Below, one piece after another: positions 1-64,000 of a DNA stretch of 64,000 nt (the stretch's first letter is position 1; each line of letters opens with the position of its first letter). The DNA is from Pedobacter sp. SL55 (GTDB lineage Bacteria; Bacteroidota; Bacteroidia; Sphingobacteriales; Sphingobacteriaceae), in NCBI RefSeq assembly GCF_026625705.1, contig NZ_CP113059.1, forward strand, positions 1,426,001-1,490,000, given 5' to 3'. A model generated the notes under the pieces. It searched no databases. It had not been told where the DNA came from and saw nothing but the letters and a program-made list of their open reading frames with translations. A program made the position numbers and the translations under genes.

Positions 1-245
1 TTGCCCAAATCGAAGCCCCAAACCATCAGGCCTTCGTGAGTTTTTCCATTAATAATGCCACGGTATTCGTATCGTATAAACCTTTTATTTAACAGGCTAA
101 TAATTTTGCTGGTAGTTGGCGATTCATCTGCTAGTACATCTTTCTCGAACCAAGTGCGGGTGCGGCCATCCCAATTGCCCACCAAACTTAGCAACCTCAA
201 ATGTGGGCCGCTTTCCTTAGATATTTCGAATTTAGTTTTGCTCAT
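1..245 (-). CDS. DUF1579-like protein, 3' part outside window
   Basis: Reading the minus strand from the ATG at 245 gives an open frame that runs off the window edge after 81 codons, beginning MSKTKFEISKESGPHLRLLS. The pattern S-L-V-G-N-W-D-G (about residues 20-27) followed by a segment ending in R-Y-E-Y-R-G resembles the start of the DUF1579 domain, which is also seen in the lipoprotein at 5106-5753 (AGNWDVDITFY, then GRYQHSTYKG). No signal peptide is visible, so this copy is probably cytoplasmic. The biochemical function of the family is not established. The gene is divergent from the one at 399. Identification rests on the short N-terminal part only. Confidence 0.6.
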   Translation of the reverse strand, partial: MSKTKFEISKESGPHLRLLSLVGNWDGRTRTWFEKDVLADESPTTSKIISLLNKRFIRYEYRGIINGKTHEGLMVWGFDLG

Positions 246-398
246 AATTCTAAGATACTGTTTATGTTTGAAAGTTGAAATGTTGGAAGGTTGAAATGTT
301 TTGGTTAATTGTTGAAACTGGTTAATCGGTTAACTATGGTTTTTCGCTTTAGTTTTTCGGCTTTGGTCTTTTCGCTTTTTACCTTTAACTTAGAACCC

Positions 399-968
399 AT
401 GTCGTCACATCACATTGTAAAAGAAAAACAAGAACCCGCTTTGTACATTCACGAGTTGGGAAATTTTAACGAAGAATACTTAGGCCAGTTGTTAGAGTGG
501 AGCCCAACGTTAATTGTACTGGCAAATGAGTATGAAAAGGTTGTTTCTTTAGGCTTAAAGGTTGATGTTATAGTAGGAAATTTAGATGCTGGAGCAGAAT
601 TACAAGAGCACATTCGGATTATTCCGCAACAAAAAAACGGAATTGAAGACGCCATAGAGTTTTTGGTTAAGGAGAAGTATCCGGCAGTAAACGTAATTAG
701 TAAAATCAGTAGTTTTGATGATTTAACTTGCTATTTGCCAGATATCAACCTTGTTTTATTTACAGAAACCAGCAAGCATTTTGCCATTAAAAGCGGCTTT
801 AGCATTTGGAAACCAGCCGGCAGTATTTTCTTAATTGATATCATCGCTTATTTTGAGGCTGATAATTTAATGCAGCAAGAAGAAGAAGGTAAATTTTTGG
901 TAGTAGAAGATGGTTTGGTGGCTTTTCGCTTTCAAGCGCCTTATTTGTTTATTGGGGAGTTGTTGTAA
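399..968 (+). CDS. thiamine pyrophosphokinase-like protein
   Basis: A protein of 189 residues counted from the ATG at 399. The frame is open further upstream (309), but that extra part is low-complexity spacer text of the kind found between other genes here, so 399 is preferred. The segment K-V-D-V-I-V-G-N-L-D-A-G resembles the G-D-x-D-S nucleotide and Mg site of thiamine pyrophosphokinases (PDVVIGDFDS), and the following I-E-D-A-I-E-F-L-V sits where the family has its D-T-D-x-x-K-A-L helix. The key acidic residues are altered (N for D, A for S), so activity in making thiamine diphosphate is uncertain. A catalytically divergent relative is the main alternative. Confidence 0.55.
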   Translation: MSSHHIVKEKQEPALYIHELGNFNEEYLGQLLEWSPTLIVLANEYEKVVSLGLKVDVIVGNLDAGAELQEHIRIIPQQKNGIEDAIEFLVKEKYPAVNVISKISSFDDLTCYLPDINLVLFTETSKHFAIKSGFSIWKPAGSIFLIDIIAYFEADNLMQQEEEGKFLVVEDGLVAFRFQAPYLFIGELL

Positions 969-1092
969 TAAGTATTTAGCTATTAGTAGTTAGTATTTAG
1001 ACAAAGCTATTAGTCAAAACTTTTTATTTTTATCTTTCTACTTTTAACCTAAACTGATACCTAATCCCTAATACCTGACCCCTGAAAAAAAA

Positions 1093-1587
1093 ATGATTTA
1101 CTTAAGAAAGGCCAAAGAAGAAGATTTACCTATAATTAGAAGTTTGGCCGAACAAACTTGGCCAACGGCATATAGCGATATCATTTCGGCAGCGCAGATT
1201 AGTTTTATGTTGGAAAAAATGTACAACCGAGGAGAGCTATTGAGCCAACTACAGCAGGGGCACACTTTTTTAATGGCTTCGGAACTAAAGGAGGATGTTG
1301 GCTTCGCTGGCTTTTCGCTAATAGATACTGAAAACAAGATTTTTAAACTGCACAAGCTTTATGTACTGCCTAAAATGCATGGCAAAGGCGTAGGCAAATT
1401 ATTGATGAATGAGGTGGTAAATAGCGTTAAAGCGCAGGGCGGAAAGTTCTTGCAATTAAACGTTAACCGAGCTAACAAAGCGTTAGATTTTTATCAAAAA
1501 GCCAGCTTTAAAATAAAAGAAACCGTTGACCTTGATATTGGCAACGGTTTCTTTATGAATGATTATGTAATGGAGAAGGAACTATAG
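1093..1587 (+). CDS. GNAT family N-acetyltransferase
   Basis: 164 residues, close to the usual GNAT length. It starts M-I-Y-L-R-K-A-K-E-E-D-L, a typical first strand and helix, and carries the acetyl-CoA pyrophosphate loop as V-L-P-K-M-H-G-K-G-V-G-K-L-L-M (about residues 91-105). The late motif N-K-A-L-D-F-Y-Q-K-A-S-F-K corresponds to the conserved A-x-x-F-Y-x-K-x-G-F element of the RimI-like branch. The acceptor substrate cannot be told from sequence. The gene stands alone, with low-complexity spacer DNA on its 5' side and a palindromic repeat after it. Confidence 0.9.
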   Translation: MIYLRKAKEEDLPIIRSLAEQTWPTAYSDIISAAQISFMLEKMYNRGELLSQLQQGHTFLMASELKEDVGFAGFSLIDTENKIFKLHKLYVLPKMHGKGVGKLLMNEVVNSVKAQGGKFLQLNVNRANKALDFYQKASFKIKETVDLDIGNGFFMNDYVMEKEL

Positions 1588-1645
1588 TCCTCACATTTCC
1601 CTAAACGGAGAATAACACGGGCAAGTTTTATGCATTTTGCAACTC

Positions 1646-1677
1646 CCCTCCTTTGGAGGGGCTGGGGGAGGCTTTAT
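1646..1677. repeat. palindromic C/G-block intergenic repeat
   Basis: The stretch CTCCCCTCC-TTTGGAGGGG-CTGGGGGAGG contains nested inverted C and G blocks and sits at the 3' junction of two convergent genes. A longer relative of the same style lies at 60904-60994. It may act as a bidirectional terminator or be a REP-like dispersed repeat. Confidence 0.5.
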
Positions 1678-2985
1678 TTCAACTTCGGTATTCTGCTGGG
1701 GGTATCAGCACCGCTAATGATACTTACCGCACTTTTAGCAATAGCTTTAATGGTTGATAAAATATTTTCGACATCCAATGAACTATATTCATCTTTCACG
1801 GTGTGGTATAGTTTATCGATATCAATTTGATCGGTACTAATGGTGTGCGCCGGTACACCTAAAGCTGCTAAAGTTGCATTGTCACTTCTGTAGAAAAGGT
1901 TTTCTTTTATATACGGATCTGGGTGGAAAGTAAATTCAGTACCCGCTAAATTTTTCTGTAAAATGCTTCCGAAATCAGATTTATCATAACCAGTAATAAA
2001 GGCGGTGTTTTTACCAAACTTACTGTCTTTGCCAATCATTTCGATATTAAACATGGCAACTACATCATCTGGGTTTAGCTGTTTCGAAAAATACTGCGAG
2101 CCAAAGCCTCCTATTTCTTCTGCGGTAAACGCAACGAAAATTAATGTACGCTCATTTTTGTTCAATTTTTTGTAGTATTTTGGCTAGGGCAATAACTGCC
2201 GATGTTCCCGAAGCATCATCATCGGCACCATTCATAATACTGTCGCCTTCAACAGGTTTTACAATGCCCATGTGATCATAATGTCCAGAAAAAACTACCA
2301 GTTCTTTTGCTTTAGATTTACCCGGAATTACACCAGCCACATTAAATAAAGGCATTTTAGTGATGCTGTTTTTGAGCTCTACTTTAAAGCCATTAGCTAC
2401 ATTTTCTTTATCTAAAACAAAAACTGCTGCAGCTGCTTTGTCACTTTTTAAATCAGTTTCGTCTACTGTTGTTTCTCTGCCCAACATTCCCTTTAAGCGG
2501 TTAAAAGCATCTACAAATTTCACATCAACTAAAATTAATTGCTTTTTGCCACTGCGAGCTACCGTTCTAAACTGGCTCATAAAGTCTTTTTCAGGGTCAA
2601 GTTTAATCCAACCGTCGCTATTGGTTTGGTCAAACGAAAGATTTTCTACTTTGTTGCCATACACCAAGATGTTTTCGGCGGCTACTTCTTGCCCGTCAAT
2701 AGTTACTTTGGCAGATGATGGCTTTAGCAGATATTTATGAAACGTTTGGCGAAAGCCTGTTTGCCCATCTAAAGGCTTTAAACCAATGGCAGCAAATTCT
2801 TTTTCGATAAAGGTTGCAGCTTTATCAATTCCTGGTGTAAATGTACGGCGACCTTGCATGTCGTCACTTGCCAAGGTTTTAATTAAATGGTCTACGTAAT
2901 CTTTGGTAATGATCTTGTCAATGTTTTGTGCACTTGCCGTTAGCGAGGCAACCGCTAATCCCATCGCGAATATGGTTTTTTTCAT
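1674..2985 (-). pseudogene. M28 family metallopeptidase, frameshifted
   Basis: Two overlapping minus-strand frames together make one M28 zinc aminopeptidase of about 435 residues. The 5' part (2985-2152) has a signal peptide (MKKTIFAMGLAVASLTASAQ) and the zinc ligands in S-G-H-Y-D-H-M-G and N-G-A-D-D-D-A-S-G-T. The 3' part (to 1674) has the catalytic pair A-E-E-I-G-G, the ligand region N-I-E-M-I-G-K-D and P-A-H-T-I-S-T. The frames meet in a run of six A (minus strand, about 2164-2169). With five A the reading is Q-K-L-N-K-N-E-R-T-L-I-F, normal for the family. The break is therefore a +1 indel in a homopolymer, either a sequencing error or a real inactivation. If intact, the product would be an exported peptidase. 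Confidence 0.85.
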
Positions 2986-3121
2986 CTTTATAGTATTTAG
3001 TAATTAGATGTTAGTAATTAGATATAAGTATTGCGTATTGAGATTTATGGCCTCAAATATTTTTTATTTTTGAATTTTCATTTTTAACTTGACTGATCCC
3101 TGTCTACTGGTTCGTGACCAC

Positions 3122-4951
3122 TTATTTCACCGCACTTTCTAACCATTTTTCTCTAAAAACTTTCATTTCTGCTGTTAAAGTTCCGCCAGTATTTTCAATT
3201 GGCAATACTTCTAGAGACGGATTTTCTATGAAGGTTAGTTTCGTTGTTTTTTCTACCCCTTTTCTACTATAAACCACTTCAATTGTTTCCCCTGGTTGGT
3301 GTTTTTCTGTAACGGCTTCGAAATCTTTAGCGGTTTTAATATCACTACCATCAGCTTTTAAAATTACATCTTCAATGTCTAAACCAGCAATGTAAGCCGG
3401 CGACCCAACTAAGGTGGCAGGCATCGTTACTTTGCCCTGGTTAACCTCTAAACGACCAATGCCCGTATAGGCTTTGCCAGCACTACTCTTCTGTAAAACC
3501 AATCCGGCTTTCAATAACAAAGATGCATAATCTTCCTTTTTAGTTGCATACACATAACTGTTAAAAAATTGTTTAGCAAAAACTGGTTTTTTAGTTAAGG
3601 ATGCTAAGGTTTTTTCTAAATCTGGAATGGTGTAAGCAATTTCAGTTTTGCCATAGGCTTTCCAAAGGGCTTTCATGTAATCGTCTAAAATAAGCTTAAA
3701 ATCTGTTCTTAAGCGTAAATCTAGCGCTAAGCCTACTGCTGCACCATAAGTGTAATATGAGGTAAAGATATTTCTTTGGTTGGTTTGGTCTACGGCTACA
3801 CCAGCATCGGCAAATACGGCATATCTGCTCGCTTGTACGGGTGTAAAGTTCTTGGCTCCTGGCGAATTAATTACCGAATTTACCAAGCCGCCGAAAACCC
3901 TCGAAATGTCTTCCAAATTCCTAAATCCTGCTCTTTTTAGCGCTAGGTTTCCATAATATTGTGTAAAGCCCTCTGCCAACCATAGCTCGTCGCTAATGTT
4001 AGCTTGTGTAAAGTTAAAAGGCTCTAAGGTTCTAGGGCGTAAACGTTCTACATTCCAGGCATGGAAAAACTCGTGGGAGAAAGTGCCCAATAAATTGTTT
4101 TCGTAACCCCCAATTTTTGGTGTTCGCTGTACAATTACGGTAGAATTTCTATGCTCCATACCATCGCCAGCATAACTTGGATGTACGCAATGTAAGAAGT
4201 AGTAATTACCATCATCGAAAGTTGGCAGCTCTCCGAAAATGGCTTTCTGTTCATCAACTACTTTTTTAAGCATATTGGCGTAATTAAAAACAGTCATTTC
4301 ATCATCTTCAGAATGTGCTATTAAATGAATAGTTTGGGTTTTTCCATTGGTGTTTTTAACCTCAAAACTTGCCTTCTTGTAGTTTGATATTTCTATCGGG
4401 CTATCCATAAAATACTGGAAATCTTTTGCGTAATAAACGCCATTGCCCAGTGCCTTTAACTGGGTAGCAACTTTCCAATCTGCTTTGCCTGTAAAGTTGA
4501 ATTTTACTGTTCTGGGCTTTTTATCCATACCTATGGGAAAAGCAAAAACCGCAGGTATGTTCATGTGTGCATGGGTCTCATCAAAACCAGCATAAGTGCC
4601 ATCAATCCAATTACCAAAAACGGTGTAGGTAACTTTTATTTTGCCATTGGCTTTAGTGATTTCATAGACATCGCCGGCGGGCTGTTTTAGTTTCAAAGGT
4701 TTGCCGTTGGTATCAAAAGCCTTTAGGTTATAAATGTTCTTGCCAAACTCGTGTGTGGCGTATCTGCCCGGCGAAGAACGAGCAAATCTTACTTTTAGTG
4801 GCGCATTTGCAGGTACGTTAGGAATGGTCATGCTTACTTCGGCCTCGTGGTGTACCGCATTGGGGAAACTTACCGTGTAGCTGATTTCCTGCTGAGATTT
4901 TGCAATGGTAGTAGCGCCAAAAAGGAACACGATTAATAGATAATTCTTCAT
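3122..4951 (-). CDS. M61 family peptidase with PDZ domain
   Basis: 609 residues with an N-terminal signal peptide ending near K-S-Q-Q. An N-terminal beta domain is followed by a thermolysin-like zinc site H-E-F-F-H-A-W-N (about residues 291-298) with E-G-F-T-Q-Y-Y downstream as the third ligand region. A C-terminal PDZ-like domain (about 500-570) contains G-S-P-A-Y-I-A-G-L-D-I-E-D-V-I-L. This order is that of M61 glycyl aminopeptidases, which prefer small residues. Periplasmic location is inferred from the signal peptide. The neighbouring M28 gene is also an exported peptidase on the same strand, but a 136-nt spacer separates them, so co-transcription is uncertain. Confidence 0.92.
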   Translation of the reverse strand: MKNYLLIVFLFGATTIAKSQQEISYTVSFPNAVHHEAEVSMTIPNVPANAPLKVRFARSSPGRYATHEFGKNIYNLKAFDTNGKPLKLKQPAGDVYEITKANGKIKVTYTVFGNWIDGTYAGFDETHAHMNIPAVFAFPIGMDKKPRTVKFNFTGKADWKVATQLKALGNGVYYAKDFQYFMDSPIEISNYKKASFEVKNTNGKTQTIHLIAHSEDDEMTVFNYANMLKKVVDEQKAIFGELPTFDDGNYYFLHCVHPSYAGDGMEHRNSTVIVQRTPKIGGYENNLLGTFSHEFFHAWNVERLRPRTLEPFNFTQANISDELWLAEGFTQYYGNLALKRAGFRNLEDISRVFGGLVNSVINSPGAKNFTPVQASRYAVFADAGVAVDQTNQRNIFTSYYTYGAAVGLALDLRLRTDFKLILDDYMKALWKAYGKTEIAYTIPDLEKTLASLTKKPVFAKQFFNSYVYATKKEDYASLLLKAGLVLQKSSAGKAYTGIGRLEVNQGKVTMPATLVGSPAYIAGLDIEDVILKADGSDIKTAKDFEAVTEKHQPGETIEVVYSRKGVEKTTKLTFIENPSLEVLPIENTGGTLTAEMKVFREKWLESAVK

Positions 4952-5052
4952 TTGCCTAAGTTTAGGATTTGAAGTTAAGATTTCGGCGATTAATATTCTG
5001 ATTTGTGAGCATTTTATTACCGTTTAATTTGATGTAGTTAGGGTATTACACA

Positions 5053-5083
5053 CAAAAAAGCCCATCAATAATTTGATAGGCTT
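5053..5083 (-). terminator. rho-independent terminator after DUF1579 lipoprotein
   Basis: On the minus strand AGCCTATCAA, a 4-nt loop, TTGATGGGCT and a T run form a 10-bp stem with one mismatch, about 25 nt past the stop codon at 5106. Confidence 0.8.
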
Positions 5084-5105
5084 ACTGTTTTTTAAGCAAC
5101 CAGTA

Positions 5106-5753
5106 TTATTTTCTTGTCAATTTAATGGACATTGTTTTTGTTTCCTTACCTTCTTTTGTATCATACATTTCCATTAATTGGTTGTTATCGTCAATCATGG
5201 TAAAAACCTCTCTAAATGGAATTTGTTTTCCAGAGGTAGGTTCGGTAGAGGTACCTTTAAAGGTCATTTGTTTTTTGCTTTCTACAAAGTTGCCTTCTGC
5301 ATACATTAGTCCGGTTCCCATGTTATCAATCCATGTACTGATATAAACTTTTCTAGCATTATCATAAGCTAGGGTGTTCATTCCTTCAAAAGGCATTCCA
5401 TCCATATTGCCCTTGTAAGTAGAGTGCTGGTAGCGCCCGCCAAGTATCATTTTGGTTTCGGCTTTAATGCCCGGGCTGCTAGACATGATAGAACCGTCTG
5501 CATTATAAAAGGTAATGTCTACGTCCCAGTTACCTGCCGATTTACTTAGCATTTGGTGTTCGTTGCCTGGGGTCATGTAGGTTTCCCAAGCTTTCATCAT
5601 TGCGGCCGAGTCTACAGGTGCCTTGGTGGTATCTTTAACTATGGTATTGGTATCTACCGATAGGCTGTCTGTTGTGCTGCTGCCTTTTTTTTCGCTTTGA
5701 CAAGCTGTTGCAAATAAGAGTGTTACACCTGTGGCTAAAAGTAAATTTTTCAT
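5106..5753 (-). CDS. DUF1579 domain lipoprotein
   Basis: 215 residues. The N-terminus M-K-N-L-L-L-A-T-G-V-T-L-L-F-A-T-A-C has a lipobox (A-T-A-C), so the mature protein is probably lipid-anchored at Cys18. A serine and threonine-rich linker precedes the DUF1579 domain, which starts around S-A-G-N-W-D-V-D-I-T-F-Y and ends with M-S-I-K-L-T-R-K. The fold is thought to be a small beta-barrel; no enzyme activity is established. It is a paralogue of the partial gene at the window start. A terminator follows directly and the upstream gene is more than 80 nt away, so it is probably a single transcription unit. Confidence 0.85.
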   Translation of the reverse strand: MKNLLLATGVTLLFATACQSEKKGSSTTDSLSVDTNTIVKDTTKAPVDSAAMMKAWETYMTPGNEHQMLSKSAGNWDVDITFYNADGSIMSSSPGIKAETKMILGGRYQHSTYKGNMDGMPFEGMNTLAYDNARKVYISTWIDNMGTGLMYAEGNFVESKKQMTFKGTSTEPTSGKQIPFREVFTMIDDNNQLMEMYDTKEGKETKTMSIKLTRK

Positions 5754-5838
5754 TGCTTTTGGGTAAGTTTAATGTTTTGTGGATAAACAAGGTACGAAAA
5801 TCTTTATTTTTTTGGCAGCAAATATTAAAGATAGTTTT

Positions 5839-6924
5839 TTATAAGTTCCTCAACTCATCAATCCTTTGTTTAGCCCTAATCTCAACCCTAGTGTCTTGAA
5901 TTTGGTCTGCTACAGCAATTTCCATATCGCGGTCTTTGTCTGATAAGTGTTTTTGTACCGCTTCTTCATTTTCTACCGCATGATCGTAAGATCCCCTGGC
6001 GCTCATCAGCTTCACAAAAACCGGCAAACATTCAAAGAAGATAAACAGCAAGCCAATAAAAGTTACCGCCATGGCAGTATTGATATCTTTAGAACCATCG
6101 GCATTAAAACTTAGCTGCCCTAAAGCCCAATTTCTATCTGCAAAACCAGCCACATTGCTTAAACTATCTAGCTGTTTGGAGGTGTAAAGTTTTTCGGTCA
6201 TTAAGCCATCAAAAGCTTTACGGCCGTCTACAAATTTTTCCATTTGCCTAATATCCGTAGTAAGTGTATCCAGGTTCTGCTCTCGTTGTTTCAGCTCTGC
6301 TTCTTTCCGTTTGGCATAAGGCCCATATCCCATTACGCCAGATGTTTCAGTAGTTTTATTTCCAAAAATCTCGTAGTTCAGTTTTTGTCTATCACTTTTA
6401 ATTGCAGCGGCTAAAGAATCTCTTTGGGCTTTTAAATCTTTCAGTTTCCCCAGTTCAATAGTGTATTTTTTATCGAATGCTTTATTTAAAGTATCAATTT
6501 TTGAACGCTGGCCATTGAGGTAGCTTACTTTTAATTTCTCCTTAATTTCCTTGTCAAAAATCCTTAGCTCTAGCGGGCGAGAAATGACGATGCCAATCAT
6601 GATGGCAAGTAAAATACGAGGCGTTGCCTGGAGCAGTTGCTTCCGCGAGCTCGCATTTTTATCTAAGCTGCCCACAATGTAGCGGTCCATGTTAAAGATG
6701 GCCAAGCCCCAAATCAGTCCGAAAAAGATAGAGAACAGCCAAGCAAAATCTCCACCTTTAAAAACAAAATACATGGCATAGCCACCAGAAAGGGCGGCAA
6801 AAAGTCCTGTAAAAAATATGGTAGCACCAATACCAAAGTATTTGTTGTGGTCTGTAGGGTGTTTTTCTAGTGTAGCTAGGTGGGCACCAGAACAAAACCA
6901 GAGGAAGCGAGAAATGCGGTTCAT
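5839..6924 (-). CDS. DUF4407 domain membrane protein
   Basis: 361 residues from the ATG at 6924; the longer frame begins with a TTG and is not preferred. Two hydrophobic hairpins near the N-terminus (about residues 30-110) contain the characteristic I-F-N-M-D-R-Y-I-V-G-S, then a long soluble helical segment rich in K, E and Q (about 120-260), then a C-terminal membrane segment (F-I-G-L-L-F-I-F-F-E-C-L-P-V-F-V-K). That arrangement and the N-M-D-R-Y motif are those of DUF4407 proteins. Function is unknown; the charged middle could be a coiled coil outside the membrane. Confidence 0.9.
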   Translation of the reverse strand: MNRISRFLWFCSGAHLATLEKHPTDHNKYFGIGATIFFTGLFAALSGGYAMYFVFKGGDFAWLFSIFFGLIWGLAIFNMDRYIVGSLDKNASSRKQLLQATPRILLAIMIGIVISRPLELRIFDKEIKEKLKVSYLNGQRSKIDTLNKAFDKKYTIELGKLKDLKAQRDSLAAAIKSDRQKLNYEIFGNKTTETSGVMGYGPYAKRKEAELKQREQNLDTLTTDIRQMEKFVDGRKAFDGLMTEKLYTSKQLDSLSNVAGFADRNWALGQLSFNADGSKDINTAMAVTFIGLLFIFFECLPVFVKLMSARGSYDHAVENEEAVQKHLSDKDRDMEIAVADQIQDTRVEIRAKQRIDELRNL

Positions 6925-7261
6925 TTTAACCAAATTAAAAATATCTATAGTTAAACGACTGGCAAACCCAAATGTTACAGTTGTAAAAGAAATTAGTAGA
7001 AGAGTTGTACATTTTAGCTATAGATACACAGATGTATTATGAAGTTAACATTGGTATGAAGCGGATTTGTACATCTGTGACAATTTTAATGAATGGTTGG
7101 ACTAACCAAATTTCTCACATTAAAAAGTAAAAATACCGTGAAGAATTTGACCGCAGTTATTTAATGCCGTAATTCGTATCTTTGATAAAAACACGAAGCA
7201 ATGAAACCATCTAAATTATCAGGATAGTTTCATGACCTTTTAAATAAAAACAGAAAAACAA
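6925..7261. other. intergenic region with inverted repeats and promoter
   Basis: This gap of 337 bases between divergent genes holds an inverted repeat CACAGATGTA / TACATCTGTG (7027-7036 and 7070-7079), a promoter-like TATCTTTG at 7177-7184 and a second inverted repeat ATGAAAC / GTTTCAT (7201-7207 and 7227-7233) in the presumed 5' leader of the rhodanese gene. A very short frame (MKPSKLSG, from 7201) lies inside that second repeat; it is too short to call a gene. Confidence 0.55.
7177..7184 (+). promoter_or_regulatory. -7 box for rhodanese gene
   Basis: TATCTTTG matches the Bacteroidota -7 consensus TAnnTTTG. No TTTG sits at the ideal 19-21 nt upstream; the nearest is 27 nt away (7146-7149). 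It would give a 5' leader of about 70 nt that contains the 7201-7233 inverted repeat. Confidence 0.55.
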
Positions 7262-7579
7262 ATGAAAGAAGTTACTGTACAAGACTTAAAACAGAAAATA
7301 GATAACAACGAGCCTTTTCAACTGATTGATGTTAGGGAGACTTTTGAATATGAAACCTCTAACCTAGATGGTTTAAATATCCCTTTGGGTGGTATTTTAA
7401 TTGAGGCTGATCAAATTGATAGAGATAAGCCCGTAATTGTACAGTGCCGTAGCGGTAAACGTAGTGCTGCTGCCATTATGCAATTAGAGCAAGTGCACGG
7501 TTTTGATAACTTATATAACTTAAAGGGGGGCATATTGGCTTGGCAAGAAGCTTTTGACCCAAACATGCCAGTTTATTAA
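7262..7579 (+). CDS. single-domain rhodanese-like protein
   Basis: 105 residues, the length of a stand-alone rhodanese. It shows L-I-D-V-R-E-T-F-E-Y-E at about residues 21-31 and the active-site loop V-Q-C-R-S-G-K-R-S-A-A-A with a catalytic Cys (about residue 61), followed by G-G-I-L-A-W. The six-residue C-R-S-G-K-R loop fits sulfurtransferases of the GlpE/PspE type, which move sulfane sulfur to small acceptors such as cyanide or thioredoxin. No signal peptide is seen, so it is probably cytoplasmic. The physiological sulfur acceptor is not clear. Confidence 0.93.
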   Translation: MKEVTVQDLKQKIDNNEPFQLIDVRETFEYETSNLDGLNIPLGGILIEADQIDRDKPVIVQCRSGKRSAAAIMQLEQVHGFDNLYNLKGGILAWQEAFDPNMPVY

Positions 7580-7660
7580 TAAAGGATTGAATTTTGGATG
7601 AGTGACTTGCTAACGATGTCATTCAGTCATTCTCTAATTCAAAACTCAATCATCTCAATC

Positions 7661-7861
7661 ATGAAGAAAAAGATATTCTTAAATGCCTTTTATAATTTGG
7701 CAATGATTCTTTGTATCATCGGCGCATTTTGGGCTTATGAAAATAAAAGTCCGCTGATTTCCGTTTTTTTGGTAGCCGTTTTGGGTGCTTTTTTGTTCTT
7801 TAAGATAAAATTGATAAAAGAACTGAAAAACGATTTTAAGCAAGGGCCACAGAAGAAATAA
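7661..7861 (+). CDS. small two-helix membrane protein
   Basis: 66 residues from the ATG at 7661 (MKKKIFLNAFYNLAMILCI). Two hydrophobic segments (about 8-25 and 31-48) are followed by a lysine-rich tail, so a small inner-membrane protein with a cytoplasmic basic C-terminus is likely. The frame is open upstream to 7598, but that part looks like spacer. I do not recognise a functional family. It lies 81 nt after the rhodanese gene on the same strand and is followed by a strong hairpin, so the two may share a transcript. Confidence 0.7.
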   Translation: MKKKIFLNAFYNLAMILCIIGAFWAYENKSPLISVFLVAVLGAFLFFKIKLIKELKNDFKQGPQKK

Positions 7862-7867
7862 GATAGA

Positions 7868-7892
7868 AAAGCCATCAAATTTGATGGCTTTT
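7868..7892. terminator. bidirectional terminator
   Basis: AAAGCCATCAAA and TTTGATGGCTTT form a perfect 12-bp stem with A and T runs at the two ends. It lies between the convergent genes ending at 7861 and 7907 and can serve both. Confidence 0.9.
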
Positions 7893-7906
7893 CTATTAAA
7901 ATAGTT

Positions 7907-8221
7907 TTAAAGCGTAGTGTGTAGCTCTTCAACAAATTTGAGATCATATTCTGTGATGTATCTCAGTTGCCTAATGGCGCTGACTAAACCCTCTTCATTT
8001 CCTTTCTCATGAATTTCAATGATCAATTCTAAGATGTCTCTTGCTGGCATTCTGTAAAGCAAACTTAAATGGTAAAGCTTCTCAATATCTAAGCTAACCC
8101 GCCCGTTTTCGATGTTTGCCAGTGTGGTTATGGTAATGTTAAGATGGTTAGCCACAAATTTCTGCGTGTAGCTTAAATGTAGCCTTATGGCCTTAATTAC
8201 TTTTCCTGAAGCTATTTTCAT
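7907..8221 (-). CDS. XRE-type helix-turn-helix regulator
   Basis: 104 residues from the ATG at 8221 (MKIASGKVIKAIRLHLSYTQ); the frame extends 12 codons upstream to 8257, across a TACCCTA half-site and the end of the -7 box, and that extension is not preferred. Residues 5-60 fit a Cro/C1 helix-turn-helix: S-Y-T-Q-K-F-V-A-N-H-L-N-I-T-I-T-T-L-A-N-I-E-N-G-R. A helical C-terminal part (about 60-104) may serve dimerisation or sensing. Upstream on the divergent side is a palindrome TACCCTAC-N7-GTAGGGTA (8283-8305), and nearly the same palindrome occurs before 11706 and before 50670. A likely role is control of this small set of loci including itself; that is an inference from position and repetition, not shown. 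Confidence 0.85.
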   Translation of the reverse strand: MKIASGKVIKAIRLHLSYTQKFVANHLNITITTLANIENGRVSLDIEKLYHLSLLYRMPARDILELIIEIHEKGNEEGLVSAIRQLRYITEYDLKFVEELHTTL

Positions 8222-8282
8222 AGTGTAGATATAGGGTAGATACCTGCAAGGTAGCAAATCTTAAAATCTACTTCTAAATTTT

Positions 8283-8305
8283 TACCCTACATTTTTTGTA
8301 GGGTA
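8283..8305. promoter_or_regulatory. palindromic operator, copy A
   Basis: TACCCTAC, a 7-nt spacer ATTTTTT, and GTAGGGTA form a perfect 8-bp inverted repeat. Copies B (11606-11629) and C (50590-50612, opposite orientation) share the arms and the T-rich spacer. A and B sit at the same distance (about 46 nt) upstream of the -33 element of near-identical promoters. Confidence 0.75.
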
Positions 8306-8339
8306 GTTTTTTTGGAAATGTGAAATAGAGCTAAATATA

Positions 8340-8369
8340 TTTGAGGGCTTTTGGTAAAATCTACCTTGC
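8340..8369 (+). promoter_or_regulatory. promoter A for small-peptide locus
   Basis: TTTG at 8340-8343, an 18-nt spacer, and TACCTTGC at 8362-8369 resemble the Bacteroidota -33/-7 pair with one base off the -7 consensus. The sequence from TTTGAGGGCTTTT to AACCTATGAAAAA is nearly repeated at promoter B (11663-11692). Confidence 0.65.
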
Positions 8370-8382
8370 AAAAGCATAACCT

Positions 8383-8427
8383 ATGAAAAACCCTTACCTA
8401 TTGAAGTATTCGCTTGCGGTCACTTAA
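8383..8427 (+). CDS. very short peptide frame at operator A
   Basis: Fourteen codons, MKNPYLLKYSLAVT, begin at the same position relative to the conserved promoter and leader as the 39-residue peptide at 11706. Beyond the stop there is no continued membrane segment. It could be a decayed copy or a leader peptide; support is only positional. Confidence 0.3.
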   Translation: MKNPYLLKYSLAVT

Positions 8428-8621
8428 ATCTAAAGAAGAAACTAAAGACTTCGTCTGGTAATAAATGTAGAAGAGAACTAAAAGCAATCATGATAAGCTA
8501 TATTAGGTCTGGAGGCCTTGGTTTTCAAAAAAGATTGAAGTGGTGTTTCAGAACACTTAAACTAGAAAGGTAATAAATTAAGCATGTTCAGAATACTATA
8601 ACCAAAACCATACTTTCTGCT

Positions 8622-9440
8622 ATGAAAAATAAAAAAGGCAATTGGGTAACTACTTTACTCATGATTGCCCCATATCTAATAATTATTGGGATAGCCCAAG
8701 CAATTGCGTTTTATCTGCTGGGCGTTGATATTACTGGCGGCATACCTAAAACTACCACCTTTCAACATTTCGTAATCTTGCTTTTTACAACGGTTGGTAG
8801 TTTTTAAGCAGTATGGTGTTTTACAAAGTATATAGAACAAACAAGTTTCGATATCATCGGACTTAAAATTGGTAGCTCTTTTTTGAAAGAAGTATTATTG
8901 GGGCTTTGCATGCCTTTAGTAGTGTTTCTGTTTGGTTTTTCATCTTTATCTGCTTCTCAACAAATTAATTGGCAAATAAACAAAGAAATCGAAATTGGAG
9001 ATTTATTGTTAAGTGCTGCTACATTCATACTAGTGTCGCTTACCGAAGAACTTTTTACAAGAGGTTACTTGCTAGGAAACCTATTAACTTCTTTAAACAA
9101 ATGGCTGGCATTGACAGTATCCTCAATTGTTTTTGCGGCATTTCACCTAGCTAATTCGAATATGAATTGGTTGTCTTTCGTTAACTTATTTCTAGCGGGC
9201 GTATTGCTTGGATTGCCTTACCTTCTTACTCGAAGTTTATGGTTTTCCATTGCCTTTCATTTTGGTTGGAATTTTTTTCAAGGCACTGTTTTTGGTTTCA
9301 ACGTGAGCGGAAGAGAGGTGTTTAGTTTAATTTTGCAAAGTCGTAAGCAAAATGATGTATTTAATGGCGGCGATTTCGGATTTGAAGGCTCTGTCTGGTG
9401 CGTGCTGGCACAAATAATTTGCATTTTTTCATCTATGTAA
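8622..9440 (+). pseudogene. CPBP intramembrane protease with in-frame stop
   Basis: A 273-codon frame interrupted by one TAA at 8805-8807; both halves are in the same frame. The second half carries the CPBP (CAAX protease, Abi) motifs: E-E-L-F-T-R-G (the E-E-x-x-x-R motif), F-A-A-F-H-L-A-N and a late H in I-A-F-H-F-G-W-N. Six or more membrane segments are visible. Such proteins cleave within membranes and in several bacteria act in peptide maturation or bacteriocin self-immunity. The codon was probably TTA (S-F-L-A-V-W-C), so a single T-to-A change explains the stop. Whether it is a real mutation or a base-calling error cannot be told. It lies beside the XRE gene and operator A. Confidence 0.8.
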
Positions 9441-9755
9441 ATTTTAAAAATAAGCAAGAACTTGGCTATTAGAAATTAGATAAAGTGAACTAAATGTAGC
9501 TTGATATTGCTCTTAATAACCCGACAGTCTGCCCTTGGTAGTTCGTAACTCCCCCATCTAGGCTAAGCTTGTTTTCTAGCGCAAGCATTTGCTTGTGCTT
9601 TTCTAATTAGATTTGTATTGAATTTGGCCCAAGCGGACGCTTGAGCCAGTCAAGTGAAATGGAATTAAAAATTTTTCGATAGGAGGTTCTACATTACAAA
9701 TAGATAAAAAAAACAATAACTTTTTTATCTTAGGTTACCTATAAAAACATTACCG
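9441..9755. other. intergenic region without clear features
   Basis: Apart from a short hairpin-forming GCAAGCATTTGCTTGTGC near 9580 and a TATCTTAG box at 9726-9733 that could serve the next gene, I see no gene or known element here. Confidence 0.4.
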
Positions 9756-11459
9756 ATGAGATTTACCTGCCTAGTTATTGCCCTCTTGCTCATTTACGCA
9801 AACGCAGCCTTGGCACAGCAAACTTTAGTGAAAGGCAACGTGTTAGACAGTAAAAATAATAGCAAACTATCTGGAGTAACTGTAAAAGTGGGCGAGCAAG
9901 CTACACGTACCGATAGAAATGGCTATTTTGAGATGGCAGTGCCCTTAAAAACTGCCACCGAAAGAGGAATAAGTTTTAGTCATGTTGGATATTTGAACCT
10001 CAATTTGATCTATCAACCCAACCATATTTACCAAGTAACACTCACAGAAAAAAGCACTGAGTTAAGAGAAGTGCTCATTGCACCCGACGATGATATCATT
10101 AAAAAGGCAATCAAAAAAATCCCCGAAAATTATCCTGATAAGCCCACCGTAATTAAAGGTATTCAGAGAATACAAAAGTGGAGAAACAACTCCCAATACT
10201 TTAAATCAGACGCCATTGTGAAAGCCTACATTCCGCCCTATACTAGCCAAGAAAAAACTACGGTAACGGTTTTGTCTAATCAGTTAGATACGGTGTACGA
10301 TAAAACGCTAAAATATATAAGAAGCGTAGGAAATTATAATTTAATTGAATTTGCAGATATTGCTCATAATAAAGATGTGCTTAAAAAACTGTTGAAAAAA
10401 CGTAAGCTTGATTATCGTTTGGTGGGCAAGCAAATGTATAATAACCATAAGGTTTTTGTAATTAATAGCATGTTGAAAGACACCACACAAAAGTACAAGA
10501 GGTTAGAAGTAACTTTGTACATAGACACCGCATCTTATGCTTTTGTAGCGGCTAATTTAGCTTATTACGATATTCCCCGCATTGGCCCTTTTATAGCTCG
10601 TAAAGAGATAAATCAACGGGTGGCATACGAAAAAATTGGGAATAAATGGTATCTAGCCGAAGTGCATTCTAAAAATATAGCAGCCTATAAAAATGAAGAG
10701 CCACACTCGGTTACTGACTTTATAAGAACCGACCTTGATACCAATACCGCAGAGAGAATTGCCTATAAAGATAGAGTTCAAAAAATGGATGATGTTTTGT
10801 TGATAGAGAAGGGCAATATGAAAGAATGTGCAAAATACAGTGATATATTTGATGGGGCTGAGTTAGCGGGTAAGTTGCAGCGAGTTCCTGCTGAAAAGTT
10901 AGACACCATAAAGAAAAACAATCTTGCTGCTAGTGTTAACTACAAAAAATCGTTCGGTAGAAAAGTGTATGATTACATCAGAGGCGACAACAATAGGTTT
11001 TCTTATGGGTTGAATAAGCTGCCTATAAATGTCAGTAGTTCATCAATTCAAGTTCCTACATCAGTTGGATATGGCCTAGGAATGAGTTCATATTATAGAG
11101 TTTATGGAAATTGGTTTTTAGGGTACGAGATTACTTCGAGTGTATTGCGTAGAAATGAAATTGGAACAGGAAGTTTTGCCCTTAACTTATCTCGCGAAGT
11201 AACGTTAAACGAGAACGGAAGACCAATTGTACTTACACCTCAGTTTGGCTATCAAGCCATTTTTGTGAGTTATAAGAAATTGGAGAAGAGCTATCATTCT
11301 ATTAATTTAGGCATGCGTGCCTCTTATGAACTTTCGCGTACTAAAGCTTTTTTCTTGACGTATAGTCGCATTCCAAAGCTAAAAACTACAGATTTAAGTG
11401 TTTTAACGCTAAACCCAAGAGTTAGCGCATTTGGTTTGGGTATTGTTTTTAAAAAATAA
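9756..11459 (+). CDS. outer-membrane protein with CarboxypepD_reg-like domain
   Basis: 567 residues. A signal peptide (to about residue 20, L-A-Q-Q) is followed by a carboxypeptidase-regulatory-like Ig domain: V-K-G-N-V-L-D-S-K-N-N-S-K-L-S-G-V-T-V, then T-D-R-N-G-Y-F-E and V-G-Y (about residues 23-110). The rest has no motif I recognise; the last third (from about 420) has alternating hydrophobic strands ending in F-G-L-G-I-V-F-K-K, consistent with a beta-barrel end. It resembles Bacteroidota surface proteins of the DUF5686 style but is shorter than most. Function is unknown. It is followed by the operator B locus. Confidence 0.75.
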   Translation: MRFTCLVIALLLIYANAALAQQTLVKGNVLDSKNNSKLSGVTVKVGEQATRTDRNGYFEMAVPLKTATERGISFSHVGYLNLNLIYQPNHIYQVTLTEKSTELREVLIAPDDDIIKKAIKKIPENYPDKPTVIKGIQRIQKWRNNSQYFKSDAIVKAYIPPYTSQEKTTVTVLSNQLDTVYDKTLKYIRSVGNYNLIEFADIAHNKDVLKKLLKKRKLDYRLVGKQMYNNHKVFVINSMLKDTTQKYKRLEVTLYIDTASYAFVAANLAYYDIPRIGPFIARKEINQRVAYEKIGNKWYLAEVHSKNIAAYKNEEPHSVTDFIRTDLDTNTAERIAYKDRVQKMDDVLLIEKGNMKECAKYSDIFDGAELAGKLQRVPAEKLDTIKKNNLAASVNYKKSFGRKVYDYIRGDNNRFSYGLNKLPINVSSSSIQVPTSVGYGLGMSSYYRVYGNWFLGYEITSSVLRRNEIGTGSFALNLSREVTLNENGRPIVLTPQFGYQAIFVSYKKLEKSYHSINLGMRASYELSRTKAFFLTYSRIPKLKTTDLSVLTLNPRVSAFGLGIVFKK

Positions 11460-11484
11460 GTGGTTTTGTGGTGGTTGATGTCTA

Positions 11485-11667
11485 ATGCAGAGATTTGCAC
11501 TTCTGCTCACCCTTTCCTATATCCTTTCCATCCTAATGATAACTGCCAGCTGCAAAAATGCTATAAACATTGAGGTTCCCAAATCAAAAGATGATATCCA
11601 CAAAACTACCCTACATTTTTATAGGGTAGTTTTGTTGGAAACCAAATATGCAACGGCGTATATTTGA
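11485..11667 (+). CDS. possible truncated lipoprotein
   Basis: A 60-residue frame that begins with a plausible lipoprotein signal (MQRFALLLTLSYILSILMIT, then A-S-C-K-N) with the lipid Cys at about residue 23. After about 40 residues the frame runs into operator B (11606-11629) and its promoter, so the C-terminal third is unlikely to be real protein design. It may be the remnant of a lipoprotein gene cut when the operator B cassette arrived, or simply a chance frame. Confidence is low. Confidence 0.35.
   Translation: MQRFALLLTLSYILSILMITASCKNAINIEVPKSKDDIHKTTLHFYRVVLLETKYATAYI
11606..11629. promoter_or_regulatory. palindromic operator, copy B
   Basis: CTACCCTA and TAGGGTAG separated by CATTTTTA form an 8-bp inverted repeat that matches copy A in arms and spacer composition. 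Its centre is about 46 nt before the TTTG element of the downstream promoter, the same as in copy A. Confidence 0.75.
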
Positions 11668-11692
11668 GGGCTTTTTGCAAAATCTACCTTGC
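11663..11692 (+). promoter_or_regulatory. promoter B for 39-residue peptide
   Basis: TTTG at 11663-11666 and TACCTTGC at 11685-11692, 18 nt apart, exactly as in promoter A. The leader from the -7 box to the start codon is also conserved (GCAAAAGCAAAACCT before ATG). Confidence 0.65.
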
Positions 11693-11705
11693 AAAAGCAA
11701 AACCT

Positions 11706-11825
11706 ATGAAAAACAGATATTTTAAAATTGGCCTTGTTGCCCTGGTAGTGCTAGTTCTACTATCGTTAGCGTACAATATTGATGATGTAATACGCGGTTT
11801 TAATGACGCAGCAACTGGAAGATAG
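11706..11825 (+). CDS. 39-residue single-helix membrane peptide
   Basis: Codons 1-39 read M-K-N-R-Y-F-K-I-G, then a strongly hydrophobic stretch of about 13 residues (L-V-A-L-V-V-L-V-L-L-S-L-A), then a polar tail with Y-N-I-D-D-V-I-R-G-F-N-D-A. A basic N-terminus, one membrane helix and an acidic tail suggest a small inner-membrane peptide. It sits in the right place after operator B and a promoter nearly identical to promoter A, which supports it being a real gene although it is below usual gene-finder size. It ends 2 nt before the convergent epimerase gene. Function is unknown; a regulated membrane-active or signalling peptide is one possibility. Confidence 0.6.
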   Translation: MKNRYFKIGLVALVVLVLLSLAYNIDDVIRGFNDAATGR

Positions 11826-11827
11826 TC

Positions 11828-12859
11828 CTACCCGAACAAACCTTCGTTAACACCCTTCAGCCCCAAGCCCGGCAAATTATTTAACACATATTTGCCGTTT
11901 ACAAAGGTTGGTTGCTCAAAAGGATTGTTAATGGTTAAAAATGGCCCATCTAAATCGGCCCAATCGCAAAGCGGAGCTAAATGTGCACCCGCTAAGGTAG
12001 CAATAGAAGTTTCGCTCATACAACCAATTAAAACTTTCATGCCCAACTCACGAGCTTTTAAAATGGTTTGGTGGCCTTCGTACATGCCTGTGCTTTTCAT
12101 CAATTTAATGTTAATGCCGTGGTAAGCACCTTTCAAGCCATCTAAATCTTTTAAACGCTGCATCGCTTCATCTGCCAATAGGGGTATAGGACTGCGTTCG
12201 GTTAACCAAGCATTGCCATCCAAATCGTTTTTATCCATAGGTTGCTCAATTAAAACCACACCTTGCTCATGTAGCCAATAAATTAAATCAATGGCTTTAA
12301 TTCTATCGTTCCAGCCCTGGTTGGCATCTACGTATAAAGGCACATTGGTAATGCTACGAATGGTTTCGATAATCTCTTGATCATTATCTCTCCCCAGTTT
12401 TACCTTTACTACTTTAAAATCTTTGGCGTCTTCTAGTTTTTCACGCAAAACTGCTGGTGTATCAATGCCAACGGTAAAAGAGGTTACGGGCATTTTAGCT
12501 GGGTCGGCGCAAAAAATTTCGTAGCAAGGTTTGTTTTGCAGTTGTCCGTTTAAGTCGTTCAGGGCAATATCAATAGCAGCTTTAATGGCGGGGTTGCCAG
12601 CAGCTAAGCTATCCAGATATGCCATAATCGAACTAAAATCAAAGGGGAATTGAAAACGGCTCCAATCTACTTTCTTCAAAAAAGCATGGGCAGTCTCGTA
12701 ACTTTCGCCCATGTAAGGCACCATGCTGGCTTCGCCGTAGCCGGTTTTGCCTTCATAATCTATTTTTAAAAGCAATAATGGCGTGCTGGTACGGGTAAAT
12801 TTGGCAATCGAAAAGGCATGTTTTAATTCTAAATCAAATTGCTTGCAACTAATTTTCAT
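11828..12859 (-). CDS. dipeptide epimerase (enolase superfamily)
   Basis: 343 residues, as usual for L-Ala-D/L-Glu epimerases of the enolase superfamily. The first catalytic lysine pair is in V-V-K-V-K-L-G (about residues 150-156), metal ligands follow in Y-V-D-A-N-Q-G-W, L-I-E-Q-P-M and L-L-A-D-E-A, and the second catalytic lysine is in G-I-N-I-K-L-M-K. The enzyme epimerises dipeptides such as L-Ala-L-Glu, linking to recycling of cell-wall peptides. Exact substrate preference is not readable. It is divergent from the lipoprotein gene at 12933, with 73 nt between the two starts. Confidence 0.9.
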   Translation of the reverse strand: MKISCKQFDLELKHAFSIAKFTRTSTPLLLLKIDYEGKTGYGEASMVPYMGESYETAHAFLKKVDWSRFQFPFDFSSIMAYLDSLAAGNPAIKAAIDIALNDLNGQLQNKPCYEIFCADPAKMPVTSFTVGIDTPAVLREKLEDAKDFKVVKVKLGRDNDQEIIETIRSITNVPLYVDANQGWNDRIKAIDLIYWLHEQGVVLIEQPMDKNDLDGNAWLTERSPIPLLADEAMQRLKDLDGLKGAYHGINIKLMKSTGMYEGHQTILKARELGMKVLIGCMSETSIATLAGAHLAPLCDWADLDGPFLTINNPFEQPTFVNGKYVLNNLPGLGLKGVNEGLFG

Positions 12860-12932
12860 TCTAATTCGTCTAATGTATAAAAAGCAACATAGCCTATATT
12901 ATATTTGTGAAAATTTTAAAAACGCGGCGGCC

Positions 12933-14063
12933 ATGAAAACGACTTCAAGATTACGGTATTTTATTTACTTATCCATATTATTTGTTGGATGTACCACCGG
13001 CAAAAATGCTTTGCAAAAAGGAGATTACGATGCAGCCGTTTCCAAAGCGGTAGACCGTTTAAGAAGTTCGCCACAAAATAAAGAAGCAATGGATGTTTTG
13101 CCCCAAGCTTTTGATTTGGCCATTAAAACCCATTTGAGAAAAATAGACGAAGCAAAAGTATCTGCCGATGCATTAAAATGGGAAACTATTTTGTACAATT
13201 ACCAGCGTATAAATCAGCTTAGCGATGAGGTAAATAGCTGCCCAAGTTGCCTAAATTTAGTTCCTAATCCGCCTAAATATGTGAAGGCTGCTGAAGATGC
13301 GAAATACCAAGCTGCAGAAGCCCGTTATCTTTTAGGCGAGCGAGCCCTGAGAGAAAACAACCGCCAGAGTGCAAAAACGGCTTACAACCACTTTTTAAAA
13401 GCAGAAAGTTTATATCCATCCTTAAAAGGAATTAAAGATAAAATAGAAGATGCTTATTGGGCTGCGGTGTTAAAAGTGGTAGTGCAACCTGCTATCATTA
13501 ACAGTAATATGTACAAACTAAGCAACGATTATTTTCAGCAACAGGTTAATAATTATTTGGCTAACTATCGTGGAAATACTTTTGTACGCTTTTATTCGGA
13601 GGCCGAAGCAAACAAGCAAAAAATTAGGGCCGACCAATTGCTAGAGCTACATTTCGACGATTTTGTAGTTGGCCAAACCTATGTAAAAGAACGGGTAGAG
13701 AAACTGAAAAGAGATAGTGTTGAAATAGGAGAGAGCCGCAGGGGCAAAATTTACGGAACCGTAACGGCAACTTATAGCATATTTGAGAAACAGGTATCTT
13801 CTTCTGGCTTATTAAACTATACCATGGTTGATTTAAATACCAATAAAGTGCTACGCAACCAAAAATTGGCAGGTACTTATGTTTGGGTAGATAGTTGGGC
13901 TTCTTTTAAAGGCGATGAGCGTGCTTTGGATAAACAACAATATGCGCTTACCAGAAAGCGTGAAATGTTGCCACCGCCTCCTGCAAACTTATTTGTTGAG
14001 TTTACTAAGCCAATTTATACGCAGCTGGTAGATCAAATTAACTCGTTTTATAGTAGGTATTGA
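12933..14063 (+). CDS. TPR-like lipoprotein of unknown function
   Basis: 376 residues from the ATG at 12933; the longer frame to 12783 overlaps the divergent epimerase gene and is rejected. The N-terminus R-Y-F-I-Y-L-S-I-L-F-V-G-C gives a lipobox with Cys at about residue 19. Residues 25-170 are helical with repeated A-x-x-x-A-x-x-x-L patterns (for example G-D-Y-D-A-A-V-S-K-A), suggesting tetratricopeptide-like repeats, then a beta-rich domain (V-Y-G/T-V-T-A-T-Y-S-I style) to the end. I do not recognise a named family. It is likely attached to the outer membrane on the periplasmic side. Confidence 0.7.
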   Translation: MKTTSRLRYFIYLSILFVGCTTGKNALQKGDYDAAVSKAVDRLRSSPQNKEAMDVLPQAFDLAIKTHLRKIDEAKVSADALKWETILYNYQRINQLSDEVNSCPSCLNLVPNPPKYVKAAEDAKYQAAEARYLLGERALRENNRQSAKTAYNHFLKAESLYPSLKGIKDKIEDAYWAAVLKVVVQPAIINSNMYKLSNDYFQQQVNNYLANYRGNTFVRFYSEAEANKQKIRADQLLELHFDDFVVGQTYVKERVEKLKRDSVEIGESRRGKIYGTVTATYSIFEKQVSSSGLLNYTMVDLNTNKVLRNQKLAGTYVWVDSWASFKGDERALDKQQYALTRKREMLPPPPANLFVEFTKPIYTQLVDQINSFYSRY

Positions 14064-14337
14064 TAAAAAATAAGCAATCGCCAAATTCCAAATTAGAAAA
14101 AGCAGGATTGTTGCTACGATAGCGATAACCCTGCTTTTTGCTATGATATTTTCGCTTCACACGTCGCCGCACTTTCGAACGTAAGCATATCCGCGTTAAC
14201 TAGCGTTATTTTGCCAACGCTTGTGACATTATAAAATTCCTCTGAGCAGCCGCTAGCGTAAGGGCGAAAGATATTTTACCCCAACAAATGACAATAAAAC
14301 AATTCCTCCTATTGTAATAATCATTAATATTGCAGCC
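14064..14337. other. intergenic region with -7 box at its end
   Basis: Mostly unassigned DNA. The last part has TAATATTG at 14325-14332, only 5 nt before the ATG at 14338, so the next gene may be transcribed with almost no leader. Confidence 0.4.
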
Positions 14338-15300
14338 ATGAACCATAGTCTTTATAATCCTTTCAAAGCTTTCGATTTTAGGAACGATAAGTGTTTTTTG
14401 AGCGGTACCGCAACGTCGCCTTTGGAGGTGCGTGTTTTGCCAGATTGGCTGTTAAGCATGGCTGGTTTAACTGGCGATGAACAGATCAAATTACTAGACG
14501 AAAGTATTAGAAATTACAAAAGCTTAATGGTTCCGGCTAGTGCCGAGGTTTATGCCGGAGCTATTTTGCCCTTAGAGCAAAAAATTGAAGCTGCTTTTGG
14601 GCTAGGCTATAAAGGTGTTTCGGCGTTGCCAGAAATTGAGCTTTTTCAATGGATTGGCAAATTGATGTACAGTTTCCTTTACATCGAAATGCAAGGTGCC
14701 ATTCGGTTAAATCAATTAAGTGGCGATGGTATGAACATGTCGCAAGGCTTAATGCATAAGTTTGGCAACCTACATTTAATGTTGCAGGGCATTTTTAGGG
14801 AGATCGAGTTCGAAGATTTTAAACCTTGGTCTATTGTGGTTGTCCCGTTAGAAAATGCGGAAACAGGTTTTAGTTTTAGAGACGAAATTAACACACTCAT
14901 TTTCTCACTAAAATTTAAAGATTTTGGTATCGTAGCCTGCCTACAAGACAACGGAACGAACAAAAGATATCATCAACCGCTGTTAGATTTTATTAAGGAT
15001 AAGCCACTAACCGACCAACAATTTGAAGAATTGGCAGCCCGTTTTTTTTACTCTGCGTACTTGTTTAATCGTTTGCCAGAATATAATGTAATTGAGGCCA
15101 ACGGCGTAGCCTACATAGACCCAATGCCTTTGCGTGGCATACAGAACAAGCCATTGTTTGATGAGTGGCAGCACAAAACTTATGGGCAGGTGTTAGAGAA
15201 TTTCTGGAAACCTTATGGCTTAACGCTTTTCGAAATCATCAAAGATCCTAAAGCGCCGCTAAGCTTTTTTGAGCAGCCTCTATTGCCAGATGCTGGATAG
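14338..15300 (+). CDS. conserved hypothetical protein
   Basis: 320 residues, no signal peptide and no clear membrane segment, so probably cytoplasmic. It begins M-N-H-S-L-Y-N-P-F-K-A-F-D-F and contains N-D-K-C-F-L-S-G near the start, a helical middle region and a C-terminal part with P-L-L-D-F-I-K-D. I do not recognise a catalytic motif or family. Its 3' end overlaps that of the convergent rhomboid gene by 21 nt. Codon use looks like that of its neighbours, so there is no sign of recent transfer. Confidence 0.75.
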   Translation: MNHSLYNPFKAFDFRNDKCFLSGTATSPLEVRVLPDWLLSMAGLTGDEQIKLLDESIRNYKSLMVPASAEVYAGAILPLEQKIEAAFGLGYKGVSALPEIELFQWIGKLMYSFLYIEMQGAIRLNQLSGDGMNMSQGLMHKFGNLHLMLQGIFREIEFEDFKPWSIVVVPLENAETGFSFRDEINTLIFSLKFKDFGIVACLQDNGTNKRYHQPLLDFIKDKPLTDQQFEELAARFFYSAYLFNRLPEYNVIEANGVAYIDPMPLRGIQNKPLFDEWQHKTYGQVLENFWKPYGLTLFEIIKDPKAPLSFFEQPLLPDAG

Positions 15301-15900
15301 TTGGCCGATAAAATGAGGTACAATACCTTTAACCAATATCACGGTCAATATCAGTCCTGTTATTGCGCCGAAAAAATGAGCATCGTGGTTAATGCTATCT
15401 CTAGAGTTTCTTGACATGTATACGCAATAAACTAGATAAAGTACGCCAAAAACGATAGCGGGCATTGGTATAAACATCACGCCAATCATGCTTAATGGTT
15501 GGAATAAAATGTAGCTAAACAAAACTGCGCTTATTGCCCCAGAGGCACCTAAACTGCTATATCTATAGTCGTCTTTATGCCTAATTGCGGTTGGAATATC
15601 GCTCAATATCAGAGATACAATATAAAGCAGTCCAAATTGCCAATGGCCAATCATGGTTTCTAACTTAAAGGCAAAAAAGAAAAAGGTAAACATGTTAAAA
15701 AATAAGTGCATCCAATCGGCATGTATTAGCCCACTTGTAATAAATGTGTAGAGTTTATTACCTTTTGCTACACTGTAAGGATGCAGCATAAACTTGCCGA
15801 ACAAATCTGTATGGTTAAAGGCATAAATGCTGGTAATTAACGTAAAAATGAAAATAATTGAGGCTACCGGGGCAGCATTCCAGTATTCTAGTAACATCAT
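15280..15900 (-). CDS. rhomboid family intramembrane serine protease
   Basis: 206 residues from the ATG at 15900 (M-M-L-L-E-Y-W); the frame reaches 15960 but the first 20 residues look like non-coding leader. The catalytic serine is in S-S-L-G-A-S-G-A-I-S (G-x-S motif) and the catalytic histidine in H-D-A-H-F-F-G-A-I-T-G. The H-A-D-W-M-H-L-F-F-N-M motif in the second helix is also diagnostic. About six membrane helices are visible. Rhomboids cut transmembrane substrates; the substrate here is unknown. Confidence 0.92.
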   Translation of the reverse strand: MMLLEYWNAAPVASIIFIFTLITSIYAFNHTDLFGKFMLHPYSVAKGNKLYTFITSGLIHADWMHLFFNMFTFFFFAFKLETMIGHWQFGLLYIVSLILSDIPTAIRHKDDYRYSSLGASGAISAVLFSYILFQPLSMIGVMFIPMPAIVFGVLYLVYCVYMSRNSRDSINHDAHFFGAITGLILTVILVKGIVPHFIGQLSSIWQ

Positions 15901-16078
15901 CTGGTTGTGAATTAAAATGTTTTTTATTGCTATATTAAACTTTAGCAACAATGTTGTCAAAACTACAGATAATATTATTCAGAACCTTAGGGTTATATAA
16001 TTTAATAATTGCCAATTTGAGTTGGCAAATTTTAACATCGATGTAAATTTCTTGTGCTTTCTATCTAGGGCTTTAAAA

Positions 16079-16108
16079 CAAAAAGTCCCGACATAATGTC
16101 GAGACTTT
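16079..16108 (-). terminator. terminator of the rplM-rpsI-rpsB-tsf operon
   Basis: AAAGTC-C-CGACA, a TAA loop and TGTCG-A-GACTTT pair with one mismatch, followed on the minus strand by a T-rich run. It lies 24 nt beyond the restored tsf stop at 16132, which supports that stop as the real gene end. Confidence 0.8.
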
Positions 16109-16131
16109 CCCTATATCAATGTGCTTAAAAA

Positions 16132-16976
16132 TTAAGCGCCTAATTGTACACGTTTGAAAGAAGTAACGGTTAAACCTTTAACAGTGTTGTCTAAAAATTT
16201 ACGAACGTCCATAGAACCATCTTTAACAAACTCTTGGTTTAATAAATGCTGTCTTTGTAGAATTTGTTCAATTTACCAGCAGCAATTTTTTCAACCATTT
16301 CTTCTGGTTTGCCTTCTTGGCGGATCACATCTTTAGCGATCTCAATTTCACGCTCAATAGTAGCTGGATCAACACCATCTTTATCAACAGCAATTGGGCT
16401 CATTGCAGCAATTTGCATTGCAACATCTTTACCCGCTTCAGTAATATCAGCGCCATTAGCACCTTCAAATACTACTAAAACACCCATTTTACCATTAGAG
16501 TGGATGTAAGAAACAACTTTCTCCCCAGAAATATTTGCATATTCTTGGATGATGATTTTCTCGCCGATTTTACCAGTTAATTCAGTAATAGTTTCAGCAA
16601 CTGTACGTCCATCTTCTAAAGTGATTGCTGATAATTCTTCTGCAGTAGCAGGATTGTTAGCAACAGCAGCAGCTAAAACAGCTTGAGCTAAGTTACGGAA
16701 ATCTTCAACTTTAGAAACTGGCTCAGTTTCGCAAGCTAAAGCAACTAATTTACCATTTGTACCATCAGCTGAAACAGCGATTGATACCAAACCTTCAGAA
16801 GTAGCGTTGCCAGAACGAGCAGCCGATACCTTTTGACCTTTTTTACGCAATAAATCAACTGCAGCTTCGAAATCGCCGTTTGCTTCAATTAACGCTTTTT
16901 TGCAATCCATCATGCCGGCACCTGTTTGTTGACGTAATTTATTTACATCTGCCGCAGAAATTTGTACTGTAGACAT
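16132..16976 (-). CDS. tsf: elongation factor Ts, 3' end frameshifted
   Basis: EF-Ts recharges EF-Tu by releasing GDP. The N-terminal UBA-like region (K-L-R-Q-Q-T-G-A-G-M-M-D-C-K-K-A-L) and the core are intact. In the sequence as given the frame ends at 16239 (245 residues, ...N-K-F-Y-K-D-S-I-Y). Adding one base near 16240-16246 restores L-L-N-Q-E-F-V-K-D-G-S-M-D-V-R-K-F-L and a stop at 16132, giving about 281 residues, the usual form in this phylum. Because tsf is essential and the lost part includes the conserved N-Q-x-F-V-K motif, a sequencing error is the simplest explanation. It is last in the ribosomal operon. Confidence 0.93.
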
Positions 16977-17075
16977 CTCTTTTAAATATTTTGAATGTTT
17001 TATAAATGTTAAAAGTTACGAGTTATGGGTTACGAGACTTATCCCATAACTCAAAACTCGTAACTCGTAACTCAA

Positions 17076-17900
17076 TTAAGCTTCTGTGTTATCTTCTGAT
17101 GAAGCTTCTGCTTCAGCAGTTTCTTTTTTAGCTTTTTTAGCCGGAGCCTCAGGAGCATCAGCAGCAGCTTTAACAGCTACAGCTTCTTTTTCAGCTTCTT
17201 CGTCTTTCTCACGCTTGCGCTCATCTAAACCTTCTTCGATAGCTTTAACAACGATGTCAGTAATCAATGAAATTGATTTTGTAGCATCATCATTCGCTGG
17301 AATAGGGAAATCGATGTTTGAAGGATCAGAGTTGGTATCAACCATTGCAAAAGTAGGAATGTTTAATTTCAAAGCTTCTGCAACTGCGATGTGCTCTTTC
17401 TTCACGTCGATTAAGAAGATAGCCGCAGGTAAACGGTTCAAATCAGCGATACCGCCTAAAAGGCTTTCTAATTTGATACGCTCACGTTGGATCATCAAAC
17501 GCTCTTTCTTAGAAAGAATTGAGTAAGTACCGTCTTTAGTCATCTTATCGATGTTAGCCATCTTTTTGATTGACTTACGTACAGTAGCGAAGTTAGTTAA
17601 CATACCACCTAACCAACGCTCGGTTACGAAAGGCATGTTTACTTTTTTAGCTTGCTCTGCTACGATTTCTTTAGCTTGTTTCTTAGTAGCTACAAATAAG
17701 ATCTTACGACCAGATTTAACGATTTGTTTAATCGCCGAAGCAGCCTCTTCAGTTTTAGCTAAAGTTTTATTTAAATCTATAATGTGGATACCATTACGCT
17801 CCATGAAGATGTAAGGAGCCATTTTTGGATTCCATTTACGGGTAAGGTGGCCAAAGTGTACACCTGCATCCAATAAGTCTTGATATGTTGTTCTTGCCAT
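17076..17900 (-). CDS. rpsB: 30S ribosomal protein S2
   Basis: 274 residues. The start R-T-T-Y-Q-D-L-L-D-A-G-V-H-F-G-H, W-N-P-K-M-A-P-Y-I-F and F-A-M-V-D-T-N-S-D-P are S2 signatures. Residues from about 230 form an alanine, lysine and glutamate-rich tail, longer than in many phyla but common in Bacteroidota. S2 joins the small subunit late, near S1. It is followed by tsf in the same operon, with about 100 nt between them that hold an inverted low-complexity spacer. Confidence 0.98.
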   Translation of the reverse strand: MARTTYQDLLDAGVHFGHLTRKWNPKMAPYIFMERNGIHIIDLNKTLAKTEEAASAIKQIVKSGRKILFVATKKQAKEIVAEQAKKVNMPFVTERWLGGMLTNFATVRKSIKKMANIDKMTKDGTYSILSKKERLMIQRERIKLESLLGGIADLNRLPAAIFLIDVKKEHIAVAEALKLNIPTFAMVDTNSDPSNIDFPIPANDDATKSISLITDIVVKAIEEGLDERKREKDEEAEKEAVAVKAAADAPEAPAKKAKKETAEAEASSEDNTEA

Positions 17901-17921
17901 TGTTTTGTTCTCCTTAAAAGA

Positions 17922-18308
17922 TTAACGTTTACTGAATTGGAATTTCTTACGAGCTTTCTTGCGTCCTGGTTTCTTACGCTCAACCATACGCATATCGCGG
18001 GTTACTAACCCTTTAGCACGCAATGCAGATTTCTTATCAGCATCTAACTCAACAATAGCTTTCGCAATCGCTAAACGAACAGCCTCAGCTTGTCCTTTAA
18101 CACCACCACCAGCTACGTTTACGTTTACATCATATCTGCCAGTCAATTCAGAAACTTCGAATGATTGGTTAACAATGTATTGTAAAGGTAGGGTTGGGAA
18201 ATATTCTTTATGATCTTTACCGTTTACGGTAATAGTGCCGTTACCCTCTTTTAAATAGATACGAGCAACTGCTGTTTTTCTTCTACCAGAAGTATTTGTT
18301 GTTGACAT
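17922..18308 (-). CDS. rpsI: 30S ribosomal protein S9
   Basis: 128 residues, normal length. The N-terminal T-S-G-R-R-K-T-A-V-A-R-I-Y-L and the C-terminal K-K-P-G-R-K-K-A-R-K-K-F-Q-F-S-K-R are the known S9 signatures; the basic tail reaches toward the P-site tRNA. It lies 22 nt after rplM and 21 nt before rpsB, consistent with one operon. Confidence 0.98.
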   Translation of the reverse strand: MSTTNTSGRRKTAVARIYLKEGNGTITVNGKDHKEYFPTLPLQYIVNQSFEVSELTGRYDVNVNVAGGGVKGQAEAVRLAIAKAIVELDADKKSALRAKGLVTRDMRMVERKKPGRKKARKKFQFSKR

Positions 18309-18330
18309 TTCTTTTCTCTTTTACTTTTAA

Positions 18331-18774
18331 TTAAAGTTTAATGGTTTTTGGCGATTGCGCAGCGTGAGGATGCTCAGCACCAGCATAAACAAATAAATTA
18401 GTGTATAATTTTTTGCCTAATTTGGTTTTAGGTAACATACCACGCACCGCTTTCTCTACAACACGTCTAGGGTGTTTTTCCAATAACTCTTTCGGAGAAA
18501 TGAAACGTTGACCACCTGGATATCCAGTGTAACGAACATAAGTCTTGTCAGTTAACTTGTTTCCAGTTAACTTAATTTTGTCTGCATTAATAACAATCAC
18601 GTTATCACCGCAGTCTACGTGTGGGGTGTACTCTGGCTTGTTTTTACCTCTAATAATCATCGCGATTTTAGAAGACAAGCGCCCCAAAATCTCTCCTTCA
18701 GCATCAACTACAACCCATTGTTTATTAACGGTTTTAGCATTCGCAGAGACAGTTTTGTAACTTAACGTATTCAC
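18331..18774 (-). CDS. rplM: 50S ribosomal protein L13
   Basis: 147 residues, normal length. Diagnostic parts are V-V-D-A-E-G-E-I-L-G-R-L-S-S, R-G-K-N-K-P-E-Y-T-P-H-V-D-C-G-D and G-M-L-P-K-T-K-L-G. L13 is an early-assembling large-subunit protein. It is the first gene of the operon with rpsI, rpsB and tsf, and a good promoter lies 56 nt upstream. Confidence 0.98.
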   Translation of the reverse strand: MNTLSYKTVSANAKTVNKQWVVVDAEGEILGRLSSKIAMIIRGKNKPEYTPHVDCGDNVIVINADKIKLTGNKLTDKTYVRYTGYPGGQRFISPKELLEKHPRRVVEKAVRGMLPKTKLGKKLYTNLFVYAGAEHPHAAQSPKTIKL

Positions 18775-18829
18775 TTGCTTTTATTTAATTTGTTAAAAAA
18801 TATATAATTCCCCAGTTTTTTAGGGACTG

Positions 18830-18860
18830 CAAAGATACGGAGATTTATTTAATTACCAAA
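18830..18860 (-). promoter_or_regulatory. promoter of the ribosomal operon
   Basis: On the minus strand TTTG (18860-18857), a 19-nt spacer and TATCTTTG (18837-18830) match the Bacteroidota -33/-7 consensus exactly, 56 nt before the rplM start. Confidence 0.85.
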
Positions 18861-19032
18861 TGGTTGGAAGAAAAAAATACCCCAGCGCTTAAAGTGGCTT
18901 TTGTTGCGTGTATTGCAAAGTCCCCTTCAGGGCTTGCTCCGATTTTATATCTGAGGGATTTAGGGGTAAAGCAATAACAATAGTTCTTCGGTTCCGAAAG
19001 TCCCGCTTTCCGTTGCAATCTTTTGCCATGCT

Positions 19033-19059
19033 CGTCATTGCAAGGAACGAAGCAATCTC
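19033..19059. repeat. CGTCATTGC dispersed repeat
   Basis: CGTCATTGCAAGGAACGAAG followed by CAATCTC. Related copies, in either orientation, occur at 31608-31634, 52512-52539, 54624-54696 and 61144-61250, always between genes or in a 5' leader. Confidence 0.7.
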
Positions 19060-19117
19060 AAGCAAAAGTATTTGCACTTCAATCGGGTTTAGAAAGGCGA
19101 AACTTGTGCTATTAACA

Positions 19118-19163
19118 AGCTTTGACAAACCTCTAGCAAGTTGGATAGAGGTTTGTCAAAGCT
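19118..19163. repeat. perfect 18-bp inverted repeat
   Basis: AGCTTTGACAAACCTCTA and its exact reverse complement flank a 10-nt loop. Hairpins with the same GACAAA core are found after sdhB (35466-35505) and, decayed, near 31400-31450. No gene ends right at this copy. Confidence 0.75.
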
Positions 19164-19287
19164 AATACCGCTCAAATTGCCAGCTTATTGCAAATTTATG
19201 CCACCTATGCCACTCCAAATTTGTAATCCTTTCTAACTTATTTTATGCTGTTCGGATTAAATATTCTGGAAGAATGGGGTTCTAAAT

Positions 19288-19827
19288 CTACAAATCATCA
19301 GGTTTAAAACCAATTCGTTTTCTCGGCTGGTTTTCCTTATCAATTAACTTATCTAAATAACTAAAAACAAGCTCTATGTTTTTATCGTGGTTTTGGAGGT
19401 GCTTTTTAATGTCTGCAATTTCTAGCTTGAGTTCCGTATGTTCGCTCAACAAGTTTCTCAACCTTGTAAAAATTCGTACAATCTGTATGTTAACTTGTAT
19501 AGCTTATTGGCTGTTTAAAACACTAGATAGCATTAACACGCCGTGTTCAGTGAAAACATTCGGCAAATAAGTTCTTCCTCCTCTACCAATCTTTGAGGTC
19601 ACAAATTGTGACCTCAAAGATTGCCATTCCGTTTCAGTTAGTTGAAACATAAAATCATCAGGAAATCGCTCAATATTTCTCTTGATTGCTTGATTTAAAA
19701 CTTTGGTTTCCACACCATAAAGTTCTGCCAAATCACTATCTAGCATTACTTTTTGGTTTTGTATCTCGTAAATTTTGTTTACCACAATATCATCAGATAT
19801 GGAGGTGAATAGTTGTTTTGCTTTCAT
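19288..19827 (-). pseudogene. ORF6N domain protein with in-frame stop
   Basis: The first 107 codons encode an ORF6N (KilA-N related) DNA-binding domain: I-Y-E-I-Q-N-Q-K-V-M-L-D-S-D-L-A-E-L-Y-G, then R-F-P-D-D-F-M-F-Q-L-T and F-T-E-H-G-V-L-M-L-S-S-V-L-N-S. A TAA at 19504-19506 interrupts it. The same frame then continues for 72 codons with A-I-Q-V-N-I-Q-I-V-R-I-F-T-R-L-R and a helical tail ending K-R-I-G-F-K-P-D-D-L, the normal C-terminus of the family. A single substitution (probably AAA to TAA) explains the break. Such genes come from phages and mobile elements; the cellular role is unclear. Confidence 0.8.
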
Positions 19828-19919
19828 AGGTAACCAAATATAACGAATATCCGTAAGCTAGTTTGCTCTTCAAACAAAAATCCATAACTTGTGCATACCT
19901 AACTAATTTATAAGCCTAG

Positions 19920-21653
19920 ATGCAAATCAAAAAACAAAGCAAACATTATGATGCGATAATTGTAGGTTCGGGAGCTGGTGGTGGTATGGCAGCTTATACG
20001 CTTGCCAAAGCCGGACTAAAAGTATGTCTTTTAGAAGCTGGAGCCATGTACGATCCGCAAAAGAACATTACACAGCTAAAAAATCCTTGGGAATCGCCAC
20101 GTAGAGGTGCAAGCACCAAATTTCGCCCATTTGGCGATTTTGACGCCTGTTACTACGGCTGGGATGTAGAGGGAGAACCCTACACTAAAGCTCCAGGAAC
20201 CGAATGGGACTGGTGGCGTGCCCGCATGTTGGGCGGTAGAACAAACCACTGGGGGCGCATTTCCTTACGTTTCGGCCCTAAAGATTTTAAGCGAAAAGAC
20301 ATTGACGGTTTAGGCGAGAACTGGCCAATCGGTTATGACGATATCAAACCTTTTTACGACAGAGTAGATAAGCTGATTGGTATTTTCGGCACCAACGAAG
20401 GGTTGGAAGACCATCCCGATGGTTTTTTCTTGAAACCTCCAAAACCACGTTTGCACGAGCTTTTCATCCAAAAAGGCGCAGCAGTTTCTGGCGTAAAGGT
20501 AATTCCTTCTAGGTTATCTATCCTTACTCAAAAATTGAATGACGATAGAGGTGTTTGCTTTTTCTGCGGACAATGCAACAGAAACTGTAGCATGGCGAAG
20601 GCCGATTTTTCATCCACCAATGTGTTGATTTATCCCGCTATAGAAACGGGCAACGTAGATGTAATCCCTAATGCCATGGCGAGAGAAGTGTTGACTAACG
20701 CAGAAGGTTTAGCTACAGGTGTTTCTTATATCAACAAAGATGATATGATGGAGTATCAAGTAACTGGGCGTACAGTAATTTTAGCGGCTAGTGCTTGCGA
20801 ATCTTCTCGTTTGTTATTGAATTCGAAATCTAAACGTCATCCAAACGGCTTGGCAAATAGCAGTGATGTGGTTGGTCGTTACCTGCACGATTCTACCGGA
20901 GCAGCAATGGGCGGCGTACTTCCTCAGTTATTTGATAGAAAGCGTTATAACGAAGATGGTGTAGGTGGTATGCACATTTACTCGCCATGGTGGTTAGACA
21001 ATAAAAAGCTAGATTTCCCTCGTGGTTACCATATTGAATATTGGGGAGGAATGAGCCAACCTGCTTATGGATTTGGCGGTGGCATAGAAGGCATGAACGG
21101 TAAATTTGCAGTTCGCGGGCAACAAAAAGAAGCAGGTGGTTATGGTAAATCTTTAAAAGAAGATTATCGTTATTTCTACGGCGCAAGCGTGGGCATGGCT
21201 GGCCGTGGCGAGGCAATTCCATTGTACGATAACCGCTGTGAAATCGATCCTAACGTAGTTGATAAATTTGGTATTCCTGTTTTAAAATTCGATGTAAAAT
21301 GGAGCGACCATGAAATTTTACAAGCCAAGCACATGAAAGAGACTTTCGACGAAATGATGCACAATATGGGCGCTATTGTAACTTGGGGCGGCGATTACAA
21401 TAAAGAGAACAACTACGGTTTAGAATCTCCAGGAAAAATCATTCATGAGGCAGGCACCGCTCGTATGGGTAGCAATCCTAAAACATCTGCTTTAAATAAA
21501 TACAACCAAGCACACGACTGTAAAAACTTGTTTGTGGTAGACGGTGCAGCCTTCACTTCGCAAGCAGATAAAAATATTACGTGGACTATTTTAGCGCTTT
21601 CAATGAGAGCGAGTGAATACATCATTTCTGAAATGAAAAAACAAAACTTATAA
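19920..21653 (+). CDS. GMC family oxidoreductase
   Basis: 577 residues. An ADP-binding Rossmann motif G-S-G-A-G-G-G-M-A-A (about 17-26) and L-L-E-A-G bind FAD; M-L-G-G-R-T-N-H-W-G-R is the GMC signature; the C-terminal H-E-A-G-T-A-R-M-G-S and V-D-G-A-A-F-T-S motifs are those of the glucose-methanol-choline family. A Cys cluster C-F-F-C-G-Q-C-N-R-N-C (about 217-227) is typical of the subgroup paired with a small subunit. The gene for that subunit starts 3 nt after the stop, so the two are an operon. It probably oxidises a sugar or polyol in or at the periplasm; the substrate is not readable. Confidence 0.9.
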   Translation: MQIKKQSKHYDAIIVGSGAGGGMAAYTLAKAGLKVCLLEAGAMYDPQKNITQLKNPWESPRRGASTKFRPFGDFDACYYGWDVEGEPYTKAPGTEWDWWRARMLGGRTNHWGRISLRFGPKDFKRKDIDGLGENWPIGYDDIKPFYDRVDKLIGIFGTNEGLEDHPDGFFLKPPKPRLHELFIQKGAAVSGVKVIPSRLSILTQKLNDDRGVCFFCGQCNRNCSMAKADFSSTNVLIYPAIETGNVDVIPNAMAREVLTNAEGLATGVSYINKDDMMEYQVTGRTVILAASACESSRLLLNSKSKRHPNGLANSSDVVGRYLHDSTGAAMGGVLPQLFDRKRYNEDGVGGMHIYSPWWLDNKKLDFPRGYHIEYWGGMSQPAYGFGGGIEGMNGKFAVRGQQKEAGGYGKSLKEDYRYFYGASVGMAGRGEAIPLYDNRCEIDPNVVDKFGIPVLKFDVKWSDHEILQAKHMKETFDEMMHNMGAIVTWGGDYNKENNYGLESPGKIIHEAGTARMGSNPKTSALNKYNQAHDCKNLFVVDGAAFTSQADKNITWTILALSMRASEYIISEMKKQNL

Positions 21654-21656
21654 GCC

Positions 21657-22319
21657 ATGAACAGAAGAGAAACCTTAAAAATGTTAGGCGTTGGCGCCAT
21701 TTCTGCCACAGCCTTAGTCAGTGGCTGTAAACCTGGCGAAGAGAAAAAGGAAGTGGCCGCTGGCGATCCGGAATTTACCTACGACCGTGCCAAAGAAGAA
21801 ATTGCCAGAGAAAAAGAACTATTAGCGCAGCCTAACTTTTTCAGCAAGGAAGAAATGGCTACCATTACCATCCTATCGGATATTATCATCCCTAAAGATG
21901 AAATTAGTGGAAGCGCTTCTGATGCGAAAGTTCCAGATTTTATTGAGTTTATTGTGAAGGATATGCCACAACATCAAATTCCAATGCGGGGTGGTTTGCG
22001 TTGGGTTGATATGCAATGCTTAAATCGCTTTGGCAAACCTTTTAGAGAATGCAGCGATAAGCAGCAAATTGAGTTGGTAGATTTAATTGCCTACCCAAAT
22101 AAGGCACCAAAAGAAATGAGCCAAGGTGTGGCTTTTTTTAATCGCTTGCGCAATTTAGTAGCTTCTGGTTTTTACACTTCAGAAATTGGCGTAGCTGATA
22201 TTGGTTATGCTGGTAATGCACCAAACCAATGGAATGGTGTGCCAGATGATGTATTAAAGCAATATAAATTGGCTTACACCGAAAAGCAGCTGAAAGAATG
22301 CGTAAATTTTGACAGCTAA
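21657..22319 (+). CDS. gluconate 2-dehydrogenase subunit 3-like protein
   Basis: 220 residues. The N-terminus M-N-R-R-E-T-L-K-M-L has a twin-arginine pattern, followed by a hydrophobic stretch and the lipobox-like L-V-S-G-C. The body has A-T-I-T-I-L-S-D-I-I-I-P-K-D, the mark of the gluconate 2-dehydrogenase subunit 3 family, which acts as the small chaperone-like partner of GMC dehydrogenases. The Tat signal would allow export of the folded pair. It directly follows the GMC gene. Confidence 0.88.
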   Translation: MNRRETLKMLGVGAISATALVSGCKPGEEKKEVAAGDPEFTYDRAKEEIAREKELLAQPNFFSKEEMATITILSDIIIPKDEISGSASDAKVPDFIEFIVKDMPQHQIPMRGGLRWVDMQCLNRFGKPFRECSDKQQIELVDLIAYPNKAPKEMSQGVAFFNRLRNLVASGFYTSEIGVADIGYAGNAPNQWNGVPDDVLKQYKLAYTEKQLKECVNFDS

Positions 22320-22327
22320 CGTTAAAT

Positions 22328-22367
22328 ATGGTGGTCGCAAATCATTTTTAGCATTTACGACCACCAT
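22328..22367. terminator. bidirectional terminator
   Basis: ATGGTGGTCG and CGACCACCAT form a perfect 10-bp stem around a 20-nt loop between two convergent genes. The T run is weak. Confidence 0.6.
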
Positions 22368-22397
22368 ACTGTTTACGAAATATCAAATGGAAAAGCC

Positions 22398-23414
22398 TTA
22401 GCTTTCTAAAATCTCCAGTTGAGCAATAATATCTTCTTCTGTTATTGGATAAGGTTGATCATTGATGATAGCTTGATAGACCAATTCGAAAATTTCGCCG
22501 TAGTTACCTTGCGGGGATTTAAGAGTTGTAATGTCTCTTCCACCATCCGCGTTCACTAACGTTAATTTTCCGGCATCTTCAGCTACCTCAATTCCATAGC
22601 CTTCGTCAGATGGTTTCATTCCTTTTAACAACTGGCTTTCCTGTACATCGCCGTGGTTTTTAGAGAAAGCACCTAAGGAGCCGTTCACTACAAATGCGGG
22701 AGGAATATCTGCCGCCAACAAAGTAGCAGTTAAGTACACATTCAACTGGTTTGCATAGGCTAAATGGATAAAGAAATAATCATCTACCTTGCTGCCTTCT
22801 CTGTTATTGGCGAGCACTTTGTAAAACCTATCTGGCTTACCGAATAAAGCAACAGCCTGATCAATTAAATGAGGTCCTAAATCATAAGACAATCCACTTG
22901 CTTCGAAGCTTGGATCTTCTTTAAAGCCTTTCGGGCCAATTTCATTTCTATACCTGTCAAAACGGAAGTGAACTTCGGTCAACTTCCCTAGTTTACCACT
23001 TTCTATAATTTCTTTTGCGATTTTAAAACCACTATCAAATCTTCTGTTTTGATAAACCAAAGCTTTTTTACCTACTTCTTTTGCTAAGGCAAATAACTCT
23101 TTAGCCTGTGCAACGGTGGCTGTAAAGGGTTTATCTACCAAGATATGTTTGCCTGCCAACAAACATTTTTTTGCATAATCGTAGTGCGTATAGTTTGGTG
23201 TATTGATGATAACGAGGTCGATATTTTCATCAGCAATTAATTCGTCGATGGTATCGTAACTAATTACATCTGGATAATCCTGAGCAGCTTGTTTCTTGCT
23301 TCGCTCTGTAACTGCTACAAAATTAAATCCATCGTTTAAATGAACAAAAGGCGCATGAAACACCTTTCCTGACATGCCATAGGCCATTAAGCCCACATTT
23401 ATTTTCGAACTCAT
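22398..23414 (-). CDS. Gfo/Idh/MocA family oxidoreductase
   Basis: 338 residues. The N-terminal Rossmann half begins I-N-V-G-L-M-A-Y-G-M-S-G-K-V-F-H-A-P-F; the motif H-I-L-V-D-K-P-F-T (about 88-97, E/D-K-P) positions the catalytic lysine, and Y-D-L-G-P-H-L-I-D-Q-A (about 175-185) is the C-terminal signature with the active-site His. These enzymes use NAD(P) to oxidise or reduce sugars, inositols or their derivatives. The A-Y-G-M-S-G-K-V-F-H start is of the YdgJ or scyllo-inositol dehydrogenase type. Its 5' end lies about 120 nt from the divergent gene at 23533. Confidence 0.92.
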   Translation of the reverse strand: MSSKINVGLMAYGMSGKVFHAPFVHLNDGFNFVAVTERSKKQAAQDYPDVISYDTIDELIADENIDLVIINTPNYTHYDYAKKCLLAGKHILVDKPFTATVAQAKELFALAKEVGKKALVYQNRRFDSGFKIAKEIIESGKLGKLTEVHFRFDRYRNEIGPKGFKEDPSFEASGLSYDLGPHLIDQAVALFGKPDRFYKVLANNREGSKVDDYFFIHLAYANQLNVYLTATLLAADIPPAFVVNGSLGAFSKNHGDVQESQLLKGMKPSDEGYGIEVAEDAGKLTLVNADGGRDITTLKSPQGNYGEIFELVYQAIINDQPYPITEEDIIAQLEILES

Positions 23415-23532
23415 ACCTGCAAAACTAGAAATTTAACAATGATATCAAAGGCACAACAAGCACCCGATAAATTGATGACTTTTATTTTACTCAATATGCA
23501 ACTTTCTCTATTTAATTCTTGTCTATTGTAAT

Positions 23533-24837
23533 ATGAAGAAAAGAATTTTACTCGTATTAGTTCTATTAGTGTTTGGCAAAACCCTCTCCGCTCAAAAACA
23601 AACAACGATACATACCGAAGACATCGATAACTTCTGGACAGCTTATGATGCAATCCAAAAAACGAATGATTTATCAAAAAAGATCGAAATCATCAATTCG
23701 CAATACATCAATAAAGGCAGCAAAGGGCTGAAAGCTTTTATGGTTGCCAGACAATATAACGATACCCTTTGGGTTGAACTTATCAACAAGCTTCCTAAAT
23801 TTTGGAACTCTATTAGACCCAACACACTGGCAATAAAAAATAAAACAGCTGAATTAGAAAATGGAGTTAAAAAATTAAAAGCAATTTACCCTAATTTAAA
23901 ACCCGCAGAAATATACTTTACCATTGGTGGATTACGCTCTGGCGGAACGGTAAAAGATAATTTGGTGCTTGTGGGAGCCGAAATTGCAACAGGAAACGCC
24001 AATACAGATGTTTCTGAATTTGATAACGACTGGTTTAAAAATGTATTTAAAGAGCAATCGTTAGACAACATTGTCTACTTAAATATCCATGAATATATCC
24101 ACACCCAGCAAAATCCTAATGGCTCTAGTTTATTGGGGCAAGTTATAAGAGAAGGTTCGTGTGATTTTATTGCCGAATTAGCTTTACAAAAACCAATTAA
24201 AACCAAATACATGAACTATGGTTCGGCTAATGCCGCCATCGTCAAAGATCGTTTTAAAAAGGAACTTTTCTCTGATAGTTTCGAAAATTGGCTTTACAAT
24301 GGAAGGCAAAGGCCAGAAGATGCGGATTTAGGTTACTATGCGGGTTACAAAATTTGCAAGGCTTATTATCAACAGGCTAAAAACAAAAAACAAGCTATTA
24401 AGGATATCATTGAATTAGATTTTGGTAGCGATAGTGCTGTGGAACTTTTCTTAGAAAAATCTGGCTTTTATCCTGATAAGCTAGACAAAAAAGCAATTAA
24501 AGAAGCTTACGAAAAACTACAGCCTACCATTGTTAGTTTAGCGCCATTTAGTAACGGAGATCAAAACGTAGATGCTAATGCAAAAGATTTAAAGATTGTT
24601 TTTTCAAAACCAATGGTGCCAAATAGATATTCCATCAGTCTTCCAAAAAATAGTGGTGTTTCTTTCCCGCTTAAAAGTGTAAAAGGTTTTGAAGACGATG
24701 GGAAAACTTTGGTATTAGAGCTTGTGTTAAAACCTCAGCAAGCCTATGAGTTTATCATTACTAACAAAACCTTTAAATCAAAAGATGGCTACGCTCTAAA
24801 GGATGAAGAATACCTAATTAAGTTTAAAACAAAGTAA
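23533..24837 (+). CDS. putative exported metalloprotease (HExxH) with Ig-like domain
   Basis: 434 residues with a signal peptide (M-K-K-R-I-L-L-V-L-V-L-L-V-F-G, cleaved near S-A-Q). A zinc-peptidase-like H-E-Y-I-H motif occurs at about residues 186-190 and a downstream acidic residue in E-G-S-C-D-F-I-A-E-L-A may be the third ligand, as in DUF2268-type predicted zincins. The last 100 residues (L-K-I-V-F-S-K-P-M, then Y-E-F-I-I-T and D-E-E-Y-L-I-K-F) resemble a bacterial Ig-like domain. Family assignment is moderate; enzyme activity is untested. Confidence 0.72.
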   Translation: MKKRILLVLVLLVFGKTLSAQKQTTIHTEDIDNFWTAYDAIQKTNDLSKKIEIINSQYINKGSKGLKAFMVARQYNDTLWVELINKLPKFWNSIRPNTLAIKNKTAELENGVKKLKAIYPNLKPAEIYFTIGGLRSGGTVKDNLVLVGAEIATGNANTDVSEFDNDWFKNVFKEQSLDNIVYLNIHEYIHTQQNPNGSSLLGQVIREGSCDFIAELALQKPIKTKYMNYGSANAAIVKDRFKKELFSDSFENWLYNGRQRPEDADLGYYAGYKICKAYYQQAKNKKQAIKDIIELDFGSDSAVELFLEKSGFYPDKLDKKAIKEAYEKLQPTIVSLAPFSNGDQNVDANAKDLKIVFSKPMVPNRYSISLPKNSGVSFPLKSVKGFEDDGKTLVLELVLKPQQAYEFIITNKTFKSKDGYALKDEEYLIKFKTK

Positions 24838-24873
24838 AAATCCAGTTTTTAGTGATGTGAAAATCAATAAGCT

Positions 24874-24881
24874 TATATTTG
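24874..24881 (+). promoter_or_regulatory. -7 box 4 nt before a start codon
   Basis: TATATTTG ends 4 nt before the ATG at 24886, so the transcript is probably leaderless. No clear TTTG lies at the usual -33 distance. Confidence 0.6.
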
Positions 24882-24885
24882 CAGC

Positions 24886-25230
24886 ATGACTCCAGCAGAA
24901 ATCAATATCAAATGGAAAGAGCTGCAAGAAAAAATAGCAAAAGACTTTGATTCAGAAACTCCTGATTTAAAAGTGGTATTGTTTTTAATTGGCGTACAAG
25001 AGTTAGGTAAAGGGCCAGGAAAGTTCAGCAAAAGACAAAAGGAAGAGCTAATGCATATTGCTACTTGTCGTTTGTTAAGCGAAATGGGGTTTTACGAACT
25101 GGAAGCGTTAGACCAAGATGGTTGGCCACACTGGAAATTGGTAAAGCCTATTCCGGCTTATGCAGGCCTCGAGCAAGAAATGCTTTTAAGATCTTTGGCC
25201 ATCAGTTATTTTGCAGACATCTACGAATAA
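24886..25230 (+). CDS. conserved small cytoplasmic protein
   Basis: 114 residues, no signal peptide or membrane segment. A helical protein with V-V-L-F-L-I-G-V-Q-E-L-G-K-G near residue 35, K-F-S-K-R-Q-K-E-E-L-M-H-I-A-T-C-R-L-L and W-P-H-W-K-L-V-K-P-I-P. I recognise its general look from Bacteroidota genomes but cannot name a function. Its promoter is nearly adjacent to the ATG. A strong terminator follows. Confidence 0.75.
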   Translation: MTPAEINIKWKELQEKIAKDFDSETPDLKVVLFLIGVQELGKGPGKFSKRQKEELMHIATCRLLSEMGFYELEALDQDGWPHWKLVKPIPAYAGLEQEMLLRSLAISYFADIYE

Positions 25231-25266
25231 AAAAAGTCTCCCGATTTTACATTGGGAGACTTTTTC
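25231..25266. terminator. bidirectional terminator
   Basis: AAAAAGTCTCCC and GGGAGACTTTTT form a perfect 12-bp stem with a loop of about 11 nt, between the convergent genes ending at 25230 and 25288. Confidence 0.9.
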
Positions 25267-25287
25267 ATTTTCTATGATAATTTGAGA

Positions 25288-25968
25288 TTACCCTGCTTTC
25301 TCAGCAGCTTCTTTTTTCAATTGCTCGTTAGCTACAATTACAATCTCTACTCTACGGTTTGCAGCACGGCCAGCGTCTGTAGAGTTATCAGCAATTGGTT
25401 CGTTAAAACCTTTACCTTCTGTAACTAAACGTGATGCCGGTACACCTTGAGATACTGCGTAAGTTTTAACAGCAGCAGCTCTTTTTTCAGAAACAGATTG
25501 GTTTACTGCAGCAGTACCTACGTTATCAGTATGGCCAATAACTTTTACATCAGTTCCTGGATATTGATTTAAAGAAGCAGCTAAAGATTGGATATTTGTC
25601 TTAGCAGCATCTTTCAATTCAGTTTTGTTAAAATCGAAAAGGATACCACTATCAAATCTCACAATGATACCTTCGCCTTCGCGAATTACCTCAGCACCTG
25701 GGATAGCTTGCTTAATCTCAGCCGCTTGCTTATCCATTCTTTTACCAATGAAACCACCAGCAGTACCACCCACTGCGGCACCAATTACAGCGCCAACGGC
25801 AGTATTACCTGCTTTTTTACCAATTAAGGCACCAATTACACCGCCTGCAGCAGCACCAATACCTGCACCTTTTTGAGTATTGTTTAAGCTATCGCAGCTC
25901 TGAAAAATCATTGCACCTACCGATAAAGCTATAGCGACAGTTGCTGTCTTAAATTTTGTAGTCATCAT
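25288..25968 (-). CDS. OmpA family lipoprotein with glycine-zipper region
   Basis: 226 residues from the ATG at 25968; the upstream extension to 26043 lacks support. A lipobox (M-I-F-Q-S-C) leads to a glycine-zipper membrane segment (G-A-G-I-G-A-A-A-G-G-V-I-G-A-L-I-G, about 40-80). A C-terminal OmpA domain (about 105-215) carries F-D-F-N-K-T-E-L, V-I-G-H-T-D-N-V-G and N-R-R-V-E-I-V-I, the peptidoglycan-binding signature. It resembles E. coli YiaD and probably tethers the outer membrane to the cell wall. Confidence 0.93.
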   Translation of the reverse strand: MMTTKFKTATVAIALSVGAMIFQSCDSLNNTQKGAGIGAAAGGVIGALIGKKAGNTAVGAVIGAAVGGTAGGFIGKRMDKQAAEIKQAIPGAEVIREGEGIIVRFDSGILFDFNKTELKDAAKTNIQSLAASLNQYPGTDVKVIGHTDNVGTAAVNQSVSEKRAAAVKTYAVSQGVPASRLVTEGKGFNEPIADNSTDAGRAANRRVEIVIVANEQLKKEAAEKAG

Positions 25969-26151
25969 TTTCTTATTTCGTTTATTATATAATATTGATA
26001 AATGTGTATTCAAAGGTAATGCCAATTTTACATAACTGCACAAAATATTCTAAATACGAATAAAACAATTAGGTCAAAGGCAGTACTATTTGGTATACCC
26101 AGTATTTAATTTCCTCGATTTGAGCAAATAATTGACCATAATTATATACAA

Positions 26152-26847
26152 TTACTCAGAAAAGTATGCCTCTAGCTCTTTTAGCGAATTTTCATCGGTG
26201 TAAAAATCCTTAATTACTTTACCTTTTTCTAAAAGGATAATTCTATTGCAAACATCGGTAACATGGTTTAAATCGTGGCTAGAAATAAAAGTAGTTAGCC
26301 TTTGTGTGGTACTTAGCGTTTTTACCAATGTTTTTAACCTAATTTGTGTAGTGGGGTCTAAGTTGGCAAAAGGCTCATCTAAAATCAGCAGTTCTGGCTT
26401 TTGCATCAGCGCTGCTGCAATACCCACTTTGTTTTGGTTCCCTTTAGAAAAATCGCGAATGTACTTGCCTCTGTTTAATATTTCTCCATTAAAAAACTCC
26501 TCGTACTGGCGCAAATAATCGCTTACGTGGGCTACACTTAAACCATGCAAACTACCAATAAAGGTAAAATACTCTTCGGGGGTTAAATAGTCTATTAGAA
26601 AACCTTCATCTAGGTAAGAGGCGGTGTAATCTTTCCATTGCGAGCTATTGGCTACATTGGTGTCTTTTGATAAAATCTCTCCGCCATCTGGACGAATCAA
26701 GTCCAACAGCATTCTGAAAAAAGTAGTTTTTCCGGCACCGTTATTTCCAACTAGGCCAACGGTTTCGCCAGCTCTAATAGTTAAACGCTCTATATCTACT
26801 ACGGTACGGCCAGCGTAACCTTTTATTAAGTTCTTAACTTCTATCAT
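26152..26847 (-). CDS. ABC transporter ATP-binding protein
   Basis: 231 residues. Walker A G-N-N-G-A-G-K-T-T (about 36-44), signature region F-S-K-G-N-Q-N-K-V-G-I, Walker B E-L-L-I-L-D-E-P-F and an H-loop His in S-S-H-D-L. The signature is of the S-K-G-x-x-x-K form seen in exporters of the ABC-2 kind. It lies 4 nt after the DUF5687 membrane gene and probably powers it. The cargo is unknown. Confidence 0.93.
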   Translation of the reverse strand: MIEVKNLIKGYAGRTVVDIERLTIRAGETVGLVGNNGAGKTTFFRMLLDLIRPDGGEILSKDTNVANSSQWKDYTASYLDEGFLIDYLTPEEYFTFIGSLHGLSVAHVSDYLRQYEEFFNGEILNRGKYIRDFSKGNQNKVGIAAALMQKPELLILDEPFANLDPTTQIRLKTLVKTLSTTQRLTTFISSHDLNHVTDVCNRIILLEKGKVIKDFYTDENSLKELEAYFSE

Positions 26848-26851
26848 AGTC

Positions 26852-28324
26852 TTATTCTCTAAAGCCTTCGGCTATTTTATAACGTTGTTTTTCAAATTCT
26901 CTAACAATTACACCTACCCAATAATTACGTAAAAGCAAACCAATTAAGCCCAATAAAGCTAGCATGGCTAATCCCCAATAGGGTTTGTCAAATATGCCAA
27001 AGGGGATGTAAATAATTAAAGGTACCAACAAAAGTGGCAAACCTAATAGCCATTGCGAGGCGCCAACGCCCTGCCAGTTAAAACTTGCACTGCCAGTAAT
27101 GTCTAGTCGTTTATAATTAAAGTTGGCAAAATAAAGCACCACTACCGTGCCCACGCCAATGTTATATAAGTAGGCAGCCAAGTGCAACAACAGTAACTTG
27201 TAGCTCATGAAACCGTAAAATGCCGAAAGTGCGGTAATTAATGTGCTGCTGATGGTAAAAAGTAGAAATTTGGCTTTAATGAAATCCGAGTAATTGATTT
27301 TATTAACCAACAAACCATCGAAATGAGCGCTTTGCCAAGCAAACATGAACTGACCGTAAACAGAAATGTTGATGCCCGTCATAAAGATGGCCGCAAATAG
27401 CATTTGCCCAAACTGATCTTTATCAATTAATGGCATTCGATAAAAGAAAAAGCCATAGCAAAGAAACAAGAAACCCATAATTACCGAGCTTCGAGAACGT
27501 TTGTGACGTAAAATCAGTTTCAATTCTAATGCAGCTAGTTCTCCAACTCTGCCAAAACGGTTTAAAAAAGGATAATCGGTACTTACTTTTTTATCGTCTT
27601 TTGTACTTAGTTCTTCGGTGTATAAATTGGCTGTTAAAAACTTAGCGTTGATATAAAAAATCGTAAATGCCGCTGCTGGAAATATCAATGCCAAAAGCGG
27701 GTACTTAGCTACGTTTTGAAAAACGAAATTTGAGAAATCTCTAATAGAAATAAAGCCGTAATAATCTGAAGCCGCCAAGCCTAAAATTACCAAGATACCC
27801 ACCGCAAAAAACAGGACATTGTTAATGGCTCTGCGTTTAATATAAAGCACCAAAAAGTTATTGAAAACAATAAGGCCTAATATGGAAAGGAGATAAGCCA
27901 TTACAGTTACCAATCCACTTGCTGCACTTACATTAATAAATATAAATGGGAAGAAAATAAAGAAAGGTAGCAAGTTGAAAAACGAGAACAGCGATTTCAA
28001 ATTCAAAAAGTTCACTATCGTTTTTCGGGAAATGTTTAGATGCAGATAAGGTACAATGCTTAGCGTTGGCAAATCCTGCATTTGTATTCTAATGGCTAAA
28101 TCGAGCAAGAAATAATATAAAATCAATCCGTTAAACACCACAGTAGGATTAATGCCTGGCATAAATTTTTCGATAATGGTGGTCATCCAAAAACCTACAC
28201 CGATAGCCACTACTAAAAAGTAAAGCATAAAAAAGCCCAGTACAATTTGAGCGGCAATGCTGCCGGCTTTATTTCTACTGCGCCAAAACGACTTCCATTG
28301 ATGGGATAAAAAAGTACTCAGCAT
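26852..28324 (-). CDS. DUF5687 family membrane protein (ABC permease)
   Basis: 490 residues with about ten or more hydrophobic segments and few motifs, beginning L-S-T-F-L-S-H-Q-W-K-S-F-W-R-S. The length, the F-x-x-H-Q-W-K-x-F-x-R-S start and pairing with an adjacent ATPase fit DUF5687, an ABC-2-like permease family of Bacteroidota. It is 1 nt from rarA upstream and 4 nt from the ATPase downstream, so rarA, permease and ATPase may be one transcript. Confidence 0.8.
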   Translation of the reverse strand: MLSTFLSHQWKSFWRSRNKAGSIAAQIVLGFFMLYFLVVAIGVGFWMTTIIEKFMPGINPTVVFNGLILYYFLLDLAIRIQMQDLPTLSIVPYLHLNISRKTIVNFLNLKSLFSFFNLLPFFIFFPFIFINVSAASGLVTVMAYLLSILGLIVFNNFLVLYIKRRAINNVLFFAVGILVILGLAASDYYGFISIRDFSNFVFQNVAKYPLLALIFPAAAFTIFYINAKFLTANLYTEELSTKDDKKVSTDYPFLNRFGRVGELAALELKLILRHKRSRSSVIMGFLFLCYGFFFYRMPLIDKDQFGQMLFAAIFMTGINISVYGQFMFAWQSAHFDGLLVNKINYSDFIKAKFLLFTISSTLITALSAFYGFMSYKLLLLHLAAYLYNIGVGTVVVLYFANFNYKRLDITGSASFNWQGVGASQWLLGLPLLLVPLIIYIPFGIFDKPYWGLAMLALLGLIGLLLRNYWVGVIVREFEKQRYKIAEGFRE

Positions 28325-28325
28325 A

Positions 28326-29606
28326 TTAATAGTTGTATTTGTCTTTCCAATTCTGTTTCAGTTTCTCTCTTAATTTTTCTTCTGCCGGATTTTTCCCGGG
28401 ATCGTATAATTTAGTTCCACTTAGCTTTTCTGGCAAGTATTCTTGCGCCTCGAAATTGCCATCGTAAGCGTGAGAATATTTGTAGTCGGCACCGTAGCCT
28501 ATGTTTTTCATCAACTTTGTTGGCGCATTGCGCAAATGCATGGGTACGGGTAAATCTCCGGTTTCTTTTACCAATGCCTGTGCATGGTTAATAGCCATAT
28601 ACGAAGCGTTACTTTTTACCGATGAAGCCATGTAAGTTACACATTGGGATAGAATAATCCTACTTTCGGGGAAACCAATTACGTTAACCGCCTGAAAACA
28701 ATTGTTCGCCAACAATAGTGCGTTTGGGTTGGCATTGCCAATATCTTCGGAAGCCAATATAACCAGCCTACGGGCAATAAACAAAGGGTCTTCTCCTCCT
28801 TCAATCATTCTGGCCAACCAATAAACGGCGGCGTTTGGGTCGCTACCGCGGATAGATTTGATGAATGCCGAAATGATGTCGTAATGCTGTTCGCCGGCTT
28901 TGTCGTAAAGTGCTAAATTTTGCTGTGCATGAGCTAGAACATTTTCGTTTGTCAGTTCAATTTTATCGCCACCAATACCATTAATGGCAATTTCTAAAAC
29001 GTTGAGCAATTTTCTAGCATCGCCACCACTTAAACGGATCAAAGCTTCGTGCTCTTTAATCTTGATTTTCTTCTTCGAAAGGATTTCGTCTTTCGCAATG
29101 GCTGTATTTAACAAGCCTACCAATTCTTCTTCCGTTAGGTTTTGAAGGATATAAACTTGGCAACGAGAAAGCAAAGCTGATATGACTTCGAAGCTGGGGT
29201 TTTCTGTAGTGGCACCAATTAAAGTTACCAAACCGCGTTCTACGGCACCCAGCAAACTGTCTTGCTGAGATTTGCTGAAACGATGGATCTCATCGATAAA
29301 CAGCACAGGCATCCCCATGAAACCACCTTTTAAAGCAGCAGCTTTATCGATGACTTCACGTACATCTTTTACACCAGAGTTAATGGCACTTAAAGCAAAA
29401 AATGGTCGGTCTAGGTTTTGGGAAATGATGGTAGCCAAAGTTGTTTTTCCAACACCTGGAGGCCCCCAAAATATCATGGATGGAATGCGACCGCTTTCGA
29501 TGGCTTTGCGCAATACTGCACCCTCGCCCACCAAATGTTTCTGCCCAACATAGTCGTCTAAGTTTTGCGGGCGTAATCTTTCGGCTAATGGTGGAAGGTT
29601 TTGCAT
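28326..29606 (-). CDS. rarA: replication-associated recombination protein RarA
   Basis: 426 residues, AAA+ ATPase of the RarA/MgsA/WRNIP1 family that acts at stalled replication forks. Walker A G-P-P-G-V-G-K-T-T (about 47-55), Walker B F-I-D-E-I-H-R-F, sensor A-T-T-E-N-P-S-F and an arginine-finger-like L-S-R-C; the C-terminal half has G-S-D-P-N-A-A-V-Y-W-L-A-R-M and E-D-I-G-N-A-N-P, both family marks. The start codon is 12 nt from the left inverted repeat of the GxxExxY unit, so that unit occupies the rarA promoter region. Confidence 0.95.
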   Translation of the reverse strand: MQNLPPLAERLRPQNLDDYVGQKHLVGEGAVLRKAIESGRIPSMIFWGPPGVGKTTLATIISQNLDRPFFALSAINSGVKDVREVIDKAAALKGGFMGMPVLFIDEIHRFSKSQQDSLLGAVERGLVTLIGATTENPSFEVISALLSRCQVYILQNLTEEELVGLLNTAIAKDEILSKKKIKIKEHEALIRLSGGDARKLLNVLEIAINGIGGDKIELTNENVLAHAQQNLALYDKAGEQHYDIISAFIKSIRGSDPNAAVYWLARMIEGGEDPLFIARRLVILASEDIGNANPNALLLANNCFQAVNVIGFPESRIILSQCVTYMASSVKSNASYMAINHAQALVKETGDLPVPMHLRNAPTKLMKNIGYGADYKYSHAYDGNFEAQEYLPEKLSGTKLYDPGKNPAEEKLREKLKQNWKDKYNY

Positions 29607-29618
29607 AGTTTTTTCTTT

Positions 29619-30116
29619 GCCACAGATGCACAGATAGGTTTTTTAATTACAGCATATCAAAAGATTTTATCTGTAGCAGTTTACAATATCAATCTCTTGT
29701 AATTCAAACGAGCTTCTCCAAAGTTAACAACTAGCGCTATCTTATTTTTAGAAACTTTTAAATAATTAATGGCTTGCGCTGCATGTTCATCTACGATGCA
29801 ACTAGCACATTTAATTTCTAATACAACTGTATTAAAAACAACAAAGTCGGCGAAGAACTTATGTGGCAAAATAATTCCCTTATAATTTACTGCGTATTCT
29901 TTCTCTCTTTGATAAGGGATATTTCTAATTTGAAATTCATACTCAAGTGCATCTTTGTATACAATCTCTAAAAAACCTGCACCAAGATTATTATGTACTT
30001 CCATACAAAGTCCAATAATCTCATAAGTTTCTTCTTTCAAAATAAAATCCATAGGCAAATCTTTATTTTGTTTTAAGCAAATAACTTATCGAAAAAATTA
30101 TCTGTGCATCTGTGGC
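29619..30116. mobile_element. GxxExxY unit bounded by 18-bp inverted repeats
   Basis: GCCACAGATGCACAGATA at 29619-29636 and its exact reverse complement at 30099-30116 enclose one gene (29681-30052). Gene-free relatives of the repeat occur at 54918-54976 and, in part, at 7027-7079. This looks like a small element of about 498 bp with terminal inverted repeats; I see no clear target-site duplication. Confidence 0.55.
29681..30052 (-). CDS. GxxExxY protein
   Basis: 123 residues from the ATG at 30052 (two codons inside the longer TTG-started frame). The family motif appears as G-A-G-F-L-E-I-V-Y (about residues 24-32). Downstream are F-F-A-D-F-V-V (about 66-72) and V-V-L-E-I-K-C-A (about 77-84), a D...E-x-K pattern like the PD-(D/E)XK nuclease fold. 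The role is unknown; many Bacteroidota carry multiple copies. It lies alone between perfect inverted repeats, between rarA and the helicase gene, which suggests that it moves or moved as a unit. Confidence 0.9.
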   Translation of the reverse strand: MDFILKEETYEIIGLCMEVHNNLGAGFLEIVYKDALEYEFQIRNIPYQREKEYAVNYKGIILPHKFFADFVVFNTVVLEIKCASCIVDEHAAQAINYLKVSKNKIALVVNFGEARLNYKRLIL

Positions 30117-30137
30117 TAAACTGCCTTAGGCTTCTTC

Positions 30138-31328
30138 TTAAAAAACTTCTTCTTCTTCTTGAAAGGCTTCTTTTTCTCCTACTGGTTCATCCTTTGGAGC
30201 TTCGCCTAAATGTTCTGGTAAAGGCATACGCTCAATTTGGCGTTCAATTAACTTTTCGATATTGGCTAAACGACGTTTGTCCTTTCCATTAACTAAAGTA
30301 ATTGCGGTGCCAGTAGTAGCAGCCCTTGCGGTACGCCCAATTCTATGGATGTAATCTTCAGGGTCTTGTGGCGCATCATAGTTGATTACCAAATCAATTC
30401 CGGTTACATCAATTCCTCTACTTAAAACATCGGTGCCAATTAATACGTTCAGCTTGTCGTTTTTAAAATCGAGCATAATGGCTTCGCGTTCTTTTTGCTC
30501 TAAATCACTGTGAAACGCTGCTGCTTTTAAGCCCAACTTTTTGAATACTTTTCCTAGTTCCTTAACCTTTTCTTTACGACCGGCAAATACGATGATGCGA
30601 TTATAAGTAGCCGACTTTAACATTTCCGTAAGCAAAGGAACTTTTTGCTCATCATGAATGAGGTAGACTTGTTGGTTAATTCCTTCGGCTGGTTTTGAAA
30701 TAGCAAGGCTAATTTGTTCGGGTTCGTTCAATAAAGTAGCCGCTAGTTTTCTAATTTTTGGTGGCATGGTTGCCGAAAACATTACCGTTTGTCGTTTCTT
30801 TGGCAGATAGCCTACAATTTTCATAATGTCATCGTAGAAACCCATGTCCAACATTCGGTCAGCTTCGTCTAAAACCAAATGTTCTAGTTTATCCATTTTC
30901 AACACGCCAGAAGCCAGGTGAGAAATTAACCTGCCTGGAGTTGCGATGATGATGTCTACGCCTTCACGCATCGACCGCTTTTGTTGTTCGTAAGCCACGC
31001 CATCGCCACCACCAAAAACAGTTAGCGAGCTGATGTTGGTAAAGTACGATAGTGCCTCTACCTGTAAATCTATCTGCTGTGCAAGTTCGCGAGTTGGTGT
31101 TAAGATTAGCACATTATTATGACGCTCGTGCTTTTGCGTAAGCATATTCATAATGGGCAGTAAAAAAGCGCCCGTTTTCCCCGTACCGGTTTGTGCACAG
31201 GCAATTAAATCTTTCCCGGCAGTAATAATTGGGAGCGCCTGTTGCTGTATTGGCGTAGCATTCTTGAAGCCCATTGCTAGCAGGCCTTCTAAAAGCTCCG
31301 CATTAAATCCAAATTCTTTAAAATCCAA
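30138..31328 (-). CDS. DEAD-box RNA helicase (RhlE-like)
   Basis: 396 residues. Motifs in order: Q-motif G-F-K-N-A-T-P-I-Q-Q, A-Q-T-G-T-G-K-T (I), P-T-R-E-L-A (Ia), T-P-G-R, L-D-E-A-D-R-M-L-D-M-G-F (II), F-S-A-T-M (III), and H-R-I-G-R-T-A-R (VI). The protein unwinds short RNA duplexes; the short tail and R-G-I-D motif fit RhlE types. The last residues are acidic (Q-E-E-E-E-V-F), but a shift of one base near 30177-30181 would give a lysine-rich tail ending K-K-K-P-K-A-V at 30116, more usual in these helicases, so a frameshift is possible. Confidence 0.93.
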   Translation of the reverse strand: MDFKEFGFNAELLEGLLAMGFKNATPIQQQALPIITAGKDLIACAQTGTGKTGAFLLPIMNMLTQKHERHNNVLILTPTRELAQQIDLQVEALSYFTNISSLTVFGGGDGVAYEQQKRSMREGVDIIIATPGRLISHLASGVLKMDKLEHLVLDEADRMLDMGFYDDIMKIVGYLPKKRQTVMFSATMPPKIRKLAATLLNEPEQISLAISKPAEGINQQVYLIHDEQKVPLLTEMLKSATYNRIIVFAGRKEKVKELGKVFKKLGLKAAAFHSDLEQKEREAIMLDFKNDKLNVLIGTDVLSRGIDVTGIDLVINYDAPQDPEDYIHRIGRTARAATTGTAITLVNGKDKRRLANIEKLIERQIERMPLPEHLGEAPKDEPVGEKEAFQEEEEVF

Positions 31329-31862
31329 TTGTTGTTTTTAATAATAGGATAAAAGTATTGTTAAATAGAGGGAAAAACAAATTGATATGTAGTTAAGACG
31401 AACTTTATCAATCTTTATCTGCAAAATTCATGTTAAGATTGACAAAGTTTGTGCAGTAACTATTCTTTGCGGCACTTTGCGAAAACTTCAAAAAGCTTTG
31501 CGTTTAATTTTAACGCGAAGAAAAAAAGAGAACCGCAAAGAACGCTAAGTTTTATTGTACGGTTTTGTGTTAATTAAACCTGATGGCAGCGATTATACTT
31601 TTTGCTTGAGATTGCTTCGTTCCTCGCAATGACGAAAAGTGCAAAAAGATAAAAGCGTACAGCAGGACAGCCATTGCCATAAAACACCCACTCTCATTTT
31701 CAAATTTAACTACTTAACCTACAAGCGCAAACGTTGCCAAAAGCGTAGTTTACTTAGAATGTTTCTAAATTGTTAATTTGTAGTTTTTTTGTAAGTTTTG
31801 TTAAAGGTATGTTTTCATATTTTAGATAGCTTTGCATACTAGTAATATAAATAAACAATCTA
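31329..31862. other. intergenic region rich in dispersed repeats
   Basis: A 534-base gap that holds a decayed GACAAAGTTTG hairpin (about 31400-31450), AT-rich text around CGCAAAGAACGC (about 31460-31550), a CGTCATTGC repeat on the opposite strand (31608-31634) and the sdhC promoter region with TAGCTTTG at 31827-31834. No gene is visible. Confidence 0.55.
31608..31634. repeat. CGTCATTGC dispersed repeat
   Basis: GAGATTGCTTCGTTCCTCGC followed by AATGACG; this is the reverse complement of the copy at 19033-19059 with one difference. Confidence 0.75.
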
Positions 31863-32531
31863 ATGAGTAGTTTAAGTAAAGCTTTTACGTCGTCTATAGG
31901 TAGAAAGTTTGTAATGGGACTAACGGGTCTGTTTTTGATTTCGTTTCTTGTTATTCACGTATCTATAAATGCGCTGATTTTTTTAAATGACGGAGGTAAA
32001 ACCTTCAATGTGGCAGCAGATTTCATGAGCCATAACATTGTAGTTCGCATTCTCGAAGTGGGTCTTTTTGCTGGCATTATCCTTCACATTGTACAGGCGG
32101 TAATGTTAACTGCACAAAACAATGCGGCAAGACCAGAAAAGTATGCCTATAATAAGCCTCAGGCTAACAGCACTTGGTATTCGCGTAGCATGGGTTTACT
32201 GGGAACATTAATTTTAATGTTTTTAGTAATGCACCTTTATCACTTCTGGTGGCCAACTAAGGTAGCTGTTTATACGCATCAGGAGCATAATACCTTCCAA
32301 AACATTGTGATGATTTTTCAAGATCCTTTGGTGGTAGTAGTGTATGTGCTAGGTGTAATTTCTTTAGGCTATCACTTATTGCATGGATTTCAATCGTCTT
32401 TTCAAACGATGGGCTGGAACCATAAAAAATGGACGCCAGTGGTAAAAACAGTAGGCGTATGGTTCTCAATCATTGTGCCTATCATTTTTGCATTAATGCC
32501 AATCGCCATCTATTTGGGTTGGATTAGCTAA
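31863..32531 (+). CDS. sdhC: succinate dehydrogenase cytochrome b subunit
   Basis: 222 residues with about five membrane helices, the size and shape of the single large cytochrome b subunit of type B succinate:quinone oxidoreductases. Histidines in L-V-I-H-V-S, I-L-H-I-V-Q and M-H-L-Y-H-F-W are candidate ligands for two hemes. It anchors SdhA and SdhB to the inner membrane and passes electrons to menaquinone. The order cytochrome b, flavoprotein, iron-sulfur protein is usual in Bacteroidota. Confidence 0.93.
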   Translation: MSSLSKAFTSSIGRKFVMGLTGLFLISFLVIHVSINALIFLNDGGKTFNVAADFMSHNIVVRILEVGLFAGIILHIVQAVMLTAQNNAARPEKYAYNKPQANSTWYSRSMGLLGTLILMFLVMHLYHFWWPTKVAVYTHQEHNTFQNIVMIFQDPLVVVVYVLGVISLGYHLLHGFQSSFQTMGWNHKKWTPVVKTVGVWFSIIVPIIFALMPIAIYLGWIS

Positions 32532-32562
32532 ACCGAAACGTTTAATTAAAAGGATTAAGTAA

Positions 32563-34542
32563 ATGTCGAAATTAAATTCAAATATCCCTGCGGGCGAATT
32601 GACCCAAAAGTGGACAAAATATAAATCTTCTATTCCGTTGGTTAACCCAGCGAACAAGAGAAGTCTTGAAATTATTGTAGTAGGTTCTGGCTTAGCGGGT
32701 GCATCTGCAGCGGCTACCTTGGCAGAAATGGGCTACAAAGTAAAATGTTTTTGCTTCCAAGATTCGCCTCGTAGAGCGCACTCTATTGCTGCTCAAGGTG
32801 GTATTAATGCCGCAAAAAACTATCAAAATGATGGCGATAGCACTTATCGTTTGTTTTACGACACAATTAAAGGTGGCGACTACAGAGCACGTGAAGCTAA
32901 CGTACACCGTTTAGCGGAGGTAAGTGCAAACATTATTGACCAATGTGTGGCTCAAGGTGTGCCTTTGGCTCGTGAATATGGTGGCTTGTTAGACAACCGT
33001 TCTTTTGGTGGTACACAAGTACAGCGTACTTTTTATGCCGCCGGACAAACTGGCCAGCAGTTATTGTTAGGTGCTTACTCTGCTTTAGAGCGCCAAGTAG
33101 GTATGGGTAAAGTACAAATGTACACCCGTCACGAAATGCTTGATGTGGTTGTGATTGATGGTAAAGCTCGTGGTATTATTGCCCGTAACTTAATTACTGG
33201 CGAGTTAGAGCGTCACTTCGGTCATGCAGTGGTTTTAGGTACTGGTGGTTACGGAAACGTATTCTACTTATCTACCAACGCGATGGGAAGTAACGTTACG
33301 GCAGCTTGGAAAGTGCACAAAAAAGGTGCTTTCTTTGCCAACCCTTGCTATACACAAATCCACCCTACGTGTATCCCAGTTTCTGGAGATCACCAATCGA
33401 AATTGACCTTGATGTCGGAGTCGTTACGTAACGATGGTCGTATTTGGGTGCCTAAAAAGAAAGATGATCCTCGCAAACCTTCGGATATCCCAGAAGATGA
33501 AAGAGATTACTATTTAGAGCGTCGTTACCCTGCTTTTGGTAACTTGGTACCACGTGACGTGGCTTCTCGTGCAGCTAAAGAGCGTTGCGATGCTGGTTAC
33601 GGTGTAGGCGCTTCTAAATTAGCAGTTTATCTAGATTTTAAAGCAAATACCGAGCGTTACGGCAGAATTGAGGCTAGCAAGCAAGGTAACCATAATCCTG
33701 ATAAGGAAACCTGCATGCGTTTAGGAACTGCCGTAATCAAAGAGAAATACGGTAACTTATTCGACATGTATGCGCAAATCACAGGTGAAAATCCTTATGA
33801 AACTCCAATGCGTATTTACCCAGCGGTACACTATACCATGGGTGGTGTTTGGGTTGATTATGATTTGATGACCACTATCCCAGGTTTGTACTGTACTGGT
33901 GAGGCTAACTTCTCAGACCACGGTGCTAACCGTTTAGGTGCATCTGCTTTGATGCAAGGTTTGGCAGATGGCTATTTCGTATTGCCTTACACTATCGGTT
34001 CTTACTTATCCAAAGAGATTGCAACTAAGCCAATTCCTACAGACCACCCAGCATTTGTGGAGGCAGAAAATAATGTAAAAGCTACGATTGATAAGTTCTT
34101 AAGCATTAACGGAACTAAATCTGTAGATCATTTCCACAAAAGATTAGGCCACATTATGTGGGAATATTGTGGTATGGCTCGTAACAAAGAAGGGTTAGAG
34201 AAAGCAATTAAGGATATTCAAGCTTTGCGTAAAGAGTTTTGGTCTGATGTGAAAGTACCAGGCTCGGCAGATGAGTTCAATCCTGAGTTAGAAAAAGCAC
34301 ACCGCGTTGCCGATTTTATTGAATTAGGTGAGTTGATGTGTATCGATGCACTTAACAGGGAAGAAAGCTGTGGCGGACACTTTAGAGAGGAACACCAAAC
34401 TGAAGAAGGCGAAGCAAAACGTGATGACGAAAACTTCGCATACGTAGCTGCTTGGGAATATAAAGGCGAAAGTCAATTCGAACTACATAAAGAAGAATTG
34501 AACTACGAAAACATTAAGGTTGCACAAAGGAATTATAAATAG
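32563..34542 (+). CDS. sdhA: succinate dehydrogenase/fumarate reductase flavoprotein subunit
   Basis: 659 residues. The FAD motif [11 protein letters not shown] (about 41-51), the covalent-flavin region [15 protein letters not shown], the substrate-site H-P-T-C-I-P and the C-terminal H-F-R-E-E-H are all seen. The catalytic arginine region [10 protein letters not shown] is intact. It oxidises succinate to fumarate in the TCA cycle or runs in reverse. 31 nt separate it from sdhC; a low-complexity gap of 135 nt follows before sdhB. Confidence 0.96.
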
Positions 34543-34677
34543 TACAGCGTATTGAGATATGCGTATTGAGACATACGATAACTCAAACTACTGTTATAAA
34601 GTTATTAATAGTATAGTGTAAAGTTTAGAAAGATTAAAATCTCAATACGCAATACGCAATACTCAATACTTAAGAAA
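34543..34677. repeat. inverted low-complexity spacer inside sdh operon
   Basis: The spacer begins with GCGTATTGAGATATGCGTAT and ends with TCTCAATACGCAATACGCAA, so its two ends can pair to form a long imperfect hairpin between sdhA and sdhB. Confidence 0.5.
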
Positions 34678-35448
34678 ATGAGTACAGGAAACATGAATTT
34701 AACGCTAAAAGTTTGGCGTCAAAAAAATAAAAACTCAGCAGGTAAACTAGTTGATTACAAGCTTTCTGATATTTCTCCAGACATGTCTTTCTTAGAGATG
34801 TTTGACGTTTTAAACGAACAATTAATTACTAAAGGCGAGGAGCCCGTGGTTTTTGACCACGACTGTAGAGAAGGTATCTGCGGGATGTGTTCTATGTTTA
34901 TTAACGGGCAGCCACATGGGCCAAAAGATTTGGTAACTACTTGCCAGTTGCACATGCGTTCGTTCAAAGATGGCGATACCATTGTGGTTGAACCTTGGAG
35001 AGCAAAAGCATTCCCGGTAATTAAAGATTTAGCGGTAGACCGTTCTGCTTTTGACCGTATTATTGCTTCTGGTGGTTTCGTATCGGTAAACACAGGTAAC
35101 GCACAAGATGCAAACGCATTGCCTATTCCAAAAGCTAAAGCAGATGCGGCTTTCGAAGCTGCTGCTTGTATTGGTTGTGGTGCTTGTGTAGCTACTTGTA
35201 AAAATGCTTCGGCAATGCTTTTCGTTTCAGCAAAAGTATCGCAGTTGGCTTTATTGCCACAAGGGCAGCCAGAGCGTTACCGCAGGGTACAAAGCATGGT
35301 AGCCCAAATGGATGAAGAAGGTTTCGGTAACTGTACCAATACTGGTGCTTGTGAAGCTGAGTGTCCAAAAGGCATTTCGCTAGAGAACATAGCTCGTATG
35401 AACAGAGATTATCTTTCTGCAAAGTTTATTAGCGAAGAGGAAGTATAA
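34678..35448 (+). CDS. sdhB: succinate dehydrogenase iron-sulfur subunit
   Basis: 256 residues. A plant-type [2Fe-2S] site C-R-E-G-I-C-G-M-C (about 62-70), then [11 protein letters not shown] for the [4Fe-4S] cluster and [12 protein letters not shown] for the third cluster. It links the flavin in SdhA to the hemes in SdhC. A hairpin of the GACAAA type follows and probably ends the operon. Confidence 0.96.
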
Positions 35449-35942
35449 GTATGCGAAATACCTTTGTCAAACTTATTTGCCTGGTCTATTAAGTTTGACA
35501 AAGTTTTATAACGTAAATCCCCAAGTTTTTAATTAGGCTTGGGGATTTTGGTTTTTGCAGTGTTAGTCTATGCAATCCGTCATTCTCGCGTAGGCGGGAA
35601 CCCAATGTCATTAAGTTAAGGCGGTCGTCATTTCGACCTTGTGGAGAAATCTTTTAAAATGATAAAGCTGAAAGGTTTCTCCACTCGCTTTGCTGCGGTC
35701 GAAATGACGACAGTACGGTTATATATTGCCTAACTTAATGACATTGGGCTGGAACCACAGAGTGCTCAGCGAAGCTAATCTTAAAGCGAGATAAAGTTTT
35801 TTCAACATCTTATTGCATTACGATTGCCAGTCGAGCTGGCAATGACGGACTATGATTGGAAGTGCAAGCAAGTCACTTTTAACAAAAACCTTAAAACAAT
35901 CTTTTTAATATATCGTTTTTAAATCAATAAAACATATTAATT
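35449..35942. other. intergenic region with hairpins and repeats
   Basis: A 494-base gap. It holds the post-sdhB hairpin (35466-35505), then two nested palindromic repeats: GTCATTCTCGCGTAGGCGGG (near 35580) and an inverted pair around GTCGTCATTTCGACC (about 35627-35711), and a GATTGCCAGTCGAGCTGGCAATGACGG hairpin near 35822. The phrase TAACTTAATGACATTGGG on one side and CCCAATGTCATTAAGTTA on the other (about 35600 and 35738) form an outer inverted repeat. No gene is seen. Confidence 0.6.
35466..35505. terminator. terminator after sdhB
   Basis: CTTTGTCAAACTTA and TAAGTTTGACAAAG are exact reverse complements around a short loop and are followed by TTTT, just past the sdhB stop. Confidence 0.75.
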
Positions 35943-36149
35943 ATGACAAAGCAAACAAAGATATTGGGTGGTGTTTTAGCAGGGATAGCTTTAGGCGCCG
36001 TAGTAGCGATGGTAATTTCATCAGATAAGAACAGCGATTTAAAAGATAAAGTTGGGGATTGGTTTTGCGACCTTTTCGACAAATCGAAAGATAAATTAGC
36101 AGGCGTGGCAGATGCTGTAAAAGCTCAAGCTGATAGGATTAAGGCGTAA
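35943..36149 (+). CDS. YtxH domain protein
   Basis: 68 residues. One hydrophobic, glycine-rich helix near the N-terminus (I-L-G-G-V-L-A-G-I-A-L-G-A-V-V-A-M) followed by a charged amphipathic region (S-D-K-N-S-D-L-K-D-K-V-G, K-D-K-L-A-G-V-A-D-A) matches the YtxH/gas-vesicle-like small protein family. These are often stress related; the role is not known here. The gene stands alone. Confidence 0.85.
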   Translation: MTKQTKILGGVLAGIALGAVVAMVISSDKNSDLKDKVGDWFCDLFDKSKDKLAGVADAVKAQADRIKA

Positions 36150-36313
36150 TCGCTTTATGCTAACAAACAAATAAAACCGATCCTGACCTGTAGCGAAACA
36201 GAAAGCTACGCTGTAAAATAAATTCAGGGTAACGATATATGCAGTTCGTCATGCTGAATTTATTTCAGCATCAGTTTTAACAGACGACACGCTATTTAAA
36301 TAGGGTGTTTCCG

Positions 36314-36321
36314 TATCTTTG
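36314..36321 (+). promoter_or_regulatory. -7 box 4 nt before a start codon
   Basis: TATCTTTG ends 4 nt before the ATG at 36326; the mRNA would be leaderless or nearly so. Confidence 0.6.
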
Positions 36322-36325
36322 ACAC

Positions 36326-37006
36326 ATGGATATTTACGGAAACGCCCTTTTAGATTTTCATCAAACCGGCAAAGCCGATATATTGTGGCTGCATAATTCC
36401 TACGATGAACCCGAAGAAATGCCTATTGAAGTTTTCTTTCGTGGCGAAGATGATATGCCCGAGATAGAATTGAAAGCGCTTGGCCTTTGCAAAGGTAAAG
36501 TTTTAGATGTAGGTGCAGGTGTAGGTAGCCACGCACTACTACTTGACCAAAAGAAAATTGACGTAACCGCTATAGATATTTCTCCGATCGCCGTTCAAAT
36601 CATGCAAGAACGTGGCGTAAAAAGTCCCCAATTACAAGATTTCTATAAAGTAAAAGACAAGTATGATACTTTACTGTTTATGATGAACGGAATTGGTCTT
36701 ACTGGAACTTTACAAGGTTTCGAAGATTTTTTGGAACGAGCTAACCAGATGATCAATCCAAAAGGGCAATTACTTTTCGATAGTTCTGATATTTCTTATT
36801 TATATGAGGATATGCCGATGCCAACTAACCAATATTTCGGCGAGATCAGTTTCTGCTACGAGTACAAAAAACAGAAAGGGAGTTGGTTTAACTGGCTTTA
36901 TATAGATCCAGCAACACTACAACGTTTATGTAAAAAGCATGGCTGGAACTGTAAGATTGTTTTTGTGGATGATAACGACCAGTATTTGGCGCAGCTAACC
37001 TTATAG
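36326..37006 (+). CDS. class I SAM-dependent methyltransferase
   Basis: 226 residues. Motif I is V-L-D-V-G-A-G-V-G-S-H-A (about 62-73), followed by V-T-A-I-D-I-S-P-I-A (motif post-I) and D-T-L-L-F-M-M-N-G-I-G (motif II position). The substrate cannot be determined. The protein lacks a signal peptide and is probably cytoplasmic. An inverted low-complexity repeat follows the gene. Confidence 0.9.
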   Translation: MDIYGNALLDFHQTGKADILWLHNSYDEPEEMPIEVFFRGEDDMPEIELKALGLCKGKVLDVGAGVGSHALLLDQKKIDVTAIDISPIAVQIMQERGVKSPQLQDFYKVKDKYDTLLFMMNGIGLTGTLQGFEDFLERANQMINPKGQLLFDSSDISYLYEDMPMPTNQYFGEISFCYEYKKQKGSWFNWLYIDPATLQRLCKKHGWNCKIVFVDDNDQYLAQLTL

Positions 37007-37009
37007 GTT

Positions 37010-37095
37010 ACGATTTTAGATTTACGAAGTACGATTGAAAAGCATGGTGCACAATTAAAGCTAGGTAAATCGTAAATCTAAAATCGTCATTCGTA
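37010..37095. repeat. inverted repeat between convergent genes
   Basis: TACGATTTTAGATTTACGAA near 37010 pairs with GTAAATCTAAAATCGTCATT near 37072. It could form a long hairpin ending both convergent genes. Confidence 0.55.
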
Positions 37096-37097
37096 AA

Positions 37098-38351
37098 TTA
37101 ACTTCTTTCTTCCCAAACTTGCGTTAAATGCACAATGGTCTCTACCGCTTTTACCATATCTTGCACCGCAACCCATTCTTGCTTACCATGAAAAGCATGT
37201 CCGCCGGTAAAAATGTTTGGACAAGGTAAGCCCATGAATGATAAACGAGAACCATCTGTACCGCCTCTAATGCTCCGAGTAATGGGGTTAAGACCCGTTC
37301 TTTTTAAAGCCTCGATACCGTTTGCCATAATTTGAGGGTATTTGTCTAATACCTCTTTCATATTACGGTATTGCTCCTTAATCGTTAAAGTATAGGTAGA
37401 TTTTGGATAGGCTTTCATCACTTCCTTCACGATGTTTTCTAAAGTTTCGCCGTGAGCTTTCAGTAAATCATTATCAAAATCACGAAGAATAAAACTAGCT
37501 TCTGCTTGTTCGGAGGTACCACTCATCCCCACGGGGTGAATAAAACCTTCCTTTTGCGAAGTGCTTTCTGCACTTAACCTGTCTTTCGGTAAAGCACTAA
37601 TCACATCTGCCAAAATTTTAATAGCGCTTTCCATTTTGCCTTTAGCAAAACCTGGGTGTGCACTTACGCCATTAATTACCAGTTTAGCACCATCTGCCGA
37701 GAAAGTTTCGTCTTCTATAGAGCCCAAAGTTTCGCCGTCTATGGTGTAGGCAAAATCGGCTCCTAACTTTTTCAAGTCTACTTTATCTACACCACGGCCA
37801 ATCTCTTCGTCGGGGGTAAATAAAATTTTGATGGTACCATGTTTAATTTGCGGGTTTTGCATGAGGTAAGTAGCTGCCTCCATAATTTCGGCAACACCTG
37901 CTTTATTGTCGGCACCCAATAAAGTTGTACCACTTGCAGTGATAATATCACTGCCTATCTGGTTTTTTAAATCCCTGTGTTCCGAAAGTTTTAACACAAT
38001 GTTGTTATCGTCTGGCAAAACCAAATCTTGCCCTTGGTAATTCTTATGAACAATCGGTTTTACATTTTCTCCACTGCTGTCGGGCGAGGTATCCATGTGC
38101 GAACAAAAGCAAATTACAGGCACTTTTTTGTCAGTAGTTGCATTAATTGTTGCATATACGTAGCCATTTTCGTCTAAATGAGCATCGCTTATGCCAATTG
38201 CTAAAAGTTCATCCACTAAAATTTTTCCTAAATTTTTTTGTTTAGATGTAGAAGGAGTAGTGGTAGAAGATGCGTCAGATTGTGTATCTATTTTTACATA
38301 TTTCATGAACCTTTCGGATACAGAAACACCGTTTAATTTAATTTCTTGCAT
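37098..38351 (-). CDS. pepT: peptidase T (tripeptide aminopeptidase)
   Basis: 417 residues. Zinc ligands and catalytic residues of M20B: S-H-M-D-T-S-P-D (about 83-90), T-L-L-G-A-D-N-K-A-G-V-A (about 144-155), T-P-D-E-E-I-G-R-G (about 180) and Y-T-I-D-G-E. The C-terminal S-I-R-G-G-T-D-G-S-R-L and G-G-H-A-F-H-G are also family marks. PepT removes the N-terminal residue from tripeptides in the cytoplasm. Confidence 0.96.
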   Translation of the reverse strand: MQEIKLNGVSVSERFMKYVKIDTQSDASSTTTPSTSKQKNLGKILVDELLAIGISDAHLDENGYVYATINATTDKKVPVICFCSHMDTSPDSSGENVKPIVHKNYQGQDLVLPDDNNIVLKLSEHRDLKNQIGSDIITASGTTLLGADNKAGVAEIMEAATYLMQNPQIKHGTIKILFTPDEEIGRGVDKVDLKKLGADFAYTIDGETLGSIEDETFSADGAKLVINGVSAHPGFAKGKMESAIKILADVISALPKDRLSAESTSQKEGFIHPVGMSGTSEQAEASFILRDFDNDLLKAHGETLENIVKEVMKAYPKSTYTLTIKEQYRNMKEVLDKYPQIMANGIEALKRTGLNPITRSIRGGTDGSRLSFMGLPCPNIFTGGHAFHGKQEWVAVQDMVKAVETIVHLTQVWEERS

Positions 38352-38425
38352 AAATTCAAAGATATTATTTATTTTTTTGAATAAAGATTATACTTTTGTA
38401 TAGCAAGCACTTAATTTATAACAAC

Positions 38426-39136
38426 TTGAAAAAACGTTACTTAGCTTTATTACTGGTATTATTTACGGTTACAGCATTTGGTCAATCAAACTTTTATAAA
38501 CTAAGTGTAGGTGCGGGAACAGGTGGTACTTACACCTTCACAGATGTTGAAAAAGGTAGTTTCGCTTATGCTACTTATGCTAACTTCGATTATAATTTTA
38601 CTCCTTTTATTACTGGTGGTTTAGAGGTTCAGATGGGGCTATTAAAAGGGGGCAACCGAGATACCGATCCTCATAAAAGAGAGTTTACAAATGCTTATCA
38701 AGCTGTGATGTTAAATGCCAAGTTTAGGGCTGGCGAGTTTACCGATTTTTACTATAGTGATTTTTTAAATTATACCAAAGGCTTTTATCTTGGCATGGGA
38801 GTGGGGTATATTAAAAATAATATGAACGCTATTGTTAGAGAAAAATTAAACGAATCGGGTAGTTTGTATCGCTTCCCAGGAGATGATAAGAGCTCTGGCA
38901 TTGTAATTCCGGTAAATATAGGGATAGATTTCTACTTTCCAGATGGATGGGGCGATATCAGGTATGGCTTAAATATCAATTATCAAACCAACATCGTTTC
39001 TGGCGAAGGCTTAGATGGTTATAATGATCCGAAAACAACGTTTAAAAATAACGCAGCAGACATTTATAATTTCTTGTCTGTTGGCTTTAAATATAACTTT
39101 GGGCCTAAAGGTTTAACTAACAAAACAATTAGGTAG
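38426..39136 (+). CDS. outer-membrane beta-barrel protein
   Basis: 236 residues from a TTG at 38426, chosen because it gives a normal signal peptide (K-K-R-Y-L-A-L-L-L-V-L-F-T-V-T-A-F-G-Q). An upstream TTG at 38396 would add ten residues before the signal; no ATG is in frame. The mature part has alternating strands such as Y-T-F-T-D-V-E and Y-N-F-T-P-F-I-T-G-G-L-E-V-Q, ending F-L-S-V-G-F-K-Y-N-F-G, as in OprF/OmpA-like barrels. A TACTTTTG box (about 38390-38397) lies just upstream. Confidence 0.8.
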   Translation: MKKRYLALLLVLFTVTAFGQSNFYKLSVGAGTGGTYTFTDVEKGSFAYATYANFDYNFTPFITGGLEVQMGLLKGGNRDTDPHKREFTNAYQAVMLNAKFRAGEFTDFYYSDFLNYTKGFYLGMGVGYIKNNMNAIVREKLNESGSLYRFPGDDKSSGIVIPVNIGIDFYFPDGWGDIRYGLNINYQTNIVSGEGLDGYNDPKTTFKNNAADIYNFLSVGFKYNFGPKGLTNKTIR

Positions 39137-39219
39137 TTATCGCTTTTCCAAAATTTTGGATACAGATTGTCTCTTCTAAAAAAACAAAGATTATTTTTAT
39201 ATCTCAATCATTTTAAAAA

Positions 39220-40962
39220 ATGAGGATATACTTTTCTTTACTTTTTGTTTTTATGAGCACTATCAGTTTTGCCCAGCTAACACCTTACGAAAAAAGCGAT
39301 AAGGTGGCTACAGCTACCTATAATGAGGCTATCGCTTATTATCAACTTTTGGCTAAGACTTTTCCCAAACAAGCAAAACTGTTGACCTACGGACAAACGG
39401 ATTTTGGCAAACCGCTACATTTATTGGTGCTTAGCAGCGATGGTATTTTTGATCCTGCTAAAATTAAACAAGCCGATAAAGCAACACTTTTGATTAACAA
39501 TGGCATTCATTCAGGAGAGCCAGAAGGCATTGATGCTTCGATGATGTTGGCAAGGGATCTGCTCAAAAACAAGCAGTTGCCCAATAATGTGGTCATTTGT
39601 ATTATCCCCATTTATAATATTGATGGTGCTTTTAACCGTACGGCTACTTCTAGAGCGAACCAAAATGGGCCATTGGCTTATGGCTTTAGGGGAAACAGTA
39701 AAAACTACGATTTGAATCGTGATTTTATTAAAACCGACTCACAAAACTCTTATAGTTTTCAGCAGATTTTTAACGCTTGGCAGCCCGAAATTTTTGTAGA
39801 TACCCATACCAGTAATGGAGCAGATTATCAGTACACGATGACTTTGATACCTACGCAAAAAGATAAGCTGAACCCAACTTTGACAGGCTACCTTACCCAA
39901 ACCATGTTGCCCTACCTATATGCTGAAATGAAGGCCAAAGGGTTTGAATTAATCCCATACGTAAATTCAGTAAAAGAAACTCCTGACAACGGTATTAGCG
40001 GTTTTATGGAAAGTCCAAGGTATAGCACTGGTTATGCGGCGCTGCACAACACCATCGGCTTTATGCCCGAAACGCACATGTTGAAACCTTATGATAAACG
40101 TGTAGAATCTACCTATAAATTGCTGCAAACCTATATAGATGTTGTAGAAAGAGACGCAAAAATAATAGGTGAGAATAAGAAAAAAGCAGATAATGCTATT
40201 GCAAAGCAAAAGACTTTTATCTTAGATTGGAAACTGAACAGAGATAAATTTGACGAAATTGAATTTAAAGGTTATGCCGCAAAGTACAAGCCCAGCGAAG
40301 TAAGTGGTTTACAAAGGCTGTATTACGACCGCAACGAGCCTTATACCAAAACCATTAAACAATGGAATAGTTTTGAGCCTCTTTTAACGGTTGAAAAGCC
40401 CATTGCCTACCTTATTCCGAAAGCCTGGACAAAAGTTGTACAACTTCTAAAACTCAATAATGTACAAATAAACGAGCTAAAAGAAGATGTAAAGCTGCCG
40501 CTCGAAATGTACTACATTACGGGTATGCAAACTGCCCAAAAGCCTTTTGAAGGACATTATTTACATTCTGCCGTTAAATTAGAAGCTAAGCAGCAAACCG
40601 TCAATTGCTATGCGGGCGATTATGTGGTTTACGTTAATCAAAAAACAAACAGGTACATTGTAGAAACCTTAGAGCCGCAAGCGCCTGATTCGTTCTTCAA
40701 TTGGAATTTCTTCGATTCTATTCTAGGGCAAAAGGAGCATTTTTCTTCGTACATTTTTGAAGACACCGCGGCAGATTTGCTAAAGAAAAATCCAGCCTTA
40801 AAGCAAAAGCTAGAAGAAGAAAAGGCAAAAAATCCGGCCTTAGCCGAAAATGCCTTTGCCCAATTGGAGTTTGTTTATAAAAATTCTGAATATTTTGAAC
40901 CAACTTTTATGCGCTATCCCATTGGAAGGTTGGTAAAAGATACCAAGCTTGCTCTAAAATAA
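39220..40962 (+). CDS. M14 family zinc carboxypeptidase
   Basis: 580 residues with a signal peptide (to about S-F-A-Q). Zinc ligands in N-N-G-I-H-S-G-E-P-E-G (H-x-x-E) and D-T-H-T-S-N (the late His) define the M14 carboxypeptidase fold; N-L-N-R-D-F-style substrate-binding Y-D-L-N-R-D lies between. A lengthy C-terminal domain follows. It is probably a periplasmic peptidase; substrate specificity is not readable. Confidence 0.92.
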   Translation: MRIYFSLLFVFMSTISFAQLTPYEKSDKVATATYNEAIAYYQLLAKTFPKQAKLLTYGQTDFGKPLHLLVLSSDGIFDPAKIKQADKATLLINNGIHSGEPEGIDASMMLARDLLKNKQLPNNVVICIIPIYNIDGAFNRTATSRANQNGPLAYGFRGNSKNYDLNRDFIKTDSQNSYSFQQIFNAWQPEIFVDTHTSNGADYQYTMTLIPTQKDKLNPTLTGYLTQTMLPYLYAEMKAKGFELIPYVNSVKETPDNGISGFMESPRYSTGYAALHNTIGFMPETHMLKPYDKRVESTYKLLQTYIDVVERDAKIIGENKKKADNAIAKQKTFILDWKLNRDKFDEIEFKGYAAKYKPSEVSGLQRLYYDRNEPYTKTIKQWNSFEPLLTVEKPIAYLIPKAWTKVVQLLKLNNVQINELKEDVKLPLEMYYITGMQTAQKPFEGHYLHSAVKLEAKQQTVNCYAGDYVVYVNQKTNRYIVETLEPQAPDSFFNWNFFDSILGQKEHFSSYIFEDTAADLLKKNPALKQKLEEEKAKNPALAENAFAQLEFVYKNSEYFEPTFMRYPIGRLVKDTKLALK

Positions 40963-41022
40963 AAAATAGCTGTGTTATTGCCGACGTGTTATTGGCTAGT
41001 GCTTTTTTTGCTAAACTTGTAA

Positions 41023-42123
41023 ATGCAATTGTTACAAAATCAAAACCCATATCTCCCAACGGGATTAAAATTTCAACAAGATATTTTGTTCGAAAATGGG
41101 TTGATTAAAGAAATTAAATCAAATTCAGCAAATGTAAAACCACAAAGCGGCTATATTCTTCCTGGATTTATTGACCTACAGATTTACGGCGCCGCAGGGA
41201 AGCTGTTTTCTGCCGAGCCAAGTTTAGATAGCATTCGGATAATTGAAGATCAGTTGTTACAACAAGGCACAACTGGTTTTTTGATTTGTTTGGCCACCAA
41301 TACGCCAGAAGTTTTTAATCAATGCATTGCTGTAATTAAGGAGTATAGAAAGGGCGCCAGAAATTGCTTGGGGCTGCATTTGGAAGGGCCTTTTATCAAC
41401 CCCGAAAAAAGAGGAGCACACGTTAAGGAATATATCCGTAAAGCGAGCTTAGATGAAATTAAATCATTGTTAGATTTTGGCGATGGTACCATCAAGATGA
41501 TGACCTTGGCGCCTGAACTACAAGATGATGATGTAATTCAGTATCTGTTAGATAATGAGGTGGTGGTATCATTAGGGCATAGTAGTGCTACGTTTCAGCA
41601 AGCTACAAAAGCTTACAACCAAGGCATCCAAACCACCACGCATTTGTTCAATGCCATGTCGCCTTTGCAACATCGTGCTCCAGGCATTCCAACGGCGGTT
41701 TTTAACCATCCAAAGGCTATGGCAAGTATCATTGCTGACGGGTTGCACGTAGATTTTGAAGTGGTAAACTTGGCCGCAAAAGTAATGAAAGACCGACTTT
41801 TTCTCATTACAGATGCCGTAACCGAATGCAGCTCGGGGCCATACCAACACGTTGCTATAGATGGCAAGTTTGTAATGCCAGATGGAACCTTATCAGGCTC
41901 GGCAATGACCATGCTGCAATCGGTAAAAAACTGCGTGGAGCATTGTGATATTTCCTTGTCAGATGCAATTAACATGGCTACCTATTATCCAGCAAAGCTG
42001 ATTAAAAAAGAAAAAGAACTAGGCCAGCTAAGTGTTGGCACGCAAGCAAATTTTGTAGTGCTAAATGAAAAAATGCAAATAGAACAGGTATTTTACAAAG
42101 GCGAAGAAATTAAACTTAGTTAA
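41023..42123 (+). CDS. nagA: N-acetylglucosamine-6-phosphate deacetylase
   Basis: 366 residues. The metal-binding and catalytic motifs are H-L-E-G-P-F (about 120-125), S-L-G-H-S-S-A (about 181-187), T-T-H-L-F-N-A-M-S (about 202-210) and L-I-T-D-A-V-T (about 262-268). NagA deacetylates GlcNAc-6-P so that NagB can feed it to glycolysis or wall recycling. A TAAACTTG box lies 4 nt before the start codon. Confidence 0.95.
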   Translation: MQLLQNQNPYLPTGLKFQQDILFENGLIKEIKSNSANVKPQSGYILPGFIDLQIYGAAGKLFSAEPSLDSIRIIEDQLLQQGTTGFLICLATNTPEVFNQCIAVIKEYRKGARNCLGLHLEGPFINPEKRGAHVKEYIRKASLDEIKSLLDFGDGTIKMMTLAPELQDDDVIQYLLDNEVVVSLGHSSATFQQATKAYNQGIQTTTHLFNAMSPLQHRAPGIPTAVFNHPKAMASIIADGLHVDFEVVNLAAKVMKDRLFLITDAVTECSSGPYQHVAIDGKFVMPDGTLSGSAMTMLQSVKNCVEHCDISLSDAINMATYYPAKLIKKEKELGQLSVGTQANFVVLNEKMQIEQVFYKGEEIKLS

Positions 42124-42236
42124 CATAAATAGGTCGCCATTTACTTTACAGGCACAAAATAAATGACGGCCATTTATGATATGTTTGAGACGTAAATTAT
42201 TGATAAACAAATACCCAAAACTCTCCTTGGTTAAGC

Positions 42237-45200
42237 TTAATTTCCTCCTCTAGATCTTAAACTAGGATTGACGAATGCATGTTGCATTTTACTCAATAAA
42301 ATATTGTCGGTGCTTACACCACAAGTATTTGTTATTTTCCATTGTAGCTCGGCTTTGTTTCCTGAGTTGAGTAAAATATTGGTGTTGTACGCACCAACGT
42401 TAGTAATAGTAACGTCTCCAGATATCACTATCCATTCTCCAGTAGCACTCGCTGGATAATTTGCCGCCATTGTAAAACTTATTGGATAATTACCAGACTT
42501 TTGCTGATCAGCACCTGCATTTGCCACTACTGGTTGTTCGATTACTACTTGAGCTAATGTTCTTACTGGGCTCACACAACCAGTAGTGGCAACAATCAGT
42601 TCTGCGTAATAATTGCCAGTAGCTACCAAGTCTCCAGCATTTAATGGTGTACCGCCTGTTGCGGTGGCAAACCATCTTAACGTAGCTCCTCGTAGAGTCA
42701 TTTCATCATTTGTGGTTGCATCTACAGGTAAGCTTCCAACGGTTCTGTTATCTGTACTGCAGTAACGGTAGGCATTTGGAGCACTGCTAATCACTACATT
42801 TTTTGGTCGGTATGAAACGGTAATTTGATCTTCACGGATGCACTGCTGGCCAACGGGTAAGGTTGGGTCGTAAATAATCTCGGCTTTGTAAGTGCCATCG
42901 TAACCAAAGTTTCTAACATCAATAGTGGTCGTATTGGATGGTACATTTAAATTCACAAATATGCCCGAGCTATTTTGCTTATACCATGTGTAGCTGCTTG
43001 TTGGTCCACCAGAAAAGTCAGCAGTTAATTGGTAACTATTTGGGACGCTATCATCTATAGTGGCGCAAGAAAAACTATCCGATAATCCAATCAAACCTGG
43101 TGTTTGCCCAGGAATGGCACTTACATTTTGGTTGTTGCCAAGTTGCGTGCTGTTAGCATATAAAAGTAGAGGAGCATTAGATGCAATAATACCACCTATC
43201 CTCACAAAATCATACTTGTTATTGCCACTTGCATTTCCGTAATTGATGGTTGCCTGTGTCGTTTGCGTAACTCCTGTTTCTCCTCCAACACGCAAAGAGT
43301 TAAAGGCGCAAGGCGATCCATTTATAATAAGATCATCGGTGATAGTTTGTGTGGAGCCCGTTTGCAGGTTAAGTGTAAGGCCGATTGGTTTTAAAATTAA
43401 AGTGTTAAAGGTGTTGTTGTTGTTTATTGTTCTGGATTGGCTTAAGTTGAGTTCATTAGCTACAATACCACCTTGTATAAAATTAGACGTACCTGCATGT
43501 GCAACAATAGGAACTACGATTTTCCCGTAAACGTCATTTGTTTTACCTGTAAAATTTCCTAGCACATTAATGGTAGAGCCCGTAGCCAGCAAAGTTGCGG
43601 TAGATAAATTATAATGTGCCCAATCTCTGAGTGTAATTACGCTATTGCGAATATCAACAGAGCGATAATCAGAAGGGTCGTTGGAAATAAAGTCTTGAGT
43701 TAAATTCATTACAACGTTTATTGCCTTAAAGTCGCCTTTGCGCAACCATATTCCTTTTGCATTTATTGTGTTTACATTTAAGGTAGTCGCTACGCCATTC
43801 AATTCGTATTCTGCCTGTGCAATGCCATCTCCATCCCATAAAGTGGCATTGGCGGTAACTGTGCCCCCCGTTTGTATAAACTTTTCGCGAAATCTCATGT
43901 TGCCATTAAATACCCAATTTGCATTCGGACTGTTAACAGTGAGGTAGTCGAACTTGGCTATTTGGTTGGTGGTTAATTGTCCATCATTTACATCTCCCAA
44001 TAGATTTAGCCTATTGATATACATATTACTGCCTAATTGTATGGTGTTTCCATAAGCATTGGCCATGGTGTTGATATCATTGACGATCGTAATTCCGTTA
44101 GGAGCATCTGCGTGTGCAATTAAATTGTTGAAATTAGCAGGGATGTCGATAATGTTTATAGGTAGATTACCAGTAGAGAAACTATTGAAATGTACGTTAT
44201 CGTAACGGGTGGGTACGCAACCACCTGGAGACGGCGTTCCATTGCTATTAGTAGTCCAGTTTAAGCCGTTATTCCAGTTGTTGTCAGCTATACCTATCCA
44301 ATAAAGTTCTTTGGTTGCTGTTGGTGTAAAAATCCAATTAGTTACATCTGGTCCTTGTACTCCGGTGGCATTGTATGTAACTCCTGTAGTATTATCTGCA
44401 TTTACGCCAGTCATCCAAACGTTCGGAATACTAATATTGTTTAGCGCTTTAAAAATGAAACTTTGACCAACAGTTTTATTGTTTACATGCATTTCCATTA
44501 GCCCCATGCAATCGGCTGTATTTGAAATAAAGTTTTGATTAACCGTAAGCCTAACGCCATTATCGGCTCTAACTACTGCGTTGGCTTTTACTTCGATAAC
44601 ATTAGCGGTTAAATTGCCTGAGAAGTAGAGGTCTAACCTACCAATAGTTGGCATAGCATATAGCCTATTTACAGTGTTGTTGGGGTTTACAAAGCGTGCA
44701 AGTCTTGAGTAGATATTGATGTTGTGGTAGTTTACGTTTACACCTGTAAAATCATAACCTATCGCTTGGGCATTACCAGCCGGATTAATCGTTACATCGT
44801 AATAAGTATAATCGTTTCCGGCATTGAACCATCCGTTTGCATTCCTCATAGTTATGTGAGATGTACCAGCATTGAGTGTGCCGCCCGAAGGATAAGACCA
44901 CTCATATAATGCATATATAAGCGAGCTTCCAAAAATTAAGTGTCTATTGTTGGGCGAAACCGGATAGGTGTAATAGTCGGGCAAGAAGTTATCTCCGATG
45001 TAAACTTCCTTGCTATTGGTATTCAAGGTTCCGCTATTGAAATACAAGTTGGCGCCAGTAGTTAATTTGTCTTGTAGTGTCCATCCGCCTGCTCCTCTAA
45101 AATGAATGTTTTTACTGAAAATGGAATTATTAGAGGTGATTGTTTCTCCCAAGGTTGGCGAGTAGAAGTAAGCTACATCGTTAACTGTAACGCCGCTTTT

Positions 45201-46865
45201 CATATACCATGAACCATAGCAGTTGATACCTAGATTGTTTGCAGAACCTAAAGTGAAGCTGGCTTTTGGAAAGCTATTGGCAATGGTAATATTGTGAAAG
45301 TATGCTGGTACGCCTGTAATGTTCACTGTAGTTCCAGTTACTATCGAGTTAGCATCGAAAAACACATTGTCGTATTGTGAAGGGATACAATAACCTCCCG
45401 CACCTCCCGAGCTCGATGCCCAGTTCAATTGCGTATTCCACTGGTTGTCGCCCGCGGTACCAACCCAGTAGATATCTTTTGCTGCAGGTTGAATAAAGTT
45501 GATTAGTCCACTATTTCCTCCGTTATCAACACCAGTTACATTTACGGTTTGAGTAAGTACATTAATTGAGCTTATCCTAGCATTGGTTAAGTTAATCGGG
45601 GCGCCTGTTTGGTTATTCAGTTTGGCGGTGTAGCCTGCTTGATAACAATACATCTGATAAAAGCCAGTACAGTCTGGCGTACGGTCAATCAGCTGCTGCG
45701 TAATAGCTAACTCTGTATTAAATTGTAATAAATAATTGGCTGAAGGCGCTAAGGTTAATTTGCCTACATTAGTGTTAGTAAGGAAATAACCGCCACTTAC
45801 AGTGAAATACAACTCATTAATTGTAGAGCCCCATCCAGCTATCGCTGGAGTTGAATTCTGATTGGTATTGTCAATAAAAACCTTGTTTACTGTGGTACCA
45901 TCTTTAGTTCTAAACTCGTTGCCCGTTATGTGAAACTCAGCATTACCAGCATTTAAATTGCCAATGTACGACCAATTAAAAGCCGTGAGTATTGCACTAT
46001 TGTTGAGTGTTAATGTTGCTGCCGGATTGCCATTACCTACAACTCCCTCGGCATTAAAGGTTACTAAGCTAGGAAAACTTAAAGGCGTTGTTGAATTTAA
46101 CGTAAACTCTTTGGTATTTACGGTTTGCAATAAGGGCACATTTAATGTAGCGGTTCCATTAATGCTTTGGCCCAAATATGCGGTAAGGTTTAATGTAACT
46201 AAGTTAGGCATGTTGAGCACTGCGCTATTTTGCATTAAAAAAGCGCCACTTTGAAAAACGGTACCGTTATAATTAGTAGTGCCGTTATTGAAATGAGAAA
46301 AATAGCTGTTTATATAATTACCTTCTATATTTAGCGTGCCCATCCCTTGTTTGGTAACGGCTAGGCCGAACGTTGAGCCATTAAGTTGTAATGTGGCAGT
46401 TGTGCTTGTAGGTTGGTCTAAAGTAAGCCCGTTGGTTGCTGAACTACCAAATGCAAGTGCAACTGTTGGCCGCAAGGTCACATTACCGCTTACAGTAATT
46501 CCAAATGCCCCCATAATACGAGGCGAGTTGCTTGCCGTAAGGTTGCTCTCAAAATTTAATGATTTGATGAAAACATTGGCAGTTAAGTTTACCAACGTGC
46601 CCGGCGAACTTGCTGCTGCCGAACCGCTAAATCCTGAAGCCGCATCAAAAATCACATTGGTTTCAGATGTGGGTATAGATGAAGGACTTGTTGGGCCTTG
46701 TGTGCCCGATTGAAAAGACCAATGGGTTAGGTCGTCCCAATTACCAGCTCCGCCAATCCAGTACATAGTTTGCTCTTGTGCTAAAACTGGAAAGATCCAT
46801 ACTAGCAATATTGCTGATAGTACTGTTTTTTTTAGAAAACTTTCAAAATTTATAATTAGTGTCAT
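42237..46865 (-). CDS. very large repeat-containing surface protein
   Basis: 1542 residues with a signal peptide ending near V-L-A-Q-E-Q. Three related blocks begin with Y-W-I/V-G-x-A-G-N/D-x-W, then N-W and later Y-D-N-V-x-F (near residues 35, 465 and 850), separated by long beta-rich stretches full of N, T and G, as in beta-helix adhesins. A C-terminal part has P-x-S-Y-T-W-Y-K and A-N-A-G-A-D-Q-Q, like PKD or Ig-like domains. The end R-S-R-G-G-N is not a T9SS sorting domain. Another frame downstream reads E-E-I-K-L-N-Q-G-E-F-W-V-F-V-Y-Q, so a late frameshift is possible. Probably cell-surface; no enzyme motif seen. Confidence 0.8.
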   Translation of the reverse strand: MTLIINFESFLKKTVLSAILLVWIFPVLAQEQTMYWIGGAGNWDDLTHWSFQSGTQGPTSPSSIPTSETNVIFDAASGFSGSAAASSPGTLVNLTANVFIKSLNFESNLTASNSPRIMGAFGITVSGNVTLRPTVALAFGSSATNGLTLDQPTSTTATLQLNGSTFGLAVTKQGMGTLNIEGNYINSYFSHFNNGTTNYNGTVFQSGAFLMQNSAVLNMPNLVTLNLTAYLGQSINGTATLNVPLLQTVNTKEFTLNSTTPLSFPSLVTFNAEGVVGNGNPAATLTLNNSAILTAFNWSYIGNLNAGNAEFHITGNEFRTKDGTTVNKVFIDNTNQNSTPAIAGWGSTINELYFTVSGGYFLTNTNVGKLTLAPSANYLLQFNTELAITQQLIDRTPDCTGFYQMYCYQAGYTAKLNNQTGAPINLTNARISSINVLTQTVNVTGVDNGGNSGLINFIQPAAKDIYWVGTAGDNQWNTQLNWASSSGGAGGYCIPSQYDNVFFDANSIVTGTTVNITGVPAYFHNITIANSFPKASFTLGSANNLGINCYGSWYMKSGVTVNDVAYFYSPTLGETITSNNSIFSKNIHFRGAGGWTLQDKLTTGANLYFNSGTLNTNSKEVYIGDNFLPDYYTYPVSPNNRHLIFGSSLIYALYEWSYPSGGTLNAGTSHITMRNANGWFNAGNDYTYYDVTINPAGNAQAIGYDFTGVNVNYHNINIYSRLARFVNPNNTVNRLYAMPTIGRLDLYFSGNLTANVIEVKANAVVRADNGVRLTVNQNFISNTADCMGLMEMHVNNKTVGQSFIFKALNNISIPNVWMTGVNADNTTGVTYNATGVQGPDVTNWIFTPTATKELYWIGIADNNWNNGLNWTTNSNGTPSPGGCVPTRYDNVHFNSFSTGNLPINIIDIPANFNNLIAHADAPNGITIVNDINTMANAYGNTIQLGSNMYINRLNLLGDVNDGQLTTNQIAKFDYLTVNSPNANWVFNGNMRFREKFIQTGGTVTANATLWDGDGIAQAEYELNGVATTLNVNTINAKGIWLRKGDFKAINVVMNLTQDFISNDPSDYRSVDIRNSVITLRDWAHYNLSTATLLATGSTINVLGNFTGKTNDVYGKIVVPIVAHAGTSNFIQGGIVANELNLSQSRTINNNNTFNTLILKPIGLTLNLQTGSTQTITDDLIINGSPCAFNSLRVGGETGVTQTTQATINYGNASGNNKYDFVRIGGIIASNAPLLLYANSTQLGNNQNVSAIPGQTPGLIGLSDSFSCATIDDSVPNSYQLTADFSGGPTSSYTWYKQNSSGIFVNLNVPSNTTTIDVRNFGYDGTYKAEIIYDPTLPVGQQCIREDQITVSYRPKNVVISSAPNAYRYCSTDNRTVGSLPVDATTNDEMTLRGATLRWFATATGGTPLNAGDLVATGNYYAELIVATTGCVSPVRTLAQVVIEQPVVANAGADQQKSGNYPISFTMAANYPASATGEWIVISGDVTITNVGAYNTNILLNSGNKAELQWKITNTCGVSTDNILLSKMQHAFVNPSLRSRGGN

Positions 46866-47137
46866 TAAAGTAATATTTATTTGAAGATATTTCTACATCA
46901 AGCTTTAATTACCAAAATAGCGCCAGTTATTTAAATCCATTAAATACTATGGATACTTTCTTTTTTTAAAACTTATAGCTTTTTTGTGTAGATGTATCTC
47001 TACAATTTGGGGATTTACTTTATAAAATAGTTAACAATAAATTGGGTTGATTAAATCTGTTTAAGCATTATTGGATAGGTTTTTTATTTAAAATGAAATT
47101 AAACGACATTAAAGCACTACCAATTAAAAAAACTTGA

Positions 47138-47145
47138 TAATTTTG
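47138..47145 (+). promoter_or_regulatory. -7 box of pyrH
   Basis: TAATTTTG ends 6 nt before the preferred ATG at 47152, implying a leaderless or very short leader transcript. Confidence 0.6.
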
Positions 47146-47151
47146 TCTTTT

Positions 47152-47859
47152 ATGAAGTACAAACGTATCCTCCTCAAGTTGAGCGGCGAATCGCTAATGG
47201 GCGAAAAGCAATATGGTATTGATAATGAAAGAGTTAAACAGTATGCCGAAGACATCAAAGCCGTTCATGACCAAGGTCTAGAAATTGCAATTGTAATAGG
47301 CGGAGGAAACATTTTTAGAGGTTTAAGTGCCGAAAAATCTGGAATGGACAGGGCACAGGCCGATTATATGGGCATGTTGGCCACCGTGATTAACAGCATG
47401 GCTTTACAAGATGCGCTAGAAAAAGTTGGTTTAAAAACCCGATTGCTTTCGGCCATTAAGATGGAGCAAATTTGCGAGCCTTTTGTAAGAAGAAGAGCGG
47501 TACGCCACTTAGAAAAAGGACGTGTGGTAATTTTTGGTGCAGGCACTGGAAATCCATATTTTACTACCGACTCTGCTGCGGCATTAAGGGCAATAGAAAT
47601 TAATGCTGATGTAGTTTTAAAAGGCACACGTGTAGATGGCATTTACACTGCCGATCCGGAGAAAGACCCTACGGCAACCAAGTACAACCACATCTCGTTC
47701 AAAGAGGTTTACGATAAAGGTTTAAACGTAATGGACATGACTGCCTTTACACTTTGCGAAGAAAACCAACTTCCTATCATCGTGTTTGATATGAATAAAA
47801 ATGGTAATTTCATGAAGATTGCCAAAGGCGAAGAGATTGGAACTTTGGTACAGGGATAG
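47152..47859 (+). CDS. pyrH: UMP kinase
   Basis: 235 residues from the ATG at 47152; an earlier start at 47134 would add six residues and overlap the promoter. The amino-acid-kinase motifs [25 protein letters not shown] and [11 protein letters not shown] are present. It phosphorylates UMP to UDP in pyrimidine supply. frr follows 45 nt later, the order conserved in most bacteria. Confidence 0.97.
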
Positions 47860-47904
47860 TTTTTAAGCATTATTTTATATTTTTGCACAAAATCATACAG
47901 CACA

Positions 47905-48468
47905 ATGAATGACCTCATAAGGAAACAGTTAACAGACGCACAGGCTACAATGGATAAGGCTATTGTTCATTGCGAATCTGAGTTGACTAAGATTAGAGCA
48001 GGAAAAGCTTCTGCAGGAATGTTAGATGGTATTATGGTAGATTACTATGGCAACCCAACTCCGTTGGCGCAAGTTGGTGCAATTAATACGCCAGATGCTC
48101 GTACTTTGATTATCCAACCTTGGGAAAAGAATATGTTAGTGCCAATAGAAAGAGCTATTATGGAAGCTAACATAGGTATCAATCCGCAGAATGATGGTTC
48201 AATTATCCGTTTGGTAGTTCCACCTTTAACAGAAGAACGCAGAAGAGAGCTAGTGAAAAAAGTAAAAGAAGAAGCTGAGAAAGGTAAGATTGCCATTAGA
48301 AATATACGTAAAGATGCTAACGAGAAAATCAAAAAATTGAAAGCCGAAAGCGTATCAGATGATGAGATTAAGGTAGGCGAGGCAGAAGTACAGAAAGTTA
48401 CCGATGCTTATATTTTGAAGGTAGATAAACATGCCGAATTGAAAGAAAAAGATATCATGACGGTATAA
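47905..48468 (+). CDS. frr: ribosome recycling factor
   Basis: 187 residues, normal length. The N-terminal part (K-I-R-A-G-K-A-S-A-G-M-L-D) and P-W-E-K-N-M, V-P-P-L-T-E-E-R-R-R-E-L-V-K are RRF marks. It releases the ribosome after termination together with EF-G. A TATTTTTG box at 47878-47885 may give frr its own promoter inside the pyrH-frr gap. Confidence 0.97.
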   Translation: MNDLIRKQLTDAQATMDKAIVHCESELTKIRAGKASAGMLDGIMVDYYGNPTPLAQVGAINTPDARTLIIQPWEKNMLVPIERAIMEANIGINPQNDGSIIRLVVPPLTEERRRELVKKVKEEAEKGKIAIRNIRKDANEKIKKLKAESVSDDEIKVGEAEVQKVTDAYILKVDKHAELKEKDIMTV

Positions 48469-48503
48469 GAAAGCGTTTAGCAATATCGTTAAATTGTAAT
48501 ATA

Positions 48504-48537
48504 AAAGGGAATGTGGTTTTACTACATTCCCTTTTTC
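48504..48537 (+). terminator. terminator after frr
   Basis: AAAGGGAATGT and ACATTCCCTTT form a perfect 11-bp stem around a 9-nt loop, followed by TTT. Confidence 0.9.
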
Positions 48538-48568
48538 TATTTTTGCATTCCAAAATCACAAAACAAAA

Positions 48569-50307
48569 ATGAAGTTATTAATTGAGTATCTAAAAGCTCA
48601 TAAGTGGGTAGTAGTGCTTGCACTTTTTTTGGCGGCTATAAATATTGGCTTCTCTTTAATGGATCCCTATTTTACTGGTCAAATTGTAGATCGCTTTATA
48701 GAAAAGAAAGACATACTTAACCGTTCAGAATATATTTGGGGAGTACTAGGCTTGGTAGGTTTAGCTATTGGTGCCGCAATGGTGTCTCGTATTGCCAAGA
48801 ACTTTCAAGATTATTTTACCAATATTATTGTACAGAAAGTTGGTGCAAAAATGTATGCCGATGGGCTAAAACATTCTTTAGAACTACCATATCAGGTTTT
48901 TGAAGACCAGCGCAGTGGCGAAACTTTAGGCGTGTTGCAAAAAGTTAGGGTAGACTGCGAAAAATTTATCACCTCCTTCATCAGTATTTTGTTTGTGAGC
49001 TTAATTGGGATGGTTTTCGTGATTGTTTACTCTTTGTCGGTAAGTTATAAGGTTACGCTAATCTATATTGCTTCTATTCCGGTAATTGCTTTTGTAAGCT
49101 GGTTCTTGAGCCGTAAAATCAAAACCATACAGAAATCTATTGTGGCAGAAACCACAGCTTTGGCGGGCTCAACCACAGAGTCTTTGAGAAATATAGAATT
49201 GGTAAAAAGCTTGGGCCTGGCCAATCAAGAGATAGAAAGGCTCAACAAAACCACCTATAAAATTTTAGGCTTAGAACTTAGGAAAGTAAAATATGTACGC
49301 AGCATGAGCTTTGTGCAAGGCACTACCGTAAACTTGGTAAGGAGCACCATGGTGGTGGTTTTACTAATGCTGATTTTTGAAAATACCATTTCGCCAGGAC
49401 AGCATTTTCTTTCTTGTTTTATTCGTTTTTCTTATTTGGCCCACTGCAAGAACTGGGTAATGTAATTTTAACTTGGAGAGAAGCCGAGGTTTCGTTAGGC
49501 AGGTTTAAATCTATTTTAAGTACACCTATCGACAAAAAGCCAGCTCATCCTAAACCGTTAGCTAAAGTAGAACAGCTTACATTTAGCGATATTAGTTTTA
49601 AACACCTTACCGGCAAAAGCAATGCTTTAAATCATATCAACTTTAGTGTAAGTAAAGGCGAAACTATTGCTTTTGTAGGGCCGTCTGGTTCTGGTAAAAC
49701 CACTTTGGTTAAGTTGTTGGTGGGACTTTACCAACCTGTAGAAGGTAATGTGCTTTATAACAACATTTCGAGCAAGGATATTAATTTAGATCAGCTTCGT
49801 GAAAAAATTGGATTTGTAACGCAAGATACGCAACTGTTTTCGGGAACCATTAGAGAAAATCTGCAGTTTGTTAAACCAAATGCTAGCGACGAAGAATGTT
49901 TGAAAGTGCTTCGTCAGGCGGCGTGCCATACCTTGTTGGCAAGAGCAGATAAAGGATTGGATAGTGTAATAGGAGAAGGTGGTGTTAAAGTTTCTGGCGG
50001 CGAAAAACAGCGTTTATCTATTGCTAGGGCATTGTTGCGTAATCCAGATATTTTGGTGTTTGATGAAGCTACCTCATCGCTAGATTCGATTACCGAGGAG
50101 GAAATTACGGCTACAATTAAAGACGTATCAAAATTGAGTGAACAAATTACCATTTTAATTGCCCATCGTTTGTCAACCATACGCCACGCAGATAAAATCT
50201 ATGTGTTAGAGAAAGGCAAGATTATAGAAGAAGGCAAACACGAAGATTTGGTAGAAGAAAAAGGCCTGTACTACGCCATGTGGAGGCAACAAGTAGGAGA
50301 GAGGTAG
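48569..50307 (+). pseudogene. ABC exporter (permease-ATPase), frameshifted
   Basis: A single half-transporter in two frames. The first frame (48569-49465) has five or six membrane helices of an ABC exporter; it turns into F-L-S-C-F-I-R-F-S-Y-L in its last residues. The second frame (49414-50307) continues with F-Y-S-F-F-L-F-G-P-L-Q-E-L-G and the ATPase: Walker A G-P-S-G-S-G-K-T-T, signature V-S-G-G-E-K-Q-R-L, Walker B I-L-V-F-D-E-A-T-S-S-L-D. One more T in the TTTT run near 49407 would join them as G-Q-H-F-S-F-L-F-Y-S-F-F. A complete protein would have about 579 residues. Substrate unknown, probably a lipid or peptide. Confidence 0.87.
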
Positions 50308-50319
50308 ATTTTTCTACTA

Positions 50320-50352
50320 AGACTTACGAAGTTTTTTAAACTTCGTAAGTCT
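50320..50352 (+). terminator. terminator, copy 1 of a duplicated hairpin
   Basis: AGACTTACGAAGTTT and AAACTTCGTAAGTCT form a perfect 15-bp stem with a 3-nt loop. The same hairpin recurs at 51672-51704, next to trpC. Confidence 0.8.
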
Positions 50353-50439
50353 AACTAATTATATCGCTGTTCGACATTTGTAATGTCGAACTTCTTATCT
50401 GCAGATTTGTAATCTGCTTTTTCTGCTAAATTGAAAGTC

Positions 50440-50550
50440 TTACAACTCCCCAACAAAACCTTGCATTGCCAATCCGGGGTCTTCGGTTTTCATAAAGTTT
50501 TCGCCAATTAAAAAACCTTGGAAAGCTAGCTTTTTAGCTCTTTTAACAAT
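50440..50550 (-). pseudogene. remnant of a trpC 3' end
   Basis: A 37-codon minus-strand stretch ends in a stop at 50440 and reads ...A-F-Q-G-F-L-I-G-E-N-F-M-K-T-E-D-P-G-L. It matches the end of trpC at 51711-52499 (V-G-F-Q-G-F-L-I-G-E-N-F-M-K-T-D-N-P-G-L) at roughly two thirds of positions and lacks everything before it. It is a partial copy, not a functional gene. It sits beside a second copy of the trpC-side terminator, so both were duplicated. Confidence 0.85.
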
Positions 50551-50589
50551 ATGCTTTGTATATTTTTTCTAACTATCTCTCAAAAAAAA

Positions 50590-50612
50590 TACCCTATAAA
50601 AAATGTAGGGTA
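50590..50612. promoter_or_regulatory. palindromic operator, copy C
   Basis: TACCCTA and TAGGGTA with a 9-nt spacer. Read on the minus strand it is nearly identical to copies A and B including the CATTTTTT spacer, so it lies in the opposite orientation. It is about 69 nt before the first ATG of the lipoprotein locus, whose leader CAAAAGCA...TATGAAAA resembles that of A and B. Confidence 0.65.
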
Positions 50613-50669
50613 AAAAGTTTTGAAGATGAAAATGTTGTTTTTAAATTCGACAAACAAAAGCATTTTATT

Positions 50670-51420
50670 ATGAAAACAATTCAAAAACAATTCAAAAACA
50701 ATTTCTAAACTAGTCTTAGTATTTTTTTTGGTCCTGTCAGCATCTATTGTAATCTATTCTTGTAAAAAATCTAGGGAGGAAGAAAAAATAGAGAAAGAAA
50801 GTCTAAACCCTAATTTAAAGGCTAAAATTGCCGAGAAGTATCAATTGAAAAATTTCGATGTACAAATTAATGAAAACGAAAGGTTGTCTTTAATTGAAGC
50901 GTTAGAGAAGCAAAGCGTTTATTACAAGGAATTTCAAAGTGAGCTTTTGTTAAACAATATTAGAAAGACAACTTTTAATGCAGAAAATGCAACTGTCTTT
51001 ACTATTCCATTTAAGGGAAAAGATAAAGCATTAGTTTTAAAGTTCTCGATAATAGGTAGTAATTACGTTGAAGACAACGAATTTGTTGTTGAAAGAAAAC
51101 TAGAATCGAAAGAAGTAGGGTTTTTTAAAATTCAAACTAGAGAAAACGAGGTTTTTCAAGCACATTTTGATAATGGTATAAAGAAAGTTGAAGAAGTTGT
51201 TAAAACTAGTGACAATAGACAAGTTCAATTTGATGATTGTTATGGTAATCACGGAGGAACTGGGTTTTGTCAGAGAGAGCCTGGTGAAAGTATTTCTGCG
51301 TGTTACAAAGCTGAGGTAGATGAGTTCTGTAGTGATTTGTTGAGCTGTGCAGGATTAATACATTGGGGAGTCCATGCTGTTATATTGGCATCTTGTAGTT
51401 GTGCAGCAAAAATGTGTTAA
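50670..51420 (+). CDS. Cys-rich exported lipoprotein, start disrupted
   Basis: The body (from about 50701) has a lipoprotein signal K-L-V-L-V-F-F-L-V-L-S-A-S-I-V-I-Y-S-C, then a charged region and a C-terminal part with eight cysteines in the last 60 residues (D-D-C-Y-G-N-H-G-G-T-G-F-C, S-A-C-Y, E-F-C, L-S-C, S-C-S-C, K-M-C). The natural start M-K-T-I-S-K would be at 50670, but 22 extra bases (two 11-bp units of CAAAAACAATT) separate ATGAAAACAATT from TCTAAACTA and shift the frame. Without a shift, only a weak TTG at 50728 inside the signal remains. I do not recognise the family; a Cys-rich exported factor is likely. It follows operator C. Confidence 0.65.
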
Positions 51421-51439
51421 TTCATTTACATCTAAAAGC

Positions 51440-51637
51440 ATGAAGAAAAAATATTTTATTTTGATTTTAGCTACAATTCTAGGAATTGTTGGTGCTACGT
51501 TTAAAATTTTGCATTTTAATGAAGGGTTCGGAACAATCTTACTAGGTGTAAGTTTGGGTCCATATGTTTTATCTATTTTTAGCTTAGTTTTCTCCCCGGC
51601 AAATATTAATCAAATACGGAATATAGATAGAAAATAA
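51440..51637 (+). CDS. small two-helix membrane protein
   Basis: 65 residues from the ATG at 51440 (MKKKYFILILATILGIVGAT). Two hydrophobic helices (about 4-22 and 32-52) with K-I-L-H-F-N-E-G-F-G between them; the K-I-L-H segment is common in small Bacteroidota membrane proteins. It starts 19 nt after the Cys-rich lipoprotein gene, so the two probably form one operon. If the lipoprotein is a toxin-like factor this could be its immunity partner; that is speculation. Confidence 0.7.
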   Translation: MKKKYFILILATILGIVGATFKILHFNEGFGTILLGVSLGPYVLSIFSLVFSPANINQIRNIDRK

Positions 51638-51671
51638 GTTTGATTTTTAACACGTTAAAAGACATCTAAAA

Positions 51672-51704
51672 AGACTTACGAAGTTTAAAAAACTTCGTAA
51701 GTCT
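51672..51704 (-). terminator. terminator of the trp operon, copy 2 of the duplicated hairpin
   Basis: The same 15-bp stem as at 50320-50352, now 7 nt past the trpC stop on the minus strand. Confidence 0.85.
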
Positions 51705-51710
51705 AACTAA

Positions 51711-52499
51711 TTACAGCTGTGCCACAAACTCCTTCATGGCCAAGCCTGGGTTGTCAGTTTTCATAAAGTTTTCGCCAATTAAAAAACCTTGGAAACCTAC
51801 TTGCTTAAGGTCTTTAATTGTTTGTGGGTTGCTAATGGCACTTTCCGAAATCTTTAAAAATTCATTCGGGATTTTGTCTACTAAATCAAAAGAAGTTTGG
51901 ATGTTTACCGTAAAATCTCCCAAGTTGCGGTTGTTTACGCCAATAGCATCTAAGTGCGGGCAAATGCTTCTCTCCAACTCTGCTAAATCATGTACTTCCA
52001 ATAGCACATTTAAACCTAAGCTTTGCGCTAGTTTTCCATAGTCAGCAATTTGTTGCGGTGTTAAAATAGCGGCGATTAGTAAAATAATATCCGCTCCCCA
52101 AGCTTTTGCTTCCAAGATTTGATATTCGTCAATCATAAAGTCTTTCCTCAAAATTGGAATGTCATTTACGCTGCGGGCTTGTAGCAAATCTTCTTTTTTA
52201 CCGCCAAAGAAATCGGTATCGGTAAGTACCGAAAGCGCCGAAGCTCCAGCTGCATTGTAGGCTTGCGTAATTGCTTTTACATCGGCATTGCCATTTATTA
52301 CACCTTTAGAGGGCGATTGCTTTTTAAACTCTGCAATAATTCCAGTTCTATTCTCAGCTAAAAGAAAATCCTTAAAACGATAGGGTGTTCTGCCAAAAGT
52401 TGGATTGTTTTCTAGTTGCTTTACACTTACTTGCTGTTTTGCTAGCGCAACTTCTTCTTTCTTACGTAGAACGATTTTGTCTAAAATATTTTGGCTCAT
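51711..52499 (-). CDS. trpC: indole-3-glycerol phosphate synthase
   Basis: 262 residues from the ATG at 52499 (the frame opens six codons earlier at 52517). The TIM-barrel signatures I-A-E-F-K-K-Q-S-P-S-K-G (about 53-64), V-L-T-D-T-D-F-F-G-G, L-R-K-D-F-M-I-D-E-Y-Q, I-G-V-N-N-R-N-L and E-S-A-I-S-N define the enzyme, which closes the indole ring from CdRP. It follows trpG in this operon; trpD, the usual gene between them, is absent, and trpF, trpB and trpA are not in this window. Confidence 0.96.
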   Translation of the reverse strand: MSQNILDKIVLRKKEEVALAKQQVSVKQLENNPTFGRTPYRFKDFLLAENRTGIIAEFKKQSPSKGVINGNADVKAITQAYNAAGASALSVLTDTDFFGGKKEDLLQARSVNDIPILRKDFMIDEYQILEAKAWGADIILLIAAILTPQQIADYGKLAQSLGLNVLLEVHDLAELERSICPHLDAIGVNNRNLGDFTVNIQTSFDLVDKIPNEFLKISESAISNPQTIKDLKQVGFQGFLIGENFMKTDNPGLAMKEFVAQL

Positions 52500-52511
52500 G
52501 TTTTTTTCGAT

Positions 52512-52539
52512 CGTCATTGCTTTGTACCTCGCAATGACG
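52512..52539. repeat. CGTCATTGC inverted repeat
   Basis: CGTCATTGC and GCAATGACG form a 9-bp inverted repeat in the short gap between trpG and trpC, a member of the dispersed family. Confidence 0.6.
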
Positions 52540-52590
52540 GTATGATTACGGTTTATGCTTTTCGTATTTTTAACTTTTTAATTTTGACTT

Positions 52591-53175
52591 CTAACTTCCT
52601 TCAAGCCAGTTTTTCATCATCTGTTTTCCCTCGGGTGTTAATACACTTTCTGGGTGGAACTGTACACCACAAACATCTAATTCTTTGTGCCTTACCGACA
52701 TGATTTGTCCGTCTGCATCTACCGAAGTAACCGTTAAGCTTTCTGGCAAATTCGCCGGATCTACCACCCAACTGTGGTACCTGCCAACTTCAAATGGTGC
52801 TGCTACATTTCTGAAAAGTAATTCATCATCTACAGTTTTAGTTACCGGCGTGGCAATACCATGCATTGGTCGACCTAAATTCAGCAAACTACCGCCAAAA
52901 GCTTCGGCAATGGCTTGTTGCCCCAAACAAACACCCATGATACTTTTGGTTGGTGCGTAGGTCTTAATTACATCCAATAATAGCCCAGCTTCTTCAGGTA
53001 TGCCCGGCCCCGGAGAAAGCAAAATCTTATCGTATTTGGCCACATCTGCCAGTTCAAATTTATCGTTTCTCCAAACTTCCGTTTCGTAGCTTAATTCGTT
53101 AATTAAATGCACCAAATTATAGGTAAAACTATCGTAGTTGTCTATGACTAACACTACATTTTTATTATCGCTCAT
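52591..53175 (-). CDS. trpG: anthranilate synthase component II (glutamine amidotransferase)
   Basis: 194 residues, class I glutamine amidotransferase. The N-terminal I-D-N-Y-D-S-F-T-Y-N-L, the oxyanion L-S-P-G-P-G-I-P-E-E, the nucleophile G-V-C-L-G-Q-Q-A and the His/Glu site V-Q-F-H-P-E-S-V are all present. It supplies ammonia to TrpE. The gene lies 30 nt after trpE and 91 nt before trpC. Confidence 0.96.
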   Translation of the reverse strand: MSDNKNVVLVIDNYDSFTYNLVHLINELSYETEVWRNDKFELADVAKYDKILLSPGPGIPEEAGLLLDVIKTYAPTKSIMGVCLGQQAIAEAFGGSLLNLGRPMHGIATPVTKTVDDELLFRNVAAPFEVGRYHSWVVDPANLPESLTVTSVDADGQIMSVRHKELDVCGVQFHPESVLTPEGKQMMKNWLEGS

Positions 53176-53205
53176 TTATAAAATCGTAATTCGTAAATCA
53201 AAAAT

Positions 53206-54609
53206 CTAAATTTCAGTCGCCATTTCTATCGCTTTGCGCAAAGCCTCAATTTTGTTATTTACTTCGTTCAATTCTGTTTCGGCAACCGAATCTGCAACTA
53301 TACCAGCGCCAGCTCTGTAGTGCAAATGGTTGTTTTTGCTCATAAAAGTCCTAATCATGATGGCGTGGTTAAAATCATCATTAAAGCCCATATAGCCAAT
53401 GGCGCCGGCGTAAAAATTGCGGCCTAGGTTCTCGTTTTCGTCAATCAGTTGCATTGCTCTATACTTCGGTGCACCGCTTAAAGTTCCTGCGGGATAAGTA
53501 TCTGCAACCACTTTGAATGAGCTACCTTGGTCTTGCAGTTGTCCGCTCACTTTAGAAACCAAGTGTATTAAATGCGAATAATATTGCACTTCTTTAAATG
53601 ATTTCACCTCTACTTGCCTACAATGGCGGCTTAAATCATTTCTGGCTAAATCCACCAACATTACGTGTTCGGCACTTTCTTTAGGGTCATTTTCCAATGC
53701 TTTGGCAATTTTAGCATCTTCTTCATCGTTTCCGCTGCGCTTAAAAGTACCAGCTATAGGAAAGATGTTTGCAGTTTCGTTTTTAATGGTAATTTGTGCT
53801 TCGGGCGATGAACCAAAAAGTTTGAAACTACCGTAATCAAAATAGAACAAGTAAGGCGAAGGATTGATGGAACGCAAGCAACGGTAAACGTTAAACTCAT
53901 CGCCCAAAAAGCCTTGCTTAAAGGCTCTTGATGGCACAATCTGGAAAACATCGCCACGGTAAATGTGCTTTTTCAGCTTTTCTACCACATCTATAAAACC
54001 TTGATCCGTCAAATTTGAGCTTTCTTCGCCATTGGTACTAAAACCATATTCTGGGAAGTTTTTGTTCTGGATGATATATTCCATTTTGCTCAAATCATCG
54101 CTTTCATCTTCGTTAAAAGTATTTTTAAACAAAGTGATTTCATTTTTGAAGTGATCGATAGCGATGATGTACCTGTAAATATGGTATTGCATTTCTGGAA
54201 TTTGATCTTCTTCTGGCGTAGCCGCCGAAAATTTAATGTCTTCAAAATACTGAACCGTGTTCCAAGTGAAGTATCCAAACAATCCGCTAGAAATATGCTT
54301 TGAATCTGGAGGAGAAACTTGTTTGAGCTTTTCCTTAAATCCAGTAATTTCTTCAGCTAGGTTAAATTCCGTTTTTGTTTCTGTTTTCCCATCTGGATAA
54401 TTAATGGTTAGTTCGCCATTTTTTAAAATAATTCCGGCAACTGGCTCGGCACAAACATAACTGGTTGCATTTTCTCTGCTGTGGTAATCGGAACTTTCTA
54501 ATAATATAGTGTTGGTAAAAACATCGCGTAAACGCAGGTAAATGCTAACAGGTGTAGTAGTGTCTGCCAGTCTTTTTTTGCTGTAGGTATTGATATTGTA
54601 TATAGTCAT
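53206..54609 (-). CDS. trpE: anthranilate synthase component I
   Basis: 467 residues from the ATG at 54609; the frame is open to 54789, but that part overlaps the leader terminator and a dispersed repeat. The chorismate-binding signature is P-I-A-G-T-F-K-R-S-G, followed by E-H-V-M-L-V-D-L-A-R-N-D-L-S and A-G-A-G-I-V-A-D-S. The tryptophan-site residues L-L-E-S are near the N-terminus. It converts chorismate and ammonia (or glutamine via TrpG) to anthranilate. Expression is probably controlled by the upstream attenuator. Confidence 0.96.
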   Translation of the reverse strand: MTIYNINTYSKKRLADTTTPVSIYLRLRDVFTNTILLESSDYHSRENATSYVCAEPVAGIILKNGELTINYPDGKTETKTEFNLAEEITGFKEKLKQVSPPDSKHISSGLFGYFTWNTVQYFEDIKFSAATPEEDQIPEMQYHIYRYIIAIDHFKNEITLFKNTFNEDESDDLSKMEYIIQNKNFPEYGFSTNGEESSNLTDQGFIDVVEKLKKHIYRGDVFQIVPSRAFKQGFLGDEFNVYRCLRSINPSPYLFYFDYGSFKLFGSSPEAQITIKNETANIFPIAGTFKRSGNDEEDAKIAKALENDPKESAEHVMLVDLARNDLSRHCRQVEVKSFKEVQYYSHLIHLVSKVSGQLQDQGSSFKVVADTYPAGTLSGAPKYRAMQLIDENENLGRNFYAGAIGYMGFNDDFNHAIMIRTFMSKNNHLHYRAGAGIVADSVAETELNEVNNKIEALRKAIEMATEI

Positions 54610-54623
54610 TTTCTTAACGTTGT

Positions 54624-54696
54624 CGTCATTGCGAGGAGGGACGACGAAGCAATCTTTTAAATATTCGTTTAGATTACTTCGTTCCTCGCAATCACG
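54624..54696. repeat. CGTCATTGC dispersed repeats, two opposed copies
   Basis: CGTCATTGCGAGG at 54624 and ATTACTTCGTTCCTCGCAAT ending near 54692 face each other in the trpE leader, so the leader RNA can fold back on itself between attenuator and trpE. Confidence 0.6.
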
Positions 54697-54713
54697 AAGC
54701 GACCTAAAACAAA

Positions 54714-54741
54714 AAACCCGACGTGTGGTTCCGTCGGGTTT
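54714..54741 (-). terminator. trp attenuator terminator
   Basis: On the minus strand AAACCCGACG, an 8-nt loop, CGTCGGGTTT and a T6 run form a perfect 10-bp terminator. It lies 36 nt after the trpL stop and about 105 nt before trpE. With the Trp codons in trpL this fits transcription attenuation. Confidence 0.85.
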
Positions 54742-54776
54742 AAAATGTGGTTTAAGTTTAGGTTTAAATTGATAAA

Positions 54777-54854
54777 CTATATCTTGCACAAGTCATTGAC
54801 GAAACTTTCTTTCGAATTACTACGCCAGTGCCAAGTGTTTGTTTTGTTAATCAT
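54777..54854 (-). CDS. trpL: trp operon leader peptide
   Basis: 25 residues beginning M-I-N-K-T-N-T-W-H-W-R-S, with Trp codons at positions 8 and 10. It stands between a promoter (TTTG-18 nt-TAAATTTG) and a strong terminator, in front of trpE. In classical attenuation a ribosome stalled at these Trp codons when tryptophan is scarce lets an antiterminator form. The ATG is 7 nt past the -7 box, so its mRNA is nearly leaderless. The pairing that would form the antiterminator was not worked out. Confidence 0.8.
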   Translation of the reverse strand: MINKTNTWHWRSNSKESFVNDLCKI

Positions 54855-54861
54855 TGTAAAG

Positions 54862-54891
54862 CAAATTTATACAAAATGTTAAATAATCAAA
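54862..54891 (-). promoter_or_regulatory. trp operon promoter
   Basis: On the minus strand TTTG (54891-54888), an 18-nt spacer and TAAATTTG (54869-54862) match the Bacteroidota consensus. The trpL start is 7 nt downstream. Confidence 0.75.
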
Positions 54892-54917
54892 ATATTTTGT
54901 AAAATTTTATTGATTTA

Positions 54918-54976
54918 GCCACAGATACACAGATAATTTTATGAAATCAATAAACGAATATTTGTGCATCTGTGGC
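54918..54976. repeat. CACAGAT inverted-repeat element without gene
   Basis: GCCACAGATACACAGATA and TATTTGTGCATCTGTGGC flank about 23 nt. The ends match the borders of the GxxExxY unit at 29619-30116 with few differences. Confidence 0.65.
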
Positions 54977-54984
54977 AAATATGA

Positions 54985-55434
54985 TTAAGAAACCCCAAAA
55001 AAGGTTCTAGATGGGTCGTTCTTTACCATCATGGCAATAGAGCCAATAATTAAAATTAAAGCAATACCGAAGAAAATAGCAATAGCTTTATGTTTTGCAG
55101 CGGCATCAGCCACTTTTTTAGACCTAGCATTACCAATAGTGATCAAAACAACCGCAGCGATCATAATTGCGATATGCTCCATTTTCCAGTAACGATATAA
55201 AGCTTCGCTAGTTGGCCCTTTGGTTAGCGGACTTAAAACATACAATCCTATACCTAGCAAGAATTGGATATGCGCACTAATTAAAGTAAATACGTTTAGC
55301 TTTCTGTTGCCTTCGGTATAAGCTTTTTTACCAAACCAACCACTTAAAGCTTGGATTAAGGCAATTATTAATAAAATTAACACCAAATAGCGCCATCCTG
55401 AGTGCGCACTTTTTAAGATATCGTATAAATTCAT
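54985..55434 (-). CDS. four-helix membrane protein, cytochrome b-like
   Basis: 149 residues with four hydrophobic helices. Histidines occur in S-A-H-S-G-W-R-Y, I-S-A-H-I-Q-F and M-E-H-I-A-I, positions that suggest heme binding, and related proteins in Bacteroidota are often labelled cytochrome B. The role is unknown. The gene is convergent to none and lies downstream of the small genes at 55621 and 56028 on the same strand, with 186 nt to the nearest. Confidence 0.7.
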   Translation of the reverse strand: MNLYDILKSAHSGWRYLVLILLIIALIQALSGWFGKKAYTEGNRKLNVFTLISAHIQFLLGIGLYVLSPLTKGPTSEALYRYWKMEHIAIMIAAVVLITIGNARSKKVADAAAKHKAIAIFFGIALILIIGSIAMMVKNDPSRTFFGVS

Positions 55435-55620
55435 GTTTTTGTTTATTTAATTTTCAAATTTAGGAATTTAATTGAGCGATTGTACCCAGCTTGAATTTAG
55501 GGGGTAATTTATAATCGTTTTAATTTATTGCTTTGCGTTCTTTGCGTTTCTATCATTTTTCTTTGCGGCTATATTTTATGGTTCTTTGATTGTTGATGCC
55601 ATCAACCAAGAAGTAAATAA

Positions 55621-55971
55621 TCAATTATTGAAAGCTGAGAAAAAATAATATGCTGGTATAGCTAACAATATAATTATGATCATTGGAGCATATTCATCGT
55701 TAATCCACCTTTTTCTAGAGAAGAACTTATCACTATAGAAAATTATAATCCAGCCGATGATAGATATTATAGCCCAGAGTAAAAATGACTTCCATATATT
55801 ATTTTCAAAGACTTTAATACTTGAGCCATACTCTGTAGTTACTGGAGCAGCCATGCTTTTAAGCTTTGAATATTTTGCCAATTTCAAAAGCTCTAGATAG
55901 GTTTCATAGGCTCCAAAAATCATTAAGGTAAAACCAATACAGGTTGCAAGGTAGAATAGTAGTTTTTTCAT
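55621..55971 (-). CDS. small membrane protein, unknown function
   Basis: 116 residues. Three hydrophobic segments: at the N-terminus (L-L-F-Y-L-A-T-C-I-G-F-T-L-M-I-F-G-A), in the middle (F-L-L-W-A-I-I-S-I-I-G-W-I-I-I-F) and at the C-terminus (M-I-I-I-I-L-L-A-I-P-A-Y-Y-F). No family recognised. It is flanked by spacer DNA with many short AT-rich repeats, so it may belong to a variable region. Confidence 0.6.
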   Translation of the reverse strand: MKKLLFYLATCIGFTLMIFGAYETYLELLKLAKYSKLKSMAAPVTTEYGSSIKVFENNIWKSFLLWAIISIIGWIIIFYSDKFFSRKRWINDEYAPMIIIILLAIPAYYFFSAFNN

Positions 55972-56027
55972 GAAGCTAGTGTTGTAACATGCTAAAATCT
56001 AAGCAAAAATTTATTAGGATTTAATCT

Positions 56028-56255
56028 CTATTTGTCTGAACTAGCAGATTTGATAGATTCTGAAGATTTAATTGCTGGAATTATTGAATATGGAAGGATA
56101 AAAATAATAGTGGAAACCAAAATTGAAAGGAATAAGCCTATTTTATTTTCTAGCCAAGGTTGTAAATTGATAACAATTGATATGGGACCTAATAACAAAA
56201 GTAACCATAAAGATATTCCAATAATTGATTTTAAAATATTTAAGAGCTTTTTCAT
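56028..56255 (-). CDS. small membrane protein, unknown function
   Basis: 75 residues, starting M-K-K-L-L-N-I-L-K-S-I-I-G-I. Two hydrophobic segments (about 8-28 and 37-60) and a serine and lysine-rich tail (S-S-E-S-I-K-S-A-S-S-D-K). No family recognised. Its 3' end lies 56 nt before the gene at 55971 on the same strand, so the two could be co-transcribed. A competing frame on the plus strand (56032-56286) looks like a shadow. Confidence 0.55.
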   Translation of the reverse strand: MKKLLNILKSIIGISLWLLLLLGPISIVINLQPWLENKIGLFLSILVSTIIFILPYSIIPAIKSSESIKSASSDK

Positions 56256-56480
56256 GCATGATAAAAATATTAAATATAGTTCATAATACTGAAAATATAT
56301 TTAGATATTGTTCCTTGAGAGAAGTAAACTTAATATTTTCCGTTTTTGCGTTGAAATTAACCGCAAAGGTTTTTGAGGTCTCGCAAAGAACGCCAAGGTT
56401 TTTGTAAAAAATAAGTTAATCTCATAATTGCACTTTTTTTATCAATAGCTTTAAGCAATAATTCTAAACAACTAATTCAC

Positions 56481-59400
56481 ATGAAGAAAATTTTACTAGC
56501 GCTTGCGTTGGTGTTTTCTACTGTATTTGCATTTGCGCAACAAACTTATCCGGTAAACGGGTCTTTTGATGTGCGGAGTGGGCAATATGCCTTTACCAAT
56601 GCAACTATTGTGGTAAATGCTAACCAAACTATTAGCAACGGCGTGTTGCTCATCAAAAATCAGGTTATCCAATCTGTAGGTACGGGTACTTCAATCCCGA
56701 AAGGATATGTGGTAATCGACTTGAAAGGAAAGTACATTTACCCTTCACTAATTGATGCCTTTACAAGCTATGGCACTCCTGTTGATGCCAGTGCTGCGCA
56801 ACGTGGTTTCGGCGGTCAGCGCCAATCTATCTTCACTTCGCAGAAAAAAGGAGCTTACAACTGGAACGCAGCCATTCGTCCAGAAACAGAAGTGAGAACT
56901 ATTTTTTCTATCGACACTAAAAAAGCCGATGAATTGCGTAAAGCAGGCTTTGGCAGTGTAAATGTGATTAATCGTGATGGTATTGCTCGTGGTACCTCTG
57001 CAGCAGTGACTTTAAACGATGAGTTTGAGCACAAAGTGATCTTAAAAGACCAAACTGCGGCAAACTATTCGTTCAGTAAAGGAAGCTCTACCAACGATTA
57101 TCCAACTTCATTAATGGGTTCTATCGCTTTGTTACGCCAAACCTATTTAGATGCCTCTTGGTACAAAAACCAAAAAGAAGAGTACAACATCTCGTTGGAT
57201 GAATTTAATAAGCAACAAAACCTACCTCAAATTTTTGAGGCCGACGGTTGGGCAAATATCTTACGAGCTGATAAAATTGGTAAAGAATTTGGCAAGCAGT
57301 ACATCATTAAAGCCGGTGGCGATGAATATCAACGCATTGATGCCGTTAAAGCAACCGGCGCTAGTTTAATTGTGCCTATTGCGTATCCGAAAGCTTACGA
57401 TGTAGAAGACCCGGCAGAAGCTAGAAATGTGACTTTGGCGCAAATGAAAGCATGGGAAATGGCAGCAACTAATCCAGGCGTTTTAGAAAAAGCAGGAATT
57501 AACTTTGCTTTAACTGCCTTTGGTTTAGATAATACGCGTGAGTTCTGGGCAAATATCCGCACCGCGATAGAAAGCGGTTTGACAGAAAAACAAGCTTTAT
57601 TGGCCGTAACAGAAACTCCTGCGAAATTATTAGGCATTAGCGATAAAGTGGGTTCTTTAGAGAAAGGTAAATTGGCTAATTTCTTGATTACTTCAGATAA
57701 TCTATTTAAAAGCACCAATATCATCCACGAAAACTGGGTGCAAGGTAAACGCTACATCGTTAACAAAATGGATGTAAGCGATTTAAAAGGTGTGTATAAT
57801 TTAAATGTTGATGGCATTGGTTCGTTAACACTAAAAATTACTGGTCCAACAGCGGCATCAATTGAAAGAAGTGGCGCTGATAGTGTTAAAACTACCGCAA
57901 CTTTAGGTCGCAATGGCGATTGGGTTACTTTAAGCTTCAACTTAAAGAAAAACCCTAAGGGCGATGTTCGTTTAACTGGATATATTTCTTCTGAATCGCC
58001 AATTGCGATGAAAGGCGAATCTGCTTTAAGCGATGGCTCGGAAGGCAAATGGACGGCAACTTTTAAAGAAGCGGCAAAAGAAACTCCAAAAAGAGAAGAA
58101 CCAAAACCTGCTTTAGCAGCAAATGGCCCGTTAATTTATCCTTTCCAATCGTTTGGTAACGAAGTACAACCTACAGCAGAAAGTGTGTTGCTTAAAAACG
58201 CAACAGTTTGGACTAACGAAAAAGAAGGTATTCTGCAAAATGCAGACGTGCTTTTAGAAGGTGGTAAAATCAAAGCCGTAGGTAAAAACCTAGCTGCGGG
58301 TTCTGCAAAAGTAATTGATGCAACAGGAAAACATGTAACTACTGGTATTATCGATGAGCACTCGCATATTGCTGGTTCTGGTGGTATTAACGAGGGTGCG
58401 CAATCAGTTTCTTCTGAAGTTCGCATTGGCGATATCATCAACTCTGAAGATGTAAACATTTATCGCCAGTTGGCTGGTGGTGTTACTACTTCGCAGATTC
58501 TACACGGTTCAGCAAATCCAATTGGTGGCCAATCTCAATTGATTAAATTACGTTGGGGTAAATTGCCAGAAGAATTGAAATTTGCAGGTGCTGATGGTTT
58601 TATCAAATTCGCTTTAGGAGAGAACGTAAAACAAAGTAATTTTGGTTCTGGTCAGCGTTTTCCTGTAACTCGTATGGGTGTAGAGCAAACATTTGTTGAT
58701 GCTTTTACTCGTGCAAAAGACTACGAGGCAGCTTTAAAAGTAAAAGGTAACAACGTTCGTAGAGATTTAGAATTAGATGCTTTGGTAGAAATTCTGAACA
58801 ACAAGCGTTTCATTACTTGCCACTCTTATGTACAGTCGGAAATTAATATGTTAATCCACGTAGCTGATAGTTTAGGTTTTAAAATTAACACCTTTACCCA
58901 TATTTTAGAAGGTTATAAAGTGGCCGATAAAATGAAAGCGCATGGTATTGCAGCTTCTACTTTCTCAGATTGGTGGGCTTATAAATTCGAAGTGGCAGAG
59001 GCTATTCCTTACAACGGAAAAATTATGCACAACGTAGGTGTCACTACCGCATTTAACTCAGATGATGCAGAAATGGCTCGTCGTTTAAATCAGGAAGCTG
59101 GTAAAGCGGTGCTATACGGTGGCGTTTCTGAAGAAGATGCGTTCAAATTTGTAACCTTAAATCCAGCTAAAATGCTACACATCGATAACAAAGTGGGAAG
59201 CTTAAAAGCTGGTAAAGATGCGGATGTAGTAGTTTGGTCAGCCAACCCACTTTCTATTTACGCTAAAGCAGAAAAAACTTTTGTAGATGGCATAATGTAT
59301 TGGGATATTGAAAAAGATGCTCAAAAGTTGAAGCAACAGCAAGCTGAAAGAGCTAGATTAGTTCAAAAAATGTTAGATAGTAAAAATAAGGGAGGAAGAA

Positions 59401-59513
59401 CTCAACGTCCAATGGGTAATACTTCTACATTATATAATTGCGAAACTGCGAGCGATTACTCCAATGGTTTCGAAGCAATTCATTCAGAAGAAGGAGGACA
59501 CCACCATGAATAA
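56481..59513 (+). CDS. large exported amidohydrolase-family protein
   Basis: 1010 residues with a signal peptide (A-F-A-F-A-Q-Q). Two amidohydrolase-like halves are visible. The first (about 25-430) has lost the H-x-H metal motif (Y-P-S-L-I-D-A-F in its place). The second (about 560-970) has D-E-H-S-H-I-A, then F-I-T-C-H-S-Y, T-H-I-L-E-G-Y and T-A-F-N-S-D-D-A-E-M, as in imidazolonepropionase-like metal-dependent hydrolases. The end is rich in His and Glu (G-G-H-H-H-E). The likely role is hydrolysis of a cyclic amide or peptide in the periplasm. The next gene overlaps it by 8 nt. Confidence 0.88.
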   Translation: MKKILLALALVFSTVFAFAQQTYPVNGSFDVRSGQYAFTNATIVVNANQTISNGVLLIKNQVIQSVGTGTSIPKGYVVIDLKGKYIYPSLIDAFTSYGTPVDASAAQRGFGGQRQSIFTSQKKGAYNWNAAIRPETEVRTIFSIDTKKADELRKAGFGSVNVINRDGIARGTSAAVTLNDEFEHKVILKDQTAANYSFSKGSSTNDYPTSLMGSIALLRQTYLDASWYKNQKEEYNISLDEFNKQQNLPQIFEADGWANILRADKIGKEFGKQYIIKAGGDEYQRIDAVKATGASLIVPIAYPKAYDVEDPAEARNVTLAQMKAWEMAATNPGVLEKAGINFALTAFGLDNTREFWANIRTAIESGLTEKQALLAVTETPAKLLGISDKVGSLEKGKLANFLITSDNLFKSTNIIHENWVQGKRYIVNKMDVSDLKGVYNLNVDGIGSLTLKITGPTAASIERSGADSVKTTATLGRNGDWVTLSFNLKKNPKGDVRLTGYISSESPIAMKGESALSDGSEGKWTATFKEAAKETPKREEPKPALAANGPLIYPFQSFGNEVQPTAESVLLKNATVWTNEKEGILQNADVLLEGGKIKAVGKNLAAGSAKVIDATGKHVTTGIIDEHSHIAGSGGINEGAQSVSSEVRIGDIINSEDVNIYRQLAGGVTTSQILHGSANPIGGQSQLIKLRWGKLPEELKFAGADGFIKFALGENVKQSNFGSGQRFPVTRMGVEQTFVDAFTRAKDYEAALKVKGNNVRRDLELDALVEILNNKRFITCHSYVQSEINMLIHVADSLGFKINTFTHILEGYKVADKMKAHGIAASTFSDWWAYKFEVAEAIPYNGKIMHNVGVTTAFNSDDAEMARRLNQEAGKAVLYGGVSEEDAFKFVTLNPAKMLHIDNKVGSLKAGKDADVVVWSANPLSIYAKAEKTFVDGIMYWDIEKDAQKLKQQQAERARLVQKMLDSKNKGGRTQRPMGNTSTLYNCETASDYSNGFEAIHSEEGGHHHE
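59491..59497 (+). promoter_or_regulatory. strong Shine-Dalgarno before the second amidohydrolase
   Basis: AAGGAGG stands 8 nt before the ATG at 59506. Strong SD sites are uncommon in this phylum; together with the 8-nt gene overlap (ATGAATAA) it suggests translational coupling. Confidence 0.6.
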
Positions 59514-60810
59514 GAAAATTTTTACCCTATTTTTAGCCCTGGCTGCAAGTGCATCGGCATTTGGACAGGCCAATATTTCTCCAGCCAAAGCACAGGCTAA
59601 GAAAGTTATTTTGTTGGGCGGTACAGTGCATACTGGTAACGGCCAAGTAATTGAAAACGGATATGTGGTATTCGAAAAGGGCAAGATTACCGGTGTAGGC
59701 GATGCCACTACTGTACGTTTTGCTACTAACGATGCCGATTTGATCAATATTAATGGAAAGCACGTTTATCCAGGTTTTATTGCTCCGGTAAATACCCTAG
59801 GATTGGTAGAATATGAATCCATTAAGGCTACCTTGGATTTTCAGGAAATTGGAAACTTAAATCCACATATTCGCTCTATAGTGGCCTACAATACCGATTC
59901 TAAAGTGCCGGCAACTTTGCGTAGTAATGGCGTTTTAATGGCGCAGATTAGACCAAGTGGCGGCGCTATTTCGGGTAGTTCTTCTGTTGTGCAATTAGAT
60001 GCATGGAACTGGGAAGATGCTGCGTTAAAAACAGATGACGGTATGCACGTGAATTGGCCTACCGCTCCGCGTTTTAGGGGATTTGGTGGTAGACCGGGTT
60101 TTTCTGCAGAAGCTATGGCCGAGCGTACACAAGCTGCTATTGCCGAATTAAATAGTTTCTTTGCTGAAGCAAAAGCCTACAACGAAGGCCCCAAGCCCGC
60201 CGAAACCAATACACGTATGGCAGCAATGGCTAAGTTGTTTAAAGGCGAACAAAAGCTTTACATCAGCGCTAACACGCAAAAAGATATCGTTGCTGCAGTT
60301 AATTTTGCTAAAAAGTTCAATATCACACCGGTAATAATTGGCGGCGGCGAGGCTTATCTAATTACTGATTTCTTAAAGCAAAACAATGTACCAGTAATTG
60401 TAAACCAGCCACACTCGCTGCCAAGTAATATAGATGATGATGTAAACATGCCTTACAAAAATACCGCAATTTTATATAATGCAGGTGTTACTGTGGCAGT
60501 AAGTATCAATGATTTTTGGCAACAACGCAACTTGCCTTTTATGGCAGGTACAGTAGCCACTTGGGGTTTAGATAAGGAAAAAGCGTTACAGACTATTACC
60601 TTAAATACGGCTAAAATTTTAGGTATTGATAAAACTGCCGGAAGTTTAGAAATAGGCAAGGATGCTACACTATTTATTTCTAATGGTGATGCTTTGGATA
60701 TGAAAACCAATAAAATCGAAAAGGCTTTTATTCAGGGCAGAGATATCAACCTAGATAACTTACACAAGCAATTGGATAAGAAGTTTAGCGATAAGTACAC
60801 GATTAAATAG
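59506..60810 (+). CDS. exported amidohydrolase-family protein, metal site lost
   Basis: 434 residues from the ATG at 59506; the frame is open 14 codons upstream inside the previous gene. A signal peptide (to about F-G-Q) precedes an amidohydrolase fold: V-I-L-L-G-G-T-V-H-T-G-N-G and Y-P-G-F-I-A-P-V-N, where H-x-H would be expected. The C-terminal half has L-N-T-A-K-I-L-G-I-D-K-T-A-G-S-L. It probably lacks catalysis or works as the partner of the preceding protein. A terminator follows. Confidence 0.85.
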   Translation: MNKKIFTLFLALAASASAFGQANISPAKAQAKKVILLGGTVHTGNGQVIENGYVVFEKGKITGVGDATTVRFATNDADLININGKHVYPGFIAPVNTLGLVEYESIKATLDFQEIGNLNPHIRSIVAYNTDSKVPATLRSNGVLMAQIRPSGGAISGSSSVVQLDAWNWEDAALKTDDGMHVNWPTAPRFRGFGGRPGFSAEAMAERTQAAIAELNSFFAEAKAYNEGPKPAETNTRMAAMAKLFKGEQKLYISANTQKDIVAAVNFAKKFNITPVIIGGGEAYLITDFLKQNNVPVIVNQPHSLPSNIDDDVNMPYKNTAILYNAGVTVAVSINDFWQQRNLPFMAGTVATWGLDKEKALQTITLNTAKILGIDKTAGSLEIGKDATLFISNGDALDMKTNKIEKAFIQGRDINLDNLHKQLDKKFSDKYTIK

Positions 60811-60848
60811 TTCTTGCATGTTGGCGCCCTTGCCAACAGATAAATCAA

Positions 60849-60886
60849 AATCCTCCTTTTAGTTAATTCTAACGGGAGGATTTTTT
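60849..60886 (+). terminator. terminator after amidohydrolase pair
   Basis: AATCCTCC and GGAGGATT with a loop of about 20 nt and a T run, about 40 nt past the stop at 60810. Confidence 0.75.
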
Positions 60887-60903
60887 ATATCTAAGCAATC
60901 ATA

Positions 60904-60994
60904 AACACCCCGCCCGTTGGGCACCCCTCTGGAAGAGGGGAATGTTGGATGCTAATTCCCCTCTTCCAGAGGGGTGGTCGAAGACCGGGGTGTT
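60904..60994. repeat. long nested inverted repeat
   Basis: Outer arms AACACCCCG / CGGGGTGTT and inner arms of 22 nt (CACCCCTCTGGAAGAGGGG plus AAT, and the exact complement at 60955-60976). It can form a stem of more than 30 bp. A shorter relative is at 1646-1677. Confidence 0.8.
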
Positions 60995-61308
60995 CATCGT
61001 TTAAAGGCGGGTTATAACACCCGCCTTTTTTTATAAAATTCATTTTTCTGTTGAGGATGTTTTGAAATATTGATAGTTAATTAATCAAAAAAATATATAA
61101 ATGATTATTTCGTACATTTGACCTGCGTTTAATTTAGACTTCACGTCATTGCGAGGTGCGAAGCAATCTCTAATAAAGAAATACAATTGCTTTAGGATTG
61201 GTTTACTTCGTAGCTACTTCGCGGTTGTAACTCGCAATGACGATATGTTTAACCCATTGTCGGCAATAGTAGAACGCAAAGTTTGATCTTTGAAAAATTA
61301 ATAGAAAT

Positions 61309-61339
61309 AAAAAAAAGCGATCCAATCCTGAACCGCTTT
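61309..61339 (-). terminator. terminator of the tRNA-like array
   Basis: On the minus strand AAAGCG and CGCTTT with a T8 run close a hairpin 27 nt after the 3' end of the second tRNA-like gene. Confidence 0.75.
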
Positions 61340-61365
61340 CTTAACTAACTTATTATTTATAAAAA

Positions 61366-61510
61366 TGGCTGTTGGGGAAGGAGTCGAACCTTCAAGGGGT
61401 AGTTAGCTACAGTTCAAAAATTAATTTGTGGTCAACCCATAAACTGCGTTTGTCCCATGATCCCCACCACCGAGACAAGGAGGTGTGTCTGCCAATTTCA
61501 CCACCCAACA
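61366..61510 (-). tRNA. tRNA-Leu-like RNA, anticodon GUC, 73-nt variable region
   Basis: The acceptor TGTTGGG pairs with CCCAACA (7 bp), followed by G and an encoded CCA. The D arm (GTG, AAATTGGCAGA, CAC) has the class II tRNA-Leu form. The anticodon arm is CCTCC-TTGTCTC-GGTGG with one T-T mismatch, giving GUC at positions 34-36 and a pyrimidine at 37, both odd. The T arm is GAAGG-TTCGACT-CCTTC. Between them lie 73 nt where class II tRNAs have at most about 24. That insert closes with GGGG/CCCC and has further small hairpins. It may be a pseudogene, an intron-like insert or an unusual small RNA. Confidence 0.55.
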
Positions 61511-61586
61511 TTGTTTAATTTTCAGTCGGTAGTTTTCAGTTTTCAGTCTGGTGACTGCGAACTTTGTACTGTTAACTGCAAATTGC

Positions 61587-61695
61587 TGTAGGGGAAGGAG
61601 TCGAACCTTCATAGAGTGGTTGTACCGTTACCGGATTTCCCAAATTCTCTACCACCGAGACAAGGAGGTGTGTCTGCCAATTTCACCACCCTACA
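61587..61695 (-). tRNA. tRNA-Leu-like RNA, anticodon GUC, 41-nt variable region
   Basis: Same acceptor logic (TGTAGGG / CCCTACA) and identical D, anticodon and T arms to the copy at 61366. The variable region is 41 nt: TAGAG and CTCTA close it, with CCG-GTAA-CGG (a GNRA loop) and a TTGG/CCA pair inside. The first bases outside the 3' end are G then CAA, so CCA is not encoded here. It is the upstream copy of the pair, preceded by a good promoter on the same strand. Confidence 0.55.
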
Positions 61696-61791
61696 TTTTT
61701 TAGCTTTTCAATTTTCAGTTTCCAATAGGTAATTAGCTAATGCAAACTGTTTACCGAAAACTTTAAGCTGCCTACTGGCATTTGCTTGAAA

Positions 61792-61824
61792 CAAATATAG
61801 GGTGTTTATCAAACACATTGCAAA
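61792..61824 (-). promoter_or_regulatory. promoter of the tRNA-like array
   Basis: On the minus strand TTTG (61824-61821), a 21-nt spacer and TATATTTG (61799-61792) match the consensus, about 97 nt before the first tRNA-like gene. This shows the array can be transcribed as a unit. Confidence 0.7.
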
Positions 61825-61897
61825 TTTTTTAATTAATTAATTTTATTTTTATTATATTTTCATTTATATTTATAAATAGTTAACAAAAATGTAATTT

Positions 61898-62374
61898 ATG
61901 TTGAAAAAAGAAACTCAAAATTTAGAAATTGATAACCTCGACATCCAGATACTTACCCAACTGATGCACGACGCTACAAAGCCATACACAGAAATTGCAA
62001 AAGAACTGATAGTTTCTGGGGGTACGGTGCACGTGCGTATGAAAAAACTGGCAGACATGGGGATCATTAGAGGCTCGCATTTAATTATCGATCCAAGAAA
62101 AGCAGGATATGATATTACAGCATTTTTAGGGATTTATTTAGAGAAAGGTTCTTTATATAAAGATGCGGTAGATCAACTTAGTAAAATTAAAGAAGTGGTA
62201 GAGTTACATTATACTACTGGTGCCTATAGTATGTTTGCTAAAATTACTTGTAGAGATACCGATCATTTGCGCCACGTGTTAAATGAGGAAATTCAAGCTG
62301 TAAAAGGTATCCAACGTACAGAGACTTTAATCTCTTTAGAAGAAAGTATTAAAAGGCAAATAGAACTGATGTAA
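61898..62374 (+). CDS. Lrp/AsnC family transcriptional regulator
   Basis: 158 residues. A helix-turn-helix (L-D-I-Q-I-L-T-Q-L-M-H-D-A, P-Y-T-E-I-A-K-E-L, V-S-G-G-T-V-H-V-R-M-K-K-L) is followed by an Lrp ligand-binding (RAM) domain with I-K-E-V-V-E-L-H-Y-T-T-G-A-Y-S. These proteins sense amino acids and act as octamers. It is divergent from the tRNA-like array. Confidence 0.93.
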   Translation: MLKKETQNLEIDNLDIQILTQLMHDATKPYTEIAKELIVSGGTVHVRMKKLADMGIIRGSHLIIDPRKAGYDITAFLGIYLEKGSLYKDAVDQLSKIKEVVELHYTTGAYSMFAKITCRDTDHLRHVLNEEIQAVKGIQRTETLISLEESIKRQIELM

Positions 62375-62463
62375 ATCATTTATAGCACAAAAAGGAGTAA
62401 AATTCATTTTTTATTAATAGCTTAGTTTGTTATTAGTTTTTTTGATGAAGTTTTACCCAAAAT

Positions 62464-62859
62464 ATGCCGTCTCCAATTTTTAGAACAAGTAGAGATAAGA
62501 AGTTGATTTTGCTGGTTGATGACGAGATTACAGTGCTCAAGCTTTTAGAGTTTATCTTAAAAAAAGATTACAACTTAGTGATTCATAGTAATGGTCTAGA
62601 GGCCATCAGTTGGATGGATGAGGGGCACATGCCAGATTTGATTATTTCTGATTTAGAAATGCCTTATGTAGATGGGCTTGATTTTGTAAGAAGCCTAAAA
62701 ACCAGCGGTTACTATCGTGATATTCCAATCATTCTGTTGTCGGCGGCATATTCACTAGATGATTTGGTGCAAAAACTTCCTTATAACTTTGATTTGTTAG
62801 TGCCCAAGCCTTTTAACCCCAGTAAGTTAAAAGATACGATCAAAAAACTGTTAAGCTAA
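62464..62859 (+). CDS. response regulator receiver protein
   Basis: 131 residues, a lone REC domain. The acidic pair L-V-D-D-E-I (about 18-23), the phospho-acceptor L-I-I-S-D-L-E-M-P (Asp near residue 62), T/S in I-L-L-S-A-A and the lysine in L-V-P-K-P-F are all in place. It has no output domain. The adjacent sugar transferase gene starts 2 nt later, so it may control polysaccharide synthesis, perhaps by phosphorylation from a distant kinase. Confidence 0.92.
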   Translation: MPSPIFRTSRDKKLILLVDDEITVLKLLEFILKKDYNLVIHSNGLEAISWMDEGHMPDLIISDLEMPYVDGLDFVRSLKTSGYYRDIPIILLSAAYSLDDLVQKLPYNFDLLVPKPFNPSKLKDTIKKLLS

Positions 62860-62861
62860 GA

Positions 62862-63942
62862 ATGAACGTGCAAGAAAATACCTCATTTGGAATACCACAA
62901 TCTAGGGTTAATGTTATTTATTATGCCAATCAGTACGATGCCGATATCATTGCCGAGTTTAGTGGGGGAGGAAGTCTAAAAAAAGCCAGCAGTTTTGCCA
63001 ATCTCTATGAAATAGTAAGTAAACTATCTGTTTACGAATTAGATGTGAGCATTTTGTTAGAGGTGCAGCCAAGCGCTGTAAGCGAGGCATTTGGTTTGGT
63101 AGAAACCTTGAAGAAAAATTGGTTGAGTAGAAACTTGGTTGTTGTTTTTTTACTTACCGAGAAAGACCCATCTGTTACCGAAACAGCTTTTGCTGCTAGA
63201 GTGGCAGATTGCTATTCTCCAACTATTTCATTTGCCGATGTAAAGCTGCGACTTCAGTTTTTATCAGCCTATAAAATACTCAATGAGCAATTAAAAAACT
63301 TGCCAGAAGCGCCATTACAGCAATATAAAGTGCCTTTTTTAAAGCGTTTGCTAGATTTGGCTATCTCTTTAACAGCACTCTTTTTTTTAAGTCCGGTACT
63401 GCTTGTTATTGCTATACTTATTAAATTAGATTCTAAGGGACCGGTTTTTTATACCAGCAAAAGGGTAGGTACTGGTTACAAGATCTTCGATTTTTATAAA
63501 TTTAGATCGATGCGGGTTAATGCCGATAAAGAGGTAGAGAAATTGAAAGCCACTACAGCCAACCAATATGGCGATTCTGCTTTCTTTAAGATGAAGGATG
63601 ACCCCAGAGTTACTAAGTTGGGAAATTTTTTTAAGAAATTCAAGTATCGATGAACTTCCTCAACTATTTAATGTAATTAAAGGAGATATGTCTATTGTTG
63701 GAAACAGACCTTTGCCGCTTTACGAAGCAGAGCAGCTTACTACCAACGAATGGTCTATGAGATTTTTAGGCCCAGCAGGCATTACTGGTCTTTGGCAAAT
63801 TATTAAAAGAGGCAAAAGTGATATGTCTGACCGTGAGCGTAAAAAACTGGATAACTTTTACAATAAAAAATTCTCAGTTTGGTTAGATTTGAAAATTATT
63901 TTAATGACCATACCTGTGCTTCTACAAAAAGAGAAAGTGTAA
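62862..63942 (+). pseudogene. bacterial sugar transferase (WcaJ-like), frameshifted
   Basis: A first frame (62862-63653) has an N-terminal response-regulator-like region (about 1-150, no obvious phospho-Asp), a transmembrane segment and the sugar-transferase start K-R-L-L-D-L-A-I-S. The second frame (63598-63942) begins before the join; its genuine part continues with L-R-N-S-S-I-D-E-L-P-Q-L-F-N-V, G-D-M-S-I-V-G-N-R-P and G-L-W-Q-I. A run of seven T near 63625 with one T too many splits them. The restored protein of about 360 residues would transfer a sugar phosphate to undecaprenyl phosphate at the inner membrane to start exopolysaccharide synthesis. Confidence 0.85.
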
Positions 63943-63954
63943 TAACATAAATCT

Positions 63955-64000
63955 ATGAAACTATCATTACCACAGCTTTGGCAAGAAAATTTGATGGCTT
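63955..64000 (+). CDS. start of an unidentified gene
   Basis: Fifteen codons (MKLSLPQLWQENLMA) begin 12 nt after the sugar transferase stop and run off the window. Too short to name; from context it may belong to the same polysaccharide cluster. Confidence 0.4.
   Translation, partial: MKLSLPQLWQENLMA

Follow-up and report, generated by a model that had tools for sequence, protein, structure and literature searches.

Tandem tRNA-like RNAs beside an AsnC-type gene in Pedobacter: candidate non-decoding carriers for asparagine synthesis in Bacteroidia

Background

A tRNA-like RNA that works outside translation, as we propose for the RNAs described here, is known from B. cereus (pseudo-tRNA(Other)); we know of neither an AspRS/GatCAB logic nor an AsnC partner for it. 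In the sections of PMC4206432 at hand, some Bacteroidetes are described as having AsnRS, GlnRS and GatCAB and no asparagine (Asn) synthetase, and possible synthesis on tRNA-Asn is proposed. According to the excerpted text of PMC9976931, the strong determinants of aspartate (Asp) identity are G73, G34, U35, C36 and C38; U1-A72 makes an Asp-tRNA a substrate for amidation, G1-C72 together with U20a prevents this, and the G1-C72 pair of bacterial tRNA-Asp is said to help place the 3' end in the AspRS of E. coli. For the non-proteinogenic tRNA-Gly of S. aureus, A51-U63 is given as a weak EF-Tu pair, and A49-U65 likewise, in the relevant part of PMC4052509. In the searched portion of the allo-tRNA review PMC7609411, the word 'Bacteroid' is absent.

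The RNA pair and its expression signals

The window is the whole stretch of DNA analysed (64,000 nucleotides of Pedobacter sp. SL55). Two tRNA-like RNAs are found on its minus strand, copy A at 61586..61695 and copy B at 61369..61510. Copy A has a 7-bp acceptor stem and a 5-bp T stem, U1-A72, G2-C71, G73 and a 41-nt variable arm (61611..61651; stem, bulge, UGG/CCA helix, internal loop and small hairpin), and the encoded CCA is absent. Copy B has the same core, a 73-nt variable arm of the long-hairpin subtype with the GGGUUGACCAC motif (61394..61466) and an encoded CCA (61366..61368). The D, anticodon and T arms do not differ between the copies, and the acceptor stems differ in one pair (A4-U69 in A, U4-A69 in B). 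The anticodon arm of copy A (61652..61668) is CCUCC-UUGUCUC-GGUGG, with a U.U mismatch at 29-41, compared with CCGCC-CUGUCAC-GGCGG in the host tRNA-Asp. The GUC anticodons are at 61661-61659 (A) and 61476-61474 (B), and both copies retain U33 but have U37 (loop UUGUCUC).

A promoter-like TTTG-21-TATATTTG (61792..61824, minus strand), which we take to be the Bacteroidota promoter consensus, lies upstream of the pair, and a terminator-like hairpin with a T run (61311..61342, minus strand) lies downstream, so the two copies apparently form one transcription unit. A TAnnTTTG box was found at most 130 nt upstream of 55 of the 82 copies aligned below (42 with the TTTG), compared with 9% in shuffles. 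The earlier note, made from the sequence alone, had described two class II-like tRNA sequences with shared D, anticodon and T arms, variable regions of 41 and 73 nt and a GUC anticodon followed by a pyrimidine at 37, flanked by a promoter and a terminator; all of this was borne out, the flanking elements as promoter-like and terminator-like sequences, and on these we agree that the RNAs are probably expressed. Divergent from them is the conserved partner, a gene for an AsnC-type transcription regulator (61898..62374, plus strand).

ARAGORN found no tRNA in the window. In the whole genome (4.44 Mb, one contig), it names 47 ordinary tRNAs among 48 RF00005 stretches, including tRNA-Asp GUC and tRNA-Asn GUU, and the DNA query gave no other convincing match there (next E 0.43). 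With Rfam RF00005, copy A scores as a weak tRNA (36.1 bits, E 4e-5; gathering cut-off 29), and copy B gave no match.

Two other features of the region were noted. Inverted-repeat stretches at 60911-60978 and 61141-61240 of the window, between an amidohydrolase gene and the RNA pair, resemble dispersed hairpin repeats. A bacterial sugar transferase (PF02397) is seemingly split over two overlapping frames (62862-63653 and 63598-63942), the first of which covers only profile positions 1-87 of 179, which points to a frameshift or sequencing error.

Distribution and copy number

With the DNA query at E <= 0.001, matches were obtained in 40 of 59 genomes (our own included), and they were strong in 34 of the 35 genomes of the same genus; in the 35th (84% complete), the match was limited to 31 nt of the D arm. 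At E <= 1e-5, matches came from 161 of the 251 genomes in the GTDB family (15 of 25 genera). In a scan that gave at least 120 stretches, the genera among the matches listed include Pedobacter, Mucilaginibacter, Arcticibacter, Daejeonella, Pelobium, Hufsiella and Desertivirga. A covariance model (R1) built from alignment A1 (41 copies) led to homologues across the class, and a second model (R2) was built from alignment A3 (82 copies out of 61 hand-chosen loci). Copy A scored 129.7 bits with R1 and 116.2 bits with R2, both models having been built with copy A included. With R2 at E <= 1e-12, the RNA was found in 68 of 395 genomes (46 of 196 genera, 19 families), a survey of sampled genomes within class Bacteroidia in which the E-values, as those of short-calibrated covariance models, are rough.

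Judging from the RF00005 score of copy A and the 34 of 35 same-genus genomes, the RNA pair is real and beyond chance. Absence from relatives, which the earlier note had named as a sign of decayed pseudogenes, is the opposite of what was found in the genus and across the class. Rfam 15 gave nothing above any cut-off for 14 loci of the class, and it knows the family at most as a weak tRNA. Within the CC-licensed PMC literature, we found no paper describing the RNA by title or abstract.

The number of tandem copies varies among genomes. Five copies with 150-bp spacing were found at L093:5505-6220, three copies at L096:4299-5827, where every copy has a separate promoter-like box and terminator-like hairpin, and five pattern matches for the RNA at L170; this amplification suggests that dosage matters.

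Fold and variable arms

In alignment A3, 95.6% of the cells pair, and changes on both sides are found in 17 of 28 pairs; the covariation score (0.334, compared with 0.157 for shuffles and at most 0.143 for slid controls) leans towards structure because A3 was fitted to the structure. The acceptor and T stems are 7/5, with 100% paired cells in all 7+5 pairs, and position 29-41 in the anticodon stem is a non-standard pair in 40 of 79 distinct rows. The predicted folding energy of the cloverleaf is -30.6 kcal/mol for copy A (best fold, -31.7 kcal/mol) and -37.5 kcal/mol for copy B (best fold, -41.7 kcal/mol). Since both copies have a fold of lower energy, the cloverleaf rests on comparison.

The variable arms range from about 38 to over 100 nt across the family (rows read). 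Those of copies A and B had been called unrelated in the earlier note; they share an architecture, in which a stem of 4-5 bp is followed by a bulge of 4 nt, a 3-bp helix and an internal loop (GA..A / ..AA), and the main difference is the terminal hairpin. The 5-bp stem and the second, 3-bp helix both covary in A3; in the latter, UGG pairs with CCA in A and with CUA in B. The internal loop may resemble the UAA/GAN motif. B-type copies have an extra long terminal hairpin with GGGUUGACCAC, and such copies were also found in several other families of the class.

Identity bases

Each of G34-U35-C36, C38, G73, U1-A72 and G2-C71 was found in all 82 copies of A3, a count from which five sequences had been dropped (L286, with CUC; L308, with A38; L309, with UUC and A38; L312, with the loop deleted; and L315, a short tRNA-like sequence). 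Position 33 was U in 70 copies, G in 9 and C in 3, and position 37 was U in 65, C in 8, G in 8 and A in 1 (purine, 9/82). In a second set (22 copies from 15 genomes outside the models), C38, G73, U1-A72 and G2-C71 were again found throughout (22/22), GUC in 20 (the exceptions being CUC in G630 (L376) and UUC in G593 (L378)), U33 in 19 and U37 in 22. Some bias remains in this set because it was found with the model, though the model accepts non-GUC loops. The bases after G18-G19 are CA in 81 of the 82 copies and UA in one, so U20a is absent from the RNA. Our own tRNA-Asp has G1-C72 and UU after G18-G19, and our own tRNA-Asn has U1-A72 and UU after G18-G19 (U20a). By the published amidation rules, the RNA would be the best amidation substrate in comparison with these two tRNAs.

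The RNA therefore combines, in 82 of 82 copies, the anticodon and discriminator set of tRNA-Asp (G34, U35, C36, C38 and G73) with the predicted substrate bases of GatCAB (U1-A72 present, U20a absent), and it differs from tRNA-Asp in the first pair (U1-A72 in place of G1-C72) and in the variable arm (at least about 38 nt among the rows read, instead of a short region). The U33 and purine 37 of a decoding tRNA are not maintained (U33, 70/82; purine 37, 9/82), and neither the 8/4 nor the 9/3 acceptor/T stems of allo-tRNAs were found. A51-U63 is present in 80 of 82 copies, and 49-65 is G-C in all 82.

Several other assignments were considered and rejected. As for a target of Tgt (queuosine), Tgt needs U33-G34-U35, and U33 is lost in 12 of 82 copies. 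As for anti-Shine-Dalgarno mimicry by CACCUCCUU of the anticodon arm, presumably a string of the 16S 3' tail, several Pedobacter B copies have CCUUC and the other families mostly have CCCUC. The name 'tRNA-Leu-like' in the earlier note holds for the D arm; it fails at base 73, which is G (82/82 and 22/22) and not the A73 given as the bacterial Leu determinant in the available text of PMC9976931. G73 argues against LeuRS, and the name is misleading, since the identity bases are the aspartate set plus the amidation signal U1-A72. Ser identity fits G73, G2-C71 and the large variable arm, but the C72, C11-G24 and G30-C40 listed in the same text (PMC9976931) are not the common state (A72, 82/82; U11, 78/82), and SerRS leaves the invariant GUC unexplained.

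The AsnC-type partner gene

The best NCBIfam match of the partner protein is AsnC (NF008384, 171.7 bits; Lrp, 47), which is below the cut-off of 227, and we therefore call it AsnC-like and do not assign it as an equivalog; its best PDB match is AsnC (2cg4). AsnC was the only widely common neighbour of the RNA (39 of 58 loci, which were chosen for carrying the RNA, a few of them coming from one genome), and the next best neighbour family, found in just 8 of the 58, was rejected as a conserved partner. An AsnC ortholog (E <= 1e-45) is present in 91 of the 395 class genomes, namely in 66 of 68 RNA carriers compared with 25 of 327 others, in counts that ignore kinship. The RNA and AsnC lie within 270 bp on one contig in 45 genomes, and the nearest RNA copy is divergent from AsnC in 44 of these; in the remaining one (G642), another copy, not the nearest, is divergent. 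In 21 genomes, the RNA and AsnC are on different contigs, some at contig ends; the AsnC regions of 15 of these (two shortened by contig ends, L362 and L370) gave no RNA match above 15.4 bits.

The AsnC regions of the 25 genomes having AsnC only gave no match with R2 except at L343 (32 bits). The sequence there (L343:2270-2382, minus strand, genome G399) lies beside the AsnC ortholog and agrees with the RNA in its acceptor, its T arm and G73, while its D and anticodon arms are replaced; it is a reduced relative. In three members of our own family without RNA and GatB (L337, L338 and L339), what remains on the divergent side of AsnC is a promoter-like box and a short stretch ending in a hairpin. 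At L345 (G435; AsnB present, no GatB), the T-arm-like GGTTCGAGTCC is found in a short divergent stretch about 174 nt from AsnC and is possibly another tRNA-like relic.

The side divergent from AsnC was read in 22 of the 25 AsnC-only genomes (L350, L352 and L355 were left out). Asparagine synthase B was found beside AsnC at L342 (NF006949, 941 bits, above cut-off), and AsnB-like ORFs or starts at L351, L354, L358 and L359; an AsnRS-like asparagine synthetase was found at L347 (NF005054, 326 bits, above cut-off), and similar ORFs at L346 and L356. AsnB is divergent from AsnC in G371, and the AsnRS-like enzyme in G487 and G442. In total, 8 of the 22 have an asparagine synthetase or a similar ORF or start at AsnC, the other 14 having other genes, short transcripts or nothing recognised. 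In several families, the place beside AsnC that the RNA takes in carriers is thus taken by an asparagine synthetase.

GatB and asparagine synthetases

Gene content was compared in 80 hand-chosen genomes (46 of the 68 carriers, 22 of the 25 AsnC-only genomes and 12 of the 302 with neither). GatB is present in 46 of 46 carriers compared with 23 of 34 others (Fisher p 3e-5, ignoring kinship). AsnA was found in 4 of the 80: G074, G096 and G330, all without an RNA match, and G456, whose RNA has CUC instead of GUC. In Bacteroides ihuae, which serves as a control, AsnA is present and GatB is absent. The loss of GUC in G456 with AsnA present fits relaxed selection; CUC is likewise found in G630, a genome from the genus of G456, and two carriers with altered loops and no AsnA (G429, UUC; G548, A38) do not illustrate it.

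TIGR01536 was above cut-off in 73 of the 80 genomes and in 40 of the 46 carriers by E-value ranking; those without it are our own genome, five further carriers (G108, G036, G429, G508 and G554) and G525. Its frames were 573-694 aa among the matches listed. Its members may serve other amidations, and some may be functional asparagine synthetases that belong to a different subtype. In 36 hand-chosen genomes (20 carriers, 12 AsnC-only, 4 with neither; joined query, E <= 1e-55), E. coli-type AsnB was found in 0 of 20 carriers and 8 of 16 non-carriers, and the AsnRS-like asparagine synthetase (AS-AR) in 0 of 20 and 2 of 16. Any of AsnA, E. coli-type AsnB or AS-AR was found in 1 of 20 carriers (G456) compared with 11 of 16 non-carriers; none of the three was found in five RNA-less genomes (G501, G306, G039, G045 and G522). 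Both AsnRS and GlnRS are present in 22 genomes, and among these GatB was found in 14 of 14 carriers compared with 0 of 8 non-carriers (p 3e-6, ignoring kinship).

Our own genome has AspRS, AsnRS, GlnRS and GatB; no AsnA, no TIGR01536 above cut-off (best E 2e-15) and no AS-AR at E <= 1e-55 were found in it. Three RNA-less genomes of our own family (G074, G079 and G096, out of about 90 RNA-less genomes in the family sample) have E. coli-type AsnB and no GatB, and two of them also have AsnA. The AspRS of our own genome, the one AspRS examined, has L31 and K83 as does E. coli AspRS, and we take these to be residues of the discriminating type.

Proposed role and alternatives

We consider it likely, with a probability of roughly 0.7, that these RNAs serve tRNA-dependent asparagine synthesis as dedicated carrier tRNAs that do not decode. 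Sequence conservation, covariation, synteny, the co-occurrence with GatB and the asparagine synthetases that replace the RNA beside AsnC in some relatives support the carrier reading, from which we infer the steps of charging, amidation, release and regulation. AspRS would aspartylate the RNA through G34-U35-C36, C38, G73 and G2-C71. With U1-A72 and no U20a in the RNA, GatCAB would then convert the bound Asp to Asn by amidation, and it would refuse tRNA-Asp (G1-C72, U20a). The RNA is expected to decode poorly, U33 and purine 37 not being kept, the variable arm being oversized and A51-U63 being weak for EF-Tu, so that the Asn-RNA would not be consumed by the ribosome. Asn would be freed by hydrolysis or handed over, and then be used by AsnRS; the release of free Asn would need a deacylase or slow hydrolysis. 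The divergent AsnC-type regulator would tune the expression to asparagine. As a guess, the extended variable arm, whose internal loop is conserved, is probably a docking site for AspRS/GatCAB or an obstacle to the ribosome, and the variable-arm motifs (GA..A/CUAA loop, GGGUUGACCAC) may organise AspRS-GatCAB assembly or speed asparagine release.

In a genome having AsnRS and GlnRS, GatCAB is without a canonical use, and in the lack of an asparagine synthetase there is no source of Asn; the proposed RNA would resolve both. As a discriminating AspRS cannot use tRNA-Asn and GatCAB refuses tRNA-Asp, a hybrid molecule would be needed. With slightly less confidence, we favour the wider statement that many Bacteroidia make asparagine with a purpose-built RNA cofactor that joins AspRS and GatCAB identity in a single molecule unable to decode, a non-coding RNA replacing asparagine synthetase at the AsnC-linked locus. 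If true, this would explain how bacteria with AsnRS and GlnRS and without a recognised asparagine synthetase make asparagine, and why GatCAB is kept. It would also mean a tRNA dedicated to amino-acid biosynthesis and not to translation, an RNA cofactor trading places with an enzyme beside one regulator. Counter to the carrier reading are U1-A72 in place of the G1-C72 of tRNA-Asp, G10 (another Asp determinant), which is G in only 44 of 82 copies, and the G-C pair at 49-65 (82/82). The TIGR01536 members in 40 of 46 carriers, the five RNA-less genomes in which none of the three synthetases was found and the carriers with altered loops and no AsnA also count against it. No substrate of AspRS with a variable arm of this size is known to us.

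Alternatively, Asn may be made on the ordinary tRNA-Asn by GatCAB and an AspRS of the non-discriminating type, as in Bdellovibrio, and the RNA may only regulate this route, e.g., as a decoy for AspRS under AsnC. This route is suggested for genera including Bacteroidetes in the sections of PMC4206432 at hand, our tRNA-Asn has U1-A72, and AsnC beside the RNA fits regulation. We regard it as unlikely, because the L31/K83 of our AspRS are those of the E. coli enzyme, our tRNA-Asn has U20a, an amidation antideterminant in the available text of PMC9976931, a decoy does not need the invariant U1-A72, and the retention of GatB should not depend on the RNA, yet the two go together (14/14 compared with 0/8). 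The gene-content evidence favours a biosynthetic carrier over a regulatory RNA.

A transfer of Asp or Asn from the charged RNA to an acceptor outside the ribosome (lipid, peptide or cell wall), instead of the production of free Asn, is improbable. The S. aureus non-proteinogenic tRNA-Gly is a precedent, and its A51-U63 (as given in part of PMC4052509) is kept in 80 of 82 copies; however, the neighbourhoods share no transferase gene, AsnC alone being widely common (39/58, next 8), and the asparagine synthetases that take the place of the RNA argue for free Asn. An unusual decoding tRNA that reads or misreads Asp codons, which the GUC anticodon, the cloverleaf and the encoded CCA of copy B might suggest, is very improbable in view of the G or C at position 33 in 12 of 82 copies, the purine 37 in only 9, the variable arms of about 38 to over 100 nt and the normal tRNA-Asp GUC of the genome. 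Decaying tRNA pseudogenes, one of the options of the earlier note, or att remnants of mobile elements can be practically dismissed in spite of the negative ARAGORN result and the varying tandem copy number, given the class-wide invariants, the compensatory changes (17 of 28 pairs with double changes), the promoter-like boxes, and the lack of matches in viral contigs (exact pattern) and in plasmids and phages (blastn); two further suggestions in that note, atypical tRNAs and selection on the core, are in agreement with our results.

Comparison with known systems

The closest system is the tRNA-Asn-based synthesis of Asn by non-discriminating AspRS and GatCAB in Bdellovibrio, Deinococcus and Thermus, as outlined in parts of PMC4206432. 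In both, Asp would be placed on an RNA having U1-A72 and G73 and amidated by GatCAB (as proposed here), and the genomes have AsnRS without an asparagine synthetase; unlike in that system, the role of carrier would fall to an RNA distinct from tRNA-Asn, class II-shaped, non-decoding and with a GUC anticodon, so that a discriminating AspRS would suffice. The RNA is an alternative or an addition to the tRNA-Asn proposal in those parts of PMC4206432. The S. aureus non-proteinogenic tRNA-Gly, which serves pentaglycine bridges (excerpt of PMC4052509), resembles it in being set apart from translation and in A51-U63; it differs in that the S. aureus tRNAs are isoacceptors with changed G18-G19 and the product is cell wall and not an amino acid. 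The allo-tRNAs (8/4, 9/3; portion of PMC7609411) share the long variable arm and unexpected anticodons, including GUC, whereas the RNA described here is 7/5, with a nearly invariant rather than diverse anticodon and A72, not C72. The tRNA-Leu of our own genome is similar in the D arm (GUGGAACUGGUAGACAC compared with GUGAAAUUGGCAGACAC), and the RNA described here is distinguished from it by G73, a much longer variable arm and another anticodon.
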